From: a virus
DNA length: 64,000 nucleotides
IMG/VR virus record: IMGVR_UViG_3300044910_000908
Coordinates: 1 to 64,000 of that record
Direction: 5' to 3' (one strand)
Part shown: positions 1-64,000 of the stretch, in pieces
How positions within the stretch are numbered: the first letter of the stretch is position 1
How the letters are laid out: every line of letters begins with the position of its first letter
Program-made: the position numbers and the translations under genes
The notes under the pieces: generated by a model
Seen by the model: only the letters and a program-made list of their open reading frames with translations
Told to the model about the DNA's origin: nothing
The model's database searches: none

Positions 1-163
1 AAAAATCATTCATCCCTACTATATTAACAATCCATCTATCATGTTGTTTATCATAAATTGGATGACTAACAATTATATATTTTTTTCTATGATTTCTTTC
101 AAACTGTTGTAATTTATATTCGCAATCTGGTTCTGTTAACCCAACAATACTCTGAAAGTTCAT
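1..163 (-). CDS. hypothetical protein, C-terminus cut by window edge
   Basis: The first 54 codons of a minus-strand gene start with ATG at 163 behind AAGGAGATTTT, a strong ribosome binding site. The visible protein starts MNFQSIVGLTEPDCEY and is mixed charged and hydrophobic. I do not recognise the family. The gene runs off the left edge, so its length is unknown. Confidence 0.6.
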   Translation of the reverse strand, partial: MNFQSIVGLTEPDCEYKLQQFERNHRKKYIIVSHPIYDKQHDRWIVNIVGMNDF

Positions 164-185
164 AAAATCTCCTTATGAAAATTGT

Positions 186-209
186 AAAGGGAGATATTAC
201 TCTCCCTTT
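186..209 (-). terminator. rho-independent terminator
   Basis: AAAGGGAGA and TCTCCCTTT form a 9-bp stem around a 6-nt loop just downstream of the stop codon at 225. It should end transcripts of the 87-aa gene. Confidence 0.6.
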
Positions 210-224
210 ATATTCAAACTTAAA

Positions 225-488
225 TTATTTTTTAATTGGACGGCGTCTTGGTCTAAATGGTTCTGATAGTGTTGCATTATCAGAAGATATACTAACAAAT
301 ACCTCAACAATTTGTTCATTAGGTCTTAATTTAATTTCAGGTTTACCCATAAACATTTTTGCAGCAAATGGATTTACAACAAAATCTGCTTTATTTTGTT
401 CAACATTGAATCCAGCAAAATATAAACCTTCATCATTTACTACAATATAAAATGAATGTTCAACAGCATCTTTATTTTCTTGTGTCAT
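225..488 (-). CDS. hypothetical protein, 87 aa
   Basis: The gene starts at an ATG preceded by GGAGAAAAAA and is followed by a hairpin terminator. The protein is soluble, with a beta-like middle (HSFYIVVNDEGLYFAGF) and a very basic tail, RPRRRPIKK, that could touch nucleic acid. I do not recognise the family; the nucleic acid link is inference from charge only. Confidence 0.6.
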   Translation of the reverse strand: MTQENKDAVEHSFYIVVNDEGLYFAGFNVEQNKADFVVNPFAAKMFMGKPEIKLRPNEQIVEVFVSISSDNATLSEPFRPRRRPIKK

Positions 489-603
489 TTTTTTCTCCTT
501 CGTGGTTATATAATAATCAGCTTCTTATCATCATCTTATTTTTAGACAGACAATCAACTGGTTTCTTGTTCTGACGAATAATATAATTCATCATATGTTT
601 TAT

Positions 604-726
604 TTATTCCATATTTTTTGTAATTTCTTCAAAAACTCTAACTTCCCCTCCTTCATAAGAACCATCGGTTGATAACATTTTTAGAATATCTAAAAGTATA
701 GTTTGTTCATTTTCTGTTAAATTCAT
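604..726 (-). CDS. small hypothetical protein, 40 aa
   Basis: ATG at 726 overlaps the TGA of the phosphoesterase gene (ATGA), the usual coupling in this genome, and the frame stops with TAA at 604-606. The product starts MNLTENEQTILLDILKML and looks like a short amphipathic helix. The following 115 bases up to the next gene hold no convincing gene. Function unknown. Confidence 0.5.
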   Translation of the reverse strand: MNLTENEQTILLDILKMLSTDGSYEGGEVRVFEEITKNME

Positions 727-1487
727 AATTCTATTACTAATTCTTCATCAAACATATTATTTTCCATTTCTCCAAAATGCAATGGATATCCTCTAGGATT
801 TGCAATAATCTTTGTTTCACCTAATTTAAAATTAACTGAATTGTGTCCATGACCATGAATCCAATATTTTGGGTTTTTTCGAACAATTAAATAATCTAAA
901 TTAGACCTAAATCCACCATTATCATGAAATCTATGTTTATACGCAGGAGCAACACACCATTCAGATGGCATATGATGAGTTACAACAATTGTATTTTCAT
1001 CAATTTCTTTTTCAAAATATTCTAGTGTTTTAACAAATATATCATATGCATTATAAGTTGTAAATCTAAAATCACCATTTTGAATATATCTAAAATCATT
1101 TAAAAATGTTCCAACATTATCATGAGTTTGTTTATCGTTCTTATTAAAATCTGTCCATAATGTTCCAGCAACAATTTTTAAATTCTCACTAAATACAATT
1201 GTTTCAGGTTCATCAATAACAAATACATTATCTCCAATAATATTAGATTTAATATTATTTTTTACGTATTTTAAATTTTTACCATAGTATTCATGATTAC
1301 CTAATACATATACAACATAAGGAAATCTTTTAGAAACACTATTAATAAATTCAACTGCAGTTGTTTCACTTCCAATATCACCTGCTAGAATTAAAATGCT
1401 TTCAACATCAGTTTCTAATTCTGGTAATTTAAATGGTTTAAACTCTGTATGTAAATCTGAACAAGGTCTAATATATTTTATACTCAT
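723..1487 (-). CDS. calcineurin-like metallophosphoesterase
   Basis: This 254-aa protein has the metal-binding signature of calcineurin-like phosphoesterases in order: SDLHTE near residue 10, AGDIG near 36, GNHEYY near 63, THHMPSE near 169 and HGHGHNS near 212. Such enzymes hydrolyse phosphomono- or phosphodiesters with a two-metal site. The substrate cannot be told from sequence. The ATG at 1487 overlaps the stop of the upstream 55-aa gene and follows GGAGAAAGT. A second, partial phosphoesterase lies at the right edge of the window and is a different subfamily. Confidence 0.85.
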   Translation of the reverse strand: MSIKYIRPCSDLHTEFKPFKLPELETDVESILILAGDIGSETTAVEFINSVSKRFPYVVYVLGNHEYYGKNLKYVKNNIKSNIIGDNVFVIDEPETIVFSENLKIVAGTLWTDFNKNDKQTHDNVGTFLNDFRYIQNGDFRFTTYNAYDIFVKTLEYFEKEIDENTIVVTHHMPSEWCVAPAYKHRFHDNGGFRSNLDYLIVRKNPKYWIHGHGHNSVNFKLGETKIIANPRGYPLHFGEMENNMFDEELVIEL

Positions 1488-1651
1488 ACTTTCTCCAAAG
1501 TTGGCGCATCATCATGAATTGCTTTTGCTTTACCCATCAACTCATTAATAAAAGGTTCCAAAATTTGCACTTGTTGCTCTTTTGGTAATTTCCAAATAGG
1601 TTTCAATGCAAAAACTAAATCTGCTTTAATTTTTTCAATATCCTCAAACAT
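1484..1651 (-). CDS. small hypothetical protein, 55 aa
   Basis: The reading frame starts inside the 3' end of the ligase gene (ATG at 1651 after AGAGGAATT) and stops in the ATGA overlap with the phosphoesterase start. The product begins MFEDIEKIKADLVFAL and is probably helical and acidic. The tight overlaps on both sides support it as a real gene. Function unknown. Confidence 0.55.
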   Translation of the reverse strand: MFEDIEKIKADLVFALKPIWKLPKEQQVQILEPFINELMGKAKAIHDDAPTLEKV

Positions 1652-3527
1652 ACAATAATTCCTCTAATTGTTGAATAGAAATAATTTTAATACCTTGTTC
1701 TAAAGCTGCTTTTGTTTTGTTAGATGATTTACTAGGGTCTTTCATTACTAAAACTGTAGTATCTTTCTTAATACCAGATTGAACTTCACCACCTAATTCA
1801 ATAATTCTAGTTTCAAATTCAGCATTTCTAAAACCAGTAAAAACAAACTTATCTGCTGATAAAATCCCATCAACAATTTTCATTTGTTTTTCTTGTTTCA
1901 ATTGTATCATACTTTCATCTTTTAGTATATTAAAAAAAGATAAGAAATTAGATAATCCATTAATATAAACATTAGCTGTTTTTTCTTGAAAACCTTCAAT
2001 TTTAATAATATCTTGTAAAGTTGCAGATAAACAATCTTCACCCAATGCATCTACAATAGCTTTAGCTCTTCGTTTTCCAAATCCTCTACCAAAATAAGGC
2101 CATGCTCCCAATAGTTCCCATAAATAAATATCATTTAATTTATTATGCAAGCTATTAAAAGCTTTAATACCATTTTTGCCAATTAAAAATTCCCACTCTT
2201 CTTCAGACATTGAAATAATATGAATAATCTCTGAAAATCCATTAGACATTAAAGTTGTTAAAGTTGCTTCCTGAACATTGTCAATATCTAACTGGTTGAA
2301 AAAATGTTTTAATTGTAATAATTTGACATCATCATTATCAAATTTAGATACAGCATCAACTCCAGTTTCGTTCCATTCCCATTCGAAATCATCAGGAGCA
2401 TCCCAAGTATCAGCAGGTTGGATAACCTCTAATATATCAGGAATAACATCACCAGCACGAGTAATTGAAAGAATTGCTCCAGGACCAATATTATTATCTC
2501 TAATAAATTTAGCATTAAATCCTGAACATCTAGAAATTGTAATACCACATAAATCAACTGGTTCAATAACAACAGTAGGTTTTAAATATTTATGTTTACT
2601 AATATTCCACTCTACATATAATGCTTTAACTTGTGCAATATTATCTTCAGCTCTAGTTTTCCATTTAAATGCATATTTAGGATTACATGATGTTGAATGA
2701 ATTCCTAATTCTTGTCTTTTAATTGTATCAGAATATTCACCAACAATACCATCAATTTCATATTCTGAGTCCATTCTCATCAATTTCAGAATTTCATTTA
2801 ATGCTTGTTCATTACAACTAACGTGAGATAACCAAACATAATGTGGAATTTTGAAATTATTTTCTTTCAAAAAATTAAAATTGTCAACCTGATTATCTGA
2901 AGTATTAACGCCATACGCCACAAAATCTAAATAAGGAAATACTGATAAAGGAATTTCTTTAGAATTTATTAAACCATTTGCTATGCCACGTAAATTTTTG
3001 TATTCTTTACCAGAAGCTTCTTTTAGTTTTTCTTTAACAATTCCAAAATTACTTTTCTTAATAATGAATTCGCCACGAATTTCTAAATTATCTCCTGTAG
3101 TATTTTTTATAACCATAGGAACTGACATTAATCTAACATGTCTTGAAACATCAGCTCCAGAAACACCATCACCTCGAGTATATCCTGAAACAAAAACACC
3201 ATCTGAATTATATTTGATGGTTAATGAAGAACCATCTAATTTTTCAGAAAACAATAACTCTTCTTTATTATAATTAGTACGTGTTTTCCATTTTTCAAAT
3301 TCACCCTCATGAACTTGTTCTAAACCACCAATTTGATTAGTATGTTTAATTTCAGAACCTCTAACAGTTGCTCCTATTTGCTGAAAAAATGGATTATTAG
3401 GCCATGTTAATTGAGCTTCTCTATATAACAAATCATATTCATTATCAGGAATTAAAACATCTCCAGTATTATAATAAACATTCGCACATTCAATTAGGAA
3501 GTCAATTGTTTGTTTTTCAGTTTTCAT
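1644..3527 (-). CDS. ligA: NAD+-dependent DNA ligase (LigA-type) lacking the zinc finger
   Basis: The 627-aa protein seals DNA nicks using NAD+. The adenylation lysine sits in SEKLDGSS (Lys 96), preceded by a short Ia-like helical start and followed by nucleotidyltransferase motifs (TRGDG, IRGEF, DGIVGEY, AFKWKT), an OB fold (GAILSITRAGDVIPDI), helix-hairpin-helix repeats and a C-terminal BRCT domain (VFTGFRNAEFE). The four-cysteine zinc finger normally between OB fold and HhH is absent. T4 itself uses an ATP ligase, so this is a replacement. It probably joins Okazaki fragments with the flap nuclease at 15-16 kb. The protein is slightly shorter than bacterial LigA (about 670 aa), consistent with the missing finger. 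Confidence 0.93.
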   Translation of the reverse strand: MKTEKQTIDFLIECANVYYNTGDVLIPDNEYDLLYREAQLTWPNNPFFQQIGATVRGSEIKHTNQIGGLEQVHEGEFEKWKTRTNYNKEELLFSEKLDGSSLTIKYNSDGVFVSGYTRGDGVSGADVSRHVRLMSVPMVIKNTTGDNLEIRGEFIIKKSNFGIVKEKLKEASGKEYKNLRGIANGLINSKEIPLSVFPYLDFVAYGVNTSDNQVDNFNFLKENNFKIPHYVWLSHVSCNEQALNEILKLMRMDSEYEIDGIVGEYSDTIKRQELGIHSTSCNPKYAFKWKTRAEDNIAQVKALYVEWNISKHKYLKPTVVIEPVDLCGITISRCSGFNAKFIRDNNIGPGAILSITRAGDVIPDILEVIQPADTWDAPDDFEWEWNETGVDAVSKFDNDDVKLLQLKHFFNQLDIDNVQEATLTTLMSNGFSEIIHIISMSEEEWEFLIGKNGIKAFNSLHNKLNDIYLWELLGAWPYFGRGFGKRRAKAIVDALGEDCLSATLQDIIKIEGFQEKTANVYINGLSNFLSFFNILKDESMIQLKQEKQMKIVDGILSADKFVFTGFRNAEFETRIIELGGEVQSGIKKDTTVLVMKDPSKSSNKTKAALEQGIKIISIQQLEELLYV

Positions 3528-3539
3528 CGTAGTAAAATC

Positions 3540-3860
3540 CTATTTTTTATAAATTGTAAATTTTGGAATAAATGTAGAATAATCTATTGAATAATCATCA
3601 GTATATGTTCTACCTCCAAATGTTATTTTATCATAAACAAATGAAAAATTAAACAACAATCTAAAAAATAATTTCAATTTCCATAATTTTTGTCTACGCC
3701 ATCTATCTTTAACTCCTGCTTCTTTTATCACATGAACATAAATTAATGTATATAAAACAACAAAATATTTAATTATTGCATATAATAAAATACAAAATAA
3801 AATATATAATATTGTCCATATTACAATTTTTCCAGTCCATAAATAAATTAAATCTATCAT
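3540..3860 (-). CDS. small membrane protein, 106 aa
   Basis: Residues about 10-40 are strongly hydrophobic (IVIWTILYILFCILLYAIIK), giving one or two membrane segments, and are followed by a basic, aromatic tail. The start follows AGAGGAAATAATT and the gene lies 12 bp downstream of the ligase start. I do not recognise a family; it is probably an inner-membrane protein of the infected cell. Confidence 0.55.
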   Translation of the reverse strand: MIDLIYLWTGKIVIWTILYILFCILLYAIIKYFVVLYTLIYVHVIKEAGVKDRWRRQKLWKLKLFFRLLFNFSFVYDKITFGGRTYTDDYSIDYSTFIPKFTIYKK

Positions 3861-3862
3861 AA

Positions 3863-4639
3863 TTATTTCCTCTTTTTAGTAGGTTCTTTTTTAAAGGCAT
3901 ATTTATGATCAAAGCCATGAGCTGCAATTCTATATTTGTCTTCGATATTAATCATAATATTCCCCGGATATTCTAATTTAGCATCCACAAACATGGCAAG
4001 TTCTTGATAAGCAGTATATGCATCTAAACATTTATAAAATTGAATGTTTTTTAATTCAATATTAATTTCAATTTCATAACTTGATGGAGAATAATATCGG
4101 AAAATTTTAGGTAATCCAATTACAATTTTATATTCAGATAATAATGCAGAATAATCTCTAATATTAGAAAATAATTTTTGTAAATATTCTTTATTCCAAT
4201 ATTGACTATCATCTGAAGAATACCAATAACTTTTTTTCTTATCAGCTTTTTCTGGCATAATTAATTTTAATTCTTTTTCATAGAATTCTAATAAATTTTC
4301 ATATGAATAAAAATAATTATCGAAATTTTTTCCATATGCGCCAGGTTCTGAATAAAGCCTAACAAAGGGATACGTTTTTCCTGCAAAAATTACAAAATTA
4401 ATTACAATATTAATCTTTTCATTATCAATATTTTTTACATAATGATATGTCCTTAAATTATCATTAAATAAACATGTTAATAGATGAACATTTTCAATTT
4501 TTGTTTTATCATATTTAGATTTAAATGGAATTTGTAATGTAGATGGTTCCCTCAAAAAAATATTTCCTGATTTATCTAAACCAAATTGGGAAATACAACA
4601 ATCATAATAATCATTAACTTTTTCGCCAAGAATACGCAT
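3863..4639 (-). CDS. hypothetical protein, 258 aa
   Basis: This is the first gene behind a strong minus-strand promoter at 4680-4708 and precedes the membrane protein by 2 bp, so the two are probably one transcript with ligA. The sequence is rich in Tyr, Lys and Asn with no transmembrane segment and a basic end (EPTKKRK). No motif is recognised. Confidence 0.6.
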   Translation of the reverse strand: MRILGEKVNDYYDCCISQFGLDKSGNIFLREPSTLQIPFKSKYDKTKIENVHLLTCLFNDNLRTYHYVKNIDNEKINIVINFVIFAGKTYPFVRLYSEPGAYGKNFDNYFYSYENLLEFYEKELKLIMPEKADKKKSYWYSSDDSQYWNKEYLQKLFSNIRDYSALLSEYKIVIGLPKIFRYYSPSSYEIEINIELKNIQFYKCLDAYTAYQELAMFVDAKLEYPGNIMINIEDKYRIAAHGFDHKYAFKKEPTKKRK

Positions 4640-4679
4640 ATTTTAAATCCTAATATCTTTTATTATTATTAATAATTAT

Positions 4680-4708
4680 ATTATAATCCAATTTATAAAA
4701 AAAGTAAA
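4680..4708 (-). promoter_or_regulatory. early-type sigma70 promoter
   Basis: On the minus strand TTTACT (4703-4708) is followed after 17 bp by TATAAT (4680-4685). The ATG of the 258-aa gene lies about 40 bp downstream. Confidence 0.6.
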
Positions 4709-4718
4709 TATTTTTTAT

Positions 4719-4726
4719 TATAAATA
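4719..4726 (+). promoter_or_regulatory. T4-late-type promoter box TATAAATA
   Basis: An exact TATAAATA on the plus strand sits 35 bp before the start of the lone plus-strand gene at 4761. T4 late promoters consist of this single box read by the gp55 sigma factor. The surrounding DNA is AT-rich, so chance is possible. Confidence 0.45.
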
Positions 4727-4760
4727 TTTAAAATTATAATTACACGGAGTTGTATGCATC

Positions 4761-5192
4761 ATGAAAATAAAAGCACCACCATTAATTTTAGAAAAAATAT
4801 CAGATGAAACAAATTTACATTTTTTATCTTTTATAGAATATAAACGAAGAGAATATGTTGGTATTATAGATAATATAACACAACATCATGTTAAAGCTTA
4901 TATATTTGAAAATATAAGACCTAATTCTATAAAATTAAATGATTTTATGTCAACAGCAATAAAGTGGTATTATAGTGAATCTTATAAAAAACCATTAAGC
5001 ATTTCAATATCACAGCAAGGATTATCGAATTTAACTTCTCCTTTATATAAACAATTTGATATTAATGGTATTTCTAGAATAGTTGGGCAACCATTTATTT
5101 TTGACCATTTTACAACTCAATCTGTTAAAAAGAAAAAGGTATTACAAATTCCTGAAGGTATTGAAATTCGTCTTAAGAAAGTGGCATTTTAA
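4761..5192 (+). CDS. hypothetical protein, 143 aa, plus strand
   Basis: One of only two plus-strand genes. It begins at ATG 4761, 11 bases after ACGGAG, with a TATAAATA box upstream, and ends 20 bp inside the convergent 55-aa gene. The protein is soluble and basic near the end (SVKKKKVL). No family recognised. The late-type promoter and opposite orientation suggest a late, possibly virion-related role, which is inference. Confidence 0.6.
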   Translation: MKIKAPPLILEKISDETNLHFLSFIEYKRREYVGIIDNITQHHVKAYIFENIRPNSIKLNDFMSTAIKWYYSESYKKPLSISISQQGLSNLTSPLYKQFDINGISRIVGQPFIFDHFTTQSVKKKKVLQIPEGIEIRLKKVAF

Positions 5193-5340
5193 TTTCAAAT
5201 TTACCATGATAAAAATTCTGGGGTATAATAATTAAATTTCCAGAATTTTTATCTAGTGTAATTTTATTTACATTACTATTATTGTGTTGTAAATTAGTAT
5301 TAACCAATTTAAGATATTCTATAAATTCTGACAAATCCAT
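5173..5340 (-). CDS. small hypothetical protein, 55 aa
   Basis: ATG at 5340 follows AGGGAAATAATA; the frame ends with TAA at 5173-5175, overlapping the 3' end of the plus-strand gene. The product starts MDLSEFIEYLKLVNTN. It sits in the same co-directional row as the FmdB-type and nucleotidyltransferase genes. Function unknown. Confidence 0.5.
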   Translation of the reverse strand: MDLSEFIEYLKLVNTNLQHNNSNVNKITLDKNSGNLIIIPQNFYHGKFEIKMPLS

Positions 5341-5342
5341 TA

Positions 5343-5528
5343 TTATTTCCCTTTATATCCACTTTCTCTAAACCAACCATCCCCTTTTAATTTAAAACCT
5401 GCAGAACCTATTTGTTTATCCATTACTGTTCCACAATTATTACAATTAATTTCAGGTTTTTCGTTCCATTTATGATTAGCTTCTTGAATATTTTGGCAAT
5501 TTGAACATTTATAATCATGCAACATCAT
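5343..5528 (-). CDS. FmdB-type zinc ribbon protein
   Basis: The 61-aa protein has two CxxC knuckles (KCSNC near residue 8 and NCNNC near 29) and the C-terminal block SAGFKLKGDGW that is typical of the FmdB/CxxC_CXXC_SSSS family. These small zinc ribbons are common in bacteria and phages and are thought to be regulatory or RNA/DNA associated, but no activity is established. The start overlaps the end of the nucleotidyltransferase gene. The initiator could be either of two adjacent Met codons. Confidence 0.7.
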   Translation of the reverse strand: MMLHDYKCSNCQNIQEANHKWNEKPEINCNNCGTVMDKQIGSAGFKLKGDGWFRESGYKGK

Positions 5529-6537
5529 AAGTTATATATACTCCTTTCATTTGTAATTTTAACCAATTAAAAAAATATTCTTCTAATTTTGGAGACATTT
5601 CTTGCAAAGAGGTTAGTTGTTGTTGATATTGTAATTGAGAAAATAATTCTCTAATAAACTCAGCAACAAACTCTTCAGATAATTCTCCATTTTTAATTTG
5701 TAGTAAAAACTGAGTATTATTTCTTGGAAAAGTAATTTTCTTTGTCATTAAATATTCAATACCTTGTTGAATAATTCTAACACTATGCATCATTGCTTTC
5801 CAATCAGTTCCAGATAAACTTTGTTCAGTTCTATCTCCATATTTATTTTCAAGAATTTTCAATGATTTCGAGAAATGTTTTAATGTAGTATTAAAAGCAA
5901 ATGTTTTATTTCCAATAGCTAATGCATCTTGTTCATCATTTGCTCGAGTTGCTGGAATAGTTGTAATGAAAATTGGTTCATTATTATTCCTTGAATACTT
6001 GGTGATATTTGCTAATACAAAATCTTGTATAGTTAATTTATTTAAATTCTGAGTTGATGCTAATTCTGAAATGTCATTATACAATTTTCTAATAGCATCA
6101 AGACGTTCTCCTTTCAAAGAATATTTTAATGCTTGAGAATAAGCATAACCAATAATACATTCAATGTTTTTATTAGCAAATTCAGAAACTAAGCCATTAA
6201 AAAAATGTTTCAATTTCATTTCATATTCTTGATTAATATATTCTACATTAGTATTAGATATATAAGCAAATACAACTTCTAATGCATAAGTTTGATTTTG
6301 TAAAAAATGTTTTGCAAATACTTGAATTGGAATAAATTCTTCTTCTATTTCTCCAGCTTTAGTGCTTTCATTTGGTTTTGCATCTCGTTCTTTATAAATT
6401 TCTGCTTTTTTACCAATCAGCATATCACCATAATCTGGCAAATAAATTGTTTTTAAATCAATATCAGAAGTTGGAGTATTGGTTCCGTATAACATAGAAC
6501 CATGTTTAATTGTTAATAATTTAATTGGTTTTTTCAT
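5515..6537 (-). CDS. nucleotidyltransferase-superfamily protein
   Basis: The 340-aa protein begins with a polymerase-beta-type nucleotidyltransferase motif, HGSMLYGTNTPTSDIDLK (residues about 12-29), in which GS and the two aspartates of SDID are the expected nucleotide and metal ligands. The rest is helical. Similar proteins annotated as predicted nucleotidyltransferases (YcgL/RlaP-like) are frequent in large phages, but their substrates are not known. It overlaps the upstream 122-aa gene and the downstream FmdB-type gene, so the three are co-transcribed. Confidence 0.7.
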   Translation of the reverse strand: MKKPIKLLTIKHGSMLYGTNTPTSDIDLKTIYLPDYGDMLIGKKAEIYKERDAKPNESTKAGEIEEEFIPIQVFAKHFLQNQTYALEVVFAYISNTNVEYINQEYEMKLKHFFNGLVSEFANKNIECIIGYAYSQALKYSLKGERLDAIRKLYNDISELASTQNLNKLTIQDFVLANITKYSRNNNEPIFITTIPATRANDEQDALAIGNKTFAFNTTLKHFSKSLKILENKYGDRTEQSLSGTDWKAMMHSVRIIQQGIEYLMTKKITFPRNNTQFLLQIKNGELSEEFVAEFIRELFSQLQYQQQLTSLQEMSPKLEEYFFNWLKLQMKGVYITYDVA

Positions 6538-6889
6538 ATTTTAATTTTCTTATTCCATTCAAAATATTTACAAGATCAGAAATTTTGAGTTTTTTATGTT
6601 TTATAATATTTTTTTCAGGAACATTATATATTTTATCTAAAGTTCCATCTGTAATATATTCATCTTTAGGATACATCATTCTGCATTTAATTAGATTATT
6701 AATATTATGATCATAACAACATTCAGATAACATTAACAATCTATGACCACTAATTGGTTTTTTATCTTCATAATATTGAAATATCATATCAAAAACATCT
6801 TGTATAATAAAATCAGAATAATAATAAGTTAATTCTTCAGTTATTAACTTATAATATTTTGTGGTAGCCGATAAATTCTCACTTATCAT
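6521..6889 (-). CDS. hypothetical protein, 122 aa
   Basis: A helical, cysteine-containing protein (LMLSECCYDHNINNLIKC) with a basic C-terminus. Its start overlaps the upstream gene by 4 bp and its end overlaps the nucleotidyltransferase start, implying translational coupling. No family recognised. Confidence 0.55.
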   Translation of the reverse strand: MISENLSATTKYYKLITEELTYYYSDFIIQDVFDMIFQYYEDKKPISGHRLLMLSECCYDHNINNLIKCRMMYPKDEYITDGTLDKIYNVPEKNIIKHKKLKISDLVNILNGIRKLKYEKTN

Positions 6890-7158
6890 TGATTAATTAA
6901 TCCATAAAAAACTAAAGAATAGTCATCTTTTTCAGATTGGAAAATTTCATCAAAAACATACAATTTAGCAAATTGGATAATAGCTTCCTGTTCTTCTTCA
7001 GAAAATTTTTCAACATTATATTCAGATTTATCTGCAAATACTGTATATAAAACAATATTTTGATTAACTTGTCCATTTTCTGAATATACATCAAATATAG
7101 CATTTTCAAATTCTGCAGCAAAAACATTTTTAATTTTGTCATCAGTATTAGTCATCAT
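6886..7158 (-). CDS. hypothetical acidic protein, 90 aa
   Basis: First gene behind the promoter at 7198-7225; the start follows TTGGAGATAAGACA and could be either of two tandem Met codons. The protein is acidic (FSEEEQEAII) and soluble. No family recognised. Its promoter probably drives the nucleotidyltransferase and FmdB-type genes too. Confidence 0.6.
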   Translation of the reverse strand: MMTNTDDKIKNVFAAEFENAIFDVYSENGQVNQNIVLYTVFADKSEYNVEKFSEEEQEAIIQFAKLYVFDEIFQSEKDDYSLVFYGLINQ

Positions 7159-7197
7159 TGTCTTATCTCCAAAAAATTAAATTTTTAATACAGGATA

Positions 7198-7225
7198 ATT
7201 ATAACATAATTTAACAAAAAGTAAA
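7198..7225 (-). promoter_or_regulatory. early-type sigma70 promoter
   Basis: TTTACT (7220-7225), 16-bp spacer, TATAAT (7198-7203) on the minus strand, 40 bp before the 90-aa gene. Confidence 0.6.
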
Positions 7226-7226
7226 A

Positions 7227-7607
7227 CTATTTTCCATCAACTATATTTAAAACCTTAGGCAACATAGCTCTAAGGTGACCAGCAAATTTAAATTTTAAAA
7301 TATCACCAGTTTGTTTATCTATTACAATATCACTAAATCTAACAACATTAGAAAAATTTTTCTCTAACTCATTATCTTGCAAAATTCCATATCTTGATTT
7401 TGTAATATAACAATCATAACCATTAATTTCAATGTGCAAATAATCCTTTCCAGAAAATTTTTCAATAATAGGTGCATCAGCTTTAAACGAACCATTTAAA
7501 ATCTCATTTTGATAATCAACAGAAACCCAAGGTTCCATATCATAAAATTCTTGATTCCTCATTCTTTTAATATAACCTGGAAATGTAACTAGTTTATCTG
7601 GTTCCAT
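7227..7607 (-). CDS. hypothetical protein, 126 aa
   Basis: The start follows AGAGAGAGGATATTATT. The sequence is mostly beta-like and includes the phrase YLHIEINGYDCYITKS, which weakly recalls the middle of the 169-aa protein at 37.1-37.6 kb (IKIEINGLEFFIPY). They may be distant paralogues. No function can be given. Confidence 0.55.
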   Translation of the reverse strand: MEPDKLVTFPGYIKRMRNQEFYDMEPWVSVDYQNEILNGSFKADAPIIEKFSGKDYLHIEINGYDCYITKSRYGILQDNELEKNFSNVVRFSDIVIDKQTGDILKFKFAGHLRAMLPKVLNIVDGK

Positions 7608-7624
7608 AATAATATCCTCTCTCT

Positions 7625-8197
7625 TTATAATATACCTAATTCTATTAAATGCAATTGCAATACTATAACATGCGCATAAGCAATAGCATGACTTCTTTTA
7701 AAACTAAATTCATCTGTTTGTTGATAAAGTATTGATTTTATTACTTCTTTTTGCTTTAAATATAATGGAACTAAATTATATTTTCCAGGTCTGATTAATG
7801 CAATAGCATCTGCGATATCTTCAATGGAATTAGGTTTAATTTTTAATAATAAATCATAATGTTTAGATAATTGAAATAATTTTGAAACATGATTTTTATC
7901 AAGTAATAAATTCCAATTAGGTTCTAATTTCAAAAGTTCAGTTATTTCTTCACGAGATTGGAAGTAATCATAAATTGAAAGATGTAAAAAATCTACTTTA
8001 AAATAACCTAATTCTTCAGCTTGTTCATAAGGAATTGCTGATAATTTTGTTAAGGGGTCTATAGGTATATTTTGAGGATAATGCCCACATGGGTGAGGAG
8101 ATAACTTTTCATCTTTTAAAAGACATGCTCGCGTCCAAGGAAATATATCTTGAGGATTAAATTTAGTTGGAGTATCGATATCAACATCAAAATTCAT
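7625..8197 (-). CDS. DNA polymerase III alpha (DnaE)-like palm fragment, downstream part
   Basis: The 190-aa protein resembles bacterial DnaE from the catalytic motif onward. It opens with MNFDVDIDTP, matching the PDFDVDF block that carries two catalytic aspartates. It then has EELGYFKVDFLHLS, matching the GLVKFDFLGL block with the third aspartate, then VSKLFQLS (GVFQLES) and ADAIALIRPGKYN (IALVALYRPGP). The segment between the first two blocks is much shorter than in DnaE. The preceding part of the palm (GRGSS) is in the gene at 8953-9453, with two small genes inserted between. Family assignment rests on ordered motif matches; activity is uncertain. Confidence 0.65.
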   Translation of the reverse strand: MNFDVDIDTPTKFNPQDIFPWTRACLLKDEKLSPHPCGHYPQNIPIDPLTKLSAIPYEQAEELGYFKVDFLHLSIYDYFQSREEITELLKLEPNWNLLLDKNHVSKLFQLSKHYDLLLKIKPNSIEDIADAIALIRPGKYNLVPLYLKQKEVIKSILYQQTDEFSFKRSHAIAYAHVIVLQLHLIELGIL

Positions 8198-8772
8198 AAT
8201 TTAGCAAAGTGTCTATAACCATTAGTAATTAATTCTTCTTGAAATTCTAACACATCTTTTTCACCTTGTAAATGTTTATTTACTAAACTATGTAATGTAA
8301 AATCTTTATTAGAGGCATAAGTTAAAACATCTTTTAATTTTGGTAATAATACTAATCCTAATATATTAGATACGAATTCATCAACATATATCTTTTCAAG
8401 ATTATTTAATGAACAATTATGAATATTAGTAAAACATAATTTATCGCATCTTACAATATACATAGTCTTTAATACATTATTAGAATAACCGTAAAAACTT
8501 TCTAAAAAATAATTATTAGTTAATCGTAATTCTAAACTATTATAAACTATTCCATTAAAATTTAAAAATTCAGTATCAAAAATATCCAATTCATACAATT
8601 TATTTTCACAGTAAAGAACTTCAATATTAGATAATAAACCTGTGAATTTTTGTTCTTCAACTTGTTCTCTAATTGGCAAATAATCAAGTGAATGTCCACC
8701 TGATAATTCAGCAATAAATTTACCATTAATTCTTCTTAAATTGAGTCTAGGTAAAATATCTTTCTTAGTCAT
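8194..8772 (-). CDS. degenerate leucine-rich-repeat family protein, 192 aa
   Basis: The protein is rich in Leu, Asn and Tyr in an irregular LRR-like pattern and ends with a conserved module: SNILGLVLLPKLKDV, then NKHL, then DVLEFQEELITNGYRHFAKL. Nearly the same ending is found in the proteins at 42227-42667 and 42667-43095, so this is a paralogous family. I recall similar proteins with this C-terminal block in multiple copies in other large phages; their role is unknown. This copy lies between the two halves of a DnaE-like gene and overlaps the downstream half by 4 bp. Confidence 0.65.
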   Translation of the reverse strand: MTKKDILPRLNLRRINGKFIAELSGGHSLDYLPIREQVEEQKFTGLLSNIEVLYCENKLYELDIFDTEFLNFNGIVYNSLELRLTNNYFLESFYGYSNNVLKTMYIVRCDKLCFTNIHNCSLNNLEKIYVDEFVSNILGLVLLPKLKDVLTYASNKDFTLHSLVNKHLQGEKDVLEFQEELITNGYRHFAKL

Positions 8773-8948
8773 GTTGATAATTTTTCTAATATTTTATTTG
8801 CAATTAATTCTGCTAATTTTTCTAAATCTTTTTCTCGTTGTTCAGCATTTAATTGATTACGTTTAATAGCTACACAAATTGGACAACTTGTATTTTGAGA
8901 TGCCCAATATTCATGTTCTTCATTATCGTTACATAATTGTTTTTTCAT
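8769..8948 (-). CDS. small zinc-knuckle peptide, 59 aa
   Basis: I place the start at ATG 8948, which gives MKKQLCNDNEEHEYW. A longer hydrophobic extension is open upstream but overlaps the DnaE-like gene. The peptide has HEYW...SCPICVA, a possible Cys/His metal site, followed by a charged helix. It overlaps the LRR-like gene by 4 bp. No strong ribosome binding site is seen. Function unknown. Confidence 0.5.
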   Translation of the reverse strand: MKKQLCNDNEEHEYWASQNTSCPICVAIKRNQLNAEQREKDLEKLAELIANKILEKLST

Positions 8949-8952
8949 AATA

Positions 8953-9453
8953 TTAATGGAAAAATTCTGTATAAGGAATATTAAATTTAATACAATCAAT
9001 ATTATGAATACCAATCAAATATAACAAATAACAAGCAACAGAAGAACCTCTTCCAATTCCCCATATTTGTTTTTTTGATTTAAACATATCAACAATATAA
9101 ATCATACATTTAAAATGATTTTGTAAATTATTATCTATGACTATTTGTAATTCTTCTGATATTCTATTACTATTATCTTTAGTAATATATTCACTAAAAT
9201 AATCAATTAAATCAATATCTAAATATTTCTTTGGTATATTCCAATTAAAATCAAAATGAATATCTTCTTCTTTATATTGTTTTATTATATCATCAGATAA
9301 CATATTAAATAATTCAATATCTTCAGTTAATTCTGAAGTTAAAATATTATTAGGATGAATACCAGATAATAATAAAGAATTAATTATTTCAGGTTCTACT
9401 AATGATTGACCATTATAAAGTAATATTCTATCTTCTAATACTGAATACTTCAT
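8953..9453 (-). CDS. DNA polymerase III alpha (DnaE)-like palm fragment, upstream part
   Basis: The last 35 residues of this 166-aa protein match the start of the DnaE palm: IWGIGRGSSVACYLLYLIG, then DCIKFNIPYTEFFH, corresponding to VGPGRGSAAGS...YALGITDLDPL...LFERFLN. The upstream 130 residues resemble the DnaE region before the palm only in being helical (WNIPKKYLDID). The reading stops just where DnaE would reach the catalytic PDFDVDF block, which is found at the start of the gene at 7625-8197. The start follows AATTAGGTTT and overlaps the zinc-finger gene by 4 bp. Confidence 0.65.
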   Translation of the reverse strand: MKYSVLEDRILLYNGQSLVEPEIINSLLLSGIHPNNILTSELTEDIELFNMLSDDIIKQYKEEDIHFDFNWNIPKKYLDIDLIDYFSEYITKDNSNRISEELQIVIDNNLQNHFKCMIYIVDMFKSKKQIWGIGRGSSVACYLLYLIGIHNIDCIKFNIPYTEFFH

Positions 9454-10187
9454 AAACCTAATTCTTTTATAATTGGAATTAATTCATGACGTATCTTATT
9501 ATGTTTTTCTAAATGTCCGACCCAAAAATTAATATTGATAACTCCCATTAATAAACTCATATCATTGTTATCAACAGTTGTTAGAAAAGATTTAAATTTA
9601 TCTGAATGTAATAATAACCACGGTGATAAAATACGTAATCTAATTAATTCAAATACTCGTTTAAATCCTAAATGAATGAAAATATCATTAAACGCAATAT
9701 TTTCATCTTCACAAATTTTTTCTAATTTATCAATACTTTTCATTACAAGTTCATATGGGTCAGCATCTTTATCACAAAATTCTAAATAGATACTATAACA
9801 CTGATCTCTATGCCACATTGTTGGAGAAATATCTCTTAATGTCATTAAATCAATAAACAATTTGGGTTTATCTATATTCAATCTTACTAAATTATTTGCC
9901 AATTTAATAAATGAAAGATAAAATTTAGAGCCAGTAAATGTATCAATTGTTGGTGCTTTTAATTTCTTGCTTTTCATCCATAAACAATATAATGAATAAG
10001 CAGATTGACCAATAGGAGTTTTGATTTCTTCAAATCTAAGCTTTTCTCTACAAGTATGTTTAAGAAAAGCTTTTTCAAGAACAAATTGTTTTTTACAATA
10101 ATTACAATGCCAACCATGTTTTTGAACAGAAGACGTTTTTCTTCGGTGTTGGGCATTTTGTTTCATTGCATTTGCATCAATTACCAT
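9450..10187 (-). CDS. C2H2-like zinc finger protein in the replication cluster
   Basis: The 245-aa protein has a basic N-terminus and one zinc finger, WHCNYCKKQFVLEKAFLKH-TC (residues about 26-46), followed by an all-helical body. It sits directly downstream of gp62 with a 1-bp gap, in the position of replication or repair accessory genes. T4 has no clear equivalent. A role like the helicase loader gp59 is conceivable from size, helical content and context, but I see no convincing sequence match. Confidence 0.6.
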   Translation of the reverse strand: MVIDANAMKQNAQHRRKTSSVQKHGWHCNYCKKQFVLEKAFLKHTCREKLRFEEIKTPIGQSAYSLYCLWMKSKKLKAPTIDTFTGSKFYLSFIKLANNLVRLNIDKPKLFIDLMTLRDISPTMWHRDQCYSIYLEFCDKDADPYELVMKSIDKLEKICEDENIAFNDIFIHLGFKRVFELIRLRILSPWLLLHSDKFKSFLTTVDNNDMSLLMGVININFWVGHLEKHNKIRHELIPIIKELGL

Positions 10188-10188
10188 A

Positions 10189-10665
10189 TCACTTTATCTC
10201 TTTTTTGAGTTTAGTTAATTCTTCTTTAGTCCATCCAAGTTCTTCAGCATATTGTAATATAATTTCATTTGAAAGTAAATGATTATTTGATATTGCTTCT
10301 CGTTCAGAATAATCATAATATTCCATAATTACTTGTATTCTTAATCGATTATCTTTTTTTGCTTTTGGCATTGGTATCCATTTAAATCGACTTCGACTAC
10401 CATCTCCAACACAAGCTAATAATTTAACTAAAATTTCAGGATGTCTTTTACTAAATGACCATATAAAAGGATTAACCAATTCATTATTTAAAATGATTTG
10501 CATATCATTATTAGTGCCATACATCCATTGTGAAACAACATAAGCAGATACACTATTTCTCTGTTCTTCGTTTAATGTTTCCCATATATGCAAATCTCCT
10601 GAATTCAATTGAGTTAGAAATTTAAAAATATCTAATTTAAATTCTTTTGATTTAGTTGTTGCCAT
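10189..10665 (-). CDS. 62: clamp loader small subunit (gp62-like)
   Basis: The 158-aa protein lies immediately after the gp44-type gene without a gap, as in T4. Its layout fits diverged gp62: a start resembling FDFLxxLN, a central NPFIWSFSKRHPE block, then FKWIPMPK and a C-terminal VIMEYYDYSEREAISNNHLL block with LGW near the end. Gp62 binds the gp44 tetramer and helps load the sliding clamp at primer ends. Assignment relies on gene order plus weak similarity. The start follows GAGAGAATATAA. Confidence 0.75.
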   Translation of the reverse strand: MATTKSKEFKLDIFKFLTQLNSGDLHIWETLNEEQRNSVSAYVVSQWMYGTNNDMQIILNNELVNPFIWSFSKRHPEILVKLLACVGDGSRSRFKWIPMPKAKKDNRLRIQVIMEYYDYSEREAISNNHLLSNEIILQYAEELGWTKEELTKLKKEIK

Positions 10666-11595
10666 TTATATTCTCTCAAGATTAATAAATAACGCAGCTA
10701 AATTTATGTGGGGATGGGCAACTAATGAATGCTTATATAAGTGGTCCGCAATAACAACAATTGCTGATTGTTCTTTAGATAAATCTTTTTTGAATTGTGG
10801 AACTTTATTAATATTAGAATAAAGGAAATTAAAAACTTCATCATATTCATCTGGAGCAATTTGTTCGCAAACAATTTTACGAGCAGATGAGAAATCACCA
10901 GCTTCCAAATAATCTAATAATTTAAGTTTATAATCATCAGTTGAAACAGTTTCCCCATCTGGCCTAATCAATTTACCATTTTGAGAGTATTGCTGTAATA
11001 ATTGAACAACTTTACGAATATCAGGATATGCAGATTTAACAATTTTTTCAAATAAATCAACATCATCAATTTCTACATTCTCTTTTTCTAATATTTCAGC
11101 AGCATAAATTAGAACTTGGTCAAAATTTGGTGCTAAAAATTGATATTCCTGAAATCTTGATTTTAATGATGGGATAATTTTATTAAGATAATTAGTAGTT
11201 GTAATAAAACGGCATGTATCAGAATTATCCTCAATTGTCATTCTTAAACTTTCTTGAGCAGCAGGAGATAATCGATTGAACTCTTCTAATTGAACTATTT
11301 TAAAATTACCCAATGGCATTGTACTTGCAAATCGTTCAATACGTTCTCGCATTGCATCAATACCATTTTCAGAAGATGCATTTATCCGAATAACATCAGC
11401 ATCATGAACACCTAATTCAAAAACTAATGCTTTACTTAAAGTAGTTTTTCCTGTTCCTTGTAATCCTGCAAAAATTAAATTTGGAGGATTACCTTCTTTT
11501 ACAATTTTCTTAAAAAGTTTTTTTACATCATCTGATTTAAAAATAATGTCATCTATTTTTTTTGGCCGATATTTTTCTACCCATAATTGAGTCAT
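10666..11595 (-). CDS. 44: clamp loader ATPase (gp44/RFC small subunit-like)
   Basis: The 309-aa AAA+ protein begins WVEKYRPKKIDDI, the RFC box, and has a Walker A GLQGTGKTT (near residue 45), a Walker B QLEEFNRLSP, sensor 1 TTTNY and the SRC-like KSRFQEY arginine-finger motif. It is the motor that opens and loads the gp45 clamp together with gp62. Length matches T4 gp44 (319 aa). It has its own promoter at 11625-11653 and should be co-transcribed with gp62 and the zinc-finger gene. Confidence 0.93.
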   Translation of the reverse strand: MTQLWVEKYRPKKIDDIIFKSDDVKKLFKKIVKEGNPPNLIFAGLQGTGKTTLSKALVFELGVHDADVIRINASSENGIDAMRERIERFASTMPLGNFKIVQLEEFNRLSPAAQESLRMTIEDNSDTCRFITTTNYLNKIIPSLKSRFQEYQFLAPNFDQVLIYAAEILEKENVEIDDVDLFEKIVKSAYPDIRKVVQLLQQYSQNGKLIRPDGETVSTDDYKLKLLDYLEAGDFSSARKIVCEQIAPDEYDEVFNFLYSNINKVPQFKKDLSKEQSAIVVIADHLYKHSLVAHPHINLAALFINLERI

Positions 11596-11624
11596 CTCTT
11601 AAGTTCTCCAATTTATAAAATTTA

Positions 11625-11653
11625 ATTATAATACATTTCAACAAAATTGTAAA
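11625..11653 (-). promoter_or_regulatory. early-type sigma70 promoter upstream of the clamp loader
   Basis: TTTACA (11648-11653), 17-bp spacer, TATAAT (11625-11630) on the minus strand; the gp44-type gene starts 30 bp downstream. Confidence 0.6.
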
Positions 11654-11657
11654 TATT

Positions 11658-12647
11658 TTATCTGTAAAATTTATTCATACCACCAACTGTTTGTAATCCA
11701 ATATGCTCAACATCAGCTCTAGTTGAATTAACTTTAGATAATTCAGCTTCGTATATAGGTTCTTCTTGTTTAGGTTCTTCTACAACAATTTCTTCTTCTG
11801 ATTTAACAACAATTTCTTCTTTTGGTTCTTCTTCAATGTCATCAATATTATTATCTTCAATATCTTGTTCAAGTCTAGAAAAATAATGATTTGCTATAGT
11901 TTCTTCTTTAGTATCTTCTTCTTGTATTTGTAATACATTTTTATCCATTTCAATTTCCTGTTTTTTAGGTTTATTTCTAATTGATATCAGATAATTGCCT
12001 GCTAATATTAGTGCTATAGCTAATGGGTCAAATACGAATATTATTAAACCAACAATATATCCCATTGCTTTTTCTGATGATATAGATAATGCTTCTGCTA
12101 AATATGTTATAGGTCCTGCATGAGAATTCTTGTCAATTAAATCAGATTGAATTTTCGGCAATTCTTTATCTAATTCAATTAATCGATTATTAATATGATC
12201 TGTTTCTGTTTTAAAATTATTAATTAATTTTGTTCTACCTTTTACCATATCTGCTGGTAAATTCGCAATTTGATTATCAATTTCTTTCTTTCTTAATTCT
12301 AATTTTTGCTTTTCTTCACCAATAGCTTTTACTGAAATCTCAGCCTGTTTTGTTGGTAATATAGCCTTTTGAAATGATGATGATAAATATCCAGCAGCTC
12401 CAGCTGAAGTAATTATCATCAATACTCCAGCTGCAATTGTCATATATCCTTTTAATAATTTAGGCATCCTATTCCATTCTCTATATAAAAAAGAAACAGT
12501 TGCTATTTTAGCTAAATCAAAAGTTGTTGCTAAACTAATGATAATCCAATCAAAACTAAATAATTGAGTTAAACCAATTACTGATACTAAAGTTCCAATG
12601 CCCTCTAACAAGAAGGCAATGGTAAATATTATTATTATGAAAATCAT
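11658..12647 (-). CDS. membrane protein with central coiled coil, 329 aa
   Basis: Hydrophobic segments near residues 1-20, 33-50, 68-92 and 193-218 predict four membrane passes. Between the third and fourth is a charged coiled-coil region (about 100-180). The C-terminal 100 residues are very acidic (EEEPKEEIVVKSEEEIVVEE) and cytoplasmic. I do not recognise a named family. It may reshape or anchor to the inner membrane. A CATAAATA box lies 32 bp before the start. Confidence 0.65.
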   Translation of the reverse strand: MIFIIIIFTIAFLLEGIGTLVSVIGLTQLFSFDWIIISLATTFDLAKIATVSFLYREWNRMPKLLKGYMTIAAGVLMIITSAGAAGYLSSSFQKAILPTKQAEISVKAIGEEKQKLELRKKEIDNQIANLPADMVKGRTKLINNFKTETDHINNRLIELDKELPKIQSDLIDKNSHAGPITYLAEALSISSEKAMGYIVGLIIFVFDPLAIALILAGNYLISIRNKPKKQEIEMDKNVLQIQEEDTKEETIANHYFSRLEQDIEDNNIDDIEEEPKEEIVVKSEEEIVVEEPKQEEPIYEAELSKVNSTRADVEHIGLQTVGGMNKFYR

Positions 12648-12678
12648 GTCTAAATATCCTATTCATTTGCAAATAAGA

Positions 12679-12686
12679 TATTTATG
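12679..12686 (-). promoter_or_regulatory. late-type promoter box CATAAATA
   Basis: CATAAATA on the minus strand lies 32 bp before the membrane-protein gene, the usual distance for a T4-type late promoter. One base differs from TATAAATA. Confidence 0.35.
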
Positions 12687-12694
12687 GTAAGCTA

Positions 12695-13354
12695 TTAATA
12701 CGGATTATAATATTCGTCAGATACAAAAATAATTTTGCTTTCGTCTGTTTTCCACAAATATTCGCCATAAGGTCCATTACATCGAATTTTGTGAGTCCAT
12801 TGCTGATTTTCTACTAATGCATATTTTGCATTACGAATCTCATCGCAAACTTCAGGACCTACTGCTAATATCTCAACCCATTGATCTTTTACATTTTCAT
12901 CATAATCATCTTTGTCAGAAATAATAATGCCACCTTTTGAAATTGGTTGGAATGTGCTTTTTGTTAAATTTGCACAAAATTTAAAAATAACAGCATCAAG
13001 AATTGGATATAATTTTTCACCGTCATCTGTTACAATGAATTGTCGATTAGGAATACTATCTTCAGAAAAAATTCCAAGAATATCTTCTTCTTTCATTAAC
13101 AGAACTTTTCCTTTATTCTCTAATTCAACTTCTTGTCCTGCATATCTACCAAATAATACTTTTTCACCAACATTAATGGAAATTGGTTTTAAACTATTAT
13201 TCTTATCATTAGCTTTACCCTTTCCTATTGCTAATATAACACCAATAGAAGGAGCTTCTTTTGTAATATCTGATGGGATAAAAATACCACCTTCAGATAC
13301 AACTTCTTTTTCATTTCGTTTAACAACAACTTTATCATATAAAGGCTTAATCAT
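12695..13354 (-). CDS. GroES/gp31-like co-chaperonin with two GroES-type domains
   Basis: The 219-aa protein starts at ATG 13354, behind GGAGAAGAAGAAA. An upstream extension is open but hydrophobic and lies inside the Thg1 gene, so I reject it. Residues 1-100 are a GroES fold: MIKPLYDKVVVKR, GGIFIPSDIT, APSIGVILAIGKG, VGEKVLFGRYAG and LLMKEEDILGIF. Residues 110-219 repeat the plan (AVIFKF, KGGIIISDKDDY, WVEILAVGPEV, SKIIFVSDE). Normal GroES is about 97 aa, so this is a tandem. It may cap host GroEL for phage protein folding, as gp31 does in T4. Confidence 0.85.
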   Translation of the reverse strand: MIKPLYDKVVVKRNEKEVVSEGGIFIPSDITKEAPSIGVILAIGKGKANDKNNSLKPISINVGEKVLFGRYAGQEVELENKGKVLLMKEEDILGIFSEDSIPNRQFIVTDDGEKLYPILDAVIFKFCANLTKSTFQPISKGGIIISDKDDYDENVKDQWVEILAVGPEVCDEIRNAKYALVENQQWTHKIRCNGPYGEYLWKTDESKIIFVSDEYYNPY

Positions 13355-14138
13355 TTTCTTCTTCTCCAACAATATTAAAATAAACAGGAACATTATTATA
13401 AAACAAAACATCAACTTTATTAACAATTTTTGTTAATTGATCTATATCTTTTCTGACAATTATTCTGCGACTAATAGGACCTTTAGGATGATGTTCTTCA
13501 GGAATATTTTTTAATTCTTCTTCAGTTAAATATTTTATAACATCTTGTTTAACAAAAATAGAACCTCTTTTTAAATAGTCAGGTAATTTATTCCAATAAT
13601 ATCCAATCGTTTCTAACTTTGCAATTCTTTGTTTAGTATTTAATCCATCTAATTCTGATTGCTTAAAATGAGCATGAGCAACCATATTTACGCTATTTTT
13701 TGCAGCATCCATTTCTCTCCACATTATATTTTCAGTAATAATTTCTAAATTGGGAACTTGCCAAATTCTACAATCAAAAGTTCCCAATTTATCATAATTA
13801 GAACTAAAATAAGCTGAAGCATATCCCGCTAATGAAGAACACAATTTTTGTACTCTTCCATCAAACATATCTAAACTTTCCCAAGCTAAAGTAATTTCAT
13901 CAGATTGAACATAAACAATATCAGCATTAAATTCGTGCAATAAAGATTTTGCAGTATCTTCCATCAATTTAATAAATTCAATATCAAATGGCTTTTCTAA
14001 ATCTCTTGTTAATGTATGAAATGCTCTACCATCTAATCTTGCAATAACAGGTATCCAAGGAATTAAATTACTTTCTGATAAACCTTCAAATTTTTTATGT
14101 TTATCACCCAAATCTTTAAAATCTAAACTATTTTTCAT
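13347..14138 (-). CDS. Thg1-like tRNA guanylyltransferase (3'-5' polymerase family)
   Basis: The 263-aa protein has the Thg1 signature IARLDGRAFHTLTRDLEKPF (residues about 32-51) and VYVQSDEITLAW (near 77-88), with the metal-binding aspartates of the palm. Members add G to the 5' end of tRNA-His or, in bacterial and phage-type TLPs, repair 5'-truncated tRNAs by templated 3'-5' addition. The latter is more likely here but is inference. It has its own promoter (14170-14197) and overlaps the co-chaperonin gene by 8 bp. Confidence 0.88.
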   Translation of the reverse strand: MKNSLDFKDLGDKHKKFEGLSESNLIPWIPVIARLDGRAFHTLTRDLEKPFDIEFIKLMEDTAKSLLHEFNADIVYVQSDEITLAWESLDMFDGRVQKLCSSLAGYASAYFSSNYDKLGTFDCRIWQVPNLEIITENIMWREMDAAKNSVNMVAHAHFKQSELDGLNTKQRIAKLETIGYYWNKLPDYLKRGSIFVKQDVIKYLTEEELKNIPEEHHPKGPISRRIIVRKDIDQLTKIVNKVDVLFYNNVPVYFNIVGEEEND

Positions 14139-14169
14139 AATAAATTATCCAATACTGAAACATATGATT

Positions 14170-14197
14170 ATTATATCATAAATTCCAGTATTGTAAA
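14170..14197 (-). promoter_or_regulatory. early-type sigma70 promoter upstream of thg1-like gene
   Basis: TTTACA (14192-14197), 16-bp spacer, TATAAT (14170-14175), 32 bp before ATG 14138 on the minus strand. Confidence 0.6.
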
Positions 14198-14200
14198 TAA

Positions 14201-14533
14201 CTATTTTTTAATTGTTTGTTTAGCAACACTCTTAGCAAATGATAACAAATCATCACCTGATGGAGCAGACTCAACAGCACTTTTAGTAATAACAGCACCA
14301 TCATCATCAGTAAATACATCAGCTTTCACTGGAGCAACAGCAGTATTAATAACCTTTAAAGCATTTTGAATAGGCTGCTTAACCTCTTTAGGTTTTAAAC
14401 CTTCTTTTGTATCAATAAACTTTCTACGACTATCAACTCCAATTGCAACTGGTTTAGAAGCTAATTGCTGCTTAATAGCCAATATATCAAAATCAACTCG
14501 CTCTCCACGAGCACTAGTTCCCATTTTCCCCAT
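14201..14533 (-). CDS. conserved phage hypothetical protein, 110 aa
   Basis: The start follows AAGGGAGAAATTTA. The N-terminal half (ARGERVDFDILAIKQQL, then VDSRRKFIDTKEG) resembles a short protein I recall from other T4-related phages with a basic GxRVDF opening, but I cannot name its function. The C-terminal half is low complexity with acidic patches. It sits between the RNase H and Thg1 genes. Confidence 0.55.
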   Translation of the reverse strand: MGKMGTSARGERVDFDILAIKQQLASKPVAIGVDSRRKFIDTKEGLKPKEVKQPIQNALKVINTAVAPVKADVFTDDDGAVITKSAVESAPSGDDLLSFAKSVAKQTIKK

Positions 14534-14582
14534 TAAATTTCTCCCTTATTCAAATAATTTATGGCTTTTTGATATTATATAA

Positions 14583-14609
14583 AAGGACCTATTTAAATAA
14601 TAGGTCCTT
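14583..14609 (-). terminator. rho-independent terminator
   Basis: An 11-bp perfect stem AAGGACCTATT/AATAGGTCCTT followed on the minus strand by TTATATAAT lies 10 bp after the stop of the 149-aa gene. Confidence 0.65.
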
Positions 14610-14619
14610 CTTCTAATAA

Positions 14620-15069
14620 TTAAATAAATTGCTTAGTAGCCATATCTAAAGAAGCTTCAGCTGGATTTGTAAATTCAGAACCAATAATTCTATCAGAAAT
14701 ATTTACATTCAAATTAGCCAAACTATCTTGAGACATTTTAGCACCTTTAGGTCTTTTTTGTTTAACAAAATTACTGTGGAAATATTCCAAAGCATTCAAA
14801 CCATTTGATAATCTATTTTGGGACATTAATTCCCATAAATCATACTTAGTTGCATGAGGAGATGTTAAGATTTTTTTCAATCTTGCTTTGTCAATCTGAT
14901 GAAGCGTATCAACAAGCACATAATTGATAGTGCCATCAGGAAATTGTGCAATAACAGCGCATTCACGTAAGATACCAGTATCATCAATATCAATTAAAAA
15001 GATATGTGGTAATGAAGTTGGTTTCATTTGAATTTTGTTATTTTTTTCTGTTCTTGGTGTTTCTGCCAT
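14620..15069 (-). CDS. conserved phage hypothetical protein, 149 aa
   Basis: The protein has HIFLIDIDDTGILREC near residue 23 and NGLNALEYFH near 93, blocks I recall from uncharacterised T4-type phage proteins. It ends IGSEFTNPAEASLDMATKQFI. It follows the flap nuclease gene, where T4 has dsbA, rnh and 33, but I see no clear match to gp33. A terminator follows, so it probably forms its own short unit. Confidence 0.6.
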   Translation of the reverse strand: MAETPRTEKNNKIQMKPTSLPHIFLIDIDDTGILRECAVIAQFPDGTINYVLVDTLHQIDKARLKKILTSPHATKYDLWELMSQNRLSNGLNALEYFHSNFVKQKRPKGAKMSQDSLANLNVNISDRIIGSEFTNPAEASLDMATKQFI

Positions 15070-15191
15070 GTTATATCTCCATTAATTTGGGCGAACCAAT
15101 TGTGGTTTTATTTTAACCCATTGATAAAAGTAGTTGAATTTTCATTTAAATTCAATTATATTTATCATAAGAAAAATCACACTTTTTCTCT

Positions 15192-16136
15192 TCAAAATTG
15201 AATAATGGATTTTTTATCTGGTTTATATAATTGAGTGCAAGAAAACATATCAATAAATGAATTAGGACTTTTAGCAATTGAATTGAGTTGATGTAGTCCT
15301 AAAAATCTATTGAATTGAAATAAATTAAATTTTCCGTGATTTTCAATACCATTAACAATAGTATCTTTAATTGCTTGTTTAATATCTTCTGGCTGACAAT
15401 CAAGGTCCATTAATAATTTATTTTCTTCAAATAATTCTTTAACTTTAAATGTTTCTTGAATATCTAATGTAGGATTATATTTAGTCCATTCTTCGTTCAT
15501 AAGTAATGTCATTTCATATGGATCAGAAAAAGCTTTTTCTAAACGTTTAGAACGAACATTTGGATATGCAGAGTTTACATTATCTCCCTTATCACCTCTA
15601 ATACATTTTTCAAAAATAAAGTATTCAGGATTTTCATGTGTTCTAGGAATACCTTTATCTGGATTAAGAAGAGTTACATTTTCATGTCTTAATAATTGAA
15701 TAAAATCTTTATCTCCTGATAAAACAGTAATATTATCGCCAGAAAAATGTTGAACATAACCTGCTATTAAATCATCACCTTCTACTAAATCATTTTGTAA
15801 ACAAATAATTGATGTATGTTCTCTTACTAATTGTTCAAATTGTTGCAAAACTTCAAATAAATGGTCCATTGAAGGATCCTTAATGCGATTTCCTTTATAT
15901 GGAATTTTAGAAACACATTTATTTGATTGCGTATAAGATTTTCGCCAGTTTCTTCCACCTTCAAATACAACAGCAATACTATCAGGTTTCAATTGTTTGT
16001 AGTATTTGTTTAAAGTTATTAGACATGAATGGAGTGCTAAACCAGCTTTTTCTTCAGTTGACCCAGTATAGGCACCTGAATGAGCTGAAGCTACTCGCCA
16101 GAATAAGTTTGGTACATCAACAATTAATTTATGCAT
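15192..16136 (-). CDS. rnh: RNase H / 5'-3' flap exonuclease (T4 Rnh-type)
   Basis: The 314-aa protein is a FEN-family nuclease: LIVDVPNLFWRVA at the start, ENDLVEGDDLIAGY-like core (LVEGDDLIAGY near 123), TVLSGDKDFIQLL near 143 and CIRGDKGDNVNS near 183, giving the acidic metal cluster. It removes RNA primers and flaps from Okazaki fragments before ligation. Its last residues, KKSIIQF, match the ends of the polymerase fragment (NSIVQF) and three modification-cluster enzymes, suggesting a shared sliding-clamp binding peptide. The 121 bases downstream are untranslated and hold a GATAAATA box only. Confidence 0.9.
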   Translation of the reverse strand: MHKLIVDVPNLFWRVASAHSGAYTGSTEEKAGLALHSCLITLNKYYKQLKPDSIAVVFEGGRNWRKSYTQSNKCVSKIPYKGNRIKDPSMDHLFEVLQQFEQLVREHTSIICLQNDLVEGDDLIAGYVQHFSGDNITVLSGDKDFIQLLRHENVTLLNPDKGIPRTHENPEYFIFEKCIRGDKGDNVNSAYPNVRSKRLEKAFSDPYEMTLLMNEEWTKYNPTLDIQETFKVKELFEENKLLMDLDCQPEDIKQAIKDTIVNGIENHGKFNLFQFNRFLGLHQLNSIAKSPNSFIDMFSCTQLYKPDKKSIIQF

Positions 16137-16377
16137 TCTTTTTTATTAATCCTGTTTCGTAAATAGTTTTAATTTCCCAAGCATAACCATACATAGAAGA
16201 CCAATGTTTTATTTGGCACTTCATGTATTTGGTTTTTGTCCTAAATTCTAAATCATGAAATCCTGGTGGTAAATCAAGAAATGGAATACTTTCTCTTCCT
16301 TTTCTCGTTTTAATTGTAGGAAAATAAGGATCTAGAATTTTCTTTTTGGGAAGTGATTTTACTTCAATAATCATCAT
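16129..16377 (-). CDS. hypothetical basic protein, 82 aa
   Basis: Lysine- and arginine-rich throughout (SLPKKKILDPYF, KTRKGRES), with overlaps of 14 bp with the upstream gene and 8 bp with rnh. It may bind nucleic acid, judging only from charge and position in the replication cluster. No family recognised. Confidence 0.55.
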   Translation of the reverse strand: MMIIEVKSLPKKKILDPYFPTIKTRKGRESIPFLDLPPGFHDLEFRTKTKYMKCQIKHWSSMYGYAWEIKTIYETGLIKKNA

Positions 16378-16726
16378 CGTCTATAATCTCAATTTTAACA
16401 TCATGTAAAGTTTCAAAATAACCAATCCAAAAAGGAGATAATAATTCGTGTTCTTTACCAGTATCATCAATTAGTAATTTAATACCATCTATATCTGATT
16501 TAAAGTTTCCAAAATCATAAAAATGAATATAAAAATCTGGAAATTGTAAATCTTTCAATTTACAATAAGAATGTCTTTCCTGATAAATTTTATAATGTTC
16601 TTTAATTCTTCGTTTATTTTCTTTAGCTATTTCATATGAAGACATTGGTATATCTAATAAATCATTAGCATCATGAGAACCAAAAGAATTGCCAGTTTTA
16701 TAATAAATTCTTATATCAAAATACAT
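16364..16726 (-). CDS. hypothetical protein, 120 aa
   Basis: A soluble protein rich in Tyr, His and Asp with an acidic end (IIDDDDY). It is placed between the 103-aa gene and the basic 82-aa gene in a tight row. No recognisable motif. Confidence 0.55.
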   Translation of the reverse strand: MYFDIRIYYKTGNSFGSHDANDLLDIPMSSYEIAKENKRRIKEHYKIYQERHSYCKLKDLQFPDFYIHFYDFGNFKSDIDGIKLLIDDTGKEHELLSPFWIGYFETLHDVKIEIIDDDDY

Positions 16727-16729
16727 AGT

Positions 16730-17041
16730 TTATTTTCTTAATTGATTTAAATCGCTTTGTAAATTTGGGTGATAATCAGAAACAACTTCATCTTCTTCTA
16801 TTAATCCTTTTGGCATCATTAAAGTTCCAAAAAGAAATAATTCTACAGCTTCTTCAGGACTATCAGCGTCAAACCCTGCAGCTTTTATATTTTTTAAGAA
16901 AGCTTTATTCCAAGCCATTTTAAATTCAACTTGACCATCTTTATCAATACCTTTAGAAATAAATCTTACCCAAGGTTTTTTAGATCGACGCATTGATAAT
17001 TCTGACAAATATTCAAATAATTTTCCCATTTTACATATCAC
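16730..17041 (-). CDS. hypothetical protein, 99-103 aa
   Basis: Two starts are possible, ATG 17041 and ATG 17029; the second gives MGKLFEYLSELSMRRSK and has GGGTGATATG upstream, so it may be the real one. The body is helical with an acidic segment (GLIEEDEVVSDY). It follows the clamp cluster and is unknown. Confidence 0.55.
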   Translation of the reverse strand: MICKMGKLFEYLSELSMRRSKKPWVRFISKGIDKDGQVEFKMAWNKAFLKNIKAAGFDADSPEEAVELFLFGTLMMPKGLIEEDEVVSDYHPNLQSDLNQLRK

Positions 17042-17375
17042 CCAATGTTTTTAAATTTTGAACATACATTTTTGCAAATGGTTGTAAATGTTCTTTAATC
17101 ATTGCTGCAAAAGGAAAAATCAATTCATCTGATAATTCACTACATAATGCTTCAATATTATTCATTCCATTTGCTAAATAATAACGAGCCATATCTTTAT
17201 CTATTATAGTTGTTCTAACTTTTCCAGCATATTTCATGTGTATAGATAAAATACGATCCTGTTCATTAAATTCTGTTTCAAATTCAGGTTTATATTTTTG
17301 CAAATCTGATTTTAATTGTTCATTAATTTCAAGTAAATTTTGAATATTAATATTAGCTCTTAAATCTTGTTCCAT
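17031..17375 (-). CDS. hypothetical protein, 114 aa
   Basis: An acidic helical protein (INEQLKSDLQKYK) starting after TAGGAGATTACCAA, just downstream of the terminator that follows the sliding clamp gene. T4 has the translational repressor RegA near here but I see no RegA similarity. Confidence 0.55.
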   Translation of the reverse strand: MEQDLRANINIQNLLEINEQLKSDLQKYKPEFETEFNEQDRILSIHMKYAGKVRTTIIDKDMARYYLANGMNNIEALCSELSDELIFPFAAMIKEHLQPFAKMYVQNLKTLGDM

Positions 17376-17401
17376 TTGGTAATCTCCTAATTAGTATAAA
17401 A

Positions 17402-17429
17402 GTTCAGGGATAGTTTATTATCCCTGAAC
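17402..17429 (-). terminator. terminator after the sliding clamp gene
   Basis: An 11-bp stem GTTCAGGGATA/TATCCCTGAAC followed by TTTTATAC on the minus strand, 19 bp after the gp45-type stop. A CATAAATA box overlaps its upstream side. Confidence 0.65.
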
Positions 17430-17447
17430 ATATTTATGTTTGTAAAA

Positions 17448-18164
17448 TTAGGCTGAAGTTTGAGAGAACATTCTGACTTCATGGCCTGATACAGAGATTA
17501 AAGCAGATGCATCACAGAATGTAATAATGACTTCTGAACCTGCTTCATTTAAAGCTGTTTTTAGCAATGGAGCAAATGTATCTAATGGAAGATAAGATGA
17601 AGATGAAGATGCATCTGAACTTAATTCTTCATAAGGAGTTGTTAATGAAGTGCTGAATACATCTTGATTGTTATCAGTAAATTCAACTACAACTTCATTC
17701 TTTTTCTTAAATAGGAAAGCAACATTTTCAGCACCCATTGCTTTACCACCATTTAATAACATTAAAGCTTGTTCTTTACCAATAGTTACAGAACGAACTG
17801 GAGCATCATCAACATTTTTAGGATATTTAATTCGAGTTGGTGAAGTAGCTCTATATTGAACTGATGCATTAGAACCTTTGATATTTAGCATTGTAGCTTC
17901 ATTTTTAGCATTAACATCAATATCAATAGATACATCAGAACCAAATAGTGCTAATCTAGATTTTAGCATTTTCAATCTTGTTAAACCTAATTTAGCATCT
18001 GTATCTAATTCTGGTAAATTTTTATCACTTAAAATTAGACAAGTATTATTTGTATTAATACCACTGACTTTACCATCAGCAATAACAATAGCATCAATAC
18101 CCACTAATTCGCAAACATCTAAAATAGTTTTCAACGCAGTAATATCAGTTGCACTTAATTTCAT
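17448..18164 (-). CDS. 45: sliding clamp (gp45-like)
   Basis: The 238-aa protein matches the T4 processivity clamp in length (228 aa) and in plan: MKLSATDITALKTI start, VIADGKVSGINTNN, a central FGSDVSIDIDV, PVRSVTIGKEQALMLLN and a C-terminal EVIITFCDASALISVSGHEV. The trimeric ring tethers the polymerase and, in T4, late transcription factors. It is expressed from a region with an extended -10 (TGTGATATAAT) at 18197-18202 and is followed by a terminator, so it can be made in excess over the polymerase. Identification rests on context and overall pattern. Confidence 0.88.
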   Translation of the reverse strand: MKLSATDITALKTILDVCELVGIDAIVIADGKVSGINTNNTCLILSDKNLPELDTDAKLGLTRLKMLKSRLALFGSDVSIDIDVNAKNEATMLNIKGSNASVQYRATSPTRIKYPKNVDDAPVRSVTIGKEQALMLLNGGKAMGAENVAFLFKKKNEVVVEFTDNNQDVFSTSLTTPYEELSSDASSSSSYLPLDTFAPLLKTALNEAGSEVIITFCDASALISVSGHEVRMFSQTSA

Positions 18165-18212
18165 AATTTATATCTCCTTCGACTATTAAAAATAATATTA
18201 TATCACACTTTT

Positions 18213-19418
18213 TTAAAATTGAACAATAGAATTTACTCTAACTGTTTGAGGTGTAGGAACCTCTAATCCCATTGCTTCAAATACACCTAATAATTTTGCA
18301 TTAATCAATTTCTCCTCAGATACTTTCATATCTATTTCAAAATTCTCTAAAAACCATTGAGGAAATTTTGTTAAATCCGCAGGAAATGCAAGTGTTCTAA
18401 AACCAAATTCATTTTCCTTTAATTCAAATACTTTAACTTTATCACCATTCATTATTTTTGGATGAATACTATCTTTATATTCATCAATTAAAACATTATA
18501 ATTTACTGATGCTCTAATATGTCCAGGAACTGTCATCTTTCCTTTTCCATTCTTAGATTTCATTGGTTTACCATCTAATTCTGCAAAATAAGCTGAAGTA
18601 TATAATTCCAAATTATTAGCTGATTTAGATATTCCTAACAAAATTACTTCTGATGGTGAAATTTCTCCACTTGTAAATAATTCTTTTCGTTGTTCATTAA
18701 TATAAGTAGATACGTCAGGATAAGACATACCATCTAATATCCTATCAACAACATTCTTTAAAAACTTCTGAATGACTTTAGGTGTATCAGACTTCTTAAT
18801 TTCAGAACCCATAGCTTTCATTTTATTAGTTCTAAAACCTTCTAAATCTACAACTTTTGCCATATATTTTTTACGAGCTTGAAATAATGCTCGTTCAGCA
18901 ACAATCTCTCTTCCACAAACAATTAATTTATCATATCCTGGTTGACAACAAAATGCATCAATCATGAATTGAGGAAAACTTTCATTTATACCATCAGCAA
19001 CAGCATCAGCAATTAATACAGCTTCTTCAATATCATTTGCACCAGTAGCAAAATAGGCCGAATCGGTGTCAGAATAGATAATTGTATGATTGTTAGCATT
19101 GTAAATATTTTGTACAACTTTTTTATCTAAATTAAAACTCTTAACTAAATTGGCTTCTTCTCCTGATATTAAATATGCAGCAGTATTTGCCATATGAGAA
19201 GTAATAGCTCTACCTGTAAAAGTAACAGAAGCCCCAATCATCTCATCAACGCCCCATCGAAAACCTTTTGCTAGTAAAGCTCCATAAGCTGAATTTAAAG
19301 AAATCTTTTTTGTAAGTTGTAATAAATCATAATGTTCTACTTGATGTTTAGCTTCTTTAATTTGTTCAGCAATTTCAGGTGTATAAAATTTTCCATCTAT
19401 TTCAATTAATTTTGACAT
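18213..19418 (-). CDS. 43: DNA polymerase gp43, C-terminal part (split gene)
   Basis: This 401-aa protein covers only the end of a family B polymerase. It has motif B, KKISLNSAYGALLAKGF (near residue 36), motif C, TIIYSDTDSAYFA (near 113), the KKYMAKVVD block and the thumb. The exonuclease domain and palm motif A are missing and are not elsewhere in the window. It has its own promoter (19446-19474), start and ribosome binding site, so the gene is truly split rather than truncated by the window. Split gp43 is known in some Aeromonas T4-type phages. The C-terminus VNSIVQF is the likely clamp-binding peptide. Confidence 0.9.
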   Translation of the reverse strand: MSKLIEIDGKFYTPEIAEQIKEAKHQVEHYDLLQLTKKISLNSAYGALLAKGFRWGVDEMIGASVTFTGRAITSHMANTAAYLISGEEANLVKSFNLDKKVVQNIYNANNHTIIYSDTDSAYFATGANDIEEAVLIADAVADGINESFPQFMIDAFCCQPGYDKLIVCGREIVAERALFQARKKYMAKVVDLEGFRTNKMKAMGSEIKKSDTPKVIQKFLKNVVDRILDGMSYPDVSTYINEQRKELFTSGEISPSEVILLGISKSANNLELYTSAYFAELDGKPMKSKNGKGKMTVPGHIRASVNYNVLIDEYKDSIHPKIMNGDKVKVFELKENEFGFRTLAFPADLTKFPQWFLENFEIDMKVSEEKLINAKLLGVFEAMGLEVPTPQTVRVNSIVQF

Positions 19419-19445
19419 AATTCTCCCATATTTTAATATTATTCT

Positions 19446-19474
19446 ATTATATCATAATTTATTTGATTTGTAAA
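19446..19474 (-). promoter_or_regulatory. early-type sigma70 promoter for the gp43 C-terminal gene
   Basis: TTTACA (19469-19474), 17-bp spacer ending TGA, TATAAT (19446-19451) on the minus strand, 28 bp before ATG 19418. Confidence 0.6.
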
Positions 19475-19563
19475 TAATTACATGTCACAGAATTACTTCA
19501 TACAGTTCTAAACATATTCTCATCAATAATCTGGAATATGCATTTAAGTTCAAAGCGATTTTA

Positions 19564-20097
19564 TTAATCTCTAACAACAATAACGTCTGGAATAGTGTGA
19601 ACTAAATGATTAACAGCAACAAAATCAGTATCAACACCTGTTAAGTCATGGAGATATTTTAATGCTTTTAATAATTGTTCTTTACCATGTTCAGAGTTTA
19701 CAACAATTTCATAAATTTCTAATGGTTCAGCAACTTGATAATTATATTTTTTTGAATATCGTTTTAATCCACTAGGATATTTAATTCCTTCAAACAGTAA
19801 TGTTTCAGCCCAACGAGGATACTGTTCTTCATCTAAAATAACCTGCAAAACTTGAGAAATAACATTACTATGTGTAATTTCTTTATCAAAAAAAGTATAA
19901 TTACTTTTTGATATTTGTATTGCTAAATCATGCAAAGCAAGATTATTGCCTAATTGTTTATCATATGTTTTTTCTTTTGGAGAACAGTATGAAACGCCAA
20001 AAAATAAATTACCATTTATGATTTGAGAAGCAATAGTTATTACACCATTTTTTTCAGCTTGCCGATGTCCCAATCTTGAAATTTTTACGTTACCCAT
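19564..20097 (-). CDS. conserved hypothetical protein, 177 aa
   Basis: The N-terminal half contains NLFFGVSYCSPKEKTY and LGNNLALHDLAI, a pattern I associate with uncharacterised phage proteins. The C-terminal half is mixed alpha/beta and ends IPDVIVVRD. It lies alone between a 58/167-aa pair and the polymerase fragment. The 145 bases downstream hold the gp43 promoter. Function unknown. Confidence 0.55.
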   Translation of the reverse strand: MGNVKISRLGHRQAEKNGVITIASQIINGNLFFGVSYCSPKEKTYDKQLGNNLALHDLAIQISKSNYTFFDKEITHSNVISQVLQVILDEEQYPRWAETLLFEGIKYPSGLKRYSKKYNYQVAEPLEIYEIVVNSEHGKEQLLKALKYLHDLTGVDTDFVAVNHLVHTIPDVIVVRD

Positions 20098-20116
20098 TTT
20101 ATATTTCCTCTGTTTA

Positions 20117-20620
20117 TTAATTATCTAATATTGTATCACTGCTATGTTTACAACCTTCATAATAACCATTGCAATAATTTTCTCGTTGTATATCTTTTAT
20201 TAATTGTTTTAATTCTTTTACACAATCAGTTGAATTACTAATTTTAACATTATTATCATATAAAAATTGAATAATTTCTGCATGTGTAACAACTTTATAT
20301 TCTGGTTGCGTCAATATTAAAGAAAAATCACATCCTTGCCCACCCAATCCAGCGTATTCAATCGTTACTTCATTATCAAATATATTAAGAATATCACTGA
20401 AGAATTGATTTGCATTTTGTTCATCTAAACAACATTTTTGAACAGCAATTTCAAATGAAAATCCACTTTCCATTAAATGTAAAGTATGATAAATGCAACA
20501 AAATTTTAAAAATACTGTAGCATCATCCCAAAATTCTTTCCAAGCATCCCAATCTTCTTCTGTAATATTAGGGTCAAATGTTAATGAATATTTTAAAGGA
20601 GTATTAATTAATAATTTCAT
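20117..20620 (-). CDS. hypothetical cysteine-rich protein, 167 aa
   Basis: A protein with eight cysteines (FLKFCCIYH, KCCLDEQ, YCNGYYEGCKH) but no clear zinc motif spacing. The start overlaps the stop of the 58-aa gene (ATGA). No signal peptide is seen, so the cysteines are probably reduced or metal-bound. Family unknown. Confidence 0.55.
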   Translation of the reverse strand: MKLLINTPLKYSLTFDPNITEEDWDAWKEFWDDATVFLKFCCIYHTLHLMESGFSFEIAVQKCCLDEQNANQFFSDILNIFDNEVTIEYAGLGGQGCDFSLILTQPEYKVVTHAEIIQFLYDNNVKISNSTDCVKELKQLIKDIQRENYCNGYYEGCKHSSDTILDN

Positions 20621-20793
20621 CTATTTTTTAATCTTGTTAATACATCAACATTATTATTCATAATTATAGTTAACAAATCAATACACAATTCTTCATATTC
20701 TTCTTTTTCAGAAGAAGAAATAATTTTATTATCAATTTTTTGACGAAGTTCAATATACCTGTCGACTTGTTCTTTTTGAATATTATTAATCAT
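20617..20793 (-). CDS. small helical protein, 58 aa
   Basis: ATG at 20793 follows AAGGAACCCAATAAC and the stop overlaps the next start. The product, starting MINNIQKEQVDRYIEL, is a charged amphipathic helix. Function unknown. Confidence 0.5.
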   Translation of the reverse strand: MINNIQKEQVDRYIELRQKIDNKIISSSEKEEYEELCIDLLTIIMNNNVDVLTRLKNR

Positions 20794-20820
20794 GTTATTG
20801 GGTTCCTTTATAAGAAAGAT

Positions 20821-20847
20821 TAGGACTATTATAACATAATAGTCCTA
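20821..20847 (-). terminator. terminator after the vWA gene
   Basis: A 12-bp perfect stem TAGGACTATTAT/ATAATAGTCCTA lies 20 bp after the vWA stop codon, followed on the minus strand by ATCTTTCTTAT. Confidence 0.65.
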
Positions 20848-20866
20848 AAATTGAAACAATTATTTT

Positions 20867-21916
20867 TTAGAAATTTTCCCAATAGATAACATCTGTTCCT
20901 ACTGGTAGAATTCTATTAACACTGGTAGATTGAACAAAAACTTTGAAATTAGAATGGTCACCAGGTCTAACTCGAACATCAGAATATTTAGGTAATCCAA
21001 TCATATCTCTAGCAACATCACCAGAATAAACATGTTTAGATGTTTTATCTTGAATAAGAATTAATTTATTTGCTTGGATTTTATTTTCTTTTTTAACTAA
21101 TTCATAAAATGAAGCTCCACGTTTCATAGAACGGCCCAATTTATGTTCTACAAAGTCTTTAATTGCGTGACCTTCTGCAGCAGTTTGAACTGTCCATTGT
21201 AGAATTTCTGAAGAAATATCAGTTAATACAGATTTAACTTCTGTAAGTGATACTTTATCAAGTGAAGTATAAAATGAAGAAGTTGAAGTTGCACCAGTTG
21301 CACGACTTCTGAAATAACCACCAATTGCTTGAGTTGTTACTTGAGAAGCTTGGTCAAGACCTTTAGTTGTTTGTTCCCATTCCTGAATATTGCCTTCAAA
21401 AATATCTAATGTTTTAGCTAATTTTTTACCATATCCTTTAGGAACTCGAAATACAAATGACCATCGATCTGTTGCGTGTAATTGTTTGATTTTACTAGCT
21501 AAAGTTATTGCATTCCATTTAATTGAAGCATTTTCTTCACCATCTGTAATAATCATCAGAAGAAATGATGTATTGATATCAGATGCTTCAGGTAATGCTT
21601 CAAACATTTCAATCAATTCACCAACGCTATCATAAAGTGGTGTTCCTCTACCATTAGCTTCATAGTTGCTTTCTGGAATTGGTTTTAAAACAGTGACAGA
21701 TGAATTAATGATTTCTCGTTTAACAGTAGCTGACGCACCAGCACCACAATTAACAACTGATACAATAACATCTTGGTTATGTTCTATTGCATTTTGTTTA
21801 ATACTTGCTATATTGGTATTGTAATCTCTAGCTGCTGCTTTAGTGATACCTCTCATTGAGGCGCTATGGTCCAATGAAAAGCCGATGAAAGTTTTGATAT
21901 TAGGTTGATTTTCCAT
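20867..21916 (-). CDS. von Willebrand factor type A (vWA) domain protein
   Basis: I place the start at ATG 21916 behind TTGGAGAATTTT; a 12-codon upstream extension lacks this site. The 349-aa protein has an N-terminal vWA fold with the MIDAS motif DHSAS (near residue 18), GRGTPLYD (near 87) and IITDGEENAS (near 119), giving the metal site. The C-terminal third (SVLTDISSEI onward) is unknown. vWA proteins often work as adaptors for MoxR/CobS-type AAA+ ATPases, and such an ATPase is encoded at 45.5-48.2 kb. A partnership is inference. It has a promoter and a terminator, so it is transcribed alone. Confidence 0.85.
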   Translation of the reverse strand: MENQPNIKTFIGFSLDHSASMRGITKAAARDYNTNIASIKQNAIEHNQDVIVSVVNCGAGASATVKREIINSSVTVLKPIPESNYEANGRGTPLYDSVGELIEMFEALPEASDINTSFLLMIITDGEENASIKWNAITLASKIKQLHATDRWSFVFRVPKGYGKKLAKTLDIFEGNIQEWEQTTKGLDQASQVTTQAIGGYFRSRATGATSTSSFYTSLDKVSLTEVKSVLTDISSEILQWTVQTAAEGHAIKDFVEHKLGRSMKRGASFYELVKKENKIQANKLILIQDKTSKHVYSGDVARDMIGLPKYSDVRVRPGDHSNFKVFVQSTSVNRILPVGTDVIYWENF

Positions 21917-21953
21917 AAAATTCTCCAAAAAGTATAAAGTTATTTTTCTCATA

Positions 21954-21983
21954 AAATTAGAAGGTTTTTAATCCTTCTAATTT
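21954..21983 (-). terminator. hairpin between the 5'-nucleotidase and vWA genes
   Basis: AAATTAGAAGG pairs with CCTTCTAATTT around an 8-nt loop, 20 bp after the nucleotidase stop. It could end upstream transcripts, but it also lies in the leader of transcripts from the promoter at 21997-22024. An exact TATAAATA (21983-21990) abuts it. Confidence 0.5.
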
Positions 21984-21996
21984 ATTTATAAAAAAT

Positions 21997-22024
21997 ATTA
22001 TATCACATTTTTGAAGAATGTAAA
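21997..22024 (-). promoter_or_regulatory. early-type promoter for the vWA gene
   Basis: TTTACA (22019-22024), 16-bp spacer ending TGA, TATAAT (21997-22002), inside the end of the nucleotidase gene on the minus strand. Confidence 0.55.
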
Positions 22025-22503
22025 TAATTTAAAATATCAAATTTAATTTTTGTCATTTCCCAATCACCTGTATGTAAAATACCATTTCCACCCGCTTTAT
22101 CCCATTCTTTAATATTCGTTTCTGCATCATCAATTAAAATATCACCTTTTGTATTAATCCAATGCTTTTTATTTCTTCCGCCTAATACAGTATGAACTTG
22201 AATATCAAAAGATAAATTTAATTTAACCCATTCTTTTTTATCATCTACTGCAGATAATAATTGTTGAGTTGGCAATGGAATAGCTGTTAAAACAAAAATA
22301 TCATATTCATTTTTAAAAGACCAAATATAATCAAAGAATTCTTTAGCTCCAGGTAATACATCTAAATGCAAAAATAAATTAGGAACTAATTCTAAACTAC
22401 TCCAAGAAGTATGCGGAGAATAAGGTTGTCCAGTATGTTCTTTTACAAATTTATGGAAATCAGCAAAACATCCATCAAGATCTAATGCAATTCTTCGTTT
22501 CAT
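22003..22503 (-). CDS. HAD-family 5'(3')-deoxyribonucleotidase
   Basis: The 166-aa protein starts RRIALDLDGCFADFH, the HAD nucleophile motif with two aspartates, and has VLTAIPLP (motif II threonine) and ILIDDAETNIKEWDKAGG (motif IV). This matches the NT5C-like deoxyribonucleotidase family, which removes phosphate from dNMPs and is often used by phages to adjust or clear nucleotide pools. It lies in the nucleotide-metabolism region near nrdA/nrdB and overlaps the 67-aa gene by 4 bp. Confidence 0.8.
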   Translation of the reverse strand: MKRRIALDLDGCFADFHKFVKEHTGQPYSPHTSWSSLELVPNLFLHLDVLPGAKEFFDYIWSFKNEYDIFVLTAIPLPTQQLLSAVDDKKEWVKLNLSFDIQVHTVLGGRNKKHWINTKGDILIDDAETNIKEWDKAGGNGILHTGDWEMTKIKFDILNYLHSSKM

Positions 22504-22703
22504 TTCATTTGTTCCTCTAATTTTTTATTAATTTCAGCAGCATATTCATGATAATCTGAGTATGGCAAATAATATTCTATTACTTTTAAAAATGCAGGAA
22601 TATATTCTAAATCTTTATCAGCATCTCCTTTATATAAAGACAATTGTGTTTTAATATCTTTTTTTAAATTTTCAACTATAACACCATCAATATAATTCAT
22701 CAT
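22500..22703 (-). CDS. hypothetical protein, 67 aa
   Basis: A helical acidic protein starting MMNYIDGVIVENLKK after AATAGGAGAATTT, overlapping the nucleotidase start by 4 bp. Unknown function; co-transcribed with nrdB and the nucleotidase. Confidence 0.5.
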   Translation of the reverse strand: MMNYIDGVIVENLKKDIKTQLSLYKGDADKDLEYIPAFLKVIEYYLPYSDYHEYAAEINKKLEEQMK

Positions 22704-22717
22704 AAATTCTCCTATTA

Positions 22718-23257
22718 TTAAGATAATAATCCATTAAGAGAAACACAACCATTTGGCAATACATAAGTATTTGATTGTGTTACTATTTCCCATGTTTGGT
22801 GCAAAGGTTTTATTACTTCTATTTTATCAACTTTTAAATAACTTTGTATAGTTTGAATAATTTCTTCTTGATTATTTCTGATATGAGTTAAATGAACTAT
22901 TTCATCACCTTCAGAAAGATTTCTAATTTTAATGAAATCATCTTCTCTTGAGGGATAATGTGCAAGTAGTTTATGGTCTCCAGTGAAACCATATTCGGAA
23001 TCGTCTTCAAATACAACTTTATAGATAGTAGTTAAACCATTATAAAAAACATGTTCAACTAATTCATCACCATCTTCTCCAATTACATAAATTGGTTGAG
23101 GTAATTCATAAATGCGTTTAGATAATTCTGAAAATTGACAATTTTGAAATTCAAAATTTAATTCTCTAAATAATTGAACAATACTAATAGCTCTACTATC
23201 AGCCAAATTTAATTTATTACAACAATCATATAAAGCACTTGTTCCACTAGCTTGCAT
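22718..23257 (-). CDS. Hint (hedgehog/intein)-like protein
   Basis: The 179-aa protein has intein-type blocks without an extein or endonuclease: YKVVFEDDSEYGFTGDHKLLA (near 86-106, block B with the TxxH-like GDH), IRNLSEGDEIVH (near 118) and a C-terminal WEIVTQSNTYVLPNGC-VSLN (block F/G). The N-terminal region has CC at residues 12-13 that could be the block A nucleophile. It follows nrdB by 16 bp. It could be a domesticated or split intein-derived protein, or a Hint-type autoprocessing protein. Splicing is uncertain because the final residues do not fit HN-[CST]. Confidence 0.6.
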   Translation of the reverse strand: MQASGTSALYDCCNKLNLADSRAISIVQLFRELNFEFQNCQFSELSKRIYELPQPIYVIGEDGDELVEHVFYNGLTTIYKVVFEDDSEYGFTGDHKLLAHYPSREDDFIKIRNLSEGDEIVHLTHIRNNQEEIIQTIQSYLKVDKIEVIKPLHQTWEIVTQSNTYVLPNGCVSLNGLLS

Positions 23258-23273
23258 AAGTATCCTCTAGTTA

Positions 23274-24323
23274 TTAAAGAAATTTGGAAAAATCAATATC
23301 AGAAATGTCATTTACAATTGAATTAGATAGATAACTACTAATTTCAGTTTCTTGAGGAGCAACTTGAACATTACTAGAATTAAAATGTTTTTCAATCCAT
23401 GGTAATGGATGACTAATTTTTGCATTTTCAGAAGATAAACCGAGAGTTTTTAATTGTTTTGGTAATAGATAACCATCAATATAAGAAGTCAAAATTTCCT
23501 CATTTAAACCAATAATAGAACCATCTTTAAATAAATGTTGTGCCCAAATAATTTCTTGTTCAGCAGCGGATTTGAAAATATTTTTAGCTTTTTCTCTATT
23601 ATCTCCTATAATTTGAATAAATTCTGGGTCATCTTTAGGAAGTAATTTCAATGTATGCTGAACAAATGCTAAATGTTGAATTTCATCTCTAGCGATTAAT
23701 TTTACAATTTTTCCAGAACCTTCTACTTTAGCTCTTTCAACGAATGAAAATGTTGATGCAAATGACACATAAAAACGAATTGCTTCTAATGCATTAGCCG
23801 CTATTAATGCTAGATATAAATTTTCCTTATTAGGATTATTCACCATTTGATCATAGACTTTCGTGACATCATTTGCACAATCAGCTATTTCTTTTATATT
23901 AGGCATGTCATCTATAACAACTTTAGGGTCATTATAAATTGCTCTCAAAATATAAGTATAAGACATTGAATGAATACTTTCCATGAAAGACCACGTTAAT
24001 AAACAATTTTCCATGGATGGATCTGTACAATGTGGCAAAAATACTAACGCTGGAGCTCTTCCTTGAATGCTATCTAACAAAATCTGTCTTTTTAGATTTT
24101 CAGTAAAAACAAATTGTTCAACATCAGTTAATGAATTAAATGATCTTTTTTCTTGGCTCATATCTATTTCATTTGGGCGCCAGAAAAAACTTTGCATTTT
24201 TTCATTTAATTTATCTAAAATTTCATATCTTGTAATCTCATATCGAGAAATACCATGACCACATTCTCCAAAAAATAATTTATCTGGATGAACTGACATT
24301 GTAAAAACTGAATTATTTGGCAT
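23274..24323 (-). CDS. nrdB: ribonucleotide reductase class Ia small subunit
   Basis: The 349-aa protein is NrdB-like: FWRPNEIDMSQEKRSFN near residue 42, metal ligands in ESIHSMSYTYI (near 115) and RDEIQHLAFVQH (near 207), and the C-terminal IDFSKFL tail that docks on NrdA. It houses the diiron-tyrosyl radical used to reduce ribonucleotides. It is 18 bp after nrdA and followed by the Hint-like gene. A start behind AAGGAGAAAATAAT is clear. Confidence 0.93.
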   Translation of the reverse strand: MPNNSVFTMSVHPDKLFFGECGHGISRYEITRYEILDKLNEKMQSFFWRPNEIDMSQEKRSFNSLTDVEQFVFTENLKRQILLDSIQGRAPALVFLPHCTDPSMENCLLTWSFMESIHSMSYTYILRAIYNDPKVVIDDMPNIKEIADCANDVTKVYDQMVNNPNKENLYLALIAANALEAIRFYVSFASTFSFVERAKVEGSGKIVKLIARDEIQHLAFVQHTLKLLPKDDPEFIQIIGDNREKAKNIFKSAAEQEIIWAQHLFKDGSIIGLNEEILTSYIDGYLLPKQLKTLGLSSENAKISHPLPWIEKHFNSSNVQVAPQETEISSYLSNSIVNDISDIDFSKFL

Positions 24324-24341
24324 ATTATTTTCTCCTTATTA

Positions 24342-26600
24342 TTAAACTACACAAGCACCTGATTTACAACCACCTTCTTCAATATTATCAGAAGAACCAT
24401 CATTAACTTGATTGTAATACATAGTACACATTCCCATTTTATATGCAAATAATAAATCCTCAATCAATCTTGACATTTTAATTTCACCTTTAGAAGGGTC
24501 ATACGAAGTGTTGCATGAAATAAATTGATCATTATATTTCTGAAATACTGCAGTAGTTTTCAAGTAATCTTTACTATCAACATTCCACAATGTTTCATAT
24601 AAATGATTTAATTTGTTATATTCAGGAACAACTTGTGGTAATACTCCATCTTTAGAACCTTTAATACTAATTAAATCTCTAGGAGGTTCAATACCATTTG
24701 TCTCATTAGAAATTTGAGATGATGTTTCACTTGGAAAAATTGTTGATAATGTTGCATTTCTAATACCATATTTTTTCAAATCTTCTTTTAATTCATCCCA
24801 TGGCATTAATGGAGCATTAACTGGAATTTTATTTAAATCTCTCGGAACAATACCATCATGATATTTTGTTCTTAATTCAATAGAACCAAATTCTTTTGCT
24901 AATTGATTAGATGCTTGAATTAAATAAAAATTCTGTTTCTCAATCATTGTTTCAGTCGCAAGTAATGCTTCATCTGTACCCCATTGTAATCTTCCTTTTG
25001 CTAACCAATGAGCATAACCAATTAAACCAATGCCTAATGGACGACATAATTTAGTAGCTCTTTCAGCAGCATCAATTGGATATTCTTGATAATCTAATAA
25101 AGCATCTAAAGCTCTAACACCCATTTCACAACAATCTTTTAAAATTCTTTCTTCTTTTTCAGATAAATTCTTACTAAATTTACCCCAATTAGTAGCTAAT
25201 AATGTACATAAATTTAATAATGAATTACCATCTCCAAGCGGAGTTGTTCGCTGTCCAATTTCCGTACATAAATTAGTCATATAAACTGGTTCATAATAAG
25301 GTGTTTGATAATTGACATTATCAGCATTAAAAATATAAATACGTCCAGTTTCATATCTTTCATTCATTAATTTTGTAAAGTATTCAAATGCAGGAATAGT
25401 TTTCTTTACAACTTTATTTGAGTTTTCATATTTTTCATATAATTCTTCAAATTTTTCTAAATCTGGAGAATAAAAAGCTTCATATAAATCTGGAACTTCT
25501 TCAGGGCTAAATAATGTAATATTTCCACCTGTGATTAATCTTTTATACATTGTTCCATTAAGAGCAACAACATAATCTAAAGTTCTAATACGAGTTTCTT
25601 CAGTTCCTTTATTGTTTTTTAATTCAATTAATTTTTCAAATTCTAAATGCCATCCAGGATAATTAATAGAAGCTGAAGCCGACCTAATTCCACCTTGCGA
25701 TACTGCTCTTAAAGAAGAATTCATTAATTTTAAATAAGGAATAACACCAGTTGTAATAGCATCTCCTTGTCTAACTTGTTGTCCTTCAGCACGTAATCTT
25801 CCAATATTTAAACCAATACCAGCTTTTCTTGAAGCATAATCAATAATAGCTGCTGATGTAGCTTTAATAGAATTTAAGCTATCACCACAATCCATTAATG
25901 TGCAAGAAGAAAATTGTTTTACATTAGTTCTTAATCCAGCCATAATAGGTGTAGGAAGAGAAATATAATGTTGGCTAACCAAATCATAAAATTTCTTGAT
26001 GTATCCCATACGAGTAGCAATTGGGTACGCGCCAAATAATAATGCTGGAACTAAAATATAAGGGAATTGAAATGTTTCATATACATGTTTAGTTTTTCTA
26101 TTTTGAACTAAATATTTTTTACGCATTTGTTCTGAACCTGCATAACGAAATAAATCATCTCTATTATGGTCAATCATATCATTTAAAATATTAAATTCTT
26201 CTTCATTATAAAATTCTAATAATTCTTTAGTATAAACACCTAATGCCACATTTTTCTTAACAACATCATATAAATGAGGTGGTGTATTAGAACCAAATGC
26301 TTCTTTACGAATAGATAACCAATTTAATCTAGCAGCAACATGATCATAATTTGGAGTATCTTCATTAATTAAATCTGCAGATGCTTTAATTAAAGTTTGG
26401 TGAATTGAAGAAGTTTTAATATTTGGAACGAAATGTGGATTAGCTGTCATTTCAATTTGAGAAACAGATACGCCTTTAATTGGTGGAAAAATATCATCTC
26501 CATTACATGCCCAATTAATCACTTGATGAATTTTAGAAAGATCTAATAGTTCTTTTGTTCCATTTCGTTTAGTAACAAATATATTACTGGTTTGAGTCAT
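24342..26600 (-). CDS. nrdA: ribonucleotide reductase class Ia large subunit
   Basis: The 752-aa protein is a full-length NrdA. The ATP cone is near the N-terminus (FVTKRNGTKELLDLSKIH). The active-site cysteines sit in SSCTLMDCGDSLNS (near 230) and NLCTEIGQRTTPLGDG (near 445, Cys-x-Glu), and the redox pair is at the C-terminus (GGCKSGACVV). It converts NDPs to dNDPs. It lies directly downstream of the modification cluster, so expression of dNTP supply and base modification is probably linked. Confidence 0.95.
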   Translation of the reverse strand: MTQTSNIFVTKRNGTKELLDLSKIHQVINWACNGDDIFPPIKGVSVSQIEMTANPHFVPNIKTSSIHQTLIKASADLINEDTPNYDHVAARLNWLSIRKEAFGSNTPPHLYDVVKKNVALGVYTKELLEFYNEEEFNILNDMIDHNRDDLFRYAGSEQMRKKYLVQNRKTKHVYETFQFPYILVPALLFGAYPIATRMGYIKKFYDLVSQHYISLPTPIMAGLRTNVKQFSSCTLMDCGDSLNSIKATSAAIIDYASRKAGIGLNIGRLRAEGQQVRQGDAITTGVIPYLKLMNSSLRAVSQGGIRSASASINYPGWHLEFEKLIELKNNKGTEETRIRTLDYVVALNGTMYKRLITGGNITLFSPEEVPDLYEAFYSPDLEKFEELYEKYENSNKVVKKTIPAFEYFTKLMNERYETGRIYIFNADNVNYQTPYYEPVYMTNLCTEIGQRTTPLGDGNSLLNLCTLLATNWGKFSKNLSEKEERILKDCCEMGVRALDALLDYQEYPIDAAERATKLCRPLGIGLIGYAHWLAKGRLQWGTDEALLATETMIEKQNFYLIQASNQLAKEFGSIELRTKYHDGIVPRDLNKIPVNAPLMPWDELKEDLKKYGIRNATLSTIFPSETSSQISNETNGIEPPRDLISIKGSKDGVLPQVVPEYNKLNHLYETLWNVDSKDYLKTTAVFQKYNDQFISCNTSYDPSKGEIKMSRLIEDLLFAYKMGMCTMYYNQVNDGSSDNIEEGGCKSGACVV

Positions 26601-26626
26601 ATAAATTCCTTATAATTAAATAATTT

Positions 26627-27931
26627 TTAAAATTGAATAATTTGCTTTTGTTTGTTAATATTACAAAATTCAGCATCGTTTGTGATTTGCGAAATAGGAG
26701 CCATGGCTCTTTTTAAAGCGGTTGTTTTATTTGTTTTATTTCTTTCAAAAACATTAAATTGGCAACAACTTATTTCTATACCAAAGGTAGTAAAACGACC
26801 TAATTCTGAAGCTTCTTTTAAATGGATTTCAGCTTGAGTATTTCCAGCTATTTCAAAAAAATCTTCTTGATGATTTCTAATAGCTATAATATATTTCATC
26901 ATTGCTTCAGTATTAATTGGCATATCAGGAAATAGTTTTTTTAATGTTGCAGTAGCACCAGGACCAGCAACAACATAATCAGCATTTTCATCTAAATTTC
27001 CATGTGTTAAACTTTTGTCTTTATTTTGTAATTTTTTAAAATCATCATAATATTCAGCATCTATTAATTCAGAACTACCAATTCCTGGCATCCTAGCTAA
27101 GTTTGAAGAAAAATGATATCCATAATAATTTCCAATTCCTCTTTCAAGAGTTAAAAAATTAAAAGATTGTTCCATTGTTGGTTTATTCTTAAAAAATGGC
27201 ACCCATTTTTTAGATAAATATTTGACCCAATGAATCATATCAGATGGACGCATTTTTCTTTCTTGGTGTTCTTTTAATAAATTTAATTCAGTGATTAATT
27301 TATTACTGTTATTAATATTTAGTATGTCAATAGATGATGGATTTTCTCTACAATAATTTCTAGCAGCTATTTGCAAACTTGTTCTTAATTCTGTTGTTCC
27401 CCATATTTTTTCTTTATTAGCAAAAGCTTTTTCTACATTAGACATTAATGTAAATTCATAATCCATATCTTTTTCTAATAAATCAAAATTGATATATTTT
27501 GAATTAGTTGGAATTAAATAATTTAAATCTTCAGCAGTTCCTGTAATAATATCTAAAGTTCTTGCTGGTCCATAAAATTTTACAATTGCAGAATTTATTA
27601 GTTTATCCTCAAAACTAACATTATCTTCATAATATAAATGGGAATTTAACCAAATAATTTCATCATGAAATGATCTATTTGGATGGAAGTATGGAACAGG
27701 TTTATTATCAACAACAAAACCATATCCAAATCCTTTTTGATGTTTATATAATTTTGAAATATAATCTTCAAAAGTTTTAGCTTGCTGTTTATTTATCCTT
27801 ACTTCCCATTCCCGCTTATTGAATTCTTTTATAAAATTTGCTAATTGTTTTTTTACTGTTTTATCTGCAAATGACAATATTTTTTCATCAGACATATTTT
27901 TAATATCGTTGTTAGAAAGTAATGATGCCAT
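26627..27931 (-). CDS. HMUDK_hel / aGPT-PPlase2-family DNA base hypermodification protein
   Basis: The 434-aa protein matches, from memory, a family tied to thymine hypermodification in phages (5-hmdU kinase helical domain, formerly alpha-glutamyl/putrescinyl thymine pyrophosphorylase). Signature blocks in order are TLERGIGNYYGYHFSSNLA (near 258), DYVVAGPGATATLKKLF (near 322) and TFGIEISCCQFNVFER (near 395). No P-loop is present, so any kinase step would need another protein. Its end, KQKQIIQF, matches the proposed clamp-binding peptide. It overlaps the methyltransferase-like gene by 20 bp and precedes nrdA by 26 bp. Family call is good; the exact reaction is not known. Confidence 0.68.
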   Translation of the reverse strand: MASLLSNNDIKNMSDEKILSFADKTVKKQLANFIKEFNKREWEVRINKQQAKTFEDYISKLYKHQKGFGYGFVVDNKPVPYFHPNRSFHDEIIWLNSHLYYEDNVSFEDKLINSAIVKFYGPARTLDIITGTAEDLNYLIPTNSKYINFDLLEKDMDYEFTLMSNVEKAFANKEKIWGTTELRTSLQIAARNYCRENPSSIDILNINNSNKLITELNLLKEHQERKMRPSDMIHWVKYLSKKWVPFFKNKPTMEQSFNFLTLERGIGNYYGYHFSSNLARMPGIGSSELIDAEYYDDFKKLQNKDKSLTHGNLDENADYVVAGPGATATLKKLFPDMPINTEAMMKYIIAIRNHQEDFFEIAGNTQAEIHLKEASELGRFTTFGIEISCCQFNVFERNKTNKTTALKRAMAPISQITNDAEFCNINKQKQIIQF

Positions 27932-28685
27932 TTATTTTTTTTCTCCGTTTCCAAATTCTAGGTAAACTATTAAAACCTTTATGAACGAGTTCAAATTCTT
28001 CGTTTATTATTTGTTTTGCTAATCGTTGGGTTTGTCTACCAGTTAAAATAGTAGTATCATATTTATATTTTTCAAAATGGCCATAACACGAAGGTGAACT
28101 AAAGCTTGCAGTTTCTATTAAATAGTTAGTTGACAAATCCATACAACTTTTTATAAAATCAAATGGGTCCTCAAAATGTTCAAAGGTTTCTAAACACAAT
28201 ACAACATCAAACTTTTCATCTTTTGGAAATTCATAAAAATTAATATTTTTATTATCAGAATGTAAAGAACACCATTTTTCACAACAAGAAATCTGATGGT
28301 CTACATTATTGAATGTATAAACTTGTTTAAAATTTGATTGCAATAATTTTTCAGTTGTAAATCCTAAACCATTAAAAATATCAATAATAGAATATTCAGA
28401 TAAATCAATATTATTTTTCTTAAAATAATTATTGAGTGCCCAAATACTATTATTTGAAGATACAAAAAAGCACCAAATACATTCTAATAAGTAATCTGTG
28501 GTAGAATAGATAGAAAAATCTGTTCTTTTAGAATTTACCCATAATTCACCTAATTTATCTGAATTTATTTTTAATGCATTATAAAGTTCTTTTTTTGAAT
28601 TAGAATTTAATAAAATTTCATTATCTTTTAATTCCGGAACACAAGCAATAATATTATCTATAAAATTTTTATGACTAAGCTTCAT
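27912..28685 (-). CDS. class I SAM-methyltransferase-like protein
   Basis: The 257-aa protein has a Rossmann-type core: YSIIDIFNGLGFTTEKLL (near 97-114, motif I, with a degraded glycine loop), VYTFNNVDHQ (motif II) and FDVVLCLETFEHFEDPF (near 160, motif IV). The fold suggests SAM-dependent transfer, but the atypical motif I leaves room for another Rossmann reaction. It ends KINGIITF, the proposed clamp peptide. Those codons overlap the start of the next gene, so both frames are constrained. It belongs to the base-modification cluster. Confidence 0.65.
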   Translation of the reverse strand: MKLSHKNFIDNIIACVPELKDNEILLNSNSKKELYNALKINSDKLGELWVNSKRTDFSIYSTTDYLLECIWCFFVSSNNSIWALNNYFKKNNIDLSEYSIIDIFNGLGFTTEKLLQSNFKQVYTFNNVDHQISCCEKWCSLHSDNKNINFYEFPKDEKFDVVLCLETFEHFEDPFDFIKSCMDLSTNYLIETASFSSPSCYGHFEKYKYDTTILTGRQTQRLAKQIINEEFELVHKGFNSLPRIWKRRKKINGIITF

Positions 28686-29073
28686 GTCTTACATTTTCCT
28701 TCTCAGTTAAATTATGATCTAAATGTATTACATTAAGCCAAGAACCACAATTTTGCTCAATTATATTTTTTTGAATAGGGTCATCTTCAAAATGACAATT
28801 AATTTTAATTCCAATATTTTTCAATTTATTCAAAACTTGAGCTTTATGCATTCCAGAACTTTCTCTAGTTTTTTCATGAAATTGCAAATTGTTAAAAAAT
28901 ACTTTATTAAAAATATTTCTTTTTTCTAGCATTGAAATTGTTTCAACGTATTCTTCAAAAGACCTACCAGTAATAATAATATCATTAGGACCTGGATAAA
29001 CTCCTTCGATAGAGTTATTAATAAAAATAACTCCATCGATATCGTAACTATTAATAGGGGAATGATTAAACAT
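28675..29073 (-). CDS. HAD-like phosphatase, short
   Basis: The 132-aa protein has HAD motifs: NSYDIDGVIFIN (near 8-19), IIITGRSFEEY (near 32-42, motif II threonine) and CHFEDDPIQKN (near 93, motif IV). It resembles phosphatase domains of polynucleotide kinase-type HADs but lacks a cap. It starts 1 bp after the inositol-phosphate synthase gene, so dephosphorylating the inositol phosphate is an attractive but unproven role. Confidence 0.68.
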   Translation of the reverse strand: MFNHSPINSYDIDGVIFINNSIEGVYPGPNDIIITGRSFEEYVETISMLEKRNIFNKVFFNNLQFHEKTRESSGMHKAQVLNKLKNIGIKINCHFEDDPIQKNIIEQNCGSWLNVIHLDHNLTEKENVRHEA

Positions 29074-30285
29074 TTATTCTCCTATCAATCTCAAATAATC
29101 CATTCCACCGCTATTATATTCATCCCATGCAAATTTAATTGCATCTTCAGGAGTTGTTTGTTTACTAGTAATATCTGTTAATTGACGATTAGCTAATGCT
29201 TCGCATTCTTTATAAGATAAATCATAAGTTAATTGTTTAGGCGGAGATTTTTGAGTAAACGCAGAAGGTCCTCTTAAACAACCAATAATTCCCATTTCTT
29301 TTGCAACTTTAATATATCTTAAAGCATCAATTACAACACCACTAGAATTTTCTGAATCTTGAACAGATAATTTAACATCTACAGTAATTGGAGCATCTCC
29401 AAAACCTCTAAGATGTAAATTAAAGTAAGCAATTTTATTATCTTTTAAATAAGGAATAAAAGTTGAAGGACCAGCAAATAAAGCATCGTCATCAACAGGA
29501 ATTCCTCTTAAATCATTTTGTGCTCTAATAACATTTTCTTTTGATACTTTTTTATGTTTTAATCTTGTTTGAACCATCATATTATTAAAATCGGTATTAC
29601 CTCCAACGTTTAATTGTTGATGATAATCAACTATCATACCTCGACTAAATGCTAGTTCTTGTAACATTTGAGATAAAATAGAAGCTCCAAATTGAGATTT
29701 CATATCAGAACCAATATAAGGAATGCCAGCACTAATAAATTTTTCTTCCCATTTAGGATGATTTAATGTTAATACAGGAATACAATTCAAAAATGAAATT
29801 TTATGTTCAATACATTTTTCAGCCCACCATTCAGTTGCATTTTGAGAACCTACTGGCAAGTAATTGATAATAATTTCAACGCCTGTTTCTTTTAGAATTT
29901 TATCAATATCACAAACATCTTCATTAGAAATTCTGAAACCCATTCTTTCTGGTTGAGTTTGCATATAATCAGAAACACCGTCTAATACTGGACCCATATT
30001 AACAATTGGGCCATCAGGAACATCTTTACAAAATACTCTAGCGCAATTAGGTTGAGCAAAAATAGCTTCGCCTACTGGACGACCAACTTTTCTTCTATCA
30101 ACATCAAAAGCTGCTACTACTTGAATATCAGCAGGATGATAACCTCCAATTCTGTCAAACATAACACCGGGAATAGAATTTCCTTCAGCATCTTCATCAT
30201 GATCTTTATAATATTCAAGGCCTTGATAAAGAGAAGAAAAACAATTACCAACACCAACTACACAAACTTTAATTTTTTTTGACAT
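29074..30285 (-). CDS. ino1: inositol-3-phosphate synthase (Ino1-type)
   Basis: The 403-aa protein is a clear match to actinobacterial/archaeal-type inositol-phosphate synthase. It has the NAD-binding loop VVGVGNCFSSLYQGLEYY (near 9-26), AAFDVDRRKVG, INYLPVGSQNATEWWAEKC, SDMKSQFGASILS, QLNVGGNTDFNNM, SSGVVIDALRYIKVA and SPPKQLTYD. It turns glucose-6-phosphate into 1D-myo-inositol-3-phosphate with NAD+. Full length and all signature blocks are kept, so it is probably active. In a phage, beside HAD, methyltransferase-like and base-modification genes, its product is likely a precursor for a DNA or surface modification. Confidence 0.9.
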   Translation of the reverse strand: MSKKIKVCVVGVGNCFSSLYQGLEYYKDHDEDAEGNSIPGVMFDRIGGYHPADIQVVAAFDVDRRKVGRPVGEAIFAQPNCARVFCKDVPDGPIVNMGPVLDGVSDYMQTQPERMGFRISNEDVCDIDKILKETGVEIIINYLPVGSQNATEWWAEKCIEHKISFLNCIPVLTLNHPKWEEKFISAGIPYIGSDMKSQFGASILSQMLQELAFSRGMIVDYHQQLNVGGNTDFNNMMVQTRLKHKKVSKENVIRAQNDLRGIPVDDDALFAGPSTFIPYLKDNKIAYFNLHLRGFGDAPITVDVKLSVQDSENSSGVVIDALRYIKVAKEMGIIGCLRGPSAFTQKSPPKQLTYDLSYKECEALANRQLTDITSKQTTPEDAIKFAWDEYNSGGMDYLRLIGE

Positions 30286-30323
30286 ATATAATCCTCTTTT
30301 TGTTTAAAACATTATTTACTTTT

Positions 30324-31361
30324 TTAAAATGTTACAATTTTATTAAATTGCTTAATTTCTGGTATATTAGGTTTATTATTCCAATAATCCCATCTATGAT
30401 ATAGAGGTGCTAAATGAACATTTTTTGGACGTTCCATATAAGTGTTCATATAATCTATAGGTGATATTATAAACATTTCTTGTGTTCTTGTAAACAGTTT
30501 CCAATTATTTTTTTCACATAATTGTTTTAATTTATTGTTAAAATATTCCATGATAATAGTTCTTTCTTTTTGAGAACCATAAAAAGGAGTATTTTCAAAA
30601 AATCCAGTTTTTGGAATTCTTCTAGATTCATCTTCAATAGGTAATAATTCAACTAATTCAATATTTTGAATATTTAAATCTAATAATTGGCGTTCATATT
30701 CTAATAATATTTCATCTATTTCTTTTTTTGGATCAGAATTTCTAAGTATATGATGTCTTATATCTATATTACCCCAATAACAAGTAATATAATTTAATTG
30801 AGTAATATCTATATTATTATCTTCTATTTCTTTTTTAATTGTTTTTCTTAAAACACCTTTTAAAGTTCTTCCATCTTTTCTCACAACCATTGCATTTGAA
30901 TAAAATGTTGAAAAACTATGTGAATCACCAATTATCAATTTATCAGTATTAGGATTTAAATAATATTCTTTAACTTCTAAACATTTTTTTGAAATTGCTT
31001 CCCAATCTATAGCTTTCCAATAATCATCTGCTGTTTTTCTACTTGAACATAGAAATCCATAATCAGGCATTGGCATATCTAATGATATTAATTTTGCTGA
31101 AGTTGTTCCAATTCTTTCATAAAATTTAGCGTTTTCTATTGTAGCACCACCAAATAAATTTAAAGAACCTTTAAATTCCATTCCATGATATAAATAAATT
31201 TCGTCATAATTATTCCAATCTTCATTATTATGTAAGACTTCAACTTGTTTATTCAATTCTTTAGATAATTGACAAGCTCTTAAATGAGCCCATGCATTTT
31301 TATGAGAATATTTTGAATTAGTTAATTTTCCACTTACTAAATCTATAGCAATTTTAGTCAT
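30324..31361 (-). CDS. SGNH/GDSL-hydrolase-like protein in the modification cluster
   Basis: The 345-aa protein has a serine motif IIGDSHSFSTF (near 143-153), a conserved YITCYWGNIDIRHH (near 187) and a late NVHLAPLYHRWDYW (near 318) that could supply the Asp/His pair of an SGNH fold. The role could be esterase, transferase or sugar-handling; I cannot choose. It ends FNKIVTF, the fifth copy of the C-terminal peptide seen in the polymerase and flap nuclease. It is the upstream-most gene of the inositol cluster, 38 bp before ino1. Confidence 0.6.
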   Translation of the reverse strand: MTKIAIDLVSGKLTNSKYSHKNAWAHLRACQLSKELNKQVEVLHNNEDWNNYDEIYLYHGMEFKGSLNLFGGATIENAKFYERIGTTSAKLISLDMPMPDYGFLCSSRKTADDYWKAIDWEAISKKCLEVKEYYLNPNTDKLIIGDSHSFSTFYSNAMVVRKDGRTLKGVLRKTIKKEIEDNNIDITQLNYITCYWGNIDIRHHILRNSDPKKEIDEILLEYERQLLDLNIQNIELVELLPIEDESRRIPKTGFFENTPFYGSQKERTIIMEYFNNKLKQLCEKNNWKLFTRTQEMFIISPIDYMNTYMERPKNVHLAPLYHRWDYWNNKPNIPEIKQFNKIVTF

Positions 31362-31365
31362 TTAA

Positions 31366-31554
31366 TTATATCCAATTTTCATGATCATTGAATTGATCTA
31401 TAAACAATTTTCCAATTTCAGAATAAAAACCTTCTGGGTCTTCCTTTCGTTTATCATCCAATAAAGTTTTATTATCAATAAATCCAGTAAATCGAATAAT
31501 ACTATCTCCTGTTGATGCATTTGCTGCATCATAAATTCCTGTTAATTCAATCAT
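31366..31554 (-). CDS. hypothetical protein, 62 aa
   Basis: A small soluble protein (IYDAANASTGDSIIRFTGF) with a start after TTGGAGATTAAACC, 4 bp before the SGNH-like gene. Unknown. Confidence 0.5.
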   Translation of the reverse strand: MIELTGIYDAANASTGDSIIRFTGFIDNKTLLDDKRKEDPEGFYSEIGKLFIDQFNDHENWI

Positions 31555-31559
31555 TTGGT

Positions 31560-31745
31560 TTAATCTCCAATTTCTCGTGCTTCTCTAATTGCTTTAAGCA
31601 AATCTTTAGCAAATTTTATATATTGTTCGCCAGAAATTGTTGTTTCATTAATAATTGAAGGTCCATAAATTTTACATAAAAATTGAGTAATATCAATATT
31701 ATCAACATCTACACCTTCTTCATAATTCTTAATCACTGCTATCAT
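31560..31745 (-). CDS. hypothetical protein, 61 aa
   Basis: A helical acidic protein starting after ACAGGAGATAATT and overlapping the upstream gene by 17 bp. Unknown; part of the MazG-to-nrd transcription unit. Confidence 0.5.
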   Translation of the reverse strand: MIAVIKNYEEGVDVDNIDITQFLCKIYGPSIINETTISGEQYIKFAKDLLKAIREAREIGD

Positions 31746-32481
31746 AATTATCTCCTGTATATAATCTAACCATTGACATATTTTGTTCTTTTGAGTATTT
31801 TAAAAAAGCACTTAATATACTTTCATTAGGAGCTATTTTACAAGAAGTTCCCACAATCCCACCTTTCCATGAATTCTTTTTTGGTCCAACTTCTTTGGTA
31901 TAAGTAATATCTACTTCTCGTTTAACAAAATCTTTTTTGAAATATTGTAACCAACACATTATACCAGAACCATGAGTCCAAACTCTTTCTTCCAAATAAC
32001 ATGTCACTATATTATCTTCACCATCATAATCTTTAAATTCTATTTTTACAGGTTTAATAGATTGTTTGATAATTTCTTTAGCACCAAAATCCCATTTTGC
32101 TCTTTTTTTAAAACAACTAAAGTCATTATAAATAATTCCTGCTAAAGAACCATCACCATGATATAATGACCATTTTGCAAAATGCATTCGTTTCCATGGA
32201 ATATCAAAAACTTTGCATTGACTTTGACCAAAGCCTTTTTCATCTTGAATTCCATAATAAATTAAAAAACTATCATCACATGTTGTAATATAATAACTAC
32301 GAGGACATATTCTACCATAATACTTATTTGAATAACTATTCAATTCTTTTTCAATATGAGCTGGAATTATCCAATTTGGAATTTTTAAAAAGTATTCTTT
32401 ATTATGCCCATATTGAAAGAATATTTTTGCATATTCTCGTTCTTCAGTTCGAGATTTAATACCTATTCTAAATTCTTTCAT
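31729..32481 (-). CDS. conserved phage protein of unknown function, 250 aa
   Basis: I place the start at ATG 32481 (MKEFRIGIKSRTEER), since the earlier in-frame Met lies inside the upstream gene. The blocks IPNWIIPAHIEKE, FDIPWKRMHF, GAKEIIKQSIKP and KEVGPKKNSWKGG with CKIAPNESILSAF recall a family common in many tailed phages. It is uncharacterised. It is basic, with no membrane segment. Confidence 0.65.
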   Translation of the reverse strand: MKEFRIGIKSRTEEREYAKIFFQYGHNKEYFLKIPNWIIPAHIEKELNSYSNKYYGRICPRSYYITTCDDSFLIYYGIQDEKGFGQSQCKVFDIPWKRMHFAKWSLYHGDGSLAGIIYNDFSCFKKRAKWDFGAKEIIKQSIKPVKIEFKDYDGEDNIVTCYLEERVWTHGSGIMCWLQYFKKDFVKREVDITYTKEVGPKKNSWKGGIVGTSCKIAPNESILSAFLKYSKEQNMSMVRLYTGDNYDSSD

Positions 32482-32804
32482 TGAAATGACCAAGAAATAT
32501 TTAATTCAGCATCTTGGTCATTTTCATAATTAACATCTGGAATTGAAAATGAACGTGCAGCTGTGTGTTCAGCTTTATAACCATTCTCTTTTAAAGTATT
32601 AATAATGCTAATTAAAGCTGAAGATGTCATTTCCCCAGTTATAACGTGTATATATGAATATTTTCCTTCTGTAGCATATTCCTGAATTTTATCTTCAATA
32701 ACAGATAAATGTCTTTGAATGATTTGTTGTTCTTTATTTTGAATATGTTTATCGGCCAAATCCCTAGCAACAGTAGCTTTTAGCTCAAAAGGTTTAGTTA
32801 TCAT
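32478..32804 (-). CDS. hypothetical protein, 108 aa
   Basis: A mixed alpha/beta protein (KATVARDLADKHIQ, YSYIHVITGEM) that overlaps both neighbours by 4 bp. No family recognised. Confidence 0.55.
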   Translation of the reverse strand: MITKPFELKATVARDLADKHIQNKEQQIIQRHLSVIEDKIQEYATEGKYSYIHVITGEMTSSALISIINTLKENGYKAEHTAARSFSIPDVNYENDQDAELNISWSFQ

Positions 32805-33085
32805 ATTTCAACATTCTCAACATTAATAGAACTCCATTTTTTTAATTTCTGGAATTTTGCATATTTAGCTTCATGTAAATCTTTATTAGATAATTCGTAT
32901 TCTTGTTGAAGAAGAGAAATCATTGCTAAAGCGTCACCTAATTCTTCAACCAAATGTTGTTTATTTGTTTTACTAGGTTGATTAAAAGGATGATAAGAAT
33001 CAATGCCAAATCGCTTGATTTTAGAAATCACCATAATACATTCAGCAAATTCTTCTTGAGCAATATTTAAGATTTCATTATCCAT
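32801..33085 (-). CDS. MazG-like nucleotide pyrophosphohydrolase
   Basis: The start is ATG 33085 behind AAAGAGGATATACT; a longer frame has no site. The 94-aa protein has the MazG metal-binding pattern EEFAECIMVISK (near 11-22) and QHLVEELGDALAMIS (near 45-59), i.e. ExxE...ExxD. Such enzymes cleave NTPs or dNTPs to monophosphates. In base-modifying phages they can remove the unmodified dNTP, which fits its place at the head of the modification/RNR unit, but substrate choice is inference. Confidence 0.8.
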   Translation of the reverse strand: MDNEILNIAQEEFAECIMVISKIKRFGIDSYHPFNQPSKTNKQHLVEELGDALAMISLLQQEYELSNKDLHEAKYAKFQKLKKWSSINVENVEI

Positions 33086-33118
33086 ATAGTATATCCTCTT
33101 TAAATTATTTAAAAATAA

Positions 33119-33147
33119 ATTATATACCAATAAATGAATTTTGTAAA
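33119..33147 (-). promoter_or_regulatory. early-type promoter for the MazG - modification - nrd unit
   Basis: TTTACA (33142-33147), 17-bp spacer, TATAAT (33119-33124) on the minus strand, 34 bp before ATG 33085. No other strong promoter or terminator is seen from here to about 22.0 kb, so it may drive some eleven kilobases. Confidence 0.6.
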
Positions 33148-33155
33148 TATTTTTA

Positions 33156-33551
33156 TTATAATAATTTTAAATGGCCTGTAATTTGATCAATTATCTCAGA
33201 TGGTGCTGGACCTATAGCAAAACAAGTATATGTAGGTTCATTAAATTCAGTTAATCCTAAATCTTGAATTAATGATTTGGGAACTAATGGATAATTATCT
33301 TCAGTAAATTTATACAATTCTAATAGTTCTTCTAATGAATCTACACCAACACATATCTTTTTATAATTTGTTTCCATCCAAATTCTAACTTCGTTTGGGC
33401 ATAATATTGTATAAACATTACTTTCAGAATTATCAAATTTTCCACAATTTAAAATTGCTTTTAAAGAAGCATGAGCTCCTTGAGCAATCATTTTACCTTT
33501 GCGCATATTTAAATCTTTACGCATTACAATCACTTGCTTAATAGAACTCAT
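33156..33551 (-). CDS. pth2: peptidyl-tRNA hydrolase, Pth2 type
   Basis: The 131-aa protein matches archaeal/eukaryotic-type Pth2 end to end: KQVIVMRKDLNMRKGKMIAQ with GAHASLKA, KKICVGVDSLEEL, PLVPKSLIQDLGLTEF and CFAIGPAPSEIIDQITGHLKLL. It releases peptides from peptidyl-tRNA dropped off ribosomes. Bacteria normally use unrelated Pth1. A second, more divergent Pth2-like protein is at 55328-55726. It is separated from MazG by the promoter at 33119-33147. Confidence 0.88.
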   Translation of the reverse strand: MSSIKQVIVMRKDLNMRKGKMIAQGAHASLKAILNCGKFDNSESNVYTILCPNEVRIWMETNYKKICVGVDSLEELLELYKFTEDNYPLVPKSLIQDLGLTEFNEPTYTCFAIGPAPSEIIDQITGHLKLL

Positions 33552-33572
33552 TAATCATATCTCCAAAAATTA

Positions 33573-33791
33573 TTATTTTTTATATTTATTTTTGAAAATA
33601 TCATTAAAAATAGAAGTAAAATCAGATTTGTTTGGAGATGCTGAGTGGTAAAAATCATCTTTTATTTGAACATCTTCATTATCACAAGAAGAACAAATAT
33701 ATTTTAATCCTTTAATTAAGGTGGCATCCCTAATTTCACCTACATACTTATCGCATACAGAACAATAAATTTTTCGTGGGGTTGCAGACAT
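33573..33791 (-). CDS. zinc ribbon protein, 72 aa
   Basis: Two CxxC knuckles, YCSVCDKYVG and ICSSCDNED, form a zinc ribbon at residues about 9-38, followed by a polar tail ending FKNKYKK. The stop and start overlap with the exported-protein gene at one base. Likely nucleic-acid or protein binding; unknown. Confidence 0.65.
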   Translation of the reverse strand: MSATPRKIYCSVCDKYVGEIRDATLIKGLKYICSSCDNEDVQIKDDFYHSASPNKSDFTSIFNDIFKNKYKK

Positions 33792-34138
33792 TATCTATAT
33801 CCTCTTGTTGTATAATGTTCACCATATTGAACTCTTGATGCTGCACCTTCAACAACAAAATGTCCATAACTTCCCATACATTGTTCATACAAATCTCTAA
33901 ACACATATTCAGAAGCATAACCTTGATAATTAGTTTTTACTTCAGATTGAATAAAAGCTTGTTTATAACATGATTCATAAGCTTTTCTCCAAGCTTGATA
34001 ATTTACTCCAGAAGAGGAATTATGAGGATTAGGATACCAACCTGTATTATTTCCATATCTCCATTCAGGACCATACATATTTTCAGCAAAAACATTATTA
34101 ACTGAAAATAATAAAATTGCTATTATTAGAGTTTTCAT
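33791..34138 (-). CDS. exported protein with signal peptide, 115 aa
   Basis: MKTLIIAILLFSVNNVFA is a good signal peptide cleaved after AxA-like VFA (residue 18). The mature part is Tyr/Gly-rich with three cysteines (ESCYKQ, YEQCMG). The lipoprotein at 34426-34935 has a similar Cys-containing end (YAECEQ, YDSCMR). These may act in the periplasm, for example in superinfection exclusion, but this is inference. Confidence 0.65.
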   Translation of the reverse strand: MKTLIIAILLFSVNNVFAENMYGPEWRYGNNTGWYPNPHNSSSGVNYQAWRKAYESCYKQAFIQSEVKTNYQGYASEYVFRDLYEQCMGSYGHFVVEGAASRVQYGEHYTTRGYR

Positions 34139-34156
34139 CTTCTTAATATCCTCAAA

Positions 34157-34333
34157 TTATTGAATTACTACTTGATTATCATGAACAAGAATTTGTGTTG
34201 GAAAACTTTCTACTAATTCGTATTGACCTAAATGATCATAACTAGAACAAATAGTAACCAATTCTAATTTATTTAAATCAACACCAGCCATTTGTAATTG
34301 TAGCAAAGTGTTTAACATATCTTGAGCGTTCAT
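34157..34333 (-). CDS. small hypothetical protein, 58 aa
   Basis: ATG at 34333 follows AAAAAGGAATATCAG and a strong promoter lies 38 bp upstream. The product starts MNAQDMLNTLLQLQMAG and ends with a beta-like segment. Unknown function. Confidence 0.55.
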   Translation of the reverse strand: MNAQDMLNTLLQLQMAGVDLNKLELVTICSSYDHLGQYELVESFPTQILVHDNQVVIQ

Positions 34334-34370
34334 CTGATATTCCTTTTTATCTTTTTCTGAATATGATATT

Positions 34371-34398
34371 ATTATATTCCAATTTTTAAAAAAGTAAA
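34371..34398 (-). promoter_or_regulatory. early-type sigma70 promoter
   Basis: TTTACT (34393-34398), 16-bp spacer, TATAAT (34371-34376) on the minus strand. Confidence 0.6.
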
Positions 34399-34425
34399 TA
34401 AGAAAATTAGAACTAGTTATCCTTT

Positions 34426-34935
34426 TTATCTAATAACATTAAATCCACGATTACGCATACAACTATCATATGAACGTTTATAAGCTTCGTCAGATTTATA
34501 CATTCCATATCCAGCGCCAGCAATACCTGCAGTACTTCCATACATTGCACCAGTTCCAGCATTGCCATTAATAGCACCTATTGCTGCACCTGCTGCAGCT
34601 CCCAAAGCACCACCAACAAGAGTATCCTGAATAATTTCACCTGTTTGATTTGCAGATTGCGACGCTAATTGCTCACATTCTGCATAAGCTCGTTGCATTT
34701 CATATGCACTATTTTGTTGTGGCTGAGGATAACCACCATATTGTTGTTGAGGATAACCTTGATTTTGATATCCATATTGCTGCTGAGGATATCCTTGTTG
34801 TGGGTATCTATATTGTTGAGTTGGATAACCTTGAGAATAAGAATCTACAGTGGGACGATAGCCTCGTTGTTGGGCACATCCAACTAAAGAAAGTGAAATA
34901 ATTGCAGTATTGATAATTAATTTTTTAGTGTTCAT
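34426..34935 (-). CDS. lipoprotein with glycine-zipper domain
   Basis: The signal ends in the lipobox SLVGC (Cys 20), so the mature protein is lipid-anchored. Residues 21-80 are a Gln/Tyr/Pro/Gly-rich low-complexity stretch with repeated QGYPQQQYG-like units. Residues about 105-150 are a glycine zipper (GGALGAAAGAAIGAINGNAG), as in bacterial 17-kDa surface antigen lipoproteins. It probably sits in the outer membrane of the infected host. Possible acquisition from a Gram-negative host is inference. Confidence 0.75.
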   Translation of the reverse strand: MNTKKLIINTAIISLSLVGCAQQRGYRPTVDSYSQGYPTQQYRYPQQGYPQQQYGYQNQGYPQQQYGGYPQPQQNSAYEMQRAYAECEQLASQSANQTGEIIQDTLVGGALGAAAGAAIGAINGNAGTGAMYGSTAGIAGAGYGMYKSDEAYKRSYDSCMRNRGFNVIR

Positions 34936-34977
34936 TTGAGCATTCCTCTAATATAACATGTCATCTATTATTTATTT

Positions 34978-35271
34978 TTAAATATCTAAAACATCGCTAA
35001 TATACATATCTTCGTAATTAGTAGTATTAACCATGTCAGATCCTAATTCTTTTATGAAGTTTAATCCAAATTCATAAAAATCTTCATCAAAATCTTGTGT
35101 TTTATAAAAGAATTCAATACATCTTTCAATTCTAGCTGTTTCAGCTTCAAATGATAATTTAGTTCTTTTATGTAATAATCTAAGACCAGCAATAACTTCT
35201 ACAGCTTTTTCTAATTGAACCATTGCTTTCTTAGTTTCAAACATCGGTTTTTCAACAAATTTTTTAGTCAT
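34978..35271 (-). CDS. hypothetical helical protein, 97 aa
   Basis: The start at ATG 35271 is chosen because the promoter at 35322-35349 would start transcription near 35315, leaving the longer frame (start 35316) with no leader. The protein is helical (KKAMVQLEKAVEVIAGL). Unknown. Confidence 0.55.
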   Translation of the reverse strand: MTKKFVEKPMFETKKAMVQLEKAVEVIAGLRLLHKRTKLSFEAETARIERCIEFFYKTQDFDEDFYEFGLNFIKELGSDMVNTTNYEDMYISDVLDI

Positions 35272-35321
35272 TGTTTTAATCTCATCAGTTATTAAAAAAT
35301 ATATTTCATCGAACAAGGTAT

Positions 35322-35349
35322 ACTATAAACCTTTTTCCAGAAAAGTAAA
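35322..35349 (-). promoter_or_regulatory. early-type sigma70 promoter
   Basis: TTTACT (35344-35349), 16-bp spacer, TATAGT (35322-35327) on the minus strand. Confidence 0.5.
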
Positions 35350-35357
35350 TCTATTTT

Positions 35358-35666
35358 TTAAACCGAGTTATCATTTTCTTCAGGAACAACAACAAATTTA
35401 ATTCTATTAGGAGCAATTGTTTCAAGAAATGTCATTGTTGGTGTATTACACAAATAAGATGATGAACATAAAATTTGAGGGTCACCACCTACTTCCAATA
35501 AACACTCACCTAAATTTATTAATAATTCATCAAAAGGTGATTGTTTTAATACACGTTTAGTATATTTCTCAATCTCAGTTCTAAAAACACTTTTATCAAT
35601 AAAACCAGTACTACTCAATACAGAATATAATTCTTCTTGCTCCTGTTGTAATATATCATCATTCAT
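35358..35666 (-). CDS. hypothetical protein, 102 aa
   Basis: Starts after AAGAGGAATCGC. Acidic N-terminus (MNDDILQQEQEELYSVL) and mixed alpha/beta body (LLINLGECLLEVGGDPQIL). No family recognised. Confidence 0.55.
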   Translation of the reverse strand: MNDDILQQEQEELYSVLSSTGFIDKSVFRTEIEKYTKRVLKQSPFDELLINLGECLLEVGGDPQILCSSSYLCNTPTMTFLETIAPNRIKFVVVPEENDNSV

Positions 35667-35681
35667 GCGATTCCTCTTCTT

Positions 35682-35789
35682 TTAAATAAATTCTGACAAC
35701 TTTGCTTTACGAAGTTCTTGTTTAAGGTTTTTAATTTTATTATAATTAAAAAACCAACGTTTTAATTTTTTATATAGATTTAATAACAT
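35682..35789 (-). CDS. very small basic protein, 35 aa
   Basis: ATG at 35789 follows TAGGAGATAAAGTC. The product, starting MLLNLYKKLKRWFFNY, is basic and amphipathic, and could bind membranes or nucleic acid. It ends just before the 102-aa gene. Reality rests on the ribosome binding site and spacing. Confidence 0.45.
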   Translation of the reverse strand: MLLNLYKKLKRWFFNYNKIKNLKQELRKAKLSEFI

Positions 35790-35793
35790 GACT

Positions 35794-36258
35794 TTATCTC
35801 CTATAAAATTCAACAACTGTAACATCTTCATTATTAAAAATCTTTTCAATCATTGGTTTAACAGTTCCATCCCAATCACCACCAGCTAATCCACATCCAA
35901 TTTGAGGAAATCCAAATCTTAATCCAGAAAATTCCCTTCTAACATTTGATAATGCTTTATGCATTGCATCATAATTAACAACAACTTCATTATATCTTAA
36001 AGCTGTTCTTTCTTGAATATAAGCATTAACAATAATCAATTTAGCATCAATAACAACATAAGTAAATTGGCCATTTAATTTTTCTTCAACTGACAATTTA
36101 GAATTCAAATCCATTAAATGGGCTTTTGGCCATTTAGTTTTGATTTGTTTTGCAATACCAGCACCCATTATTTTATTAGTATTGCAACCATGAACTAAAA
36201 CATCAATTTCTTCGTTTTCAGCTAAGGTAATTAAATTACCTGTTATATACTTAATCAT
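35794..36258 (-). CDS. macro domain protein (ADP-ribose binding/processing)
   Basis: The 154-aa protein is a single macro domain of the ALC1/Poa1p-like type: YITGNLITLAENEEIDVLVHG-type start (GNLI near 7, VLVHGCN near 20), MGAGIAKQIKTKWP (near 31), RFGFPQIGCGLAGGDW (near 113). These domains bind ADP-ribose and can hydrolyse ADP-ribose-1''-phosphate or remove ADP-ribose from proteins or DNA. With Sir2, NADAR and an ART-like protein in the same window, a role in reversing or sensing ADP-ribosylation is plausible. It starts within the upstream zinc-ribbon gene's stop. Confidence 0.88.
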   Translation of the reverse strand: MIKYITGNLITLAENEEIDVLVHGCNTNKIMGAGIAKQIKTKWPKAHLMDLNSKLSVEEKLNGQFTYVVIDAKLIIVNAYIQERTALRYNEVVVNYDAMHKALSNVRREFSGLRFGFPQIGCGLAGGDWDGTVKPMIEKIFNNEDVTVVEFYRR

Positions 36259-36485
36259 GTCGGCTTATACCATCCAGTTTGTTGTTCAATTTCAGTAAAT
36301 TCATAATTTTCATTCTTATCATATCTTCCTATTTCAAAAGCTCCACAATTAGTACATCTATATGGAGCTACTTGAATACAACAAGAACCATAACTTTCCC
36401 ATTCTGCAAAAGAACTTGCTTTACAGTATGGACAACTCTCAGAAGGGAGAGAATTCGTTTCATGTATTACTCTAAAGCCTTTCAT
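36255..36485 (-). CDS. zinc ribbon protein, 76 aa
   Basis: The start is ATG 36485 after GGGGGAATTTATT. The protein contains SCPYCKASSF and YRCTNCGAFEIG, a Cys4 zinc ribbon, with an extra CC between. It overlaps the macro-domain gene by 4 bp, suggesting co-expression. Unknown function. Confidence 0.65.
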   Translation of the reverse strand: MKGFRVIHETNSLPSESCPYCKASSFAEWESYGSCCIQVAPYRCTNCGAFEIGRYDKNENYEFTEIEQQTGWYKPT

Positions 36486-36554
36486 AATAAATTCCCCCAC
36501 TTCTGTTTTTACCTTGACTAAACTATATCACATTTTTAATTTAATTTAATTGAA

Positions 36555-37097
36555 CTACTTATCAAATTTGAAATCAATAAATCCTATTAAATGCATACCA
36601 CTACTAGAAGTGAAATCTAATTTACGGGTTTTAGAAGTAATACAATCACCATTTCTGTCTTGTTCTGCAGTTGTTGGAGCAGGAGAAGTGTTGCCTTCAA
36701 TAGTTAAAAATCCGGTTTTTTTAATTTCCTTAACGATACCACAATGTCCTGTTCCACCAGTTCCTTTTTGATATAGGAAAATTGAACCAACTGTTGGTTC
36801 TTTACTAACATATTTTCTGCAATTTTTATAACTAACCATAACAGAAGGTGTTAATAATTTTTTAATAATTGTATATGCTTCTTTATTTTCTTTATATGCT
36901 TCCATATAAACAGCTTTAGTAAAAGCTGCACAATAAGGCCATCCAGGAATCCAGCCTGTATTACCCATAATGTCTAATAATTCATCAGATAATTCATTAG
37001 GATTTTTTAATGATTTTGATGACCATTTAGCATTAGGAATTGTTTCATATAATCCAACATATTTAGAACCAATATTTAAAACATTTTTAATTGACAT
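36555..37097 (-). CDS. CHAP-domain peptidase/amidase, probable lysin
   Basis: The start is ATG 37097 behind TTGGAGATATTATAT. The 180-aa protein has the CHAP catalytic residues: Cys in GWPYCAAFTKAVY (near 55), His in GGTGHCGIVKEI (near 120) and Asn in TIEGNTSPAP (near 135). Such enzymes cleave peptidoglycan peptides. No signal peptide is seen. A CATAAATA box 32 bp upstream fits late expression as an endolysin, although a tail-associated role is possible. Confidence 0.78.
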   Translation of the reverse strand: MSIKNVLNIGSKYVGLYETIPNAKWSSKSLKNPNELSDELLDIMGNTGWIPGWPYCAAFTKAVYMEAYKENKEAYTIIKKLLTPSVMVSYKNCRKYVSKEPTVGSIFLYQKGTGGTGHCGIVKEIKKTGFLTIEGNTSPAPTTAEQDRNGDCITSKTRKLDFTSSSGMHLIGFIDFKFDK

Positions 37098-37128
37098 ATA
37101 TAATATCTCCAATAATAACAGAAATATA

Positions 37129-37136
37129 TATTTATG
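37129..37136 (-). promoter_or_regulatory. late-type promoter box CATAAATA
   Basis: The box lies on the minus strand 32 bp before the CHAP-lysin gene, as expected for a T4-type late promoter. Confidence 0.4.
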
Positions 37137-37139
37137 ATG

Positions 37140-37649
37140 TTAAAAAAAATCACCTATAAATTTACCTGAGATATGTTTAAATAAATCATTAGGACCAATA
37201 ACACAACATAATGGAATTTCTAATCCTGATTGAGTAAAATCTTTAGAAACTGGATGGCATAATGCATTTGTTTTCTGTAGAATTGGATAATAAGAATAAT
37301 AATCTTCTACAACATCTAGAACTTTTATTGTTGCTAATCTTGTTGTATTATCAACTGGATTCATTAAAAAAGCTGAATTTTCTACAATAGCACATTCATG
37401 AATTGGCAACCAATCTAATTGACTAGTATCATAGTCACTTACCATAATATGCCAAGTATATGGAATAAAAAATTCTAATCCATTAATTTCAATTTTAATT
37501 GCTGTTCCGTGATTTTCCTCTATAAATGTGATAGGAGATAAAGTAAAATCAAACATTGCAGCAGAAAATGTCCAAAACCATTTTGGTAAGATTGGGGAAT
37601 TATAACCATCAATAATATATGGTTTATGAAAATCTGGTAATATTAACAT
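37140..37649 (-). CDS. hypothetical protein, 169 aa
   Basis: Starts after CAGAGGATGTTAAAAAT. It is aromatic- and beta-rich, with IKIEINGLEFFIPYTWHIM near 50, weakly like the 126-aa protein at 7.2-7.6 kb. It has its own promoter. Unknown. Confidence 0.55.
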   Translation of the reverse strand: MLILPDFHKPYIIDGYNSPILPKWFWTFSAAMFDFTLSPITFIEENHGTAIKIEINGLEFFIPYTWHIMVSDYDTSQLDWLPIHECAIVENSAFLMNPVDNTTRLATIKVLDVVEDYYSYYPILQKTNALCHPVSKDFTQSGLEIPLCCVIGPNDLFKHISGKFIGDFF

Positions 37650-37677
37650 ATTTTTAACATCCTCTGAATAAAATTTT

Positions 37678-37706
37678 ATTATAATATAGTATTGTTAAAA
37701 AGTAAA
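37678..37706 (-). promoter_or_regulatory. early-type sigma70 promoter
   Basis: TTTACT (37701-37706), 17-bp spacer, TATAAT (37678-37683) on the minus strand, 29 bp before the 169-aa gene. Confidence 0.6.
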
Positions 37707-39101
37707 TTAAACTTTTAAACTATATTCACCAACAATTGGATATTCTGCTTCTTTATAATATTTCAATCTATCTTTAAAATGTTTTTTACTCCATTTTAAG
37801 GATGAATATACATCGGCAACATGAGCAATATCTTTATCATCAGATTGTCGTAAACTCCTACCTATTGATTGAATTGCGCGAACAAATGATTTTCCAGCAT
37901 CAATCATCATTAAGTTCATTACTCTGTCAATAGAAATACCAGTTGAAGCAATACCAAAGGTTGCAATAATAATTAATGAATGTTCTGTTTCAAACATATC
38001 ATAATGTTCTTTCCTATCATCAGTAGAAGTTCCTCCATGTAAAAATACAGCGCCTTCTATCATATTAGCTAATTTTTCTCCAAATTGAATAGAATTTACT
38101 AACACCAAAGTATTCCCATATTTTTCACATTGATTAATAATTAAATCAGCTAATACATCTAATCTATCATTATTTTTTGCAAGATATGATTTCTCTGCTG
38201 AATAATCAGGAAAATTTTCTTTGGCTTTTTCTTTTATTTCAAATGATTCTATTTCTACAGGAGTAAGATAACCATTATCCATAAGCCATCTTGCAGACAT
38301 TTGAGTAATAATATTTCCTATTGCTACCTTTAAAGATAAAACATCAGAGGGAGATTTAGGCATAGTTCCAGTAACACCATATTTAAATGGGATATTCTTT
38401 GCATGAGTTGTTAATAATTCTTTAGCCACATTAGCTTTTGCACCATGCGCCTCATCCCAAATGATTGCTTTAATATCTGTTATTTCTAAGACTTTCGGAT
38501 TGTTTTGTAAACTTTGCCATGTAGATACAATATTTGCATGGTAAATATCTTTTTCACTTCCACAATATTTCCCAACATCTAAACCACATTTTACATACCA
38601 TTCAAATGTTTGATTAACTAAATCATTTGAAGGAACTATAGTAATAACATTATGATTTAAATTATTAAATGCCTTAGATATTGCAGCAGTAACAAGCGTT
38701 TTTCCAAAACCGGTAGATAATATTGCAAATCCATTTTGCGCTTCTAATATTTGATTGGTAGCTAATACTTGATGTTCGCGTAATATAACACCATGTTCTG
38801 CAAATATATCTTTATTAATATTTTCAGGATATTCATAATATTTTCTTTTATCATCTAATTCAATAGTATATCCTTCTTTTTCTAATATAGGAATAATATC
38901 AAATAATAAGTTATAATAAGTTTTATTATTTAAATCATAAAATCTTATTTTGCCATCCCATCGACCTAACTTAAATTTGGGGTGAAATTTATAACCGTCA
39001 ACATAAGCCGAAAATTTGTTATTAAGTAATTGAGTAGTTTCTGTTGCTAAACCTTTTAAAGTACAGAATACCTCATCATGTATTGTTATTTTACATATCA
39101 T
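37707..39101 (-). CDS. uvsW: recombination helicase UvsW-like (SF2)
   Basis: The 464-aa protein has SF2 helicase motifs in order: AILSTGFGKTLVTAA (Walker A, near 127), IWDEAHGAKAN (DEAH, near 215), GVTGTMPKS (motif III), then VLVNSIQFGEKLANM, ATFGIASTGISIDRV (motif V) and RAIQSIGRSLRQSDDK (motif VI, near 417). The N-terminal 100 residues (KFKLGRWDGKIRFYD) match the T4 UvsW substrate-binding domain. UvsW remodels branched DNA during recombination-dependent replication. Length is close to T4 UvsW. Confidence 0.9.
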   Translation of the reverse strand: MICKITIHDEVFCTLKGLATETTQLLNNKFSAYVDGYKFHPKFKLGRWDGKIRFYDLNNKTYYNLLFDIIPILEKEGYTIELDDKRKYYEYPENINKDIFAEHGVILREHQVLATNQILEAQNGFAILSTGFGKTLVTAAISKAFNNLNHNVITIVPSNDLVNQTFEWYVKCGLDVGKYCGSEKDIYHANIVSTWQSLQNNPKVLEITDIKAIIWDEAHGAKANVAKELLTTHAKNIPFKYGVTGTMPKSPSDVLSLKVAIGNIITQMSARWLMDNGYLTPVEIESFEIKEKAKENFPDYSAEKSYLAKNNDRLDVLADLIINQCEKYGNTLVLVNSIQFGEKLANMIEGAVFLHGGTSTDDRKEHYDMFETEHSLIIIATFGIASTGISIDRVMNLMMIDAGKSFVRAIQSIGRSLRQSDDKDIAHVADVYSSLKWSKKHFKDRLKYYKEAEYPIVGEYSLKV

Positions 39102-39556
39102 TATAGAACATCCTCTTCTAAAGAGGCAATTCTTATTTTAGTAATATTATTCATTTGCCAGTGAGCAACATCTAATGCATCTAAAATTGCTTGAATTTTA
39201 TATTTAATATGCTCAACTTCTAATAAACATTCACTAATTGTAATCCATTCTGGTTCTTGTTGAATATACATTTGCAAATCTTTTTTATCTAATTGTCGTT
39301 TAGAATTTTCTGTATATTTTTTCCAAAAAAAGCTTTCAGTATTTTCTTTAATTAACTTTAAACTATCGGTATAGGTTTTTAATTCATACGAAGCTTGTTT
39401 GAATTTACGAACTAATAATGGAAGTGTTTTACAAATATATTCAAGTTTTTTACCTTCCATATTAAAAAAATCTTGATGTTCTTCTATTAATAATTCATAT
39501 TTTTCAATATATTTTTCAATATTGTCTAAGTTTTTTGTAATAGCTATAAATGACAT
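39101..39556 (-). CDS. coiled-coil protein upstream of UvsW, 151 aa
   Basis: A highly charged helical protein (DNIEKYIEKYELLIEEHQDF; ELKTYTDSLKLIKENTE) whose stop overlaps the UvsW start by one base, so it is translationally coupled. T4 encodes a small UvsW.1 next to uvsW, but I see no direct match. Function unknown. Confidence 0.6.
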   Translation of the reverse strand: MSFIAITKNLDNIEKYIEKYELLIEEHQDFFNMEGKKLEYICKTLPLLVRKFKQASYELKTYTDSLKLIKENTESFFWKKYTENSKRQLDKKDLQMYIQQEPEWITISECLLEVEHIKYKIQAILDALDVAHWQMNNITKIRIASLEEDVL

Positions 39557-39692
39557 ATATCCTCGTTAAGAACCATAAAAACACTAATAAAATTCCAAAT
39601 AAAAATTCATCACCGGTACTTGATAACAATTTAGGTAATATAATTATTGTTAAATAAAACAATATTGAAATTTTGCACAATTTAATAATCAT

Positions 39693-39721
39693 ATTATATC
39701 ACATTATCTCTTAAAAGTAAA
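39693..39721 (-). promoter_or_regulatory. early-type promoter for the uvsW unit
   Basis: TTTACT (39716-39721), 17-bp spacer ending TGA, TATAAT (39693-39698) on the minus strand. It abuts the terminator of the upstream gene and leaves a leader of about 130 nt, in which I see no convincing gene. Confidence 0.6.
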
Positions 39722-39756
39722 TAGGCTAGAAAATTATTTATGATTCTCTAGCCTAT
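39721..39756 (-). terminator. terminator after the 60-aa gene
   Basis: A 10-bp stem ATAGGCTAGA/TCTAGCCTAT lies 14 bp after the stop of the 60-aa gene and is followed on the minus strand by TTACTTTT. Confidence 0.65.
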
Positions 39757-39769
39757 TTCTTATTTCTGT

Positions 39770-39952
39770 TTACTCAACAACAACTTCATCAGAAGATGAT
39801 GAACTACCTTCTAAAGTTTCTAAAGTTTCTTTTACTAATCTAATTGCTTTAGATTTTGAAGTCACTACTTCTTCAACAATAGAACCAGTTTCATCAACAG
39901 CTGATACTACATAACCACCTTTTAATACATCAATACTAATTGAACCTTTCAT
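39770..39952 (-). CDS. small acidic protein downstream of uvsX, 60 aa
   Basis: Starts after AGAGAGGTAATAACAA and ends in a Ser/Asp/Glu-rich tail (GSSSSSDEVVVE). It is placed 34 bp after uvsX and before a terminator. T4-type phages often have tiny genes after uvsX. Function unknown. Confidence 0.6.
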   Translation of the reverse strand: MKGSISIDVLKGGYVVSAVDETGSIVEEVVTSKSKAIRLVKETLETLEGSSSSSDEVVVE

Positions 39953-39986
39953 TTGTTATTACCTCTCTTTTTATATTGTTAAAAAT

Positions 39987-41048
39987 TTATTCTTGTTCTT
40001 CATTTAATAATTCAGATAATTCTTCTTCTACTTGATTTACAACTTCTGTGTCCTGTTGTAATAACTTAGGATGACTGAATAATTTCTGAACCAATTCTTC
40101 ATTCAATTGCTTACGTTGGAATTTAATATCTCCAGTTGGCAATGAACATGAATACCATGCTCCGCCTTTAGTCACAATACCATCTACTTCTAATGACTCA
40201 AGTAATCCTGAATAAGGAGACATACCAGTGGAATAAGGAACTTCAATTTCAACTTTAGAACCTAATTTAGCAAAACGAGTTTTAAAAGCTTCTACTCGCA
40301 TACGAATACCAATAACTGCGCTATCTTCTCGTAATTTTAATCTTGTAATTAAACCAATAATTGAAGGGAAAAAACGTGTTGAATTAGTAATTGCCCATTC
40401 ACCATCCCCTTTTAACGGGTCAGCTGGATAAACATGGTCGGTTAAAATAAAAGTAATCGGTAATCTAGCTATTCGAGATAAAATCATACGTAACATTGCT
40501 TTAGATCTTTTTGCTCTCTGACCCATGTCGCCTTTTACAACGCCTTCTTTATCATAATTAGTTTCTTCTGTTTCAGTAGAAAGCATTGCTAAACTATCTA
40601 AAAGCATTACAATTTTTGGAGCATCATAATTAAATCTTCCATATTCTTTTTCATAAGTTGAAAAGAATTCAGAACATATAGAGTTGACATCTTCAATTGT
40701 TCCTACTTGTAAATATGTTAAATGTTCTTCATCTGTTTTTACTCCAAGTTTCCCAAGAAATTCCAAATCAATAGCATTTTCACTATCCATTACCACAATA
40801 TGTGCTCCAGCATCTTGAGCACTTTTAAGAATATTAGAAGAAAGAAATGATTTACCAGATCCACTTGGCCCAACAAAAGCAGTAATACGTCCTTCTGGAA
40901 TACCTCGGAAAAAAGAACCTGATAAATTACGATTCAAAGCATAGTTACCAGTAGAATACCAGAAATTAGGCGCGCTAATTCCAACATTTACACCTTCAAT
41001 TTTTTCTAAACCTTTTTTGAAATTTTTAAGAAATCCTAAACTTGCCAT
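39987..41048 (-). CDS. uvsX: RecA-like recombinase UvsX
   Basis: The 353-aa protein has the RecA core: Walker A AFVGPSGSGKSFLSS (near 57), IVVMDSENAID (near 88), Walker B KIVMLLDSLAMLST (near 145), and the DNA-binding-loop region DMGQRAKRSKAMLR (near 173) with a following TDHVYP. The C-terminus is acidic (EEELSELLNEEQE), as in RecA-family proteins. It performs strand exchange for recombination-dependent replication with gp32 and UvsW. Its gene lies downstream of gene 32, separated by a terminator. Confidence 0.93.
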   Translation of the reverse strand: MASLGFLKNFKKGLEKIEGVNVGISAPNFWYSTGNYALNRNLSGSFFRGIPEGRITAFVGPSGSGKSFLSSNILKSAQDAGAHIVVMDSENAIDLEFLGKLGVKTDEEHLTYLQVGTIEDVNSICSEFFSTYEKEYGRFNYDAPKIVMLLDSLAMLSTETEETNYDKEGVVKGDMGQRAKRSKAMLRMILSRIARLPITFILTDHVYPADPLKGDGEWAITNSTRFFPSIIGLITRLKLREDSAVIGIRMRVEAFKTRFAKLGSKVEIEVPYSTGMSPYSGLLESLEVDGIVTKGGAWYSCSLPTGDIKFQRKQLNEELVQKLFSHPKLLQQDTEVVNQVEEELSELLNEEQE

Positions 41049-41077
41049 ATATAGCCTCCATTTTTTGAATAAAAGAT

Positions 41078-41105
41078 ATCAGGATAGAATTAATTCTATC
41101 CTGAT
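41078..41105 (-). terminator. terminator after gene 32
   Basis: A perfect 28-nt palindrome (ATCAGGATAGAATT and its complement) lies 12 bp after the gp32-type stop, followed on the minus strand by ATCTTTTATTC. It would limit read-through into uvsX. Confidence 0.65.
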
Positions 41106-41116
41106 TTTGGGGAGAT

Positions 41117-42043
41117 TTATTCGTCTTCTGATTGAGAAGCTGTTTGAGCAGCTTTTTGTTTTGCTCTTTCTCGTAATTGTGCTAAGACGTTAGAGTTAGA
41201 AGCTGACGCTGCTGCAGGTTCTTCACTTTTTGAAGTTGTTTCTTCAGTAGTAGTTGTTGTTGAAGTAGCAGTTTTTTGCTGTTCTTGTTCAACTTGTTTA
41301 GGAGTCGCAGCTGCAACATTACCACCAGTTTTAGCAGCCAATAGAAGAGTTTCAACTTCTGACATTGACATAGGACGTTGTCTATGAGTTTTCAAATCTA
41401 GCAATTCAATACCAGCAATTACATCTTCAGATAGAGCTGATTGTTTAGGTGCAAAGCTTGATGTTGTATAGCTATTGTTTTCACCAGATTTTGTTTTCTT
41501 AAATCTGAAATGATAACCTTCGAAAAAGTCATAAGGTTCTTTTTCCAAATCACCAGATTGGAATGCTGCTTGAATGATTTTGTAAATTTGTGGACCAAAA
41601 TCTACTAATTTTACCAATTGTTCTTGGTCATGTTCTACAGGTGATTCGATTACAATACCTTGACCAATATATGATACTTTTTTGTAGAATTTTTTACCTT
41701 CTGCTTCCCATTTAGCTTTTCCTACTAAATCTCCAGCGGCTTCACATTCTTTTGCTTTAGCATAAAGTTCTGCAGAATGCGTACAACATGGGCAAGAGCT
41801 TTCGCCATACATTTTAAGACATGGAATACGTTTCTTTTCGCCATTAACCCATAGTTCATGGATAACGTTTTCAACTAAGAAACCCATTGGGTTGTTTTCA
41901 TCAGCGTCAGGAAGGAAACGGAAGATTGAGGTAGAGTCCTCAGGTGCAGACCAGAAACGAAAATAACGAGAAGATGAATTGTTTTCATTGCCAGTTGTTT
42001 TTTGAGCAAATGCTGCTTTTAATGCTTCTAATTTTGTTGTCAT
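41117..42043 (-). CDS. 32: single-stranded DNA-binding protein (gp32-like)
   Basis: The 308-aa protein matches T4 gp32 in length and plan: a basic N-terminal cooperativity segment (MTTKLEALKAAFAQKTTG), a core with RYFRFWSAPEDSTSIFRFLP and the zinc site CLKMYGESSCPCC with nearby HELW, and an acidic low-complexity tail (TTTTTEETTSKSEEPAAA; SQSEDE). It coats ssDNA and recruits replication proteins via the tail. It has a long leader of about 155 nt with a hairpin, possibly a site of autoregulation as in T4. Confidence 0.92.
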   Translation of the reverse strand: MTTKLEALKAAFAQKTTGNENNSSSRYFRFWSAPEDSTSIFRFLPDADENNPMGFLVENVIHELWVNGEKKRIPCLKMYGESSCPCCTHSAELYAKAKECEAAGDLVGKAKWEAEGKKFYKKVSYIGQGIVIESPVEHDQEQLVKLVDFGPQIYKIIQAAFQSGDLEKEPYDFFEGYHFRFKKTKSGENNSYTTSSFAPKQSALSEDVIAGIELLDLKTHRQRPMSMSEVETLLLAAKTGGNVAAATPKQVEQEQQKTATSTTTTTEETTSKSEEPAAASASNSNVLAQLRERAKQKAAQTASQSEDE

Positions 42044-42094
42044 AAATTTTATATCCTATAAAGTTGTTTAAAATCGTAAAGTTGTTTTCTTAAA

Positions 42095-42122
42095 ATACAA
42101 GTTATTTATAAAAAACTTGTAT
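42095..42122 (-). promoter_or_regulatory. hairpin with TATAAATA box in the gene 32 leader
   Basis: ATACAAGTT and AACTTGTAT form a 9-bp stem. The exact T4-late box TATAAATA (minus strand, 42103-42110) lies in the loop region. Downstream the leader carries AACAACTTTA twice (minus strand, around 42060-42088). T4 gp32 represses its own translation at a structured leader, so this could be an operator, a late promoter, or a terminator for the upstream gene. Confidence 0.45.
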
Positions 42123-42197
42123 ATCTATTTATATGAAATTTACATGGCCGTCACTCGCCTCCATTAAAATTAAATTTATATCATCAATTGAATTTAC

Positions 42198-42226
42198 ATT
42201 ATATCACAAATTGATGTAAATGTAAA
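42198..42226 (-). promoter_or_regulatory. early-type promoter for gene 32
   Basis: TTTACA (42221-42226), 17-bp spacer ending TGTGA, TATAAT (42198-42203) on the minus strand. A second TTTACA lies inside the spacer. Confidence 0.55.
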
Positions 42227-42667
42227 TTAAAATTTTGCAAAATGTCTATATTTTTTTGTGATGAGTTCTTCTTGACATTCTAGAACATCACGTTCTAATG
42301 ATAAATGATTATCAACAATTGTGAATGGCTCTACAATTCCGGTGCATCTAGAATATTTTATTTTTTCACTTACTATTATTTTATTTAATTTTTTAACTAA
42401 TAATAAACCTAATATATTACTTCTAATTGCAGTATTAATGGTAATACAATCATCAATAACTTTAAAGTATTCTTTTCCAATACCTTGTAATGTTGTAATA
42501 TTTGCATGTATAAAATTAACATATCCATGACTTTCTTGAATATTAGATAATTTGTTTATATGCCCAATATAAATGTCATCTAAAAAGGAAATACCCTCAA
42601 GTATTTCAGGTAAAGTTTTAAAATCAACTTTTCTACCATGAATAAAATGATGACGCGGACTTATCAT
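42227..42667 (-). CDS. degenerate LRR-family protein, 146 aa (paralogue)
   Basis: The ending SNILGLLLVKKLNKI ... DVLECQEELITKKYRHFAKF matches the proteins at 8194-8772 and 42667-43095. The N-terminal half has irregular repeats around hydrophobic residues (LPEILEGISFLDDIYIGHI). Head-to-tail placement with its neighbour suggests local duplication. Function unknown. Confidence 0.65.
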   Translation of the reverse strand: MISPRHHFIHGRKVDFKTLPEILEGISFLDDIYIGHINKLSNIQESHGYVNFIHANITTLQGIGKEYFKVIDDCITINTAIRSNILGLLLVKKLNKIIVSEKIKYSRCTGIVEPFTIVDNHLSLERDVLECQEELITKKYRHFAKF

Positions 42668-43095
42668 TATCTTGCTTGATGTTTATAACCATTAATAATT
42701 AATTCTTCCTGACATTCTAATATATCAAAAGTTGTTTGATATTTTTTAAGAATATTCATGGGTTTTTCATCAATAGGATTAGGTTTCCAAAATGAACGAG
42801 ATATAAAATAAAAGCCATGTAAATATCTAACTTTTAGAATACTTAACATATGAGATTTAATATTATATGGCAATTCTAAAGTTCCATGAATAGTTTTAAA
42901 ATATCTAGAACCCATACCTTCAAGTGTTTGTAAATTTTGCAATCTAGATAAATCAACATTACCACGAACTATTTTTGTTTTAAGACCTTTAAGATGAGTA
43001 ATGATTTGATTTCTTTCACCGAAATCAAATACTAATCCTTCATGAATTTCCTCAGGAAGATTTTTTAATTCAGATAATTTAGTTACGTAAATCAT
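42667..43095 (-). CDS. degenerate LRR-family protein, 142 aa (paralogue)
   Basis: Two to three LRR-like units are visible (LKNLPEEIHEGLVFDFG; RLQNLQTLEGMGSRYFKTI), then the family ending KSHMLSILKVRYLHG ... FDILECQEELIINGYKHQAR. It overlaps the 146-aa paralogue by one base and the 55-aa membrane gene by 4 bp. Function unknown. Confidence 0.65.
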   Translation of the reverse strand: MIYVTKLSELKNLPEEIHEGLVFDFGERNQIITHLKGLKTKIVRGNVDLSRLQNLQTLEGMGSRYFKTIHGTLELPYNIKSHMLSILKVRYLHGFYFISRSFWKPNPIDEKPMNILKKYQTTFDILECQEELIINGYKHQAR

Positions 43096-43259
43096 ACTTT
43101 TATAATATAACCTAATTCAAATAATAAGAAAAATGCAGAAAGCAATGACATAACAATCATTAATATTTTTATACTGGTATCAAGACTACAATCACTTCTC
43201 CAAAATACAGCAAATACTACATAAATTATTAAGTTTAAAATTAAATATAAAAATAACAT
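43092..43259 (-). CDS. small membrane protein, 55 aa, two helices
   Basis: ATG at 43259 lies 12 bases after AGAGG and the stop overlaps the next start (ATGA). Two hydrophobic segments, LYLILNLIIYVVFAVFW and ILMIVMSLLSAFFLLF, predict two membrane passes. A small inner-membrane protein; no family recognised. Confidence 0.55.
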   Translation of the reverse strand: MLFLYLILNLIIYVVFAVFWRSDCSLDTSIKILMIVMSLLSAFFLLFELGYIIKV

Positions 43260-43266
43260 TTTTTAA

Positions 43267-44364
43267 TTAACCTCTTGTATTATTAATAATTCTAATACTA
43301 TCTACTTCTGAATATCTAATACTTTGGGTAGAATAGTATTGATTAGTTACTACTTCTAGAGACATAGTTTTATCTTCACGTTGATGGATACGTTGTTCAA
43401 GCAAATATAATGGAGACATAAATTCAAATCCAATAATGTAATAATTATGTTGTCTCAAAATAGTAACCCATTGTCTTCTAGATTTTGGGCTTAGATTTGT
43501 ATTGTCAATAATAATATTTTTATTTTGTTTAATAAATTCATTGAATTTTTTTCTAGTATATTCATTGAATTTTTCTGCATGTTCATTACAATAATTCCAA
43601 GCTTGTTTATATAGTTCTTTTATATTTGTTGTATGTTCTGGAAATATGTTAGAATAATATTCAATTCTATAATTATCAAAACTAAAGATAACAGTATTAG
43701 CATCTTGCATTAATTTTTCAGAAACTGTGCTTTTTCCAGAACCAGAAGGACCAACCAAAATATAAGCAGTTAGACCTGAATTATGTTTTTGATCTTGTTC
43801 TTGGAGATATAGAGTTTCATTAACCCAATTAGTAACAAATGGAATTTTACTATCTTCAGTAATTCTCCCACCAGCATCTGATAATAGAACATCAGCAAAC
43901 ATTTGAAGATTTCCAGTCAATGCTCTTGTACTATCAATTCTAAAATCATTATAACATTTTCTACCATAAGGCAAATGATTTTCAATCATCCATCTTACTT
44001 GACGAATTTGCAAATCAGTTAAACCAAAATTGTTATTAGATAATACATAATCTTCAAATATTCTAGCAGATACTAGTTCATGTCCAGCATATGATTTATG
44101 CTGACCACGTTTTTCTGTAAATTTTTCTACTTCACATTTTGGTTTACCAACATCATGAAATAGAAGAGCCAATTGAGAAAGTAGTCTTTCATTTTCACTT
44201 CTATTTAGAAAGAAGTGTTCTTTATAAAAACGAAGTGTCATTTGTGTATGGACGGCAGTATTTTCTTCTCTATGATAAGGAGAATTTTCCTGAGTCATGA
44301 GCATGTGATGCCAGTATGATGTTTTAGTAAAGTTATGATAGATGTCTTCAAATTGTGTAGTCAT
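43267..44364 (-). CDS. HD-Pnk: HD phosphohydrolase fused to polynucleotide-kinase domain
   Basis: The N-terminal 190 residues form an HD domain (His in TAVHTQMTL, HD in LALLFHDVGKPKCE near 68, then WMIENHLPYG). The C-terminal half is a P-loop kinase (ILVGPSGSGKSTVSEKL near 207; NIIIDNTNLSPKSRRQW near 288). This fusion matches bacterial HD-Pnk end-healing enzymes, which remove 2',3'-cyclic or 3' phosphates and phosphorylate 5'-OH RNA ends. It probably repairs cleaved tRNA or other RNA; a partner RNA ligase is not in the window. It has its own promoter. Confidence 0.82.
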   Translation of the reverse strand: MTTQFEDIYHNFTKTSYWHHMLMTQENSPYHREENTAVHTQMTLRFYKEHFFLNRSENERLLSQLALLFHDVGKPKCEVEKFTEKRGQHKSYAGHELVSARIFEDYVLSNNNFGLTDLQIRQVRWMIENHLPYGRKCYNDFRIDSTRALTGNLQMFADVLLSDAGGRITEDSKIPFVTNWVNETLYLQEQDQKHNSGLTAYILVGPSGSGKSTVSEKLMQDANTVIFSFDNYRIEYYSNIFPEHTTNIKELYKQAWNYCNEHAEKFNEYTRKKFNEFIKQNKNIIIDNTNLSPKSRRQWVTILRQHNYYIIGFEFMSPLYLLEQRIHQREDKTMSLEVVTNQYYSTQSIRYSEVDSIRIINNTRG

Positions 44365-44384
44365 TTTATGTCCTCTGGTGAAAT

Positions 44385-44392
44385 CATAAATA
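44385..44392 (+). promoter_or_regulatory. late-type promoter box CATAAATA, plus strand
   Basis: The box lies 31 bp before the plus-strand gene at 44423, the expected spacing for a T4-type late promoter. It overlaps the divergent early promoter of the HD-Pnk gene. Confidence 0.4.
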
Positions 44393-44393
44393 C

Positions 44394-44422
44394 ATCATAT
44401 CACAACTATGGAGAAAAGTAAA
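44394..44422 (-). promoter_or_regulatory. early-type promoter for the HD-Pnk gene
   Basis: TTTACT (44417-44422), 17-bp spacer ending TGA, TATGAT (44394-44399) on the minus strand, 30 bp before ATG 44364. Confidence 0.5.
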
Positions 44423-44866
44423 ATGAAAAATTATTCAATTGATGCATCAGTTCCTAATAGATTATGTCTTCCTATTCTTGAACAATTTCCTGATGTTCCT
44501 ATTATGGGTGAAATTGTTTTTTTTAATCAATACCCTAGAGAAGGCATTTATATTTTTGTTGGTGATGGTTGGAAGCCGTTATTTTCAACAGAAAATAACA
44601 TTTGGGCAGCTCCAATTGTTGCAGAACCTGAACAAGTCATTTTTGAATTGAATGTTGAGTATAATACTGATGGCAAATCGATTGTTGTATATAAGGATAG
44701 GGTAAGATTACTCCCTACAGAATTTGCTGAAGTTGCTAATAATCTCATTGCATGGAAAGGAGATGACCTTATTGGTGGAGAAGTTTTTGAATTCCAAATC
44801 TTTAATAAAAAAATACATTCGGTATTTGACATTAAAGCCTTTAATAGACGCAAGGGTATATGCTAG
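44423..44866 (+). CDS. hypothetical, possibly virion-associated protein, 147 aa, plus strand
   Basis: The start is ATG 44423, directly after ATGGAGAAAAGTAAA; the earlier ATG at 44408 is part of this ribosome binding site. The N-terminal half (PILEQFPDVPIMGEIVFFN; GIYIFVGDGWKPLF) has the beta-rich, Gly/Trp style seen in phage tail-fibre and virion decoration proteins. That is a weak impression. It has a late-type box upstream and a strong terminator downstream. Confidence 0.6.
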   Translation: MKNYSIDASVPNRLCLPILEQFPDVPIMGEIVFFNQYPREGIYIFVGDGWKPLFSTENNIWAAPIVAEPEQVIFELNVEYNTDGKSIVVYKDRVRLLPTEFAEVANNLIAWKGDDLIGGEVFEFQIFNKKIHSVFDIKAFNRRKGIC

Positions 44867-44957
44867 AGTCACTGGTTTTGTGTAACCTATTATAACATAT
44901 TGGTGACTTTTATAAAGGTCGCCATGATAATCTCTGTTCTTATTCATTCTTCTAATT

Positions 44958-44995
44958 AAAATGGCTTATTCTTTTATTTAAAGATAAGCCATTTT
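44958..44995 (+). terminator. terminator of the plus-strand gene
   Basis: AAAATGGCTTAT and ATAAGCCATTTT pair, with an inner CTTT/AAAG, and are followed by TTGTTTTT on the plus strand, about 90 bp after the stop. Confidence 0.7.
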
Positions 44996-45020
44996 TGTTT
45001 TTAAAGTCTTCTCTTACGAA

Positions 45021-45126
45021 AAAGTACACAACTATATTACGGCCTTGTTTTTTGATAAAATTTTTCTGATTTGCCGGAGCTCATGTTATTGATTTAATTC
45101 CTGTTATCCAAGAAAGTACACAACTA
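45021..45126. repeat. 14-bp direct repeat AAAGTACACAACTA, two copies
   Basis: Copies at 45021-45034 and 45113-45126, spaced 92 bp start to start, in the non-coding region. Confidence 0.7.
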
Positions 45127-45159
45127 ATGCTATCCCCTGTATTTTTATTTAAAATGATA

Positions 45160-45201
45160 TTTTTCGTAAAATTTTTTGGCGAGATTTTTTCGTAAAATTT
45201 T
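45160..45201. repeat. 16-bp direct repeat TTTTTCGTAAAATTTT, two copies
   Basis: Copies at 45160-45175 and 45186-45201, spaced 26 bp start to start, in the same non-coding region. Confidence 0.7.
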
Positions 45202-45449
45202 ATAAGCAGAGGAAAAATTCTTTTTTATAAATTACTTGAAAAAGACATGTTATGCGAAATTCGTTATCTTTATGTCATGTGATAAATTATATCAATTTTA
45301 AAAACCTGGTATTCATGGCGTTATTTCTAGAAGAATAGGTATAATAACTATAAGGTCGATTTCTGCATGTATAGCCATGATTATCTGACAGGAGTTTTTA
45401 TTTTTATGTATAGAATAGTGTCTTTTTTAATATTTTTTAGATAAAAATA

Positions 45450-45476
45450 AAGGAGAGATTTTTTAGGTCTCTCCTT
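45450..45476 (-). terminator. terminator after the double-AAA+ gene
   Basis: A 9-bp stem AAGGAGAGA/TCTCTCCTT followed on the minus strand by TATTTTTATC, 27 bp after the stop. Confidence 0.7.
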
Positions 45477-45502
45477 ATTTACATGTTATAAAAGATTAAA
45501 TG

Positions 45503-48214
45503 TTATTTAAGTTCATCTTCTACTATTCCAACAATTACTTCAGCTATACCAGCAAATTTATTTGTGATTTCACCTAGTAATTCAGGATCCATTTTTTCTT
45601 TCATTTGTTGTCTAAAAGATTTCATACCTGCATTAATACTAATATAAACTGCATTAATTTTTTCATTACTAAATTGATTAATCCATAATGCAAATACAAT
45701 TTCTCTCATAAAGTTTTCTAATAAACTTACTTTAGAAGATGGGTCAGCTACAATTTTATCATCTTTTAAAATTTTAACATTATAATCATCTTTAAGAATA
45801 TATTTGTCAGCACTTTCTTGGTCAACAATTTTATGCATAATTAAATCAGTTAAATCTTCTCTAAATTTACTCAAATCTACATTGTTTATGAAATTAATGA
45901 AATCACTATTTTCAGCAGCTGAAGTTGTGGCAGCTGCATCAAAATGTTCTTCAACAATATCCATTAAACTTGAAGAGCGAGTATTAACTGCTTTTTTATA
46001 GAAAATATTTTCACCAATATCAATATCGGAACTATTCATAATCCAAGCTTTTAAATCATTCATAAATTCATCAGATTCTAAACCGCCATGTTTAACAAAA
46101 ATAAATGATAAATTACGTTTAAAATTTTTAAATATTTTATCTCTAACTCCATCTTCAACTTTTGCTAATTCTTTTGCTGATAAATTATCTAATTGTTTTC
46201 TTCTTATAGAATTTATTGCTCTTTGTAAAGATTTGCTAAGCCCATAATAGAACATTGTGTATTCACGTGGAGATATCCAGACATCAGTTCCTAAATCTAT
46301 ATGGAATGGACGTTCTTTTAATGGAATAGTATGTTGTTTAGATTGAAATTTATTAGCAAATTTCTTAATAATATCTAATGATATTTCTTGAGTAATATCT
46401 TCAGTTTTTGGAACTTTTTTATCTTTTAAATATTCCATTGTTGCATTCCAATCTGCACCTGCATCAACAATATCTAATACATCACGCATATGTTTAGTTA
46501 ATTCTTGAGCACCAACATCATGAGGATTAATCGCAGCTATCATCATTGCTTCTTCTGGCAATTTTAATAATTCACCATGTTCTGAACTAGGACCAAAATT
46601 CTTTTCTAATAATACTCTACGAATTGCATTAAAAACTTTTGGACTATTTCTATTTAATTCATCAAAGAAAATTAAGTATTTAACTTTACGTTTTTTATAT
46701 TCTTCAATTTTTTCCTGATAATCATCTGGATTATCTTGTTTTAATGTATAAAAATAAACTTTATCTTCTTCATGAATTTTTTCTAGTATTTGTTGATATA
46801 AACTAGGAATAGAAAAAGAAGTTTCAATTTTACCTGAACCATCTTTTTTTGGTATTGGCAAACCAACAACATCTTCTGCGTTAATAGTAGATACATCTAT
46901 ATCAATAAATCTTAAATTCATTTTTTTTGCTATTGAAGTAGCTTGAGCTGTTTTACCAATACCTGGAGGACCAGCTATAACTGGAACATAAGTTCGATAT
47001 TTAGAACCAAGTTTTTCGCGCATTTCAATTTGATGTTTTAAAGTATCTTTCCATTCAGTAATATCATTAACAGCACTATGACTAACTTCAATATTAGAAG
47101 TTTGTTTAATCAATTCAGCAGTTGCTTTTAATACTTTGTTAACAAGTTCAGAATGACTTCCAGATAAATAATTTCTAAAATTTAATTTCACATTTGATAA
47201 TAAATTTTTAGCATCTTTTTCATCCTTAACAGGTAATGCTTCATTAATATAAAGCAATAATTGTTCCCATCTACGAGGAGATGTTCTAACTTCACTTTCA
47301 ATATCTTCATGACTAATATCTTCATCTTCTAAAATATGATGAAATTTATTAATAATTTGAGGTTTTAATTTAATATGTTCATCCTTCTCAAATTTATATA
47401 CTAACCAAGAAAACCATTCACCTTTTTTAGGAGCTTCCATTTCAACATGTTCAAATTGTGTATTTGTAGGAATTTCATCAACACCTTGATCACCTAAATT
47501 AGTAGCATATACAATATATGTATTTTTTGGAATAGTATGAGCACCTATTTTACCATTTAATATTCCACGTAACATATTACGAATACGCATAGATGTTTGT
47601 CTAAAAAATTCATCTAAAAATAAAATAACATTGTAAGAATTTCTAACTTCTTTAAATTCATCAGGTATTGTTGTTTCATTACCACCAAAATATTCAAACA
47701 ATTCAATAATATCTTTACCAGATCTATAAATTGCTGATAAATATTCACTATCTGGAATTTTACGAGCATGCTTAATTAATGAATATAAATTACTATCAGC
47801 TAATTCAACTTTATATTCATCACCAGTTAATTGAGTATTTCCACCCTTCTTATTATCTGACAAACCATCAAAAACAATAAATGGGATATTAATAATATGT
47901 TCTTCAACAATATGTGGAGCTTCAATAACAATTAATTCAATACCTAATAATCTTGAAAATAAAGTGATACGCTGAGTTTTTCCAGTTCCAGGCTCCCCAC
48001 TTAAAAGAATTCCATGATATTGATCAAATGCTTGATTATTATCCATACTATCAAAAATATTTTCAAATAATTCTATAGTTTGTTCCATTCCAACAGTTGA
48101 TGGAACAAATTCTTGTATATCTTCTTGTTTACTCATATCATCATTTTCCTGTGTTTTTTTAGGACGGGCCATTTCGTTAAGCAATTGTTGTTTTAAATTT
48201 GATTTTTTTTCCAT
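45503..48214 (-). CDS. large ATPase with two AAA+ modules (MoxR/CobS/dynein-like)
   Basis: The 903-aa protein has two complete AAA+ cores. Module 1 has Walker A ILLSGEPGTGKTQRI (near 70) and Walker B VILFLDEFFRQ (near 192), then NTYIVYATN. Module 2 has Walker A VIAGPPGIGKTAQA (near 412) and Walker B LIFFDELNRNSP (near 510), then MMIAAINP and an SPREY arginine region. The C-terminal 250 residues are helical. Such MoxR-like ATPases remodel or load cofactors together with vWA proteins, and a vWA protein is at 20.9-21.9 kb. A -10/-35 pair overlaps the first ATG, so translation from Met 15 (MARPKK) is possible. Confidence 0.85.
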   Translation of the reverse strand: MEKKSNLKQQLLNEMARPKKTQENDDMSKQEDIQEFVPSTVGMEQTIELFENIFDSMDNNQAFDQYHGILLSGEPGTGKTQRITLFSRLLGIELIVIEAPHIVEEHIINIPFIVFDGLSDNKKGGNTQLTGDEYKVELADSNLYSLIKHARKIPDSEYLSAIYRSGKDIIELFEYFGGNETTIPDEFKEVRNSYNVILFLDEFFRQTSMRIRNMLRGILNGKIGAHTIPKNTYIVYATNLGDQGVDEIPTNTQFEHVEMEAPKKGEWFSWLVYKFEKDEHIKLKPQIINKFHHILEDEDISHEDIESEVRTSPRRWEQLLLYINEALPVKDEKDAKNLLSNVKLNFRNYLSGSHSELVNKVLKATAELIKQTSNIEVSHSAVNDITEWKDTLKHQIEMREKLGSKYRTYVPVIAGPPGIGKTAQATSIAKKMNLRFIDIDVSTINAEDVVGLPIPKKDGSGKIETSFSIPSLYQQILEKIHEEDKVYFYTLKQDNPDDYQEKIEEYKKRKVKYLIFFDELNRNSPKVFNAIRRVLLEKNFGPSSEHGELLKLPEEAMMIAAINPHDVGAQELTKHMRDVLDIVDAGADWNATMEYLKDKKVPKTEDITQEISLDIIKKFANKFQSKQHTIPLKERPFHIDLGTDVWISPREYTMFYYGLSKSLQRAINSIRRKQLDNLSAKELAKVEDGVRDKIFKNFKRNLSFIFVKHGGLESDEFMNDLKAWIMNSSDIDIGENIFYKKAVNTRSSSLMDIVEEHFDAAATTSAAENSDFINFINNVDLSKFREDLTDLIMHKIVDQESADKYILKDDYNVKILKDDKIVADPSSKVSLLENFMREIVFALWINQFSNEKINAVYISINAGMKSFRQQMKEKMDPELLGEITNKFAGIAEVIVGIVEDELK

Positions 48215-48241
48215 TATAACACCTAATAAGTCCTTTGTAAA
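48213..48241 (-). promoter_or_regulatory. early-type promoter overlapping the start of the double-AAA+ gene
   Basis: TTTACA (48236-48241), 17-bp spacer, TATAAT (48213-48218) on the minus strand. Transcription would start near 48206, inside the annotated first codons, so either upstream transcripts give the full protein or translation starts later. Confidence 0.4.
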
Positions 48242-48245
48242 ATTT

Positions 48246-48443
48246 TTAATTACCTTTTTTAATTTTATGATATAGCTTAGGATTTCTAGAACGAATATCC
48301 TTTAAATGTTCTATAAACTCTGGCGTCCAGTCTTCTTTCGAAATGCCGATTGGTCTTTCAATATCATCAGAAGAACTATCTTCTTCAAATAATACACTCT
48401 CATTTGCTAATTTGTTTTGATTATGAAAAAAATTCAATTTCAT
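48246..48443 (-). CDS. hypothetical protein, 65 aa
   Basis: Starts after AAAGGAAGTAGACA, with a GATAAATA box 34 bp upstream. Ser/Asp-rich N-terminal half (EEDSSSDDIERP), basic C-terminus (KLYHKIKKGN). Unknown function. Confidence 0.5.
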   Translation of the reverse strand: MKLNFFHNQNKLANESVLFEEDSSSDDIERPIGISKEDWTPEFIEHLKDIRSRNPKLYHKIKKGN

Positions 48444-48506
48444 TGTCTACTTCCTTTAAAAATTATGTTTATTTTTTATTTATCTTATTCCAAACTTTAA
48501 ACAAAA

Positions 48507-48535
48507 AAATAGGGAATTAAATTAATTCCCTATTT
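48507..48535 (-). terminator. terminator after the 80-aa gene
   Basis: A 14-bp stem AAATAGGGAATTAA/TTAATTCCCTATTT followed by TTTTGTTT on the minus strand. Confidence 0.65.
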
Positions 48536-48552
48536 CATTTAAAAAATTTTTA

Positions 48553-48795
48553 TTACTCTGTTTTTGCGATTTCTTCACCAACAACTTCTTCAACAGTTTT
48601 AACTTCAACAATTGGTTCCTCTACTTTAACTTCTTCTTTAACAATAACAACTTCTTCTTTTTTCTCAACTTTAGGTTGTTTTTCTTTCTTTTCAGATTTA
48701 ACTTCACCTAATTTTGCTTGTAATTGTTCAGCAACTCCAGCTAAAGTTTCATTATCTTTTACAACTTTTAATAATTTTTCATAATCTTGTGACAT
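48553..48795 (-). CDS. small acidic/lysine-rich low-complexity protein, 80 aa
   Basis: The first 30 residues are a helical segment (YEKLLKVVKDNETLAGVAEQ); the rest is Lys/Glu/Val low complexity (EKKEEVVIVKEEVKVEEP). A TATAAATA box lies 40 bp upstream, suggesting late expression, and a terminator follows. It may be an unstructured virion or internal protein; unknown. Confidence 0.55.
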   Translation of the reverse strand: MSQDYEKLLKVVKDNETLAGVAEQLQAKLGEVKSEKKEKQPKVEKKEEVVIVKEEVKVEEPIVEVKTVEEVVGEEIAKTE

Positions 48796-48834
48796 TATAT
48801 AATCTCCATATTAAATTTTTATTAACCAAAAATA

Positions 48835-48842
48835 TATTTATA
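48835..48842 (-). promoter_or_regulatory. T4-late-type promoter box TATAAATA
   Basis: Exact TATAAATA on the minus strand 40 bp before the 80-aa gene. It overlaps the stop region of the upstream gene. Confidence 0.45.
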
Positions 48843-49563
48843 AAATTACTAAACTAGTTCCACAATTTGGACAGAATTTAGAGCTTTGTTTATTTTTTCT
48901 ACCACATGTTGAGCATATAGGATTATCTTTTACAGTGATAGGTTTTTCAATTTTTGTATTATGAATTGATTGACCTTTTAATTTTAGTATAATACTATCA
49001 GTATTTAATTCATATTGTTTAATATTTGTCACAACTGAAAACTCTTGATTAGAAATTCCACCTGGAACAGTTATACCATCATTAGAATTACTGGAATAAC
49101 TAACAGCACGCAAAATTGGATTGCTATGATAGTTGTTGCAAGTAATTGGCGGAATGTAATATGGTTGTGGTCCATATAATGGTGCTGGAACATGAAGAGG
49201 ATATGTTATTTTTTCAAATTGGTAATCAATTTTTATTAAACCATCTTCTAATTGATTACCTCTAAAATTTTCTATTTCAGAAGTTTTTTCAATAAATTTG
49301 AATTTATTTCCTTGATTTAAATTATTATTTTTTATAAATCTTTCTATTTCAATAGTTTCATTGGCATTAATTATTAATTCATGATTATCTAATACAGAAT
49401 TTCCATCAATAAATATTTTTACTTTACAAGAAACAGAATTCAGATTTTTTAATATGATTGAATAAGTAGAACCAAATGGTAAATAAACTTCTTCACCATT
49501 ATATTCTCTTAAAATATTTCCATTGCATTTTAAAGACACAACAAATTTTTTATGATATACCAT
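48838..49563 (-). CDS. protein with C-terminal zinc ribbon, 241 aa
   Basis: The N-terminal 110 residues look like a beta-sandwich (VYLPFGSTYSIILKNLNS; KVKIFIDGNSVLDNHELII; ETIEIERFIK). This recalls an uncharacterised domain I have seen in phage and bacterial proteins with GxEYxIxLKN and IDG blocks. The linker is Tyr/Pro-rich. The end is a Cys4 zinc ribbon, PICSTCGRKN ... FCPNCGTSLVIL. It could be a structural or surface protein; function not known. Exact TATAAATA and a terminator hairpin precede it. Confidence 0.62.
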   Translation of the reverse strand: MVYHKKFVVSLKCNGNILREYNGEEVYLPFGSTYSIILKNLNSVSCKVKIFIDGNSVLDNHELIINANETIEIERFIKNNNLNQGNKFKFIEKTSEIENFRGNQLEDGLIKIDYQFEKITYPLHVPAPLYGPQPYYIPPITCNNYHSNPILRAVSYSSNSNDGITVPGGISNQEFSVVTNIKQYELNTDSIILKLKGQSIHNTKIEKPITVKDNPICSTCGRKNKQSSKFCPNCGTSLVIL

Positions 49564-49630
49564 GTTATTTCTCCTTTTTGAAACGGCATACAGAGTAAAT
49601 GCCCAAAATGTTTAAAACTCTGTTAAAAAA

Positions 49631-49660
49631 TTAAGACCTTCGATATAATGAAGGTCTTAA
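49631..49660 (-). terminator. terminator after the 63-aa gene
   Basis: An 11-bp stem TTAAGACCTTC/GAAGGTCTTAA followed by TTTTTTAAC on the minus strand. A TATAAATA box (49669-49676) sits just upstream. Confidence 0.65.
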
Positions 49661-49671
49661 TTAAAATATAT

Positions 49672-49863
49672 TTATAAAATTAATAATAAAACAATAATAG
49701 AAATTACAGCGCTTGTCAATAATGTTCCTACATCAAATGAAGCTGGAGCTTGTTGAATATTAACAATACTTGATTTAGTTTCAACAATTGGCAAATCTTG
49801 ATATTCTCTAGCAATTAACGCCTTCTTTTCTTTCTTTAATTTATCAAATTCCTTTTTCAACAT
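49672..49863 (-). CDS. C-tail-anchored small membrane protein, 63 aa
   Basis: A charged N-terminal helix (LKKEFDKLKKEKKALIARE) is followed by a C-terminal membrane segment, LLTSAVISIIVLLLIL. It overlaps the stop of the 99-aa gene by one base. The pair could form a membrane complex, possibly lysis related, but neither is a recognisable holin. Confidence 0.55.
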   Translation of the reverse strand: MLKKEFDKLKKEKKALIAREYQDLPIVETKSSIVNIQQAPASFDVGTLLTSAVISIIVLLLIL

Positions 49864-50162
49864 TATTTAATCTCCGTTGTTAATTGTTCTTGTTTCATTT
49901 TTGTTACTGCTAATTCCACAGCTAAAGCCACAACAGACATACCAACGCTCATTTGGGCTGCACCTAATTCTGCTAAAATTGTAGCAATAACAACTTCACG
50001 TTTAGCGGAACCAGTAATTAAATTTGGGTCTGCAGCTACTTGAGCAACTAATCTTTTAGCAATAGGAAGAACAACTTTTAATTCTTCATTTAAAGCTTTG
50101 TTAAATAGAACTGCTAAAAATTCACCCAAATCTCCAAAAAATTTTAATAACCATGCTTTCAT
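49863..50162 (-). CDS. hypothetical amphipathic/hydrophobic protein, 99 aa
   Basis: Starts after TAGGAGAATACTC with an AATAAATA box 30 bp upstream. It is Ala/Val/Leu-rich (LGEFLAVLFNKAL; MSVGMSVVALAVELAV) with moderate hydrophobicity. A distant holin-like role is possible because of its neighbour and composition; I cannot confirm it. Confidence 0.5.
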   Translation of the reverse strand: MKAWLLKFFGDLGEFLAVLFNKALNEELKVVLPIAKRLVAQVAADPNLITGSAKREVVIATILAELGAAQMSVGMSVVALAVELAVTKMKQEQLTTEIK

Positions 50163-50204
50163 GAGTATTCTCCTAATGTATTATAAAATAGTATTTATTA
50201 AACA

Positions 50205-50238
50205 AAAAAGGACAATCTTTTTCAAGACTGTCCTTTTT
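50205..50238 (-). terminator. terminator after the RCC1-repeat gene
   Basis: A 10-bp stem AAAAAGGACA/TGTCCTTTTT with inner TCTT/AAGA and a T-rich downstream side on the minus strand. Confidence 0.65.
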
Positions 50239-50256
50239 GAGGTTTATAAGGAGATT

Positions 50257-52116
50257 TTATTTTTTAAAACCTTTTAGAGAAGTTGCATTTTCAGCATTAT
50301 TGTGATTTGCTGATTTACCAGGTGCTGCTTGGTCGCCGTTACCATGGCCGTTATTATCATGTTTTGAGTCATGGTCATTATCATGATGATTTTTATATTC
50401 ATGATGATTTTCTTTATGACCACCAGTACTTACTGAAGGTTGATTAACATAAACTATTTTTTCGATTACTCTATCTACTGGAACTTCGATATATGTTTCA
50501 ACAATTCTATCTACTGGAACTTCAACCAAAACTTCTTTAATAACCACTTTCATTTGAGCTTCAATTAATGCTGCTTGTGTATCACTCAATGTTGTTTGAC
50601 TAGATACCAAATCAGTTGAACACATTTTCAAATTAGTTGAAAGATTGCCATTATTAAATTCACTATTTACCAAATCACTTGATACTTTAGCTAATGAAGT
50701 TTCTGTTGTTGTTAATTGATTTTGCAATGCAGCTAATTGTGCTTTCAATGCTGCATTTTCTGCATTCAAATCAGTTTCAACTTGTCTTAAACTTGCAAGT
50801 TGAGTATCTTCTGCACCAACTTCACAACTATAAGGATCAGCAGCTGTATCAATACATTGTTTGATTTTCAGAACTACTGGGTCTACCCAACTTAGCAAGC
50901 TAATATCATTAGAAAGTTGATATTCTACTGAAGCAATTGTTCCATTATTTACTAGTGAAGCATTAGGGAAAGCATGTTTTTCAACAAAGCTATCATCACC
51001 TAATTGACCAGAAGAAGCAGCTCCAATACTATGATAACCACGACTACTTACAACAGTGAATGTTTCATTACTAGCACCTACATATTGAACATTAGTTCCA
51101 GCTTCTTGGACTGGTGTAGCATAATCAGTTCTAAGATAACCACCTGAACCGATATAATTATGCCATCCCCAAGCACTTACAGAACCATTATTGTTGATTG
51201 CGAATGCTCCATTATTTGAACCAACTACAAAATCAACTCCAAATGCTCCTTGAACTTTAACTAATGAAGGATTACCAGCTTTACCAACATCAACATTAAT
51301 CCAACCTGATTGATAAACATCTCCATTAGTTGTAACAATGTAACCCATACTTGCACCAACTGCAACAGCTTTAGCAACAACATTTGGTACTTTTACTGGT
51401 GTAACAACATCATCAAAGTTTCCTAAACCTAATTGACCTTTATCATTATGACCCCAAACATAAACAGAACCATCTGAACTTAAAGCTCTGAAATGTTCAA
51501 GATTAACTAGTGGATTAGTTGTTTGACCTTTGCCTGCAAATCTATAACCAGCCGCGATTGATGTGATATTTTCTGGAAGATTTGCAACAACTGTTGGAGT
51601 ATGAGATGTGTTAAAATCCCATTCATAAACAACTCCTGAACCTTTAACATCACCTTCTTTCAGCATTAACATTTTAGTGCCACCAACTGCAACATCAATA
51701 ACACCAGAGATGTTAACAGCTTGTGGAACAGTTGAAACATAGCTATCAGTTGGAGTGCCTTGAACTAGATTAGATACTGCACCCCAGAAGTAGACTGAAC
51801 CATCTTCTTTTAATGCAACTGAGCGATTACCTGCAGCTGCAACATATTTTACACCAACCAGACCAGTATGAACTGGAACTTTATATTTCACGTCTCTGTT
51901 CATTAAGAATGAACCACCTGAGTAGATAGGTTCTCTTGAAGCCATCGCACCTACTTGATTTAGTCTATTATTACCTGCGGCATAGACATCGCCACTATCA
52001 TTTACAAATACGTTATGATTAAATCCACCTGCAACTTTTGTTTGAATTGCTTGTGCATTCATTGAGAAGGTAGCAACGATTGCAGCTACCAATACTTTAT
52101 TATATGTTGTTTTCAT
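50257..52116 (-). CDS. secreted RCC1-repeat protein, 619 aa
   Basis: A signal peptide (residues 1-23, ending SMNAQA) is followed by five or more RCC1-like beta-propeller blades between about 25 and 380: SGDVYAAGNNRLNQVG, GSVYFWGAVS, SVYVWGHNDKGQLGLGNF, GSVSAWGWHN, YHSIGAASSGQLGDDSF. Residues about 440-560 form a coiled coil with two EVPVDR repeats. The last 60 residues are His/Asn/Asp-rich. RCC1 propellers are protein-interaction scaffolds. Export suggests it acts on the host envelope or is displayed outside the cell. It has its own promoter and terminator. Confidence 0.82.
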   Translation of the reverse strand: MKTTYNKVLVAAIVATFSMNAQAIQTKVAGGFNHNVFVNDSGDVYAAGNNRLNQVGAMASREPIYSGGSFLMNRDVKYKVPVHTGLVGVKYVAAAGNRSVALKEDGSVYFWGAVSNLVQGTPTDSYVSTVPQAVNISGVIDVAVGGTKMLMLKEGDVKGSGVVYEWDFNTSHTPTVVANLPENITSIAAGYRFAGKGQTTNPLVNLEHFRALSSDGSVYVWGHNDKGQLGLGNFDDVVTPVKVPNVVAKAVAVGASMGYIVTTNGDVYQSGWINVDVGKAGNPSLVKVQGAFGVDFVVGSNNGAFAINNNGSVSAWGWHNYIGSGGYLRTDYATPVQEAGTNVQYVGASNETFTVVSSRGYHSIGAASSGQLGDDSFVEKHAFPNASLVNNGTIASVEYQLSNDISLLSWVDPVVLKIKQCIDTAADPYSCEVGAEDTQLASLRQVETDLNAENAALKAQLAALQNQLTTTETSLAKVSSDLVNSEFNNGNLSTNLKMCSTDLVSSQTTLSDTQAALIEAQMKVVIKEVLVEVPVDRIVETYIEVPVDRVIEKIVYVNQPSVSTGGHKENHHEYKNHHDNDHDSKHDNNGHGNGDQAAPGKSANHNNAENATSLKGFKK

Positions 52117-52175
52117 GGTATTTCTCCTCGGTTAATCTCATCGGATTTATATTCGTTCTTTCTGAATATGGTTAT

Positions 52176-52203
52176 ACTATATACCTTTTGGACAAAATGT
52201 AAA
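52176..52203 (-). promoter_or_regulatory. promoter for the RCC1-repeat gene
   Basis: TTTACA (52198-52203), 16-bp spacer, TATAGT (52176-52181) on the minus strand, 60 bp before ATG 52116. Confidence 0.5.
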
Positions 52204-52224
52204 CAGAAATTTATGTTAACTACA

Positions 52225-52401
52225 TTACACTTTAATACATTCAAAACTAGCTGAAATATCCGAATTACTTTTCTTAATTAATTCAACAATTTGAGTTCCA
52301 CCAACTTGACATAATTCATTTGAATGAAATTCTTGCTGCATTAAATCAACATTGGTATTAAATTTTCCAGCTAATACATAAAAGACAATTAATACATACA
52401 T
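52225..52401 (-). CDS. small exported Cys-pair peptide, 58 aa
   Basis: ATG at 52401 follows GAGGAGTAATAAAAA. A short hydrophobic leader (YVLIVFYVLAG) is followed by a soluble part with two cysteines (SNELCQVGG and SFECIKV). It resembles the 58-aa product at 58624-58800 in leader, SxELC motif, LKK/IKK and final Cys. Probably periplasmic, with one disulphide. Confidence 0.55.
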   Translation of the reverse strand: MYVLIVFYVLAGKFNTNVDLMQQEFHSNELCQVGGTQIVELIKKSNSDISASFECIKV

Positions 52402-52407
52402 TTTTTA

Positions 52408-52593
52408 TTACTCCTCAGCATAACACTTATAACCAAACCATTTACATGTAAATGATATGGGATCTTTTTCTTGGATAACTGATTGATTATCAGATGATGG
52501 TTCTTTTTCTGATAATAAGAAATGACTAATTAATGGAGGACCTAACACAAATCCTAATAAAAAAATAATCATATATTTCATAAAACTATCCAT
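52408..52593 (-). CDS. single-pass membrane protein, 61 aa
   Basis: The start is ATG 52593 after AAGGAGAATTAAAT. One membrane segment (YMIIFLLGFVLGPPLISHFLL) is followed by a polar tail with two cysteines (SFTCKWFGYKCYAEE), likely periplasmic. It is downstream of the prepilin gene in one unit. Confidence 0.55.
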   Translation of the reverse strand: MDSFMKYMIIFLLGFVLGPPLISHFLLSEKEPSSDNQSVIQEKDPISFTCKWFGYKCYAEE

Positions 52594-52606
52594 ATTTAAT
52601 TCTCCT

Positions 52607-52819
52607 TTATATGTTAGAGCATTTAACGCCAACTCCTTGGTCACTAATAATTTGTTGATCTATTCCATTTGGTTCATAAGAAAATAAATAACCACCTTTG
52701 CAAACAGTATTATTTGCTTGACCAGGAACTGTTATTCCAAACATTGGTAATGCAATTGAAGTTAAAATTCCTACAATAGCAATAACAATCATCAATTCTA
52801 TTAATGTAAAACCTTTCAT
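52607..52819 (-). CDS. type IV prepilin-like protein
   Basis: The 70-aa protein begins MKG-FTLIELMIVIAIVGILT, the class III signal of type IV prepilins: cleavage after Gly 3 by a prepilin peptidase, Phe +1, Glu +5, and a hydrophobic helix. After the helix come two cysteines (NNTVCKGGYL and VGVKCSNI) that fit the pilin D-loop. It is much shorter than major pilins (about 150 aa). The host must supply the peptidase. It may enter host pili and block or alter them; this is inference. Start after AGAGGAAGTTAAATA. Confidence 0.82.
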   Translation of the reverse strand: MKGFTLIELMIVIAIVGILTSIALPMFGITVPGQANNTVCKGGYLFSYEPNGIDQQIISDQGVGVKCSNI

Positions 52820-53004
52820 TATTTAACTTCCTCTAATTGTAATCTATCAAAAAATAAAATCCATATTCTAATAAAACCTATTAGATAAGGAACAACAATA
52901 AAACATCCAACTGAAAATATACTGTTAACAAAAATTAAATATATCATCCATAAAACTGTTAACAAAAATGTCATTGTTAAACTATCATGTAATAAAGTTT
53001 TCAT
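52819..53004 (-). CDS. small membrane protein upstream of the prepilin, 61 aa
   Basis: The start is ATG 53004 after GGGGAATAGTC; the longer frame begins before the predicted transcription start. Two hydrophobic segments (MTFLLTVLWMIYLIFV; VGCFIVVPYLIGFIRIWILFF) predict a double-pass membrane protein. Its stop overlaps the prepilin start by one base, so the two are coupled. Confidence 0.6.
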   Translation of the reverse strand: MKTLLHDSLTMTFLLTVLWMIYLIFVNSIFSVGCFIVVPYLIGFIRIWILFFDRLQLEEVK

Positions 53005-53044
53005 GACTATTCCCCAAATCTGTTTTTCTTCTGAATATGGTAAT

Positions 53045-53073
53045 ATCATAATACTTTATTTCTGAAAAGTAAA
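53045..53073 (-). promoter_or_regulatory. promoter for the prepilin unit
   Basis: TTTACT (53068-53073), 17-bp spacer, TATGAT (53045-53050) on the minus strand, 41 bp before ATG 53004. Confidence 0.5.
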
Positions 53074-53088
53074 TAATTAAAAAAGTAT

Positions 53089-53259
53089 CTACTTATCAGA
53101 TTTTTTATATTGTTTACACTCTTCTTTAGGTTTATCTTCAAACATATAACACCAATTACGTGTTGAATAATTTAATTTATAATATTCACAATTAGAACAT
53201 TGTTCTGGAACTTCTTCAAATAACGAAAAAGATAATTCTTCAAAAACTTTATTGCTCAT
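53089..53259 (-). CDS. small cysteine protein, 56 aa
   Basis: ATG at 53259 follows TTGGAGATGATGAT and the frame ends with TAG at 53089. The product contains EQCSNCEYYKL, then WCYMFEDKPKEECKQY, four cysteines likely binding a metal. It has its own promoter at 53287-53315. Unknown function. Confidence 0.6.
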   Translation of the reverse strand: MSNKVFEELSFSLFEEVPEQCSNCEYYKLNYSTRNWCYMFEDKPKEECKQYKKSDK

Positions 53260-53286
53260 ATCATCATCTCCAAATACTATAAATTT

Positions 53287-53315
53287 ATTATATCATAAAA
53301 AGATAAAAAAGTAAA
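53287..53315 (-). promoter_or_regulatory. early-type sigma70 promoter
   Basis: TTTACT (53310-53315), 17-bp spacer ending TGA, TATAAT (53287-53292) on the minus strand, 28 bp before ATG 53259. Confidence 0.6.
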
Positions 53316-54125
53316 TTAAATTTTTTCAATTTTTTCAATAGATTGTGGTCTTATATTGGTTAGTGTATATATTCCATTATCATAATTAGGGTCTCTAAAG
53401 AACCTCTGAACTTGTGGTAAATCTTTTACTGAAATTGTAATTAAGAACCACTCAACTTCTTTCCCTGTCCTAATGTCAATATCTTGTTTATTTTTATTTG
53501 CTGCATATTTTAATTGTTTAATTAAAATATTTCTAACAACTTCTTCTGAAATAGCTAAATATATACGTTCAGGATGATTTGCTAATTTAGAATGTGTTTT
53601 AGGAACTAATCCAATTGTTCTAATTTTTTCAATATATTTGGAATTAGTAATATGATATAAAAATTCAGGAGCAAATTTCATATCTAATTCTATATCATAT
53701 TTTGCTTCAAGATTGATCTCAATGTACTTAACTTTATCAAATTCTTTCAATGAATTCAATATTTTTTCAACAGAAATTGTTTTTCCTAATTGAAAAATTT
53801 CTCTTTTATTTTTATCATAAGCTTCATATAAAGAAATAAACCAACCATAATAGTTAGCTAATTTAAAAATTCCAGAAATTAAATCTTCATCTATCTTATT
53901 ACTTTCGCATATAATACAAATTGTATTAGCTTCTCCAAATTTAGAATATTGCTTTTTGAATTTAAGAAAATCCCATTTTCGTAATAATCCAGAAATTGTA
54001 GAACTAATTGGATATGTTCTTATTAAACTTTCATTTAATAAAAGCTCCTCCTTATAAAATTCTTTAAATTTTTTAAAGTGTTTAATACCTTCATCTTCAT
54101 TAATAGTTATAGTTGGCCATTCCAT
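53316..54125 (-). CDS. ADP-ribosyltransferase-like / Tpt1-type fold protein
   Basis: The C-terminal 110 residues of this 269-aa protein (EFLYHITNSKYIEKIRTIGLV, HPERIYLAIS, VEWFLITISVKDL, FFRDPNYDNGIYT) follow the H-Y pattern of ART-superfamily enzymes. The nearest are Tpt1/KptA RNA 2'-phosphotransferases and phage relatives, where YHIT supplies the NAD-binding His. The N-terminal 150 residues are unknown. It could transfer ADP-ribose or remove a 2'-phosphate; the target is unknown. The final acidic catalytic residue is not certain. It lies next to the ThyA-like gene. Confidence 0.55.
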   Translation of the reverse strand: MEWPTITINEDEGIKHFKKFKEFYKEELLLNESLIRTYPISSTISGLLRKWDFLKFKKQYSKFGEANTICIICESNKIDEDLISGIFKLANYYGWFISLYEAYDKNKREIFQLGKTISVEKILNSLKEFDKVKYIEINLEAKYDIELDMKFAPEFLYHITNSKYIEKIRTIGLVPKTHSKLANHPERIYLAISEEVVRNILIKQLKYAANKNKQDIDIRTGKEVEWFLITISVKDLPQVQRFFRDPNYDNGIYTLTNIRPQSIEKIEKI

Positions 54126-54148
54126 AATATGTTTAATCTCTATTTGCG

Positions 54149-54652
54149 TTAAGTTAATATATGAGCTGATCCTGCGTTAAAATAAAGATATTCTATTTCA
54201 ATATTATTAAGATGTCTAGACATTTCTCCAGTAAATCTTTTAATTAATAATACATCATATGGACCAAAATCAGATAATTCCCAAGAACGAAAATTAGCAA
54301 TAGCATTCAATTTATTATTTCTAATTAAAAATTGTAATGATGATAAACATGAAGGAGAGTAAGCATTTCCTAAAAATTGAATAATCGCTCTTCTAGAAAA
54401 ATTATCTTTTAATAATTCTACTGTGCATTTTGGTAATCCTTTAGACCACCAAAAACTATAATTATTATATCTTTCAGTATCTTTGTATTCTAAAACTTGA
54501 TTTATTTCTTGATAATGTTTATCTTCCCAATCAAAATAATAATTAATACTTTCATATCTAAAAGCAATAGAAAAATTAATTATTTCTGAATAATTAGGAT
54601 TTAATATTGAAGGTTCTAATGAATTAAATTGCTCAATTAAAATATTTGTCAT
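54149..54652 (-). CDS. small thymidylate synthase-family protein (nucleotide hydroxymethylase-like)
   Basis: The C-terminal 100 residues of this 167-aa protein follow ThyA order: NFSRRAIIQ (phosphate-binding Arg pair, as in SRRxxV), AYSPSCLSSLQFLIRNNKLN (catalytic Cys region, PPC...FxVxxGxL), FRSWELSDFGPYDVLLIK (RSxDxxLGxPFNIA) and a final NAGSAHIL (GDxHIY). Asp replaces the Asn of PFN, as in dCMP-type enzymes such as T4 gp42. It is far shorter than ThyA (264 aa), so the N-terminal domain is reduced. It might make a 5-hydroxymethyl pyrimidine nucleotide; activity is unproven. Confidence 0.62.
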   Translation of the reverse strand: MTNILIEQFNSLEPSILNPNYSEIINFSIAFRYESINYYFDWEDKHYQEINQVLEYKDTERYNNYSFWWSKGLPKCTVELLKDNFSRRAIIQFLGNAYSPSCLSSLQFLIRNNKLNAIANFRSWELSDFGPYDVLLIKRFTGEMSRHLNNIEIEYLYFNAGSAHILT

Positions 54653-54678
54653 TATTATAAAATTTTATCAAAAAAATA

Positions 54679-54796
54679 TTTATTCTTCCCTTTATGTAAG
54701 TAGATGATTTCCTCAATCACTCTAATCTCAAGGCCTTGATAGCATGAGGTGTTTTTCCAAAACAGGTTTTTAGAACTTAAAAAAGAGAAGAATAAA
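54679..54796 (-). ncRNA. structured intergenic element, candidate RNA
   Basis: The 150-bp gap is closed by long arms, 54679-54693 and 54782-54796. On the minus strand they pair over 15 bp with one G-U, while on the plus strand the same position is C-A, so the minus RNA is favoured. Inside are a CCTCA/TGAGG pair (54711-54715 with 54745-54749) and a perfect 12-nt palindrome TCAAGGCCTTGA (54728-54739). No promoter is evident. It may be a processed leader, an RNA stabiliser or a small RNA. Confidence 0.4.
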
Positions 54797-54802
54797 TCAA
54801 AA

Positions 54803-55312
54803 CTAAAGTAAATTATAAGTCATATTAAATTCAGATCTTGCGATTCGATATACTTCATCATCAGTTACTATGAGAGCATCACCTTCTTTTACTGTCATCG
54901 GTTCATTCCATACCGCCATAAACATAATGCTAATAGGTTTATTATTTACTCCAACTTTAGTAAGTATAATTTCACCAACACTTGCAGCTTTTGCTAAAAC
55001 TGTTAAATGCTTTTGACACAAAACTGTTTGCTGATTTTTTGCAAATTCAAAAAATTCCTGCTGTGAATAAATTCCTCGTGGTTCCAATTGAGATTTAAGT
55101 TCTTCAGTCCAAAAGAAAACATTTCTAGCTTCAGGTTTAACTTTATAAACTGTCCATTCACCTAAATTTTCAACAGGAATTTCATCGTATAATTTAGGAA
55201 ATTTATTTGCTTTTACCAAATATTGTTCAGCTGGTGTATTATTATCATTACGAGCAACAACCATATCACCTTCTTCTGCAGGACTTGATTTTGTTTCAAT
55301 TTCTGTATTCAT
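54803..55312 (-). CDS. hypothetical protein, 169 aa
   Basis: Starts after TTTAGGATAAAAC. Soluble, with an acidic unstructured N-terminus and an alpha/beta body (VNNKPISIMFMAVWNEPMT; DALIVTDDEVYRIA). It precedes the structured intergenic element. No family recognised. Confidence 0.55.
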   Translation of the reverse strand: MNTEIETKSSPAEEGDMVVARNDNNTPAEQYLVKANKFPKLYDEIPVENLGEWTVYKVKPEARNVFFWTEELKSQLEPRGIYSQQEFFEFAKNQQTVLCQKHLTVLAKAASVGEIILTKVGVNNKPISIMFMAVWNEPMTVKEGDALIVTDDEVYRIARSEFNMTYNLL

Positions 55313-55327
55313 GTTTTATCCTAAAAA

Positions 55328-55726
55328 TTATTTAGCTAGTGAAAATTGTTTCAATGCAATTAAAAATTGTTTTTCTTCATTTGACAATTCCGTATCTTCT
55401 ATAATTCCAATAATTTCATCATGTCCATATAACCTTTCAGGAACAATGACTCCAATACTTGTTAATGCATTACCAATTCCAGGTTCGTTAAATGTATCAA
55501 ATGGCAAACCTGATTTTTTCACAAGTTCGAGAAAACTTACTAAATGTTCTGTCATACCACCATTCAAAACAATCATAGTTTTGAAATTATCAGCCCAATC
55601 ATGTAATGCATATTGAAGTGCATCTTGTTTTTGATATTTTCTAAACAATTCATGAACAACATGAGCTGCTTGAATACCGTTTTGAATGCTTGATAGATAC
55701 ATGTTATTGATAAAATATGCTCTCAT
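55328..55726 (-). CDS. Pth2-like protein (second copy, divergent)
   Basis: The start is ATG 55726 behind TTGGAGAATAAAAACA; the open frame upstream is basic and lacks a site. The 132-aa protein shows the Pth2 plan: INNMYLSSIQNGIQAAHVVHEL (N-terminal strand and helix), FKTMIVLNGGMTEHLVSFLELV and GLPFDTFNEPGIGNALTSIG (active-site loop). Catalytic residues are only partly conserved. It may act on peptidyl-tRNA or be a binding relative. A clear Pth2 lies at 33.2-33.6 kb. Confidence 0.55.
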   Translation of the reverse strand: MRAYFINNMYLSSIQNGIQAAHVVHELFRKYQKQDALQYALHDWADNFKTMIVLNGGMTEHLVSFLELVKKSGLPFDTFNEPGIGNALTSIGVIVPERLYGHDEIIGIIEDTELSNEEKQFLIALKQFSLAK

Positions 55727-55731
55727 TGTTT

Positions 55732-56013
55732 TTATTCTCCAAAAATATTTAAATCGTTTGCTATTTCTAATAATATATCTCCATGACACCTTTGAGGTGC
55801 GCAAAAACATACTAAGTTCTTATTCTTTAATTCTTTCATTGCAAGCGTTATTAGTTCAGGATGTTCATTTAAATAATTTTCATATTTTTCTATCACTTCA
55901 TCTCGTGAACCATCTTTCCCAATAACAAAAGGATTTCCAAATTTACTTCCTCTCCCAATATAAACATCATCTTTAGAAATGACATCTTTATGTTTGTTTA
56001 AAACTCTACACAT
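55732..56013 (-). CDS. DUF4326 protein
   Basis: The 93-aa protein matches DUF4326: VYIGRGSKFGNPFVIGKDG (near 18-36) and NLVCFCAPQRCHGDIL (near 68-83). DUF4326 is uncharacterised but is often encoded beside or fused to NADAR (YbiA) domains in phages. Here a NADAR gene is 1.6 kb away, with Sir2 between, consistent with a link to NAD/ADP-ribose chemistry. Its start overlaps the stop of the 59-aa gene. Confidence 0.75.
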   Translation of the reverse strand: MCRVLNKHKDVISKDDVYIGRGSKFGNPFVIGKDGSRDEVIEKYENYLNEHPELITLAMKELKNKNLVCFCAPQRCHGDILLEIANDLNIFGE

Positions 56014-56185
56014 TTTCTATTAATTGTTTAATCTCTTTACGAGAAATTTCTTTTCCATTTAATCTGAATTCATCTGAGGCCATACCCCATTTTCCATGAG
56101 AAGTGTATAAAAACATACCAGTAAATTCGTCAATAAAAAGATTATGGGTTTCAAAATATTGTTTTAATTCAGTAAGTGAATGCAT
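56006..56185 (-). CDS. small hypothetical protein, 59 aa
   Basis: ATG at 56185 follows TTGGAGATATTACG and a promoter lies 33 bp upstream. The product, MHSLTELKQYFETHNLFIDE onward, ends SRKEIKQLIENV. The stop lies within the DUF4326 start. Probably co-expressed with DUF4326. Unknown. Confidence 0.55.
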   Translation of the reverse strand: MHSLTELKQYFETHNLFIDEFTGMFLYTSHGKWGMASDEFRLNGKEISRKEIKQLIENV

Positions 56186-56217
56186 CGTAATATCTCCAAG
56201 TCATCAAATTTAGAATA

Positions 56218-56246
56218 ATTATATATTAGTTTGTTAAAAAAGTAAA
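56218..56246 (-). promoter_or_regulatory. early-type promoter for the DUF4326 unit
   Basis: TTTACT (56241-56246), 17-bp spacer, TATAAT (56218-56223) on the minus strand. Confidence 0.6.
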
Positions 56247-56262
56247 ATTTATTTTCATCACT

Positions 56263-56316
56263 CCGCTATTCTTTTCAAAAATCGTAATGGGCTTGATGAA
56301 TGAAAGTGAATAGCGG
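56263..56316. repeat. inverted repeat downstream of sir2
   Basis: CCGCTATTC (56263-56271) and GAATAGCGG (56308-56316) form a 9-bp stem around a 36-nt loop. A TTTTTCTTC tract follows on the plus strand, where no gene ends, so it is not a simple terminator for sir2. Confidence 0.5.
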
Positions 56317-56353
56317 TTTTTCTTCTTTATTTAAAATTCTTGCAGCTTCTTTT

Positions 56354-57088
56354 TTACTTAGAAAACTTAGCCATTATTTGAGCTACTGCAATAGGAACAG
56401 TTGCTGAACCTCTTCCTCTAAAACAAGTATAAAGTTCTTCAAATTTATATCTTAAATCAGTATATGCTGGAGTTGGATTACATTCATAAATTTTAGCCAT
56501 ATTTGAAGCAGCATTTCTAACTAAATTAGCGGCTGGCCATACTTGACCACTAGTCCCAACTACTAACATAACTAATGAATTATCAGCTGCAGTTTCTGCT
56601 AATTTAAAATCTTGCTCATTTAAATCTTCTCCAAACCAAACCACATTAACTCGCATATTAGCACCACAACAAGAACATATAGGAACTTCTGCTAATTCCC
56701 AATATTCTGCTTCATTAGTAGTATATTCGCAAGTTTGACATCTTAATGCTTTTAAATCTCCATGTAATTCAATTACATTTTTTGAACCTGCTTGTTGATG
56801 AAGTCCATCAATATTTTGGGTAATTAAAAGAAAATCATGTCCTTGTTTTTCTGCCCATTCTTCTAATTTTACTAATTCTTCATGGGCTCTATTAGGTTTA
56901 ATTGTTTTAAGATTATCATATCTTTGTTTATAAAAATCCCAAACTAATTGTGGATTTTTTTGAAATCCTCTTGGAGAAGCAACATCTTCCACTCTATGAT
57001 TTTCCCATAAACCATTATTATCCCTAAACGTTGGAACACCACTTTCTGCTGATACTCCTGCACCAGTAAATACTGTTATATATGACAT
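56354..57088 (-). CDS. Sir2-family NAD-dependent protein deacylase (CobB-like)
   Basis: The 244-aa protein is a complete sirtuin: VFTGAGVSAESGVPTFRDNNG (near 6), LITQNIDGLHQQAG (near 88), catalytic His in VIELHGDLKALRC (near 105), a Cys4 zinc site (RCQTCEYT; ICSCCGANM), VVWFGEDL and VGTSGQVWPAANL. It removes acyl groups from lysines using NAD+, producing O-acetyl-ADP-ribose. CobB-type proteins act as enzymes rather than as the NAD-depleting defence Sir2s. In a phage it could reprogram host proteins or NAD. Start after AAGGAGTTATAAGAAAA. Confidence 0.9.
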   Translation of the reverse strand: MSYITVFTGAGVSAESGVPTFRDNNGLWENHRVEDVASPRGFQKNPQLVWDFYKQRYDNLKTIKPNRAHEELVKLEEWAEKQGHDFLLITQNIDGLHQQAGSKNVIELHGDLKALRCQTCEYTTNEAEYWELAEVPICSCCGANMRVNVVWFGEDLNEQDFKLAETAADNSLVMLVVGTSGQVWPAANLVRNAASNMAKIYECNPTPAYTDLRYKFEELYTCFRGRGSATVPIAVAQIMAKFSK

Positions 57089-57093
57089 TTTTC

Positions 57094-57345
57094 TTATAAC
57101 TCCTTATCTAATTCAAAACATTCATTTATTGCTTTACATATAATAGGGAAAGCTCGAGGAATATATTCTATTAAAAACATTATTGAAACAAAAACATTTA
57201 CTCCTGGAATGAGCGCCAAAAAAGCATTCCACATTAAATCTCTACGAGTTCTAATTGCTATACTAAGAGCAAATGCTTTATCTGTCAAAATCACCCAAAT
57301 TGCTATGATGTTAATCAAGTAAGATAATGCCATTATGAAATTCAT
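57094..57345 (-). CDS. small membrane protein, 83 aa
   Basis: Two hydrophobic segments (ALSYLINIIAIWVILT; AFLALIPGVNVFVSIMFLIEY) with a basic loop (RTRRDLMW) between them. It overlaps the upstream membrane gene by 4 bp and lies 5 bp before sir2. No family recognised. Confidence 0.55.
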   Translation of the reverse strand: MNFIMALSYLINIIAIWVILTDKAFALSIAIRTRRDLMWNAFLALIPGVNVFVSIMFLIEYIPRAFPIICKAINECFELDKEL

Positions 57346-57572
57346 TTTACACCTTCAAAATTAATTGAGAATGGAGCATAATGGAACAATAGATACCAAC
57401 AATAAACAACAAATACGTAAAATATAAGTGTCCAAAACTTAGTAGCAAAAGTATTTGGAACTCCTCCAATATTATACTGCCCAAGATTATTGACAGCAGC
57501 CAAATATCCTGCAACTACCAAATAAAGACAAATTGCCAAACAAAACAACCAACCTAATATCTGGAAAAACAT
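57342..57572 (-). CDS. small membrane protein, 76 aa
   Basis: Two hydrophobic segments (ILGWLFCLAICLYLVVAGYL; WTLIFYVFVVYCWYLLFHY). Starts after TTGGAGTATAAATA, 14 bp after NADAR, so it probably shares its transcript with sir2 and NADAR. Confidence 0.55.
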   Translation of the reverse strand: MFFQILGWLFCLAICLYLVVAGYLAAVNNLGQYNIGGVPNTFATKFWTLIFYVFVVYCWYLLFHYAPFSINFEGVK

Positions 57573-57586
57573 TATTTATACTCCAA

Positions 57587-58168
57587 TTATTTTTTTCTAA
57601 AATCTAAAATTTGTATCTCTTTTTCTAACACTAAACAATTTTCCATTATTGGAGCATTGACAACTTTAAAGTTTTCCGAATTATCATCTTCCTGAATAAC
57701 TTGTCTAACAACCATATGTAAATGACCTAATGCATTAAACCCAACTAATTCACTCCCATCTTCATTTGGTTTGGCGCCCCAAAAATCATCCTTCTTTGAA
57801 ATCTCCACAATATCTCTTGTTCCAGTTTCAATTAATGCATCACGATATTTTTTATGCTGAGCAGCTTTGAGACGTAAACACCAATACATAATTTGAACTC
57901 TATCGTCATCAAAACCTCTATACGTATGCGTTTTCCGATACTTTTTGGATACCATCTTAGCACCCATACCACTTTTCTGTTCTAATATCTCTTGCTGAAT
58001 TTCAGGATGAAACACAAATCTCATCATTTGATAAAGATTTTCTGTTGATGGAACTAAAATGTCTTTAGACAATCTTATCGGAAATCCTCCAGTCATATTA
58101 CCGAATTCACCCCATTTATCTTTTGCTCTAGAAAAAGCACATACCTCTTCAACTTTATAAGTATTCAT
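57587..58168 (-). CDS. NADAR-family (YbiA/DUF1768) protein
   Basis: The 193-aa protein matches NADAR: CAFSRAKDKWGEFGNMTGGF (near 11, cf. FxxxxxxxGxxSNxxxxP), STENLYQMMRFVFHPEIQQEI-type helix (near 46), MGAKMVSKKYR (near 68), QIMYWCLRLKAAQH (near 92) and VEISKKDDFWGAKP (near 122). NADAR enzymes cleave N-glycosidic bonds, and some are reported to remove ADP-ribose from guanine bases. With the macro-domain, Sir2 and DUF4326 genes it forms an ADP-ribose toolkit. It has its own promoter at 58205-58232. Confidence 0.83.
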   Translation of the reverse strand: MNTYKVEEVCAFSRAKDKWGEFGNMTGGFPIRLSKDILVPSTENLYQMMRFVFHPEIQQEILEQKSGMGAKMVSKKYRKTHTYRGFDDDRVQIMYWCLRLKAAQHKKYRDALIETGTRDIVEISKKDDFWGAKPNEDGSELVGFNALGHLHMVVRQVIQEDDNSENFKVVNAPIMENCLVLEKEIQILDFRKK

Positions 58169-58204
58169 CTTTTTATCTCCACTTTCAATTTTTTATAAAG
58201 TTTT

Positions 58205-58232
58205 ATTATAACATATTTTTAGAAAAAGTAAA
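58205..58232 (-). promoter_or_regulatory. early-type promoter for the NADAR - sir2 unit
   Basis: TTTACT (58227-58232), 16-bp spacer, TATAAT (58205-58210) on the minus strand, 37 bp before the NADAR start. Confidence 0.62.
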
Positions 58233-58246
58233 TACTTCCACTTTAG

Positions 58247-58627
58247 TTATTGAATTCCCAATACTTTTTTATCTTCTGCTGATAGTTTTTCTAAAACTTT
58301 TTCTAATTTTTGTTTTTCTTCAGATACATTTTCAATGGTTTCATTTAATTGTTTAATTTTAACAATTGCATTTGCATAAGATGATTTTCCACTAGAATAC
58401 AAAGTATTTACTGTAGTAGCTCCTTTACAATCTACATATACAACTGGAACGTTTCTTGTCTTTATATCTAACTCTCCAGCATAGCCAAGATAACAGCCTT
58501 CTGGTAATTTTTGAGAAACAAAATCAGCAGAAGCTTTAATTTGCGCTTCTTTTTGTGCAACTTGTTCAGGAGTAAGGGGATCACAACCTATCAACAACAG
58601 TAATGATAAAAGTGTTAGTATTTTCAT
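58247..58627 (-). CDS. small lipoprotein, 126 aa
   Basis: The signal MKILTLLSLLLLIGC ends in a lipobox (LIGC, Cys 15). The mature part has two cysteines (PEGCYLGY, YVDCKGA) and a C-terminal coiled coil (KIKQLNETIENVSEEKQKL). It is coupled to the exported 58-aa peptide by an ATGA overlap. Probably anchored in the host envelope; unknown role. Confidence 0.7.
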   Translation of the reverse strand: MKILTLLSLLLLIGCDPLTPEQVAQKEAQIKASADFVSQKLPEGCYLGYAGELDIKTRNVPVVYVDCKGATTVNTLYSSGKSSYANAIVKIKQLNETIENVSEEKQKLEKVLEKLSAEDKKVLGIQ

Positions 58628-58800
58628 TTTTTAACCTCCAAACATTGTCCCCAATCATATTTTTTTAATTCTTTGCTAAATTGTTCATTTGCACTTCTAC
58701 ATAATTCTGCAGATGAAAAACCATCAATAGTTAATGGCCCACCAGTTGCTGATTGAGCAAAACCAGTTGAAAGATACAGCACTAAAACCCAAGTAGTCAT
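58624..58800 (-). CDS. small exported Cys-pair peptide, 58 aa
   Basis: ATG at 58800 follows ACGGAGAAAAAA. Leader TTWVLVLYLSTGFA, then SSAELCRSANEQFSKELKK and GQCLEV. Similar to the 58-aa product at 52225-52401. Co-expressed with the lipoprotein, so both probably act in the periplasm. Confidence 0.55.
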   Translation of the reverse strand: MTTWVLVLYLSTGFAQSATGGPLTIDGFSSAELCRSANEQFSKELKKYDWGQCLEVKK

Positions 58801-58817
58801 TTTTTTCTCCGTATTGA

Positions 58818-59477
58818 TTATTCTTTAATTTCTTCAATTCTTATAAACTCATTTCTGGCTAAATTACTTTTAAATTTTTCAGCTTTCTCAAGTGTATCAA
58901 AATTTCTAATTTCAACCTGATCACGATTTTTAAATAAAACAATAAATGTAGATGCTGTATATTCACCAATAATATCATATTCTTTTACTTTATCATGTGA
59001 TAATACCCTACCAGTTACATCAAATCTGATAGTAGCAAGTTCATTTTTATTTTTTGGGCTTGAATAAACACCAATCCATTGAGCAGTAGTAGAAAATCTT
59101 GAGTCATTAACAAATTCAATAATTTTTACTTTAAAACCATTTCTCAATTTATACAATTTATTTCTTTCTATTTGTTCTAAATCATTAGGCCTTTGTTCAT
59201 CATCATCAATAATTTTCATTAATGAACCATAATCAAAATCAAGTCGATATTTTATAGTAGATCCAACTGATACTCCATAAACTTTGTTTTTTACAGGTGC
59301 ATATCTACCAACTGTAACACCATTAAGTGAATACCAAAGAGTTTGGGAATGTTTGTTATAAAAAATCTGTCTAGAACTTTCAATAGGAAGTCCATTGATT
59401 TTAATCACTTGATGAGTAACATAAGAATTGAAATCAGTTTTTTTAATTGTTATTGAATTTGCTGTTATCTTTTTCAT
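58818..59477 (-). CDS. hypothetical protein, 219 aa
   Basis: A beta-rich, basic protein (YVTHQVIKINGLPIESS; GVTVGRYAPVKNKVYGVSVG) with its own promoter. No cysteines or membrane segments of note. No family recognised. Confidence 0.55.
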   Translation of the reverse strand: MKKITANSITIKKTDFNSYVTHQVIKINGLPIESSRQIFYNKHSQTLWYSLNGVTVGRYAPVKNKVYGVSVGSTIKYRLDFDYGSLMKIIDDDEQRPNDLEQIERNKLYKLRNGFKVKIIEFVNDSRFSTTAQWIGVYSSPKNKNELATIRFDVTGRVLSHDKVKEYDIIGEYTASTFIVLFKNRDQVEIRNFDTLEKAEKFKSNLARNEFIRIEEIKE

Positions 59478-59512
59478 TTTACTATCTCCATCATCATTTT
59501 TAATATAGATAA

Positions 59513-59541
59513 ATTATATAATATTTTTAATCAATCGTAAA
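59513..59541 (-). promoter_or_regulatory. early-type sigma70 promoter
   Basis: TTTACG (59536-59541), 17-bp spacer, TATAAT (59513-59518) on the minus strand, 36 bp before the 219-aa gene. Confidence 0.5.
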
Positions 59542-59546
59542 TAAAT

Positions 59547-60014
59547 TTAATTTCTATCTTCAAATTCAGCTTTAAGTTTTAAGTATTCTTGGTATTTTTT
59601 ATTGCGTCTGAGTTCTGCTGCTTTTTTTACTTTTTCCTGTTCAATTCTTTCTCGTTCTTCTTCTTGCTTTCTAAACTTTTCGGTATTTTGCAAGGCAAGA
59701 GTTACAATTGTTTTGCTGGAGTCAATCAGAAATTGTTCTAAAATTTCTAATGGAACCAAAACATATTCGTTATAGTCTTCATAACTTCCATAACTGCCAA
59801 TCTGATATGACCATTTTAATGAAACGTAATCACCTTCATCATCTAAATACTCTACCGAAACTTCATCTTCAAAATATGAATAGTGGGATACACTATCATA
59901 CCCTTTGATTTTTCGCAACTTAGCAAATTGGAAAAAATATTGTTGGCCAAATAACAATCCGAGGTCATTTACTTCACGAGCCGCTTTAATTTTTTCTTTT
60001 AATGTAATAGTCAT
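59547..60014 (-). CDS. hypothetical protein with C-terminal coiled coil, 155 aa
   Basis: The first 100 residues are acidic alpha/beta (EDEVSVEYLDDEGDYVSLKW); the last 50 are a charged helix (KFRKQEEERERIEQEKVKKA). Unknown function; it precedes a promoter-led unit. Confidence 0.55.
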   Translation of the reverse strand: MTITLKEKIKAAREVNDLGLLFGQQYFFQFAKLRKIKGYDSVSHYSYFEDEVSVEYLDDEGDYVSLKWSYQIGSYGSYEDYNEYVLVPLEILEQFLIDSSKTIVTLALQNTEKFRKQEEERERIEQEKVKKAAELRRNKKYQEYLKLKAEFEDRN

Positions 60015-60035
60015 ATTATTTTCTCTTTATTTAAT

Positions 60036-60488
60036 TTATAATCCCACGAACCTCATATTACACACAGTAGAACAAAATGTATATCGACCTTCAATTCTCG
60101 CATCTTCTTCTTTTATTTTCGTACCACATTCGGCACACTCGCACATCCCATCAAACTCTTCATAAAATAATTCTGGACTAGTAGATGCCAGTTTCCAACT
60201 TGGAAACTGTTTAACAGTTGGGTCAACAACTCTACCATCAGGATATTCACACCACCAATGTTCCTGTTTTCCCCACATTGGACAATGATAATATCCTCTA
60301 ACCAATCTTAACTCGTCATCCTCTGTACATAACTGTTCGGAATACTCTCTACACTTCCCTCTATACATCAAATAATAATTTTCTGTAGTTGGGCCAATAT
60401 TTTTTTCCATAGAATTATGTAATTCTAAAAATTCTTCATTGGGCATATTGTTCAACAATTCTTTTATTATATCAAGATTATGTGTCAT
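60036..60488 (-). CDS. transglutaminase/papain-like protein with zinc ribbon
   Basis: The start is ATG 60488 after TTGGAGTAGATGT and fits the promoter at 60539-60566. The 150-aa protein has a possible Cys-His-Asp triad: RGKCREYSE (Cys), KQEHWWCEYPDG (His) and GRVVDPTVKQFP (Asp), as in transglutaminase-like or papain-like folds seen in phages. The C-terminus is a zinc ribbon, CECAECGTKI ... FCSTVCNM. The reaction, protease or amide transfer, cannot be told. Confidence 0.5.
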   Translation of the reverse strand: MTHNLDIIKELLNNMPNEEFLELHNSMEKNIGPTTENYYLMYRGKCREYSEQLCTEDDELRLVRGYYHCPMWGKQEHWWCEYPDGRVVDPTVKQFPSWKLASTSPELFYEEFDGMCECAECGTKIKEEDARIEGRYTFCSTVCNMRFVGL

Positions 60489-60538
60489 ACATCTACTCCA
60501 AACTGGTATTTTTATCACTCTCGTCAATTTTTGTAATA

Positions 60539-60566
60539 ATTATATACTAATTCTAGCCAAAGTAAA
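60539..60566 (-). promoter_or_regulatory. early-type sigma70 promoter
   Basis: TTTACT (60561-60566), 16-bp spacer, TATAAT (60539-60544) on the minus strand. Confidence 0.58.
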
Positions 60567-60602
60567 TATTAAAATTAGACATATTTAACATTTTTGCAAT
60601 GC

Positions 60603-60827
60603 TCATTTAATATTAAGTTCTTCCTCAATTTTGTGTAAGAATAAACATGCTGTAGCATGTAAATCACGTAGTTCTTTTTCTATTTCGCTTGCTTTTTTGA
60701 ATGTGTATTGGTATTCTTTATTATCCGTATCAGCGTACATATTAGCATAAGTACTTGCAATTTGCCGATGATAATTTGCTCGTTCAATGATATGATCAGC
60801 TAGTTTATTGCAGGTATCAAGTTTCAT
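60603..60827 (-). CDS. hypothetical helical protein, 74 aa
   Basis: All-helical (MKLDTCNKLADHIIERANYH; FKKASEIEKELRDLHATA). The start overlaps the upstream gene by 4 bp. Unknown. Confidence 0.55.
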   Translation of the reverse strand: MKLDTCNKLADHIIERANYHRQIASTYANMYADTDNKEYQYTFKKASEIEKELRDLHATACLFLHKIEEELNIK

Positions 60828-61024
60828 TTACCTACTCCAAAATGTTCTTGAATGTTGTTTTCATATGGTGTAGGAGCAAATGGATCACTATTCTGCGCAA
60901 TAACACTAATACATTCTTTTATTATTAAATCAGCAAATTCTTCAAGATTTTGCTTATCTTGCTCTGTTTGAGCGCACCATTCCAATCCTGCCTCTGCTAT
61001 TAAAGTAGTTACTATCTGGTTCAT
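60824..61024 (-). CDS. hypothetical protein, 66 aa
   Basis: Short helical protein (LIAEAGLEWCAQTEQDKQNL) starting after TAGAGGATTTAGA, overlapping both neighbours by 4 bp. Unknown. Confidence 0.5.
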   Translation of the reverse strand: MNQIVTTLIAEAGLEWCAQTEQDKQNLEEFADLIIKECISVIAQNSDPFAPTPYENNIQEHFGVGK

Positions 61025-61326
61025 TCTAAATCCTCTATTAATTTAAGAGCAATATCATATCGATATTCATATTGTAAATTTCTCATCTCGCAACCGCAAA
61101 ATAAATCTCCATCTTGAGGACCCATACATCCACAAGCTCTAGAAAACGGTTTTTCAAATAGTTCATCAGGGTTATTAAAGAACTCTAATCCTCTAATAAA
61201 ATTATCGCATAAATTAACTAATAATTCTGGAGTCAGCTGTTTAACATTAGGCTTTTCAAGTTGTCTAAGTTTATCTGTGAGTTCTTTAGCTTGAAGTAAT
61301 TCAACATTTGTAAATTTTAAAAACAT
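61021..61326 (-). CDS. hypothetical cysteine-containing protein, 101 aa
   Basis: Helical N-terminal half followed by SRACGCMGPQDGDLFCGCEM, a Cys cluster that could bind metal. Starts after TTGAGGAATAAAAA. Unknown. Confidence 0.55.
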   Translation of the reverse strand: MFLKFTNVELLQAKELTDKLRQLEKPNVKQLTPELLVNLCDNFIRGLEFFNNPDELFEKPFSRACGCMGPQDGDLFCGCEMRNLQYEYRYDIALKLIEDLE

Positions 61327-61329
61327 TTT

Positions 61330-61635
61330 TTATTCCTCAACTTTTTTAAATAAATCAATATCCATAATTTTTACTAGTTTAAATTCTAGTAATTCACGTT
61401 TTAGATCTGGAATTGGAGTATAATAGCCATGATCATAATTTGGATTTCCATCGTATATTGTATATCTAGACAAAATTTTAGTTAAGAAAATAAGTTGATT
61501 TGTTTCATCAATATGAAATTCAGAAGCATCATAACTATTTCCATCTTCATAAAGAAAATAACCTTCATTTAAATATTTTTGAACATTTTTAGCCCAATTT
61601 AAAACAAAAGCCCAACGTTTATCATGCTTGTTCAT
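61330..61635 (-). CDS. hypothetical protein, 101 aa
   Basis: Soluble, Tyr/Asp-rich (FLYEDGNSYDASEFHIDETN), 3 bp from its downstream neighbour, overlapping the glycosylase-like gene by 4 bp. Unknown. Confidence 0.55.
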   Translation of the reverse strand: MNKHDKRWAFVLNWAKNVQKYLNEGYFLYEDGNSYDASEFHIDETNQLIFLTKILSRYTIYDGNPNYDHGYYTPIPDLKRELLEFKLVKIMDIDLFKKVEE

Positions 61636-62156
61636 TTTGATCTCTTCTTATTAGTGATTAAAAATTGTTGTTTATTTTTTTCCCAGTGACTTGGCCAGAA
61701 GTAGTTACAGTGTGAACAACATCTCATATTCTCAGCAGGTTCCAAAAACCTTTCATACCTGGCATAATGAACTGGATTTTTGACATATAATCTGGCGCGA
61801 TGGGTAACAACAACTCGTTCCTTCAGAACCTCATCTTCCCACCATTCTGGCATACTTGAATTAGTGAGAGGATTATCAGACATAATCTGAAAATGTTTTT
61901 GAAGTTGCAGAGTATTTTTTTCTACATTAAATCCACGTTCAATACATTCTTCACGAATACGCTTTGTATATAACCATAAAGCATATTCATGACCTTTCCA
62001 CATTAGAACTGCGGGATGATTTCGCCAACGTGCATTAGGATTAATTAACAAAATGTCTAAAATTTGGCGACTTTCAGTCAACTGCTTATTAAGTCGTTTA
62101 TTATCCAAATACTCAGCGGTAGCAGAAAAACTATATTCGTTTAAAAACGTTTGCAT
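61632..62156 (-). CDS. pyrimidine-dimer DNA glycosylase-like protein (DenV/PF03013 family)
   Basis: The start is ATG 62156 after TGGAGATTTTTACG. The 174-aa protein matches the PF03013-type pattern: MQTFLNEYSFSATAEYLDNK (cf. MQTFLPYxxFxxSAxVLDxKR), RLNKQLTESRQILDIL, RWRNHPAVLMWKGHEYALWL and CIERGFN. The C-terminal half, with a possible CCSHC knuckle, is an addition. T4 DenV of this family excises UV dimers. This relative may repair or process DNA; whether it acts on dimers is unknown. It heads a small unit with its own promoter. Confidence 0.7.
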   Translation of the reverse strand: MQTFLNEYSFSATAEYLDNKRLNKQLTESRQILDILLINPNARWRNHPAVLMWKGHEYALWLYTKRIREECIERGFNVEKNTLQLQKHFQIMSDNPLTNSSMPEWWEDEVLKERVVVTHRARLYVKNPVHYARYERFLEPAENMRCCSHCNYFWPSHWEKNKQQFLITNKKRSK

Positions 62157-62195
62157 CGTAAAAATCTCCAATTCATCTTTTTTAAATTATGAAAT

Positions 62196-62224
62196 ATTAT
62201 AATACAATTTACCGTAAATGTAAA
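62196..62224 (-). promoter_or_regulatory. early-type promoter for the glycosylase-like gene
   Basis: TTTACA (62219-62224), 17-bp spacer, TATAAT (62196-62201) on the minus strand, 40 bp before ATG 62156. Confidence 0.6.
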
Positions 62225-62225
62225 A

Positions 62226-62945
62226 TTATTTTTCCAATTCTTCTTTTAGAATTCTATTGACTTCAGCAGGAATAAATTTACCTTGACCAGCTTTCATAAT
62301 TCTACCAACAAAAAATCCAATAACCTTTTGATTACCTTCTTTATATTGTTGAACTTCTTTTGGATTTTCAGACATTAATTGATTTACTACACTAACAATA
62401 ACAGAACTATTATCCTGTTGTTCTAATCCTAATTTTTCTAAAATTAAATAAACATATTCATCATTTATTTTCATTTCATCTAGCATTGGCCTAATGTCTT
62501 TTACAACTAATAGTTTATTAGAAATTAATGATAATAATTCAAACAATTTATGTGGTTCAAATTGATATTGGCTAATAACTAATTCTACAAATAATGAAGC
62601 TAATATTTTTCTTTCAACTTGTATCCATTTATCTAATACAATAAACAAGTTAAGATAATAAGCATAAAGTTCAAATAGCGTATTTTTCTTATCTAATGGA
62701 GTCAATTCAGAATAATCTGGAAGATAATCAACAATTAATCCACCAATTCTAATAAGTTCATCTTTAGAAGCTTCTGGCAATAATTCAGCATACACTTGTA
62801 ATAAAGTGCTCATTGTTTGTAATTGCTTGTAATTATCAACAACATTAAATGCTGCTGAACAACTATTAACAGAAGTCAATTGCTGAGAAAAAGATAATTG
62901 AGTATCTGATTTGTTAGATAAAATTTCTTGTTTTAAACTAGTCAT
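62226..62945 (-). CDS. GatB/YqeY-domain protein
   Basis: The last 110 residues of this 239-aa protein match the GatB tail/YqeY domain: YLILEKLGLEQQDNSSVIVS, NQLMSENPKEVQQYKEGNQK, VIGFFVGRIMKAGQGKFIP and EVNRILKEEL. In GatB this domain binds tRNA during amidation of Glu-tRNA-Gln. The first 110 residues are helical and not recognised. No amidotransferase core is present, so a tRNA-binding role is likelier than catalysis. Its start overlaps the 75-aa gene. Confidence 0.78.
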   Translation of the reverse strand: MTSLKQEILSNKSDTQLSFSQQLTSVNSCSAAFNVVDNYKQLQTMSTLLQVYAELLPEASKDELIRIGGLIVDYLPDYSELTPLDKKNTLFELYAYYLNLFIVLDKWIQVERKILASLFVELVISQYQFEPHKLFELLSLISNKLLVVKDIRPMLDEMKINDEYVYLILEKLGLEQQDNSSVIVSVVNQLMSENPKEVQQYKEGNQKVIGFFVGRIMKAGQGKFIPAEVNRILKEELEK

Positions 62946-63165
62946 CTTCAGGTATATAATCTAAATTGTTTGAAATTTCAGTTCCAATAACTTCCTGAAT
63001 GTTAATTTCAGCAATTTGTTTGAAACATTTTTGTGCATCTTTTCTCGACGTAAAAGAACTAACAACTAATCTTGAAGTATTTTCATCAATTTCACTCCAA
63101 ATTACTTTATCATTGTTCTCAATATCAGCAAGAACTTTATTACCATATCTAATGTAGTAAGGCAT
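62938..63165 (-). CDS. hypothetical protein, 75 aa
   Basis: The start is ATG 63165 (MPYYIRYGNKVLADIEN) after ATAAGGAAAATAAA; an upstream extension is lysine-rich and lacks a site. Small alpha/beta protein with an acidic end. Unknown. Confidence 0.55.
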   Translation of the reverse strand: MPYYIRYGNKVLADIENNDKVIWSEIDENTSRLVVSSFTSRKDAQKCFKQIAEINIQEVIGTEISNNLDYIPEDD

Positions 63166-63175
63166 TTTATTTTCC

Positions 63176-63511
63176 TTATATTTTAATTTTGTTGTCTTCA
63201 AATTTTAATAAAATTGGAGAATGTCGTACAGGAGTAGAACTATAACTTGTTGAAATAATGTCAATATAATCAACATTTGATCCGTATATTGCAGGATGAG
63301 AACAGAAATTATTAACAGGTCCATATTTTTGTACAAACAAAAATACAGGTTCATGGTAATTAGAATGAAATTTACATTCTACCTGTTCGCCTTCCTCAAG
63401 GTTTCCAGCTAAGAAAAAATCTTCTCCTAAATACAGGATACTTTCATCTTGTTCAAAAGCCGGCTGTGATCTAACCTTTGATAATTTTGAATTCAACACT
63501 TTCACTAGCAT
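63176..63511 (-). CDS. hypothetical protein, 111 aa
   Basis: Beta-rich (ILYLGEDFFLAGNLEEGEQV; EPVFLFVQKYGPV) and soluble. Starts after TTGGAGAATAAAG, 2 bp after the membrane-protein stop. Unknown. Confidence 0.55.
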   Translation of the reverse strand: MLVKVLNSKLSKVRSQPAFEQDESILYLGEDFFLAGNLEEGEQVECKFHSNYHEPVFLFVQKYGPVNNFCSHPAIYGSNVDYIDIISTSYSSTPVRHSPILLKFEDNKIKI

Positions 63512-63513
63512 CT

Positions 63514-63717
63514 TTATTCTCCAACTTTTTTAATTTCCATTAATTCTTGTTGAACTTGAGGTTTTTCTATTTCTCCAGGAATTTCAATAATATTATGATT
63601 TTTAATATTATATTCTGAAAATATAAAAGCTGCGAGTAACATAAACACTGTAGCAATTACCATAATAATACTTGTGATGAAAACTTCTTTTAAACTATTT
63701 TTATTTTGCTGTTGCAT
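63514..63717 (-). CDS. single-pass membrane protein, 67 aa
   Basis: One strong membrane segment, ITSIIMVIATVFMLLAAFIF, between a polar N-terminus and an acidic tail (PGEIEKPQVQQELMEIKK). Starts after AAGGAGTTTAAGAT. Unknown. Confidence 0.6.
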   Translation of the reverse strand: MQQQNKNSLKEVFITSIIMVIATVFMLLAAFIFSEYNIKNHNIIEIPGEIEKPQVQQELMEIKKVGE

Positions 63718-63720
63718 ATC

Positions 63721-64000
63721 TTAAACTCCTTCAAAAATTTGACCTTCATTATTTAAAAAATAAGTAACACCTGTTTTATGATTAATGATTGACAATAGAG
63801 CATCATCTTTATATCTATTATGTTTCATAAAACATGCTCCTGTATCCATATAAACATGTTTTTCCAATCGTAATACTTTCATATCTTCTTTATCTAAGAA
63901 ATGAGGAGTATGTCCTACATAAGTAGTGGATAATTCAGAAGAATGATATCTAAAAGGATTATCATTAATGAAATAATCACTTTCATAATCTTTGTAAATA
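63721..64000 (-). CDS. calcineurin-like phosphatase, C-terminal part (runs off the window)
   Basis: The last 92 codons of a gene beginning right of the window. Readable blocks are LSTTYVGHTPHFLDKEDMK, VYMDTGACFMKHN and ALLSIINHKTGVTYF, matching the GHT...DTG end of lambda-type protein phosphatases and ApaH/PrpE-like enzymes. It would hydrolyse phosphoprotein or dinucleotide phosphate substrates; the N-terminal metal-binding motifs lie outside the window. The stop is TAA at 63721-63723. Confidence 0.75.
   Translation of the reverse strand, partial: IYKDYESDYFINDNPFRYHSSELSTTYVGHTPHFLDKEDMKVLRLEKHVYMDTGACFMKHNRYKDDALLSIINHKTGVTYFLNNEGQIFEGV

Follow-up and report, generated by a model that had tools for sequence, protein, structure and literature searches.

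The window analysed here, a stretch of 64,000 nucleotides of viral DNA (positions 1 to 64,000 of IMG/VR record IMGVR_UViG_3300044910_000908), contains two short genes whose products, read in order, recall the palm and fingers of bacterial DNA polymerase III alpha (Pol III alpha, DnaE). An earlier note made from the letters alone had described them as a palm "interrupted by unrelated genes" and had left it undecided whether the pair is an active mini-polymerase, a regulator or a remnant. The locus raises two questions, namely whether one gene was broken up here or the two were separate long before, and what such small proteins could do beside a family B DNA polymerase. With its 81,067 bases, the source record is possibly incomplete. 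The features on which the argument turns are listed below, with the two polymerase genes called the N-half and the C-half.

7625–8197, minus strand: C-half of a split minimal Pol III alpha, 190 aa; starts MNFDVDID and contains FKVDFLHL, FQLS and IALIRPG
8194–8772, minus strand: lineage-specific protein of 192 aa, encoded between the two halves; two weak paralogues lie at 42227–43095
8769–8948, minus strand: small CxxC peptide between the halves, an open reading frame with a CPIC pair; no relatives among the fetched loci
8953–9453, minus strand: N-half, the 166-aa counterpart of the C-half; ends GRGSS...YTEFFH; palm segment with the WGxGRGSS nucleotide-binding motif
9450–10187, minus strand: C2HC zinc-finger protein (phrog_11058), 245 aa; candidate third component
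10189–10665, minus strand: gp62-like small clamp-loader subunit (phrog_225, 6.6e-6; phrog_11758, 1.3e-16)
10666–11595, minus strand: gp44-like AAA+ clamp-loader subunit (phrog_168, 3.8e-77; PF21328 Gp44_lid, 1.9e-10)
14201–14533, minus strand: member of the gene family that directly follows the N-half in relatives (51 matches in the fetched loci, just downstream of the N-half)
18213–19418, minus strand: C-terminal part of a gp43-like family B DNA polymerase (PF00136, 3e-16, profile positions 138–376; match at 18594–19361)

Two genes matching parts of a Pol III alpha core

Both polymerase open reading frames lie on the minus strand at the positions, and with the end, start and motifs, that the earlier note had given, and profile searches agree with its reading of a shortened and split Pol III alpha palm and fingers. 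Above the curated Pfam cut-offs, the N-half matched the palm model for Pol III alpha (PF07733, 7e-11), and the C-half the finger model (PF17657, 4.6e-7). In PHROGs v4 they matched phrog_11127 (2.4e-32) and phrog_11778 (1.6e-59), respectively, which are separate small families labelled "DNA polymerase" and 171 and 197 positions long; since PHROGs keeps each half as a family of its own, the halves were already known as separate proteins. The N-half aligns with residues 285–392 of E. coli alpha, and against solved structures its profile does not extend past residue 392 in E. coli alpha or 454 in Taq alpha, while the C-half profile sets in with the DxD pair itself, at Taq 462. The break therefore falls just before the catalytic Asp pair, where the earlier note had put it, and as placed by these alignments the split point is inside the core nucleotidyltransferase fold. 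D4, D6 and D69 of the C-half align with Taq D463, D465 and D618, and K67-V-D69 comes to lie on Taq K616-M-D618 when residues are counted off the printed alignment. The C-half contains the catalytic D4/D6 (plus D8), D69, a strand with H35/G38 and the base of the fingers (FQL, RPG, FKRSHAIAYA); the palm segment of the N-half is preceded by an extension of its own of ~85 aa.

AlphaFold models of the C-half and N-half reached pLDDT values of 95.6 and 94.7, and a Foldseek comparison with the PDB ranked Pol III alpha first for both halves. For the C-half, Pol III alpha accounted for all significant matches; the palm segment of the N-half could be laid on M. tuberculosis DnaE1 (5lew) with an rmsd of 1.3 Å over 71 columns, at weak E-values of 0.06–0.1. 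What has been lost is equally evident. The Asp pair is separated from the third Asp by ~60 residues in the C-half as against ~150 in Taq, from which it follows that the thumb has been removed, and in the model this stretch is made up of strands, loops and one short helix only. The C-half terminates after the SHAxAY helix, without full fingers, clamp-binding, OB and C-terminal domains. A [RK][RK]AMGK finger motif, present in a full-length phage DnaE, was found in none of 84 C-halves; the equivalent segment in Taq touches the incoming triphosphate. The PHP domain (PF02811) was absent from this record (G000) and from 20 other records, with a control detected in 14 of 14.

The residues that were retained are strictly conserved. 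Alignment of the C-halves showed D4, D6, D8, H35, G38, K67, D69, R136, P137 and H170 in all 84 sequences, and alignment of the N-halves showed R97, E101 and H150 as well as G132, G134, R135, G136 and S137 (WGIGRGSS in the N-half of the window) in all 87, with the qualification that K67, D69, R136, P137 and GRGSS were partly selected by the patterns of the viral scans, which does not apply to the remaining invariant residues. In phage records found by tblastn, D69 and K67 are also kept, and phage records likewise retain GxGRGS. Among informative close pairs, dN/dS amounted to 0.02–0.12 for the C-half and 0.07–0.23 for the N-half.

An old split and a local change of gene order

The two halves are widespread. 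With tblastn, the C-half was detected in 93 phage records, and the N-half query matched 132, some of which are full-length DnaE. Scans of IMG/VR with alignments confirmed at least 582 relatives of the C-half and at least 588 of the N-half, the best 80 of each being retained; a scan with the single N-half sequence returned nothing, whereas the alignment-based scan did match. Among 33 whole records, 29 have the C-half and 31 the N-half, and all six complete phages considered (XacN1, 121Q, RAS14, SCTP-2, XaC1 and Slicko01) have both together with a family B polymerase. Both halves occur in 17 of the 19 records of at least 200 kb, the exceptions being one with the C-half at the contig's very end and a 202-kb record with the N-half only. 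Alishewanella phage Slicko01 (L014), with N-half, C-half and family B polymerase, is a complete circular genome of 141 kb and thus below 200 kb, which shows that jumbo phages are not the only carriers of the split mini Pol III. Fourteen GTDB contigs (L173–L186) also carry the C-half, all with relatives of the zinc-finger gene nearby and most with gp62 as well; their labels as metagenome-assembled genomes (MAGs) range over Bacteroidales, Rickettsiales, Pelagibacter and even archaea. A cellular origin of the mini pair was considered for them and rejected in view of the phage neighbours around the C-half, and they are probably phage contigs mis-binned into MAGs.

No fused or unsplit mini gene was found among ~100 C-half and ~106 N-half loci, where the sole open reading frame matching both profiles is the full-length DnaE of phage MA9V-3. 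Two candidates did not stand up: the joined-query tblastn match in Xanthomonas phage XbC2 merely ran beyond the stop codon of the N-half, and Pbunavirus PB1, taken at one point for a second split case, has its DnaE as one gene of 1035 aa. The description of the palm as interrupted by unrelated genes could not be upheld, as the split is of long standing and occurs without exception in the relatives examined, whose halves are 3.7–15 kb or far more apart. Homologues in which the two genes are unlinked, which the earlier note would have held against its own reading, do occur in the literal sense, but what they reveal instead is a stable system of two genes.

Relatives with both genes on one locus have the order N-half, the 14201–14533 family, a GroES-like gene, a membrane protein gene, gp44, gp62, the zinc-finger gene and C-half. 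In 28 other contigs the halves are separated by 3.7–14.9 kb; 121Q has them ~31 kb apart, and in SCTP-2 as well as in some contigs the distance exceeds 100 kb. In the window the gap is only 756 nt, and the N-half is located between the zinc-finger gene and the C-half, an order that, among the loci examined, occurs only here; start and stop codons overlap between the zinc-finger gene and the N-half, between the CxxC and 192-aa genes and between the 192-aa gene and the C-half. The usual site of the N-half, upstream of 14533, is vacant. In the tree of C-halves the window stands beside contig L018 (SH-aLRT 87), and this sister contig (L018/L096) has the usual gene order. Together with the vacant site, this favours reading the closeness of the halves as derived, the N-half gene having moved, and not as a trace of an undivided gene. 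To the extent that the account of such genes in PMC7824862 is available, the position of the N-half beside the C-half was not found in print. A partial correlation of N–C distance beyond that explained by gp44 and gp62 was weak (r 0.29, p 0.0025) and not specific to this pair, as N–zinc-finger and C–zinc-finger distances behaved alike.

One might still suppose that the small CxxC gene and the 192-aa gene were inserted recently into what had been a single gene; both were found in no fetched relative, and the latter has paralogues in the same genome. However, two separate genes with the same break point are present in all relatives, mostly at a much greater distance, the sister contig keeps the usual order, and the usual N-half site upstream of the 14201–14533 gene is vacant in the window. 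We regard such an insertion as hardly credible. As to the intervening genes themselves, the 192-aa protein had no significant Pfam or PHROG match and no relatives among the fetched loci; the term "LRR-like" used for it earlier finds no counterpart in any Pfam LRR or PHROG match. It belongs to a small paralogous family on the minus strand (42227–42667, 42667–43095 and 8194–8772) with a common C-terminal tail, ...QEELI..GY[RK]H..., and no known domain. That the 8769–8948 peptide binds zinc is a guess.

The zinc-finger gene, the clamp loader and the replicase

A more regular neighbour of the C-half is the zinc-finger gene. It lies within 3 kb upstream of the C-half in 72 of 93 loci, often overlapping the C-half start, and even in 121Q and SCTP-2, where the N-half is far off, it remains ~0.4–4 kb from the C-half. 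C28, C31, H44 and C46 are invariant in 44 relatives of the protein. It was detected in 27 of the 29 records with a C-half and in none of the four without, although those four may be fragments. As for the two C-half records that lack a match, one has the C-half at the very end of the contig and the other is Slicko01, in which a protein with a similar Cys/His pattern occupies the zinc-finger slot, undetected by the profile. A homology search with the zinc-finger protein yielded generic C2H2 finger matches only. The link between this gene and the C-half is absent from the available text of PMC7824862 and was not found in print.

The clamp loader of T4 type noted earlier beside the two genes is confirmed by the phrog_168 match of the gp44-like protein and the phrog_225 match of the gp62-like protein, whose gene is placed between gp44 and the zinc-finger gene in relatives. 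The gp43-like family B polymerase is presumed to be the main replicase. The window contains its C-terminal part, and the beginning of gp43 must be located elsewhere, which makes the family B replicase appear split here as well; G007, G009 and Slicko01 likewise show family B polymerase matches in separate open reading frames. A separate DnaQ-type exonuclease was present in 13 of 21 records tested and is located ~3–6 kb from the C-half in XacN1, RAS14 and 121Q, consistent with a Pol III-like partner; the 81 kb of this record yielded no such gene.

Several other genes of the window deserve mention in their own right, all on the minus strand. An RlaP-type nucleotidyltransferase (5515–6537; phrog_388, 1.7e-50) has relatives that are frequently encoded immediately downstream of a C-half, at ~3 kb or less in most loci having one. 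A tRNA-His guanylyltransferase (Thg1, 3e-27) is encoded at 13347–14138 within the otherwise conserved cluster and occurs in just two fetched relatives, at other positions. Adjoining the ribonucleotide reductase genes, the open reading frame at 22718–23257 resembles an intein-splicing domain (PF14890, 5.4e-4, below the cut-off) and is possibly a free-standing or degraded intein. Genes of Sir2 (56354–57088, 9e-49), NADAR (57587–58168, 3e-19) and Macro-like type (35794–36258, 9e-4) make up a set for NAD+/ADP-ribose handling, perhaps in counter-defence. The 269-aa protein at 53316–54125 has no Pfam match, and its tail, YHITNSKYIEKIRTIGLVPK...HPERIYL, recalls, by eye only, RNA 2′-phosphotransferase/ADP-ribosyltransferase proteins.

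Possible function and comparison with known systems

Considering the homology, the exact split point, the invariant catalytic residues, the purifying selection, the co-occurrence and the synteny, we think that the N-half and C-half probably make up a minimal core of the C-family (Pol III alpha type), acting as a two-chain nucleotidyltransferase that assists the family B replicase. The N-half would provide the GRGSS helix which holds the nucleotide triphosphate, and the C-half would contribute the three aspartates for metal binding together with the base of the fingers. By binding to each other, the two chains would jointly rebuild one Pol-beta-type active site that is absent from either alone. 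Nucleotide transfer catalysed in this way, without thumb, PHP and clamp-binding domains, would probably make short DNA stretches, with contact to DNA or the clamp supplied by the zinc-finger protein and by the gp44/gp62 clamp machinery encoded next to it. The biological role might thus be that of a helper to the family B replicase, at short gaps, in primer extension, on the lagging strand or in repair. Against this explanation stands the fact that a second polymerase is in principle dispensable where a family B replicase is present, and the loss of the thumb and of the [RK][RK]AMGK motif, as judged from the sequences, would also speak against an active polymerase. The literature searched contained no biochemistry for any member of the split mini Pol III.

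The same losses, extending to the PHP and beta-binding parts, could point to a non-catalytic helper whose halves, no longer polymerising, would bind nucleotide or DNA and serve as a regulator or tether of the family B replicase or the clamp loader; the location of the genes in the clamp-loader cluster and the presence of a family B polymerase would suit this as well. Yet a purely structural role does not require that the three metal-binding aspartates and GRGSS be invariant, and we therefore hold such a helper to be unlikely. Rather more improbable is an active nucleotidyltransferase that does not work as a primer-template DNA polymerase and serves end modification, primer synthesis or transfer to another molecule. 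It would agree with the retention of the core nucleotidyltransferase residues and the loss of the parts that grip DNA, and the C2HC zinc-finger partner might then bind particular DNA ends, but the finger elements FQL, RPG and F-K-SHAxAYA have been kept and the genes cluster with the clamp loader. A decaying remnant of a captured host dnaE, finally, would be small and lack domains just as these proteins do. Here the low dN/dS values of both halves, an active site invariant across very divergent phages and hundreds of copies leave next to no room for decay, since invariant catalytic residues under purifying selection argue against a remnant. Of the three possibilities named in the earlier note, the remnant is thus nearly excluded by conservation, and a predicted active mini-polymerase is favoured over a regulator.

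Within the favoured reading of a two-chain core, we tentatively consider a polymerase of three proteins, with a chance of being correct that is well below even, in which the phrog_11058 protein joins the N-half and C-half and replaces the lost thumb, finger or clamp contacts. This would place a second, C-family polymerase with a two-chain active site beside the family B replicase at one phage fork. If active, the pair would rank among the smallest C-family polymerase cores, with its active site shared by two gene products, and would be a ready test of the minimal Pol III needed for catalysis; the conserved zinc-finger partner offers a concrete, testable third component. The window, as a natural case with both halves in one gene cluster, is convenient for cloning and co-expression.

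Bacterial Pol III alpha (T. aquaticus 2hpi/3e0d/4iqj, E. coli 2hnh/5fku, M. tuberculosis 5lew/7pu7) has the palm GRGS, DxD, third Asp and lower fingers motifs in common with the split pair, but is one chain of 900–1200 aa with PHP, thumb, full fingers, beta-binding, OB and C-terminal domains, all of which the pair lacks. Full-length DnaE is of the C-family in phages too (1185 aa in Chryseobacterium phage MA9V-3, 1035 aa in Pseudomonas phage PB1), but is unsplit and full-sized. The families phrog_11127 and phrog_11778 are exactly the two proteins discussed here, for which PHROGs states no mechanism or pairing. The closest system is that of the "group 2.2" jumbo phages, which are large and T4-like and in which the split minimal Pol III was first described by Iyer et al. 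(Viruses 2021, 13:63, PMC7824862). According to the available text of that study, the two proteins together restore a single minimal catalytic core of Pol III in phages that also have a family B replicase, and such minimal forms are proposed to resemble an ancestral state, a proposal for which the split mini Pol III, if active, would also be a test. The two proteins are the same, as is the split between an NTP-binding and a Mg2+/template-binding part, and those phages likewise have a family B polymerase and an RFC-like clamp loader. Genomes of that group exceed 200 kb, and the 81 kb of the present record may be only part of a genome. Their halves are distant and not, as here, 756 nt apart in one tight cluster; this difference being derived, membership of the group is kept. 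Measured against the available part of that account, the split mini Pol III of the window is in kind already described, and the new points are the derived order of its genes and the zinc-finger gene that regularly accompanies the C-half.

Follow-up and report, generated by a model that had tools for sequence, protein, structure and literature searches.

Known systems of phage base modification

In the T4-related phages, modification of 5-hydroxymethylcytosine (hmC) takes the form of glucosylation in T4 and of arabinosyl-hmC in RB69 (PMC6024577), a member of the same group. A review of T4-related phages (PMC2993671) notes that Aeromonas phages 44RR, 31, and 25 have gene 42 and no glucosyltransferase gene, and leaves other modifications of Hm-dCMP in these phages unsettled. 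The thymidine hypermodification of phages M6, ViI, and SP10 relies on 5-HMUDK and an amino acid:DNA transferase (ADDT), and the groups attached there are amino acids. The ViI pathway joins serine via its oxygen, a precedent for an oxygen nucleophile. Also described are TET/JBP-associated modification, which includes the TAGT glycosyltransferases, and the phage 7-deazaguanine modification that depends on FolE, QueC, QueE, and TGT, as in Menderavirus.

The cassette analysed here would, we consider it likely, make inositol and attach it to hmC in phage DNA, a reading drawn from its sequence and that of its relatives. No paper linking inositol with phage DNA modification was found among those searched, in agreement with a first-pass annotation of this DNA that knew of no described phage base modification using inositol; an earlier mention of Ino1 in thymidine-hypermodification operons is possible.

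The cassette and its neighborhood

The window is a stretch of 64,000 nt from an 81-kb source record, a genome fragment. It contains five tightly packed genes directly upstream of nrdA and nrdB, and all of these ORFs lie on the minus strand where the first-pass annotation had placed them:

30324-31361, minus strand: A, SGNH protein, 345 aa, first gene of the cassette
29074-30285, minus strand: B, Ino1, 403 aa, 38 nt after A
28675-29073, minus strand: C, HAD protein, 132 aa, 0 nt gap to B
27912-28685, minus strand: D, methyltransferase, 257 aa, 11 nt overlap with C
26627-27931, minus strand: E, HMUDK_hel protein, 434 aa, 20 nt overlap with D
24342-26600, minus strand: nrdA, 26 nt after E, clear Pfam family match
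23274-24323, minus strand: nrdB, downstream of nrdA, clear Pfam family match

The families first assigned to the five proteins were recovered as well, by Pfam for B (PF01658), D (Methyltransf_11), and E (PF18723), by fold for A (SGNH), and by motifs for C (HAD). The nrdA and nrdB genes encode a class I ribonucleotide reductase, which serves DNA precursor supply and is outside the proposed chemistry.

Using E alone as the query, we collected 59 viral contigs and counted neighbors within eight genes of E; the 59 E loci share ancestry, so these counts do not represent independent events. Ino1 is beside E in 58 of the 59 contigs, the exception being Aeromonas phage 44RR, and A is within eight genes of E in 58 of the 59 loci, the exception (L086) starting at Ino1. 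The shared direction of A to E is weak evidence because genes in the window are mostly on the minus strand, but chance grouping is ruled out because the neighborhood is conserved in 58 of 59 contigs. What had been described as one five-gene cluster is a recurring cassette and not a single operon. No C was seen in the vicinity of E at 10 of the 59 loci, 44RR among these, and an FkbM-type methyltransferase occurs near E in most relatives. A pattern scan of bacterial and archaeal genome contigs, covering 84,980 species, did not find E.

In Biquartavirus, including Aeromonas phage 44RR, A and E form a single 795-aa protein (phrog_17781). The Aeromonas phages with this fusion are without Ino1, and in 44RR the fusion gene adjoins a sodium/sugar symporter. 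Among public phages, E, as the A-E fusion, and this vSGLT-like symporter (>80% identity) occur in one and the same set of 19 Aeromonas records, and C is absent from both of the Aeromonas genomes examined among them. The symporter is similar to transporters of sugars, with inositol as a putative substrate, but this arrangement is as expected if import of free inositol stands in for Ino1 and C.

Protein E

E matches PF18723 (HMUDK_hel) at 9.5e-7, above the curated cut-off, and 19 of 19 relatives match too, which places the product of positions 26627 to 27931 inside the base-modification superfamily to which it had first been assigned. The model of E is essentially all-helical and gives a fold match to the SP10 5-hmdU DNA kinase (probability 1.00, E 6.9e-4); the fold match to PPlase1 is modest and weaker than that to the 5-hmdU DNA kinase helical domains. 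Among solved structures, neither sequence nor fold comparison gave E a significant match, the hits to OGG1 glycosylase being weak and non-significant. A kinase function was rejected, as E has no P-loop kinase domain and matches no kinase family; no P-loop kinase (PF18751) exceeded the cut-off in the A/E-type records searched. Sequence homology to ADDT was likewise rejected, with no PF18724 match and no significant hhalign alignment between the two. E is a helical protein of the HMUDK_hel/alpha-GPT-PPlase superfamily, a relative of the kinase and not a kinase itself, and we propose that it is a DNA-base transferase or a base-binding partner of A.

This superfamily is one likeness between the cassette and thymidine hypermodification; another is the presence of ADDT, together with a P-loop nucleotide kinase, in a second inositol subtype. 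The A/E subtype is unlike that system in the absence of a P-loop domain from E, in the proposed use of inositol where amino acids are used there, and in its probable base, cytosine.

Protein A

Protein A has no confident Pfam match, but its AF2 model (pLDDT 89.7) has an SGNH fold (Foldseek probability 1.00), and its sequence matches phrog_13881 and the N-terminal half of the fusion family phrog_17781. T4 beta-glucosyltransferase (BGT) has an N-terminal domain to which the first ~100 residues of A, with an NLFGG motif, are related: in hhalign, residues 1-95 match T4 BGT at 94.5% with a score of 53.7, against at most 4.7% and a best score of 24.0 for unrelated controls. Homologs have D, N, or A at the residue that we align, by a D-x3-P pattern common to both proteins, with the catalytic Asp100 of T4 BGT. 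The C-terminal UDP-glucose-binding domain of T4 BGT is missing from A, and the SGNH domain occupies the C-terminus. There, block I (GDSH at 145-148) is invariant among homologs, block III is GNID (197-200) in place of the canonical GxND, and His316 is conserved in at least 90% of homologs with no conserved Asp three residues earlier, where the canonical block V has DxxH. We propose that A acts on hmC or on its substituent in DNA.

The cassette is like the T4 and RB69 systems in the BGT-like domain of A, in the gp42-type hydroxymethylases of related cassettes, in the T4-type replication genes present in the window, and in the polyhydroxylated ring proposed to be placed on hmC. It is unlike them in its use of SGNH and HMUDK_hel proteins, in the lack of a UDP-sugar transferase domain in A, and in its donor, which would be a cyclitol from Ino1 or from import. 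At two loci, a T4-BGT-like gene lies between C and E (PF09198 at 5.1e-6, just under the cut-off).

A could alternatively be a tailoring enzyme that transfers acyl groups or removes esters after E has attached the inositol, a reading compatible with inositol on hmC to which we give somewhat less than an even chance. The best Foldseek matches of A, to esterases, thioesterases, and the O-acetyltransferase PatB, are in its favor, as is an A homolog without E that adjoins UDP-galactopyranose mutase in Aeromonas phage 25, as would fit an hmC-borne sugar being acylated. Against this, A bears the BGT-like domain and is as constant as E across the E loci, while other tailoring genes vary. For phage 25 the sequences suggest a system of galactofuranose type, and inositol on hmC is a candidate modification in 44RR and 31. 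A 358-aa neighbor in phage 25 was also considered as a BGT homolog, which was not supported.

The acceptor base

The gp42-type hydroxymethylases found in related A/E loci and records all have Asp, where readable, at T4 position 179, the residue that marks a dCMP-type hydroxymethylase. Because the associated hydroxymethylase is of this type, the acceptor in the A/E subtype is probably hmC and not thymine. The first-pass annotation had proposed a 5-substituted pyrimidine in phage DNA, which is supported; the link to thymine that it noted for the family of E probably does not extend to the acceptor in this subtype, given the dCMP type of gp42.

Modification of thymine via 5-hydroxymethyluracil in the window phage is unlikely. 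PF18723 is named for the 5-hmdU DNA kinase, and no hydroxymethylase of the thymidylate synthase family, including gp42, was seen in the 81-kb record, itself a fragment. The TET/JBP subtype, moreover, probably acts on thymine, because the complete genome of Caulobacter phage Cr30 contains Tet_JBP and no C5-cytosine methylase. The A/E-subtype records, however, carry dCMP-type hydroxymethylases, and the N-terminal domain of A resembles an hmC-specific enzyme; on gp42 residue 179 and this domain, a thymine acceptor in the A/E subtype is rejected for now.

Predicted inositol supply across base-modification loci

B matches PF01658 at 3.3e-21, and its best PDB match is the Ino1 structure 1gr0 (5.1e-85 over residues 2-362). 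As judged from these matches, B is an inositol-3-phosphate synthase (Ino1/MIPS) with a predicted conversion of glucose-6-phosphate to inositol-3-phosphate. C has no Pfam match but matches phrog_415 (1.6e-8), and its HAD motifs (D11xD13, T35-G36-R37, K77, and D97-D98) are invariant in 21 relatives; it is probably a small HAD phosphatase acting as an inositol-phosphate phosphatase. D is a class I SAM methyltransferase with a UbiG-like region (Methyltransf_11, 7.9e-6).

Ino1 and the HAD protein occur in exactly the same 18 public phage records. The pair is also found in loci with Tet_JBP, ADDT, and a P-loop kinase, a likeness to TET/JBP-associated modification. In Cr30, an ADDT gene is beside Ino1 (PF18724, 1.3e-52; ADDT-type contigs also match), and a TAGT-like gene is weak (8.5e-4, below cut-off). 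Unlike that system, the window's 81-kb record and the A/E-type records tested have no TET/JBP. In the 7-deazaguanine loci of Menderavirus, Ino1 and HAD lie between folE and queC/TGT; the base differs there, and inositol may decorate deazaguanine. In the Ino1 tree these three base-modification settings interleave, with the window Ino1 nested among the QUE and ADDT types.

The initial idea of inositol, dephosphorylated by the HAD protein, being attached to a base gains from the superfamily of E, found by sequence and by fold, from Ino1 and HAD in three kinds of base-modification locus, and from the sugar/polyol symporter in place of the missing Ino1 and HAD. We lean toward regarding Ino1 and HAD as a plug-in module. 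It would provide the inositol for three or more base-modification chassis and yield a family of inositol nucleobases, with A/E as an unrecognized type of DNA transferase. These chassis would include hmC via A/E, a hydroxymethyl-pyrimidine via TET, ADDT, and kinase, and 7-deazaguanine.

The attached group might instead be another cyclitol or an inositol derivative, such as inositol phosphate or a five-membered cyclitol, which we regard as improbable. A five-membered-cyclitol-phosphate synthase (6k96, 1.8e-52) is the second PDB relative of B; B scores 317 bits against the mycothiol_INO1 equivalog TIGR03450, where the NCBIfam cut-off is 638, making it a relative and not a member; and C is not universal near E. 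B is nevertheless far closer to 1gr0, and the import variant, with C absent from both genomes tested, favors an unphosphorylated polyol. A role for phage inositol in lipid, cell-surface, or osmolyte metabolism, with incidental adjacency to base-modification genes, would accord with the actinobacterial type of 1gr0 and with bacterial Ino1 mostly feeding mycothiol or phosphatidylinositol, but was rejected as the main reading and is very improbable, since Ino1 repeatedly accompanies three kinds of DNA-modification genes and has re-associated between them, no lipid gene recurs in annotated Ino1 neighborhoods, and the Aeromonas A-E fusion keeps a symporter without Ino1.

Proposed pathway and implications

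From the gene content, fusion, co-occurrence, and families, which are read directly from sequence, we infer the substrates, linkage, and step order of a pathway that places inositol on hmC, and a role in restriction evasion. Ino1 would convert glucose-6-phosphate to an inositol phosphate, from which C would release free inositol, while a gp42-type dCMP hydroxymethylase, as in related cassettes, would hydroxymethylate cytosine prior to incorporation. A, with its BGT-like base-binding and SGNH domains, and E may then work as a single machine on DNA, linking inositol with the base's hydroxymethyl group, and the methyltransferase (D here, FkbM type in relatives) would cap a hydroxyl, probably by O-methylation. 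The predicted product is 5-(inositol-O-methyl)cytosine, in part methylated. Such an ether of hmC and inositol would be an isomer of glucosyl-hmC, with a predicted formula of C16H25N3O10 (hmC plus inositol minus H2O), a monoisotopic mass of 419.154 ([M+H]+ 420.161), and 14.016 more for each methyl; its hmU counterpart (420.138) would be isomeric with base J.

Modified DNA of this kind would shield the genome from restriction in the manner of glucosyl-hmC in T4, and inositol decoration would bear on modification-dependent defense as well as restriction evasion. Many phages seem to share the cassette, making the system widespread beyond the operon of the window. If the proposal is true, a cyclitol on DNA would add a chemical class to the natural base modifications.

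Organization of the cassette

The first-pass annotation had proposed a five-gene, inositol-linked DNA base hypermodification operon upstream of nrdA and nrdB, and an ORF check places all five genes on the minus strand, in this order of transcription:

30324-31361 (-), A, SGNH protein, 345 aa
29074-30285 (-), B, inositol-3-phosphate synthase (Ino1), 403 aa
28675-29073 (-), C, HAD phosphatase, 132 aa
27912-28685 (-), D, class I methyltransferase, 257 aa
26627-27931 (-), E, HMUDK_hel protein, 434 aa

Successive gaps and overlaps along this strand are 38, 0, -11, -20, and 26 nt, the last leading to nrdA and nrdB. Pfam, PHROGs, and NCBIfam uphold the families assigned to B, D, and E; the SGNH-like character of A is borne out by an AlphaFold2 model with Foldseek, and the HAD-like character of C by its motifs, every one of which is kept across 21 relatives. 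C also matches a polynucleotide-kinase PHROG.

The parent record, a fragment of 81,067 bases, carries T4-type replication genes (sliding-clamp loader gp44, helicase, UvsX, and ssDNA-binding protein). Just upstream of the cassette lies a CBASS-inhibitor Acb3-family gene (31729-32493 (-); PF25187, 3.4e-34), so anti-restriction and anti-CBASS functions may cluster here. The ORF after nrdB (22718-23257 (-)) shows a Hint-like (intein-splicing) match below threshold (PF14890, 5.4e-4), and a 5'(3')-deoxyribonucleotidase-like protein is encoded downstream of the ribonucleotide reductase genes (22003-22503 (-); PF06941, 6.5e-7). The same record encodes Thg1-like, Sir2-like, NADAR, and GatB/Yqey domain proteins (window 13347-14138; 56354-57088; 57587-58168; 62226-62945).

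Conservation of the cassette

A search of 2.9 million viral contigs with E as query recovered 59 loci and revealed a conserved cassette, with Ino1 no more than 8 genes away from E in 58. A is equally close in 58, the remaining locus (L086) starting at Ino1, and HAD protein C and an FkbM-type methyltransferase (PF05050) are each this close in 49/59. Many relatives carry the FkbM enzyme between C and E, whereas the window has D, a different methyltransferase. A pattern scan of contigs from 84,980 bacterial and archaeal species did not find E. In 17 of the 59 loci a C5-cytosine DNA methylase-like gene (PF00145, 2.5e-17) lies close to A/E, as at L099:10854-12068 and other hmC-type (5-hydroxymethylcytosine) loci.

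Proteins A and E

Aeromonas phages encode A and E as a single 795-aa fusion protein (phrog_17781), which points directly to joint action. E is helical and matches the fold of the helical domain of the SP10 5-hmdU DNA kinase (probability 1.00), with a weaker match to PPlase1. E has no kinase domain, and comparison with the PDB returned nothing significant. Many polar residues of E are invariant (GTTEL, YYGYH, E386, and C390-Q391), suggesting an active site.

Over its first ~100 residues, A can be aligned to the N-terminal domain of T4 beta-glucosyltransferase (BGT) (hhalign 94.5%, score 53.7, against 38.1 for the T4-BGT-like protein of one locus and 24.0 for the best unrelated comparison among 152), with NLFGG in A corresponding to NFFGG in BGT. 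A is nonetheless not a glucosyltransferase, because the residue that we place opposite catalytic Asp100 varies among homologues and the C-terminal half is SGNH. A may form the bond to inositol or tailor the product. An A homologue in Aeromonas phage 25 (L126:5776-9047) adjoins a UDP-galactopyranose mutase (PF03275, 5e-54) and a 358-aa protein, a candidate galactofuranosyl-hmC system, and this neighborhood is compatible with an A-type enzyme that tailors a sugar attached to hmC. Phages 44RR, 31, and 25 have gene 42 and lack glucosyltransferase genes, and the review reporting this leaves the modification in such phages open (PMC2993671).

Proposed synthesis or import of inositol

Among 50,697 phage records, Ino1 occurs in 18 and C in the identical 18, while E occurs in 19 Aeromonas records. 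A vSGLT-like sodium symporter (>80% identity) is found in the identical 19; in the 2 genomes inspected, its gene lies directly upstream of the one for the A-E fusion. C is absent from two symporter-bearing Aeromonas genomes tested. Several of what we take to be the vSGLT sugar-site residues are kept in the phage symporter and others are changed. Two supply routes are proposed, and inositol would be the simplest compound shared by the product of Ino1 and the cargo of the symporter.

The acceptor base and a proposed pathway

A gene of the thymidylate-synthase family is present in related cassettes and in their records, and the nearest of the encoded proteins is ~60% identical to T4-type dCMP hydroxymethylases. 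Asp at position 179 of T4 gp42, the dCMP hydroxymethylase, marks specificity for dCMP rather than dUMP, and all readable proteins of the A/E subtype have it; the sole Asn in the residue-179 table belongs to L040, a contig of unassigned type. In two cassettes (L068:6961-7998; L072:3404-4441) a T4-BGT-like gene (PF09198 5.1e-6, just under cut-off) replaces the FkbM methyltransferase between C and E. Together, these sequence features lead us to read the acceptor as hmC. The window's own record, a fragment, has no thymidylate-synthase-family gene, so for this phage we infer hmC.

In the proposed pathway, B would convert glucose-6-phosphate to inositol phosphate, from which C would yield inositol. 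hmC would be made as a nucleotide and incorporated into DNA, on which A and E would link inositol to the hydroxymethyl group, with O-methylation by D or FkbM. The sequence shows the gene content, homology, and linkage, and we infer the substrates, the bond, the order of steps, and the biological role.

Both base hypermodification and the glycosylation of hmC are established types of modification. The literature searched gives no description of a cyclitol substituent with an SGNH/HMUDK_hel machine, and, as the first-pass annotation had supposed, none of an inositol base modification in phage; earlier work may already have remarked on the gene association.

Ino1 and HAD genes in other base-modification loci

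Scanning with Ino1 yielded 37 loci, which mostly combine Tet_JBP (7e-24), an amino acid:DNA transferase (ADDT; 4.9e-35), Ino1, HAD, and P-loop nucleotide kinase 3 (3.9e-13). Ino1 of Caulobacter phage Cr30 has as neighbors ADDT (1.3e-52) and a gene that weakly matches TAGT; the complete genome of this phage has a Tet_JBP gene and no C5-cytosine methylase, so thymine is probably the base that is hydroxylated there. The QUE type, a third arrangement, joins Ino1 with the 7-deazaguanine genes FolE, QueC, and TGT. In Menderavirus (L001:11201-16615), Ino1 and HAD are inserted between folE and queC/TGT/queE, which suggests a 7-deazaguanine bearing inositol. The Ino1 tree requires eight changes among the three settings (the least possible being two) and places the window Ino1 in a starred group made up of sequences of the QUE and ADDT types. 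Ino1 has thus moved repeatedly from one system to another, and DNA base modification is what these systems share.
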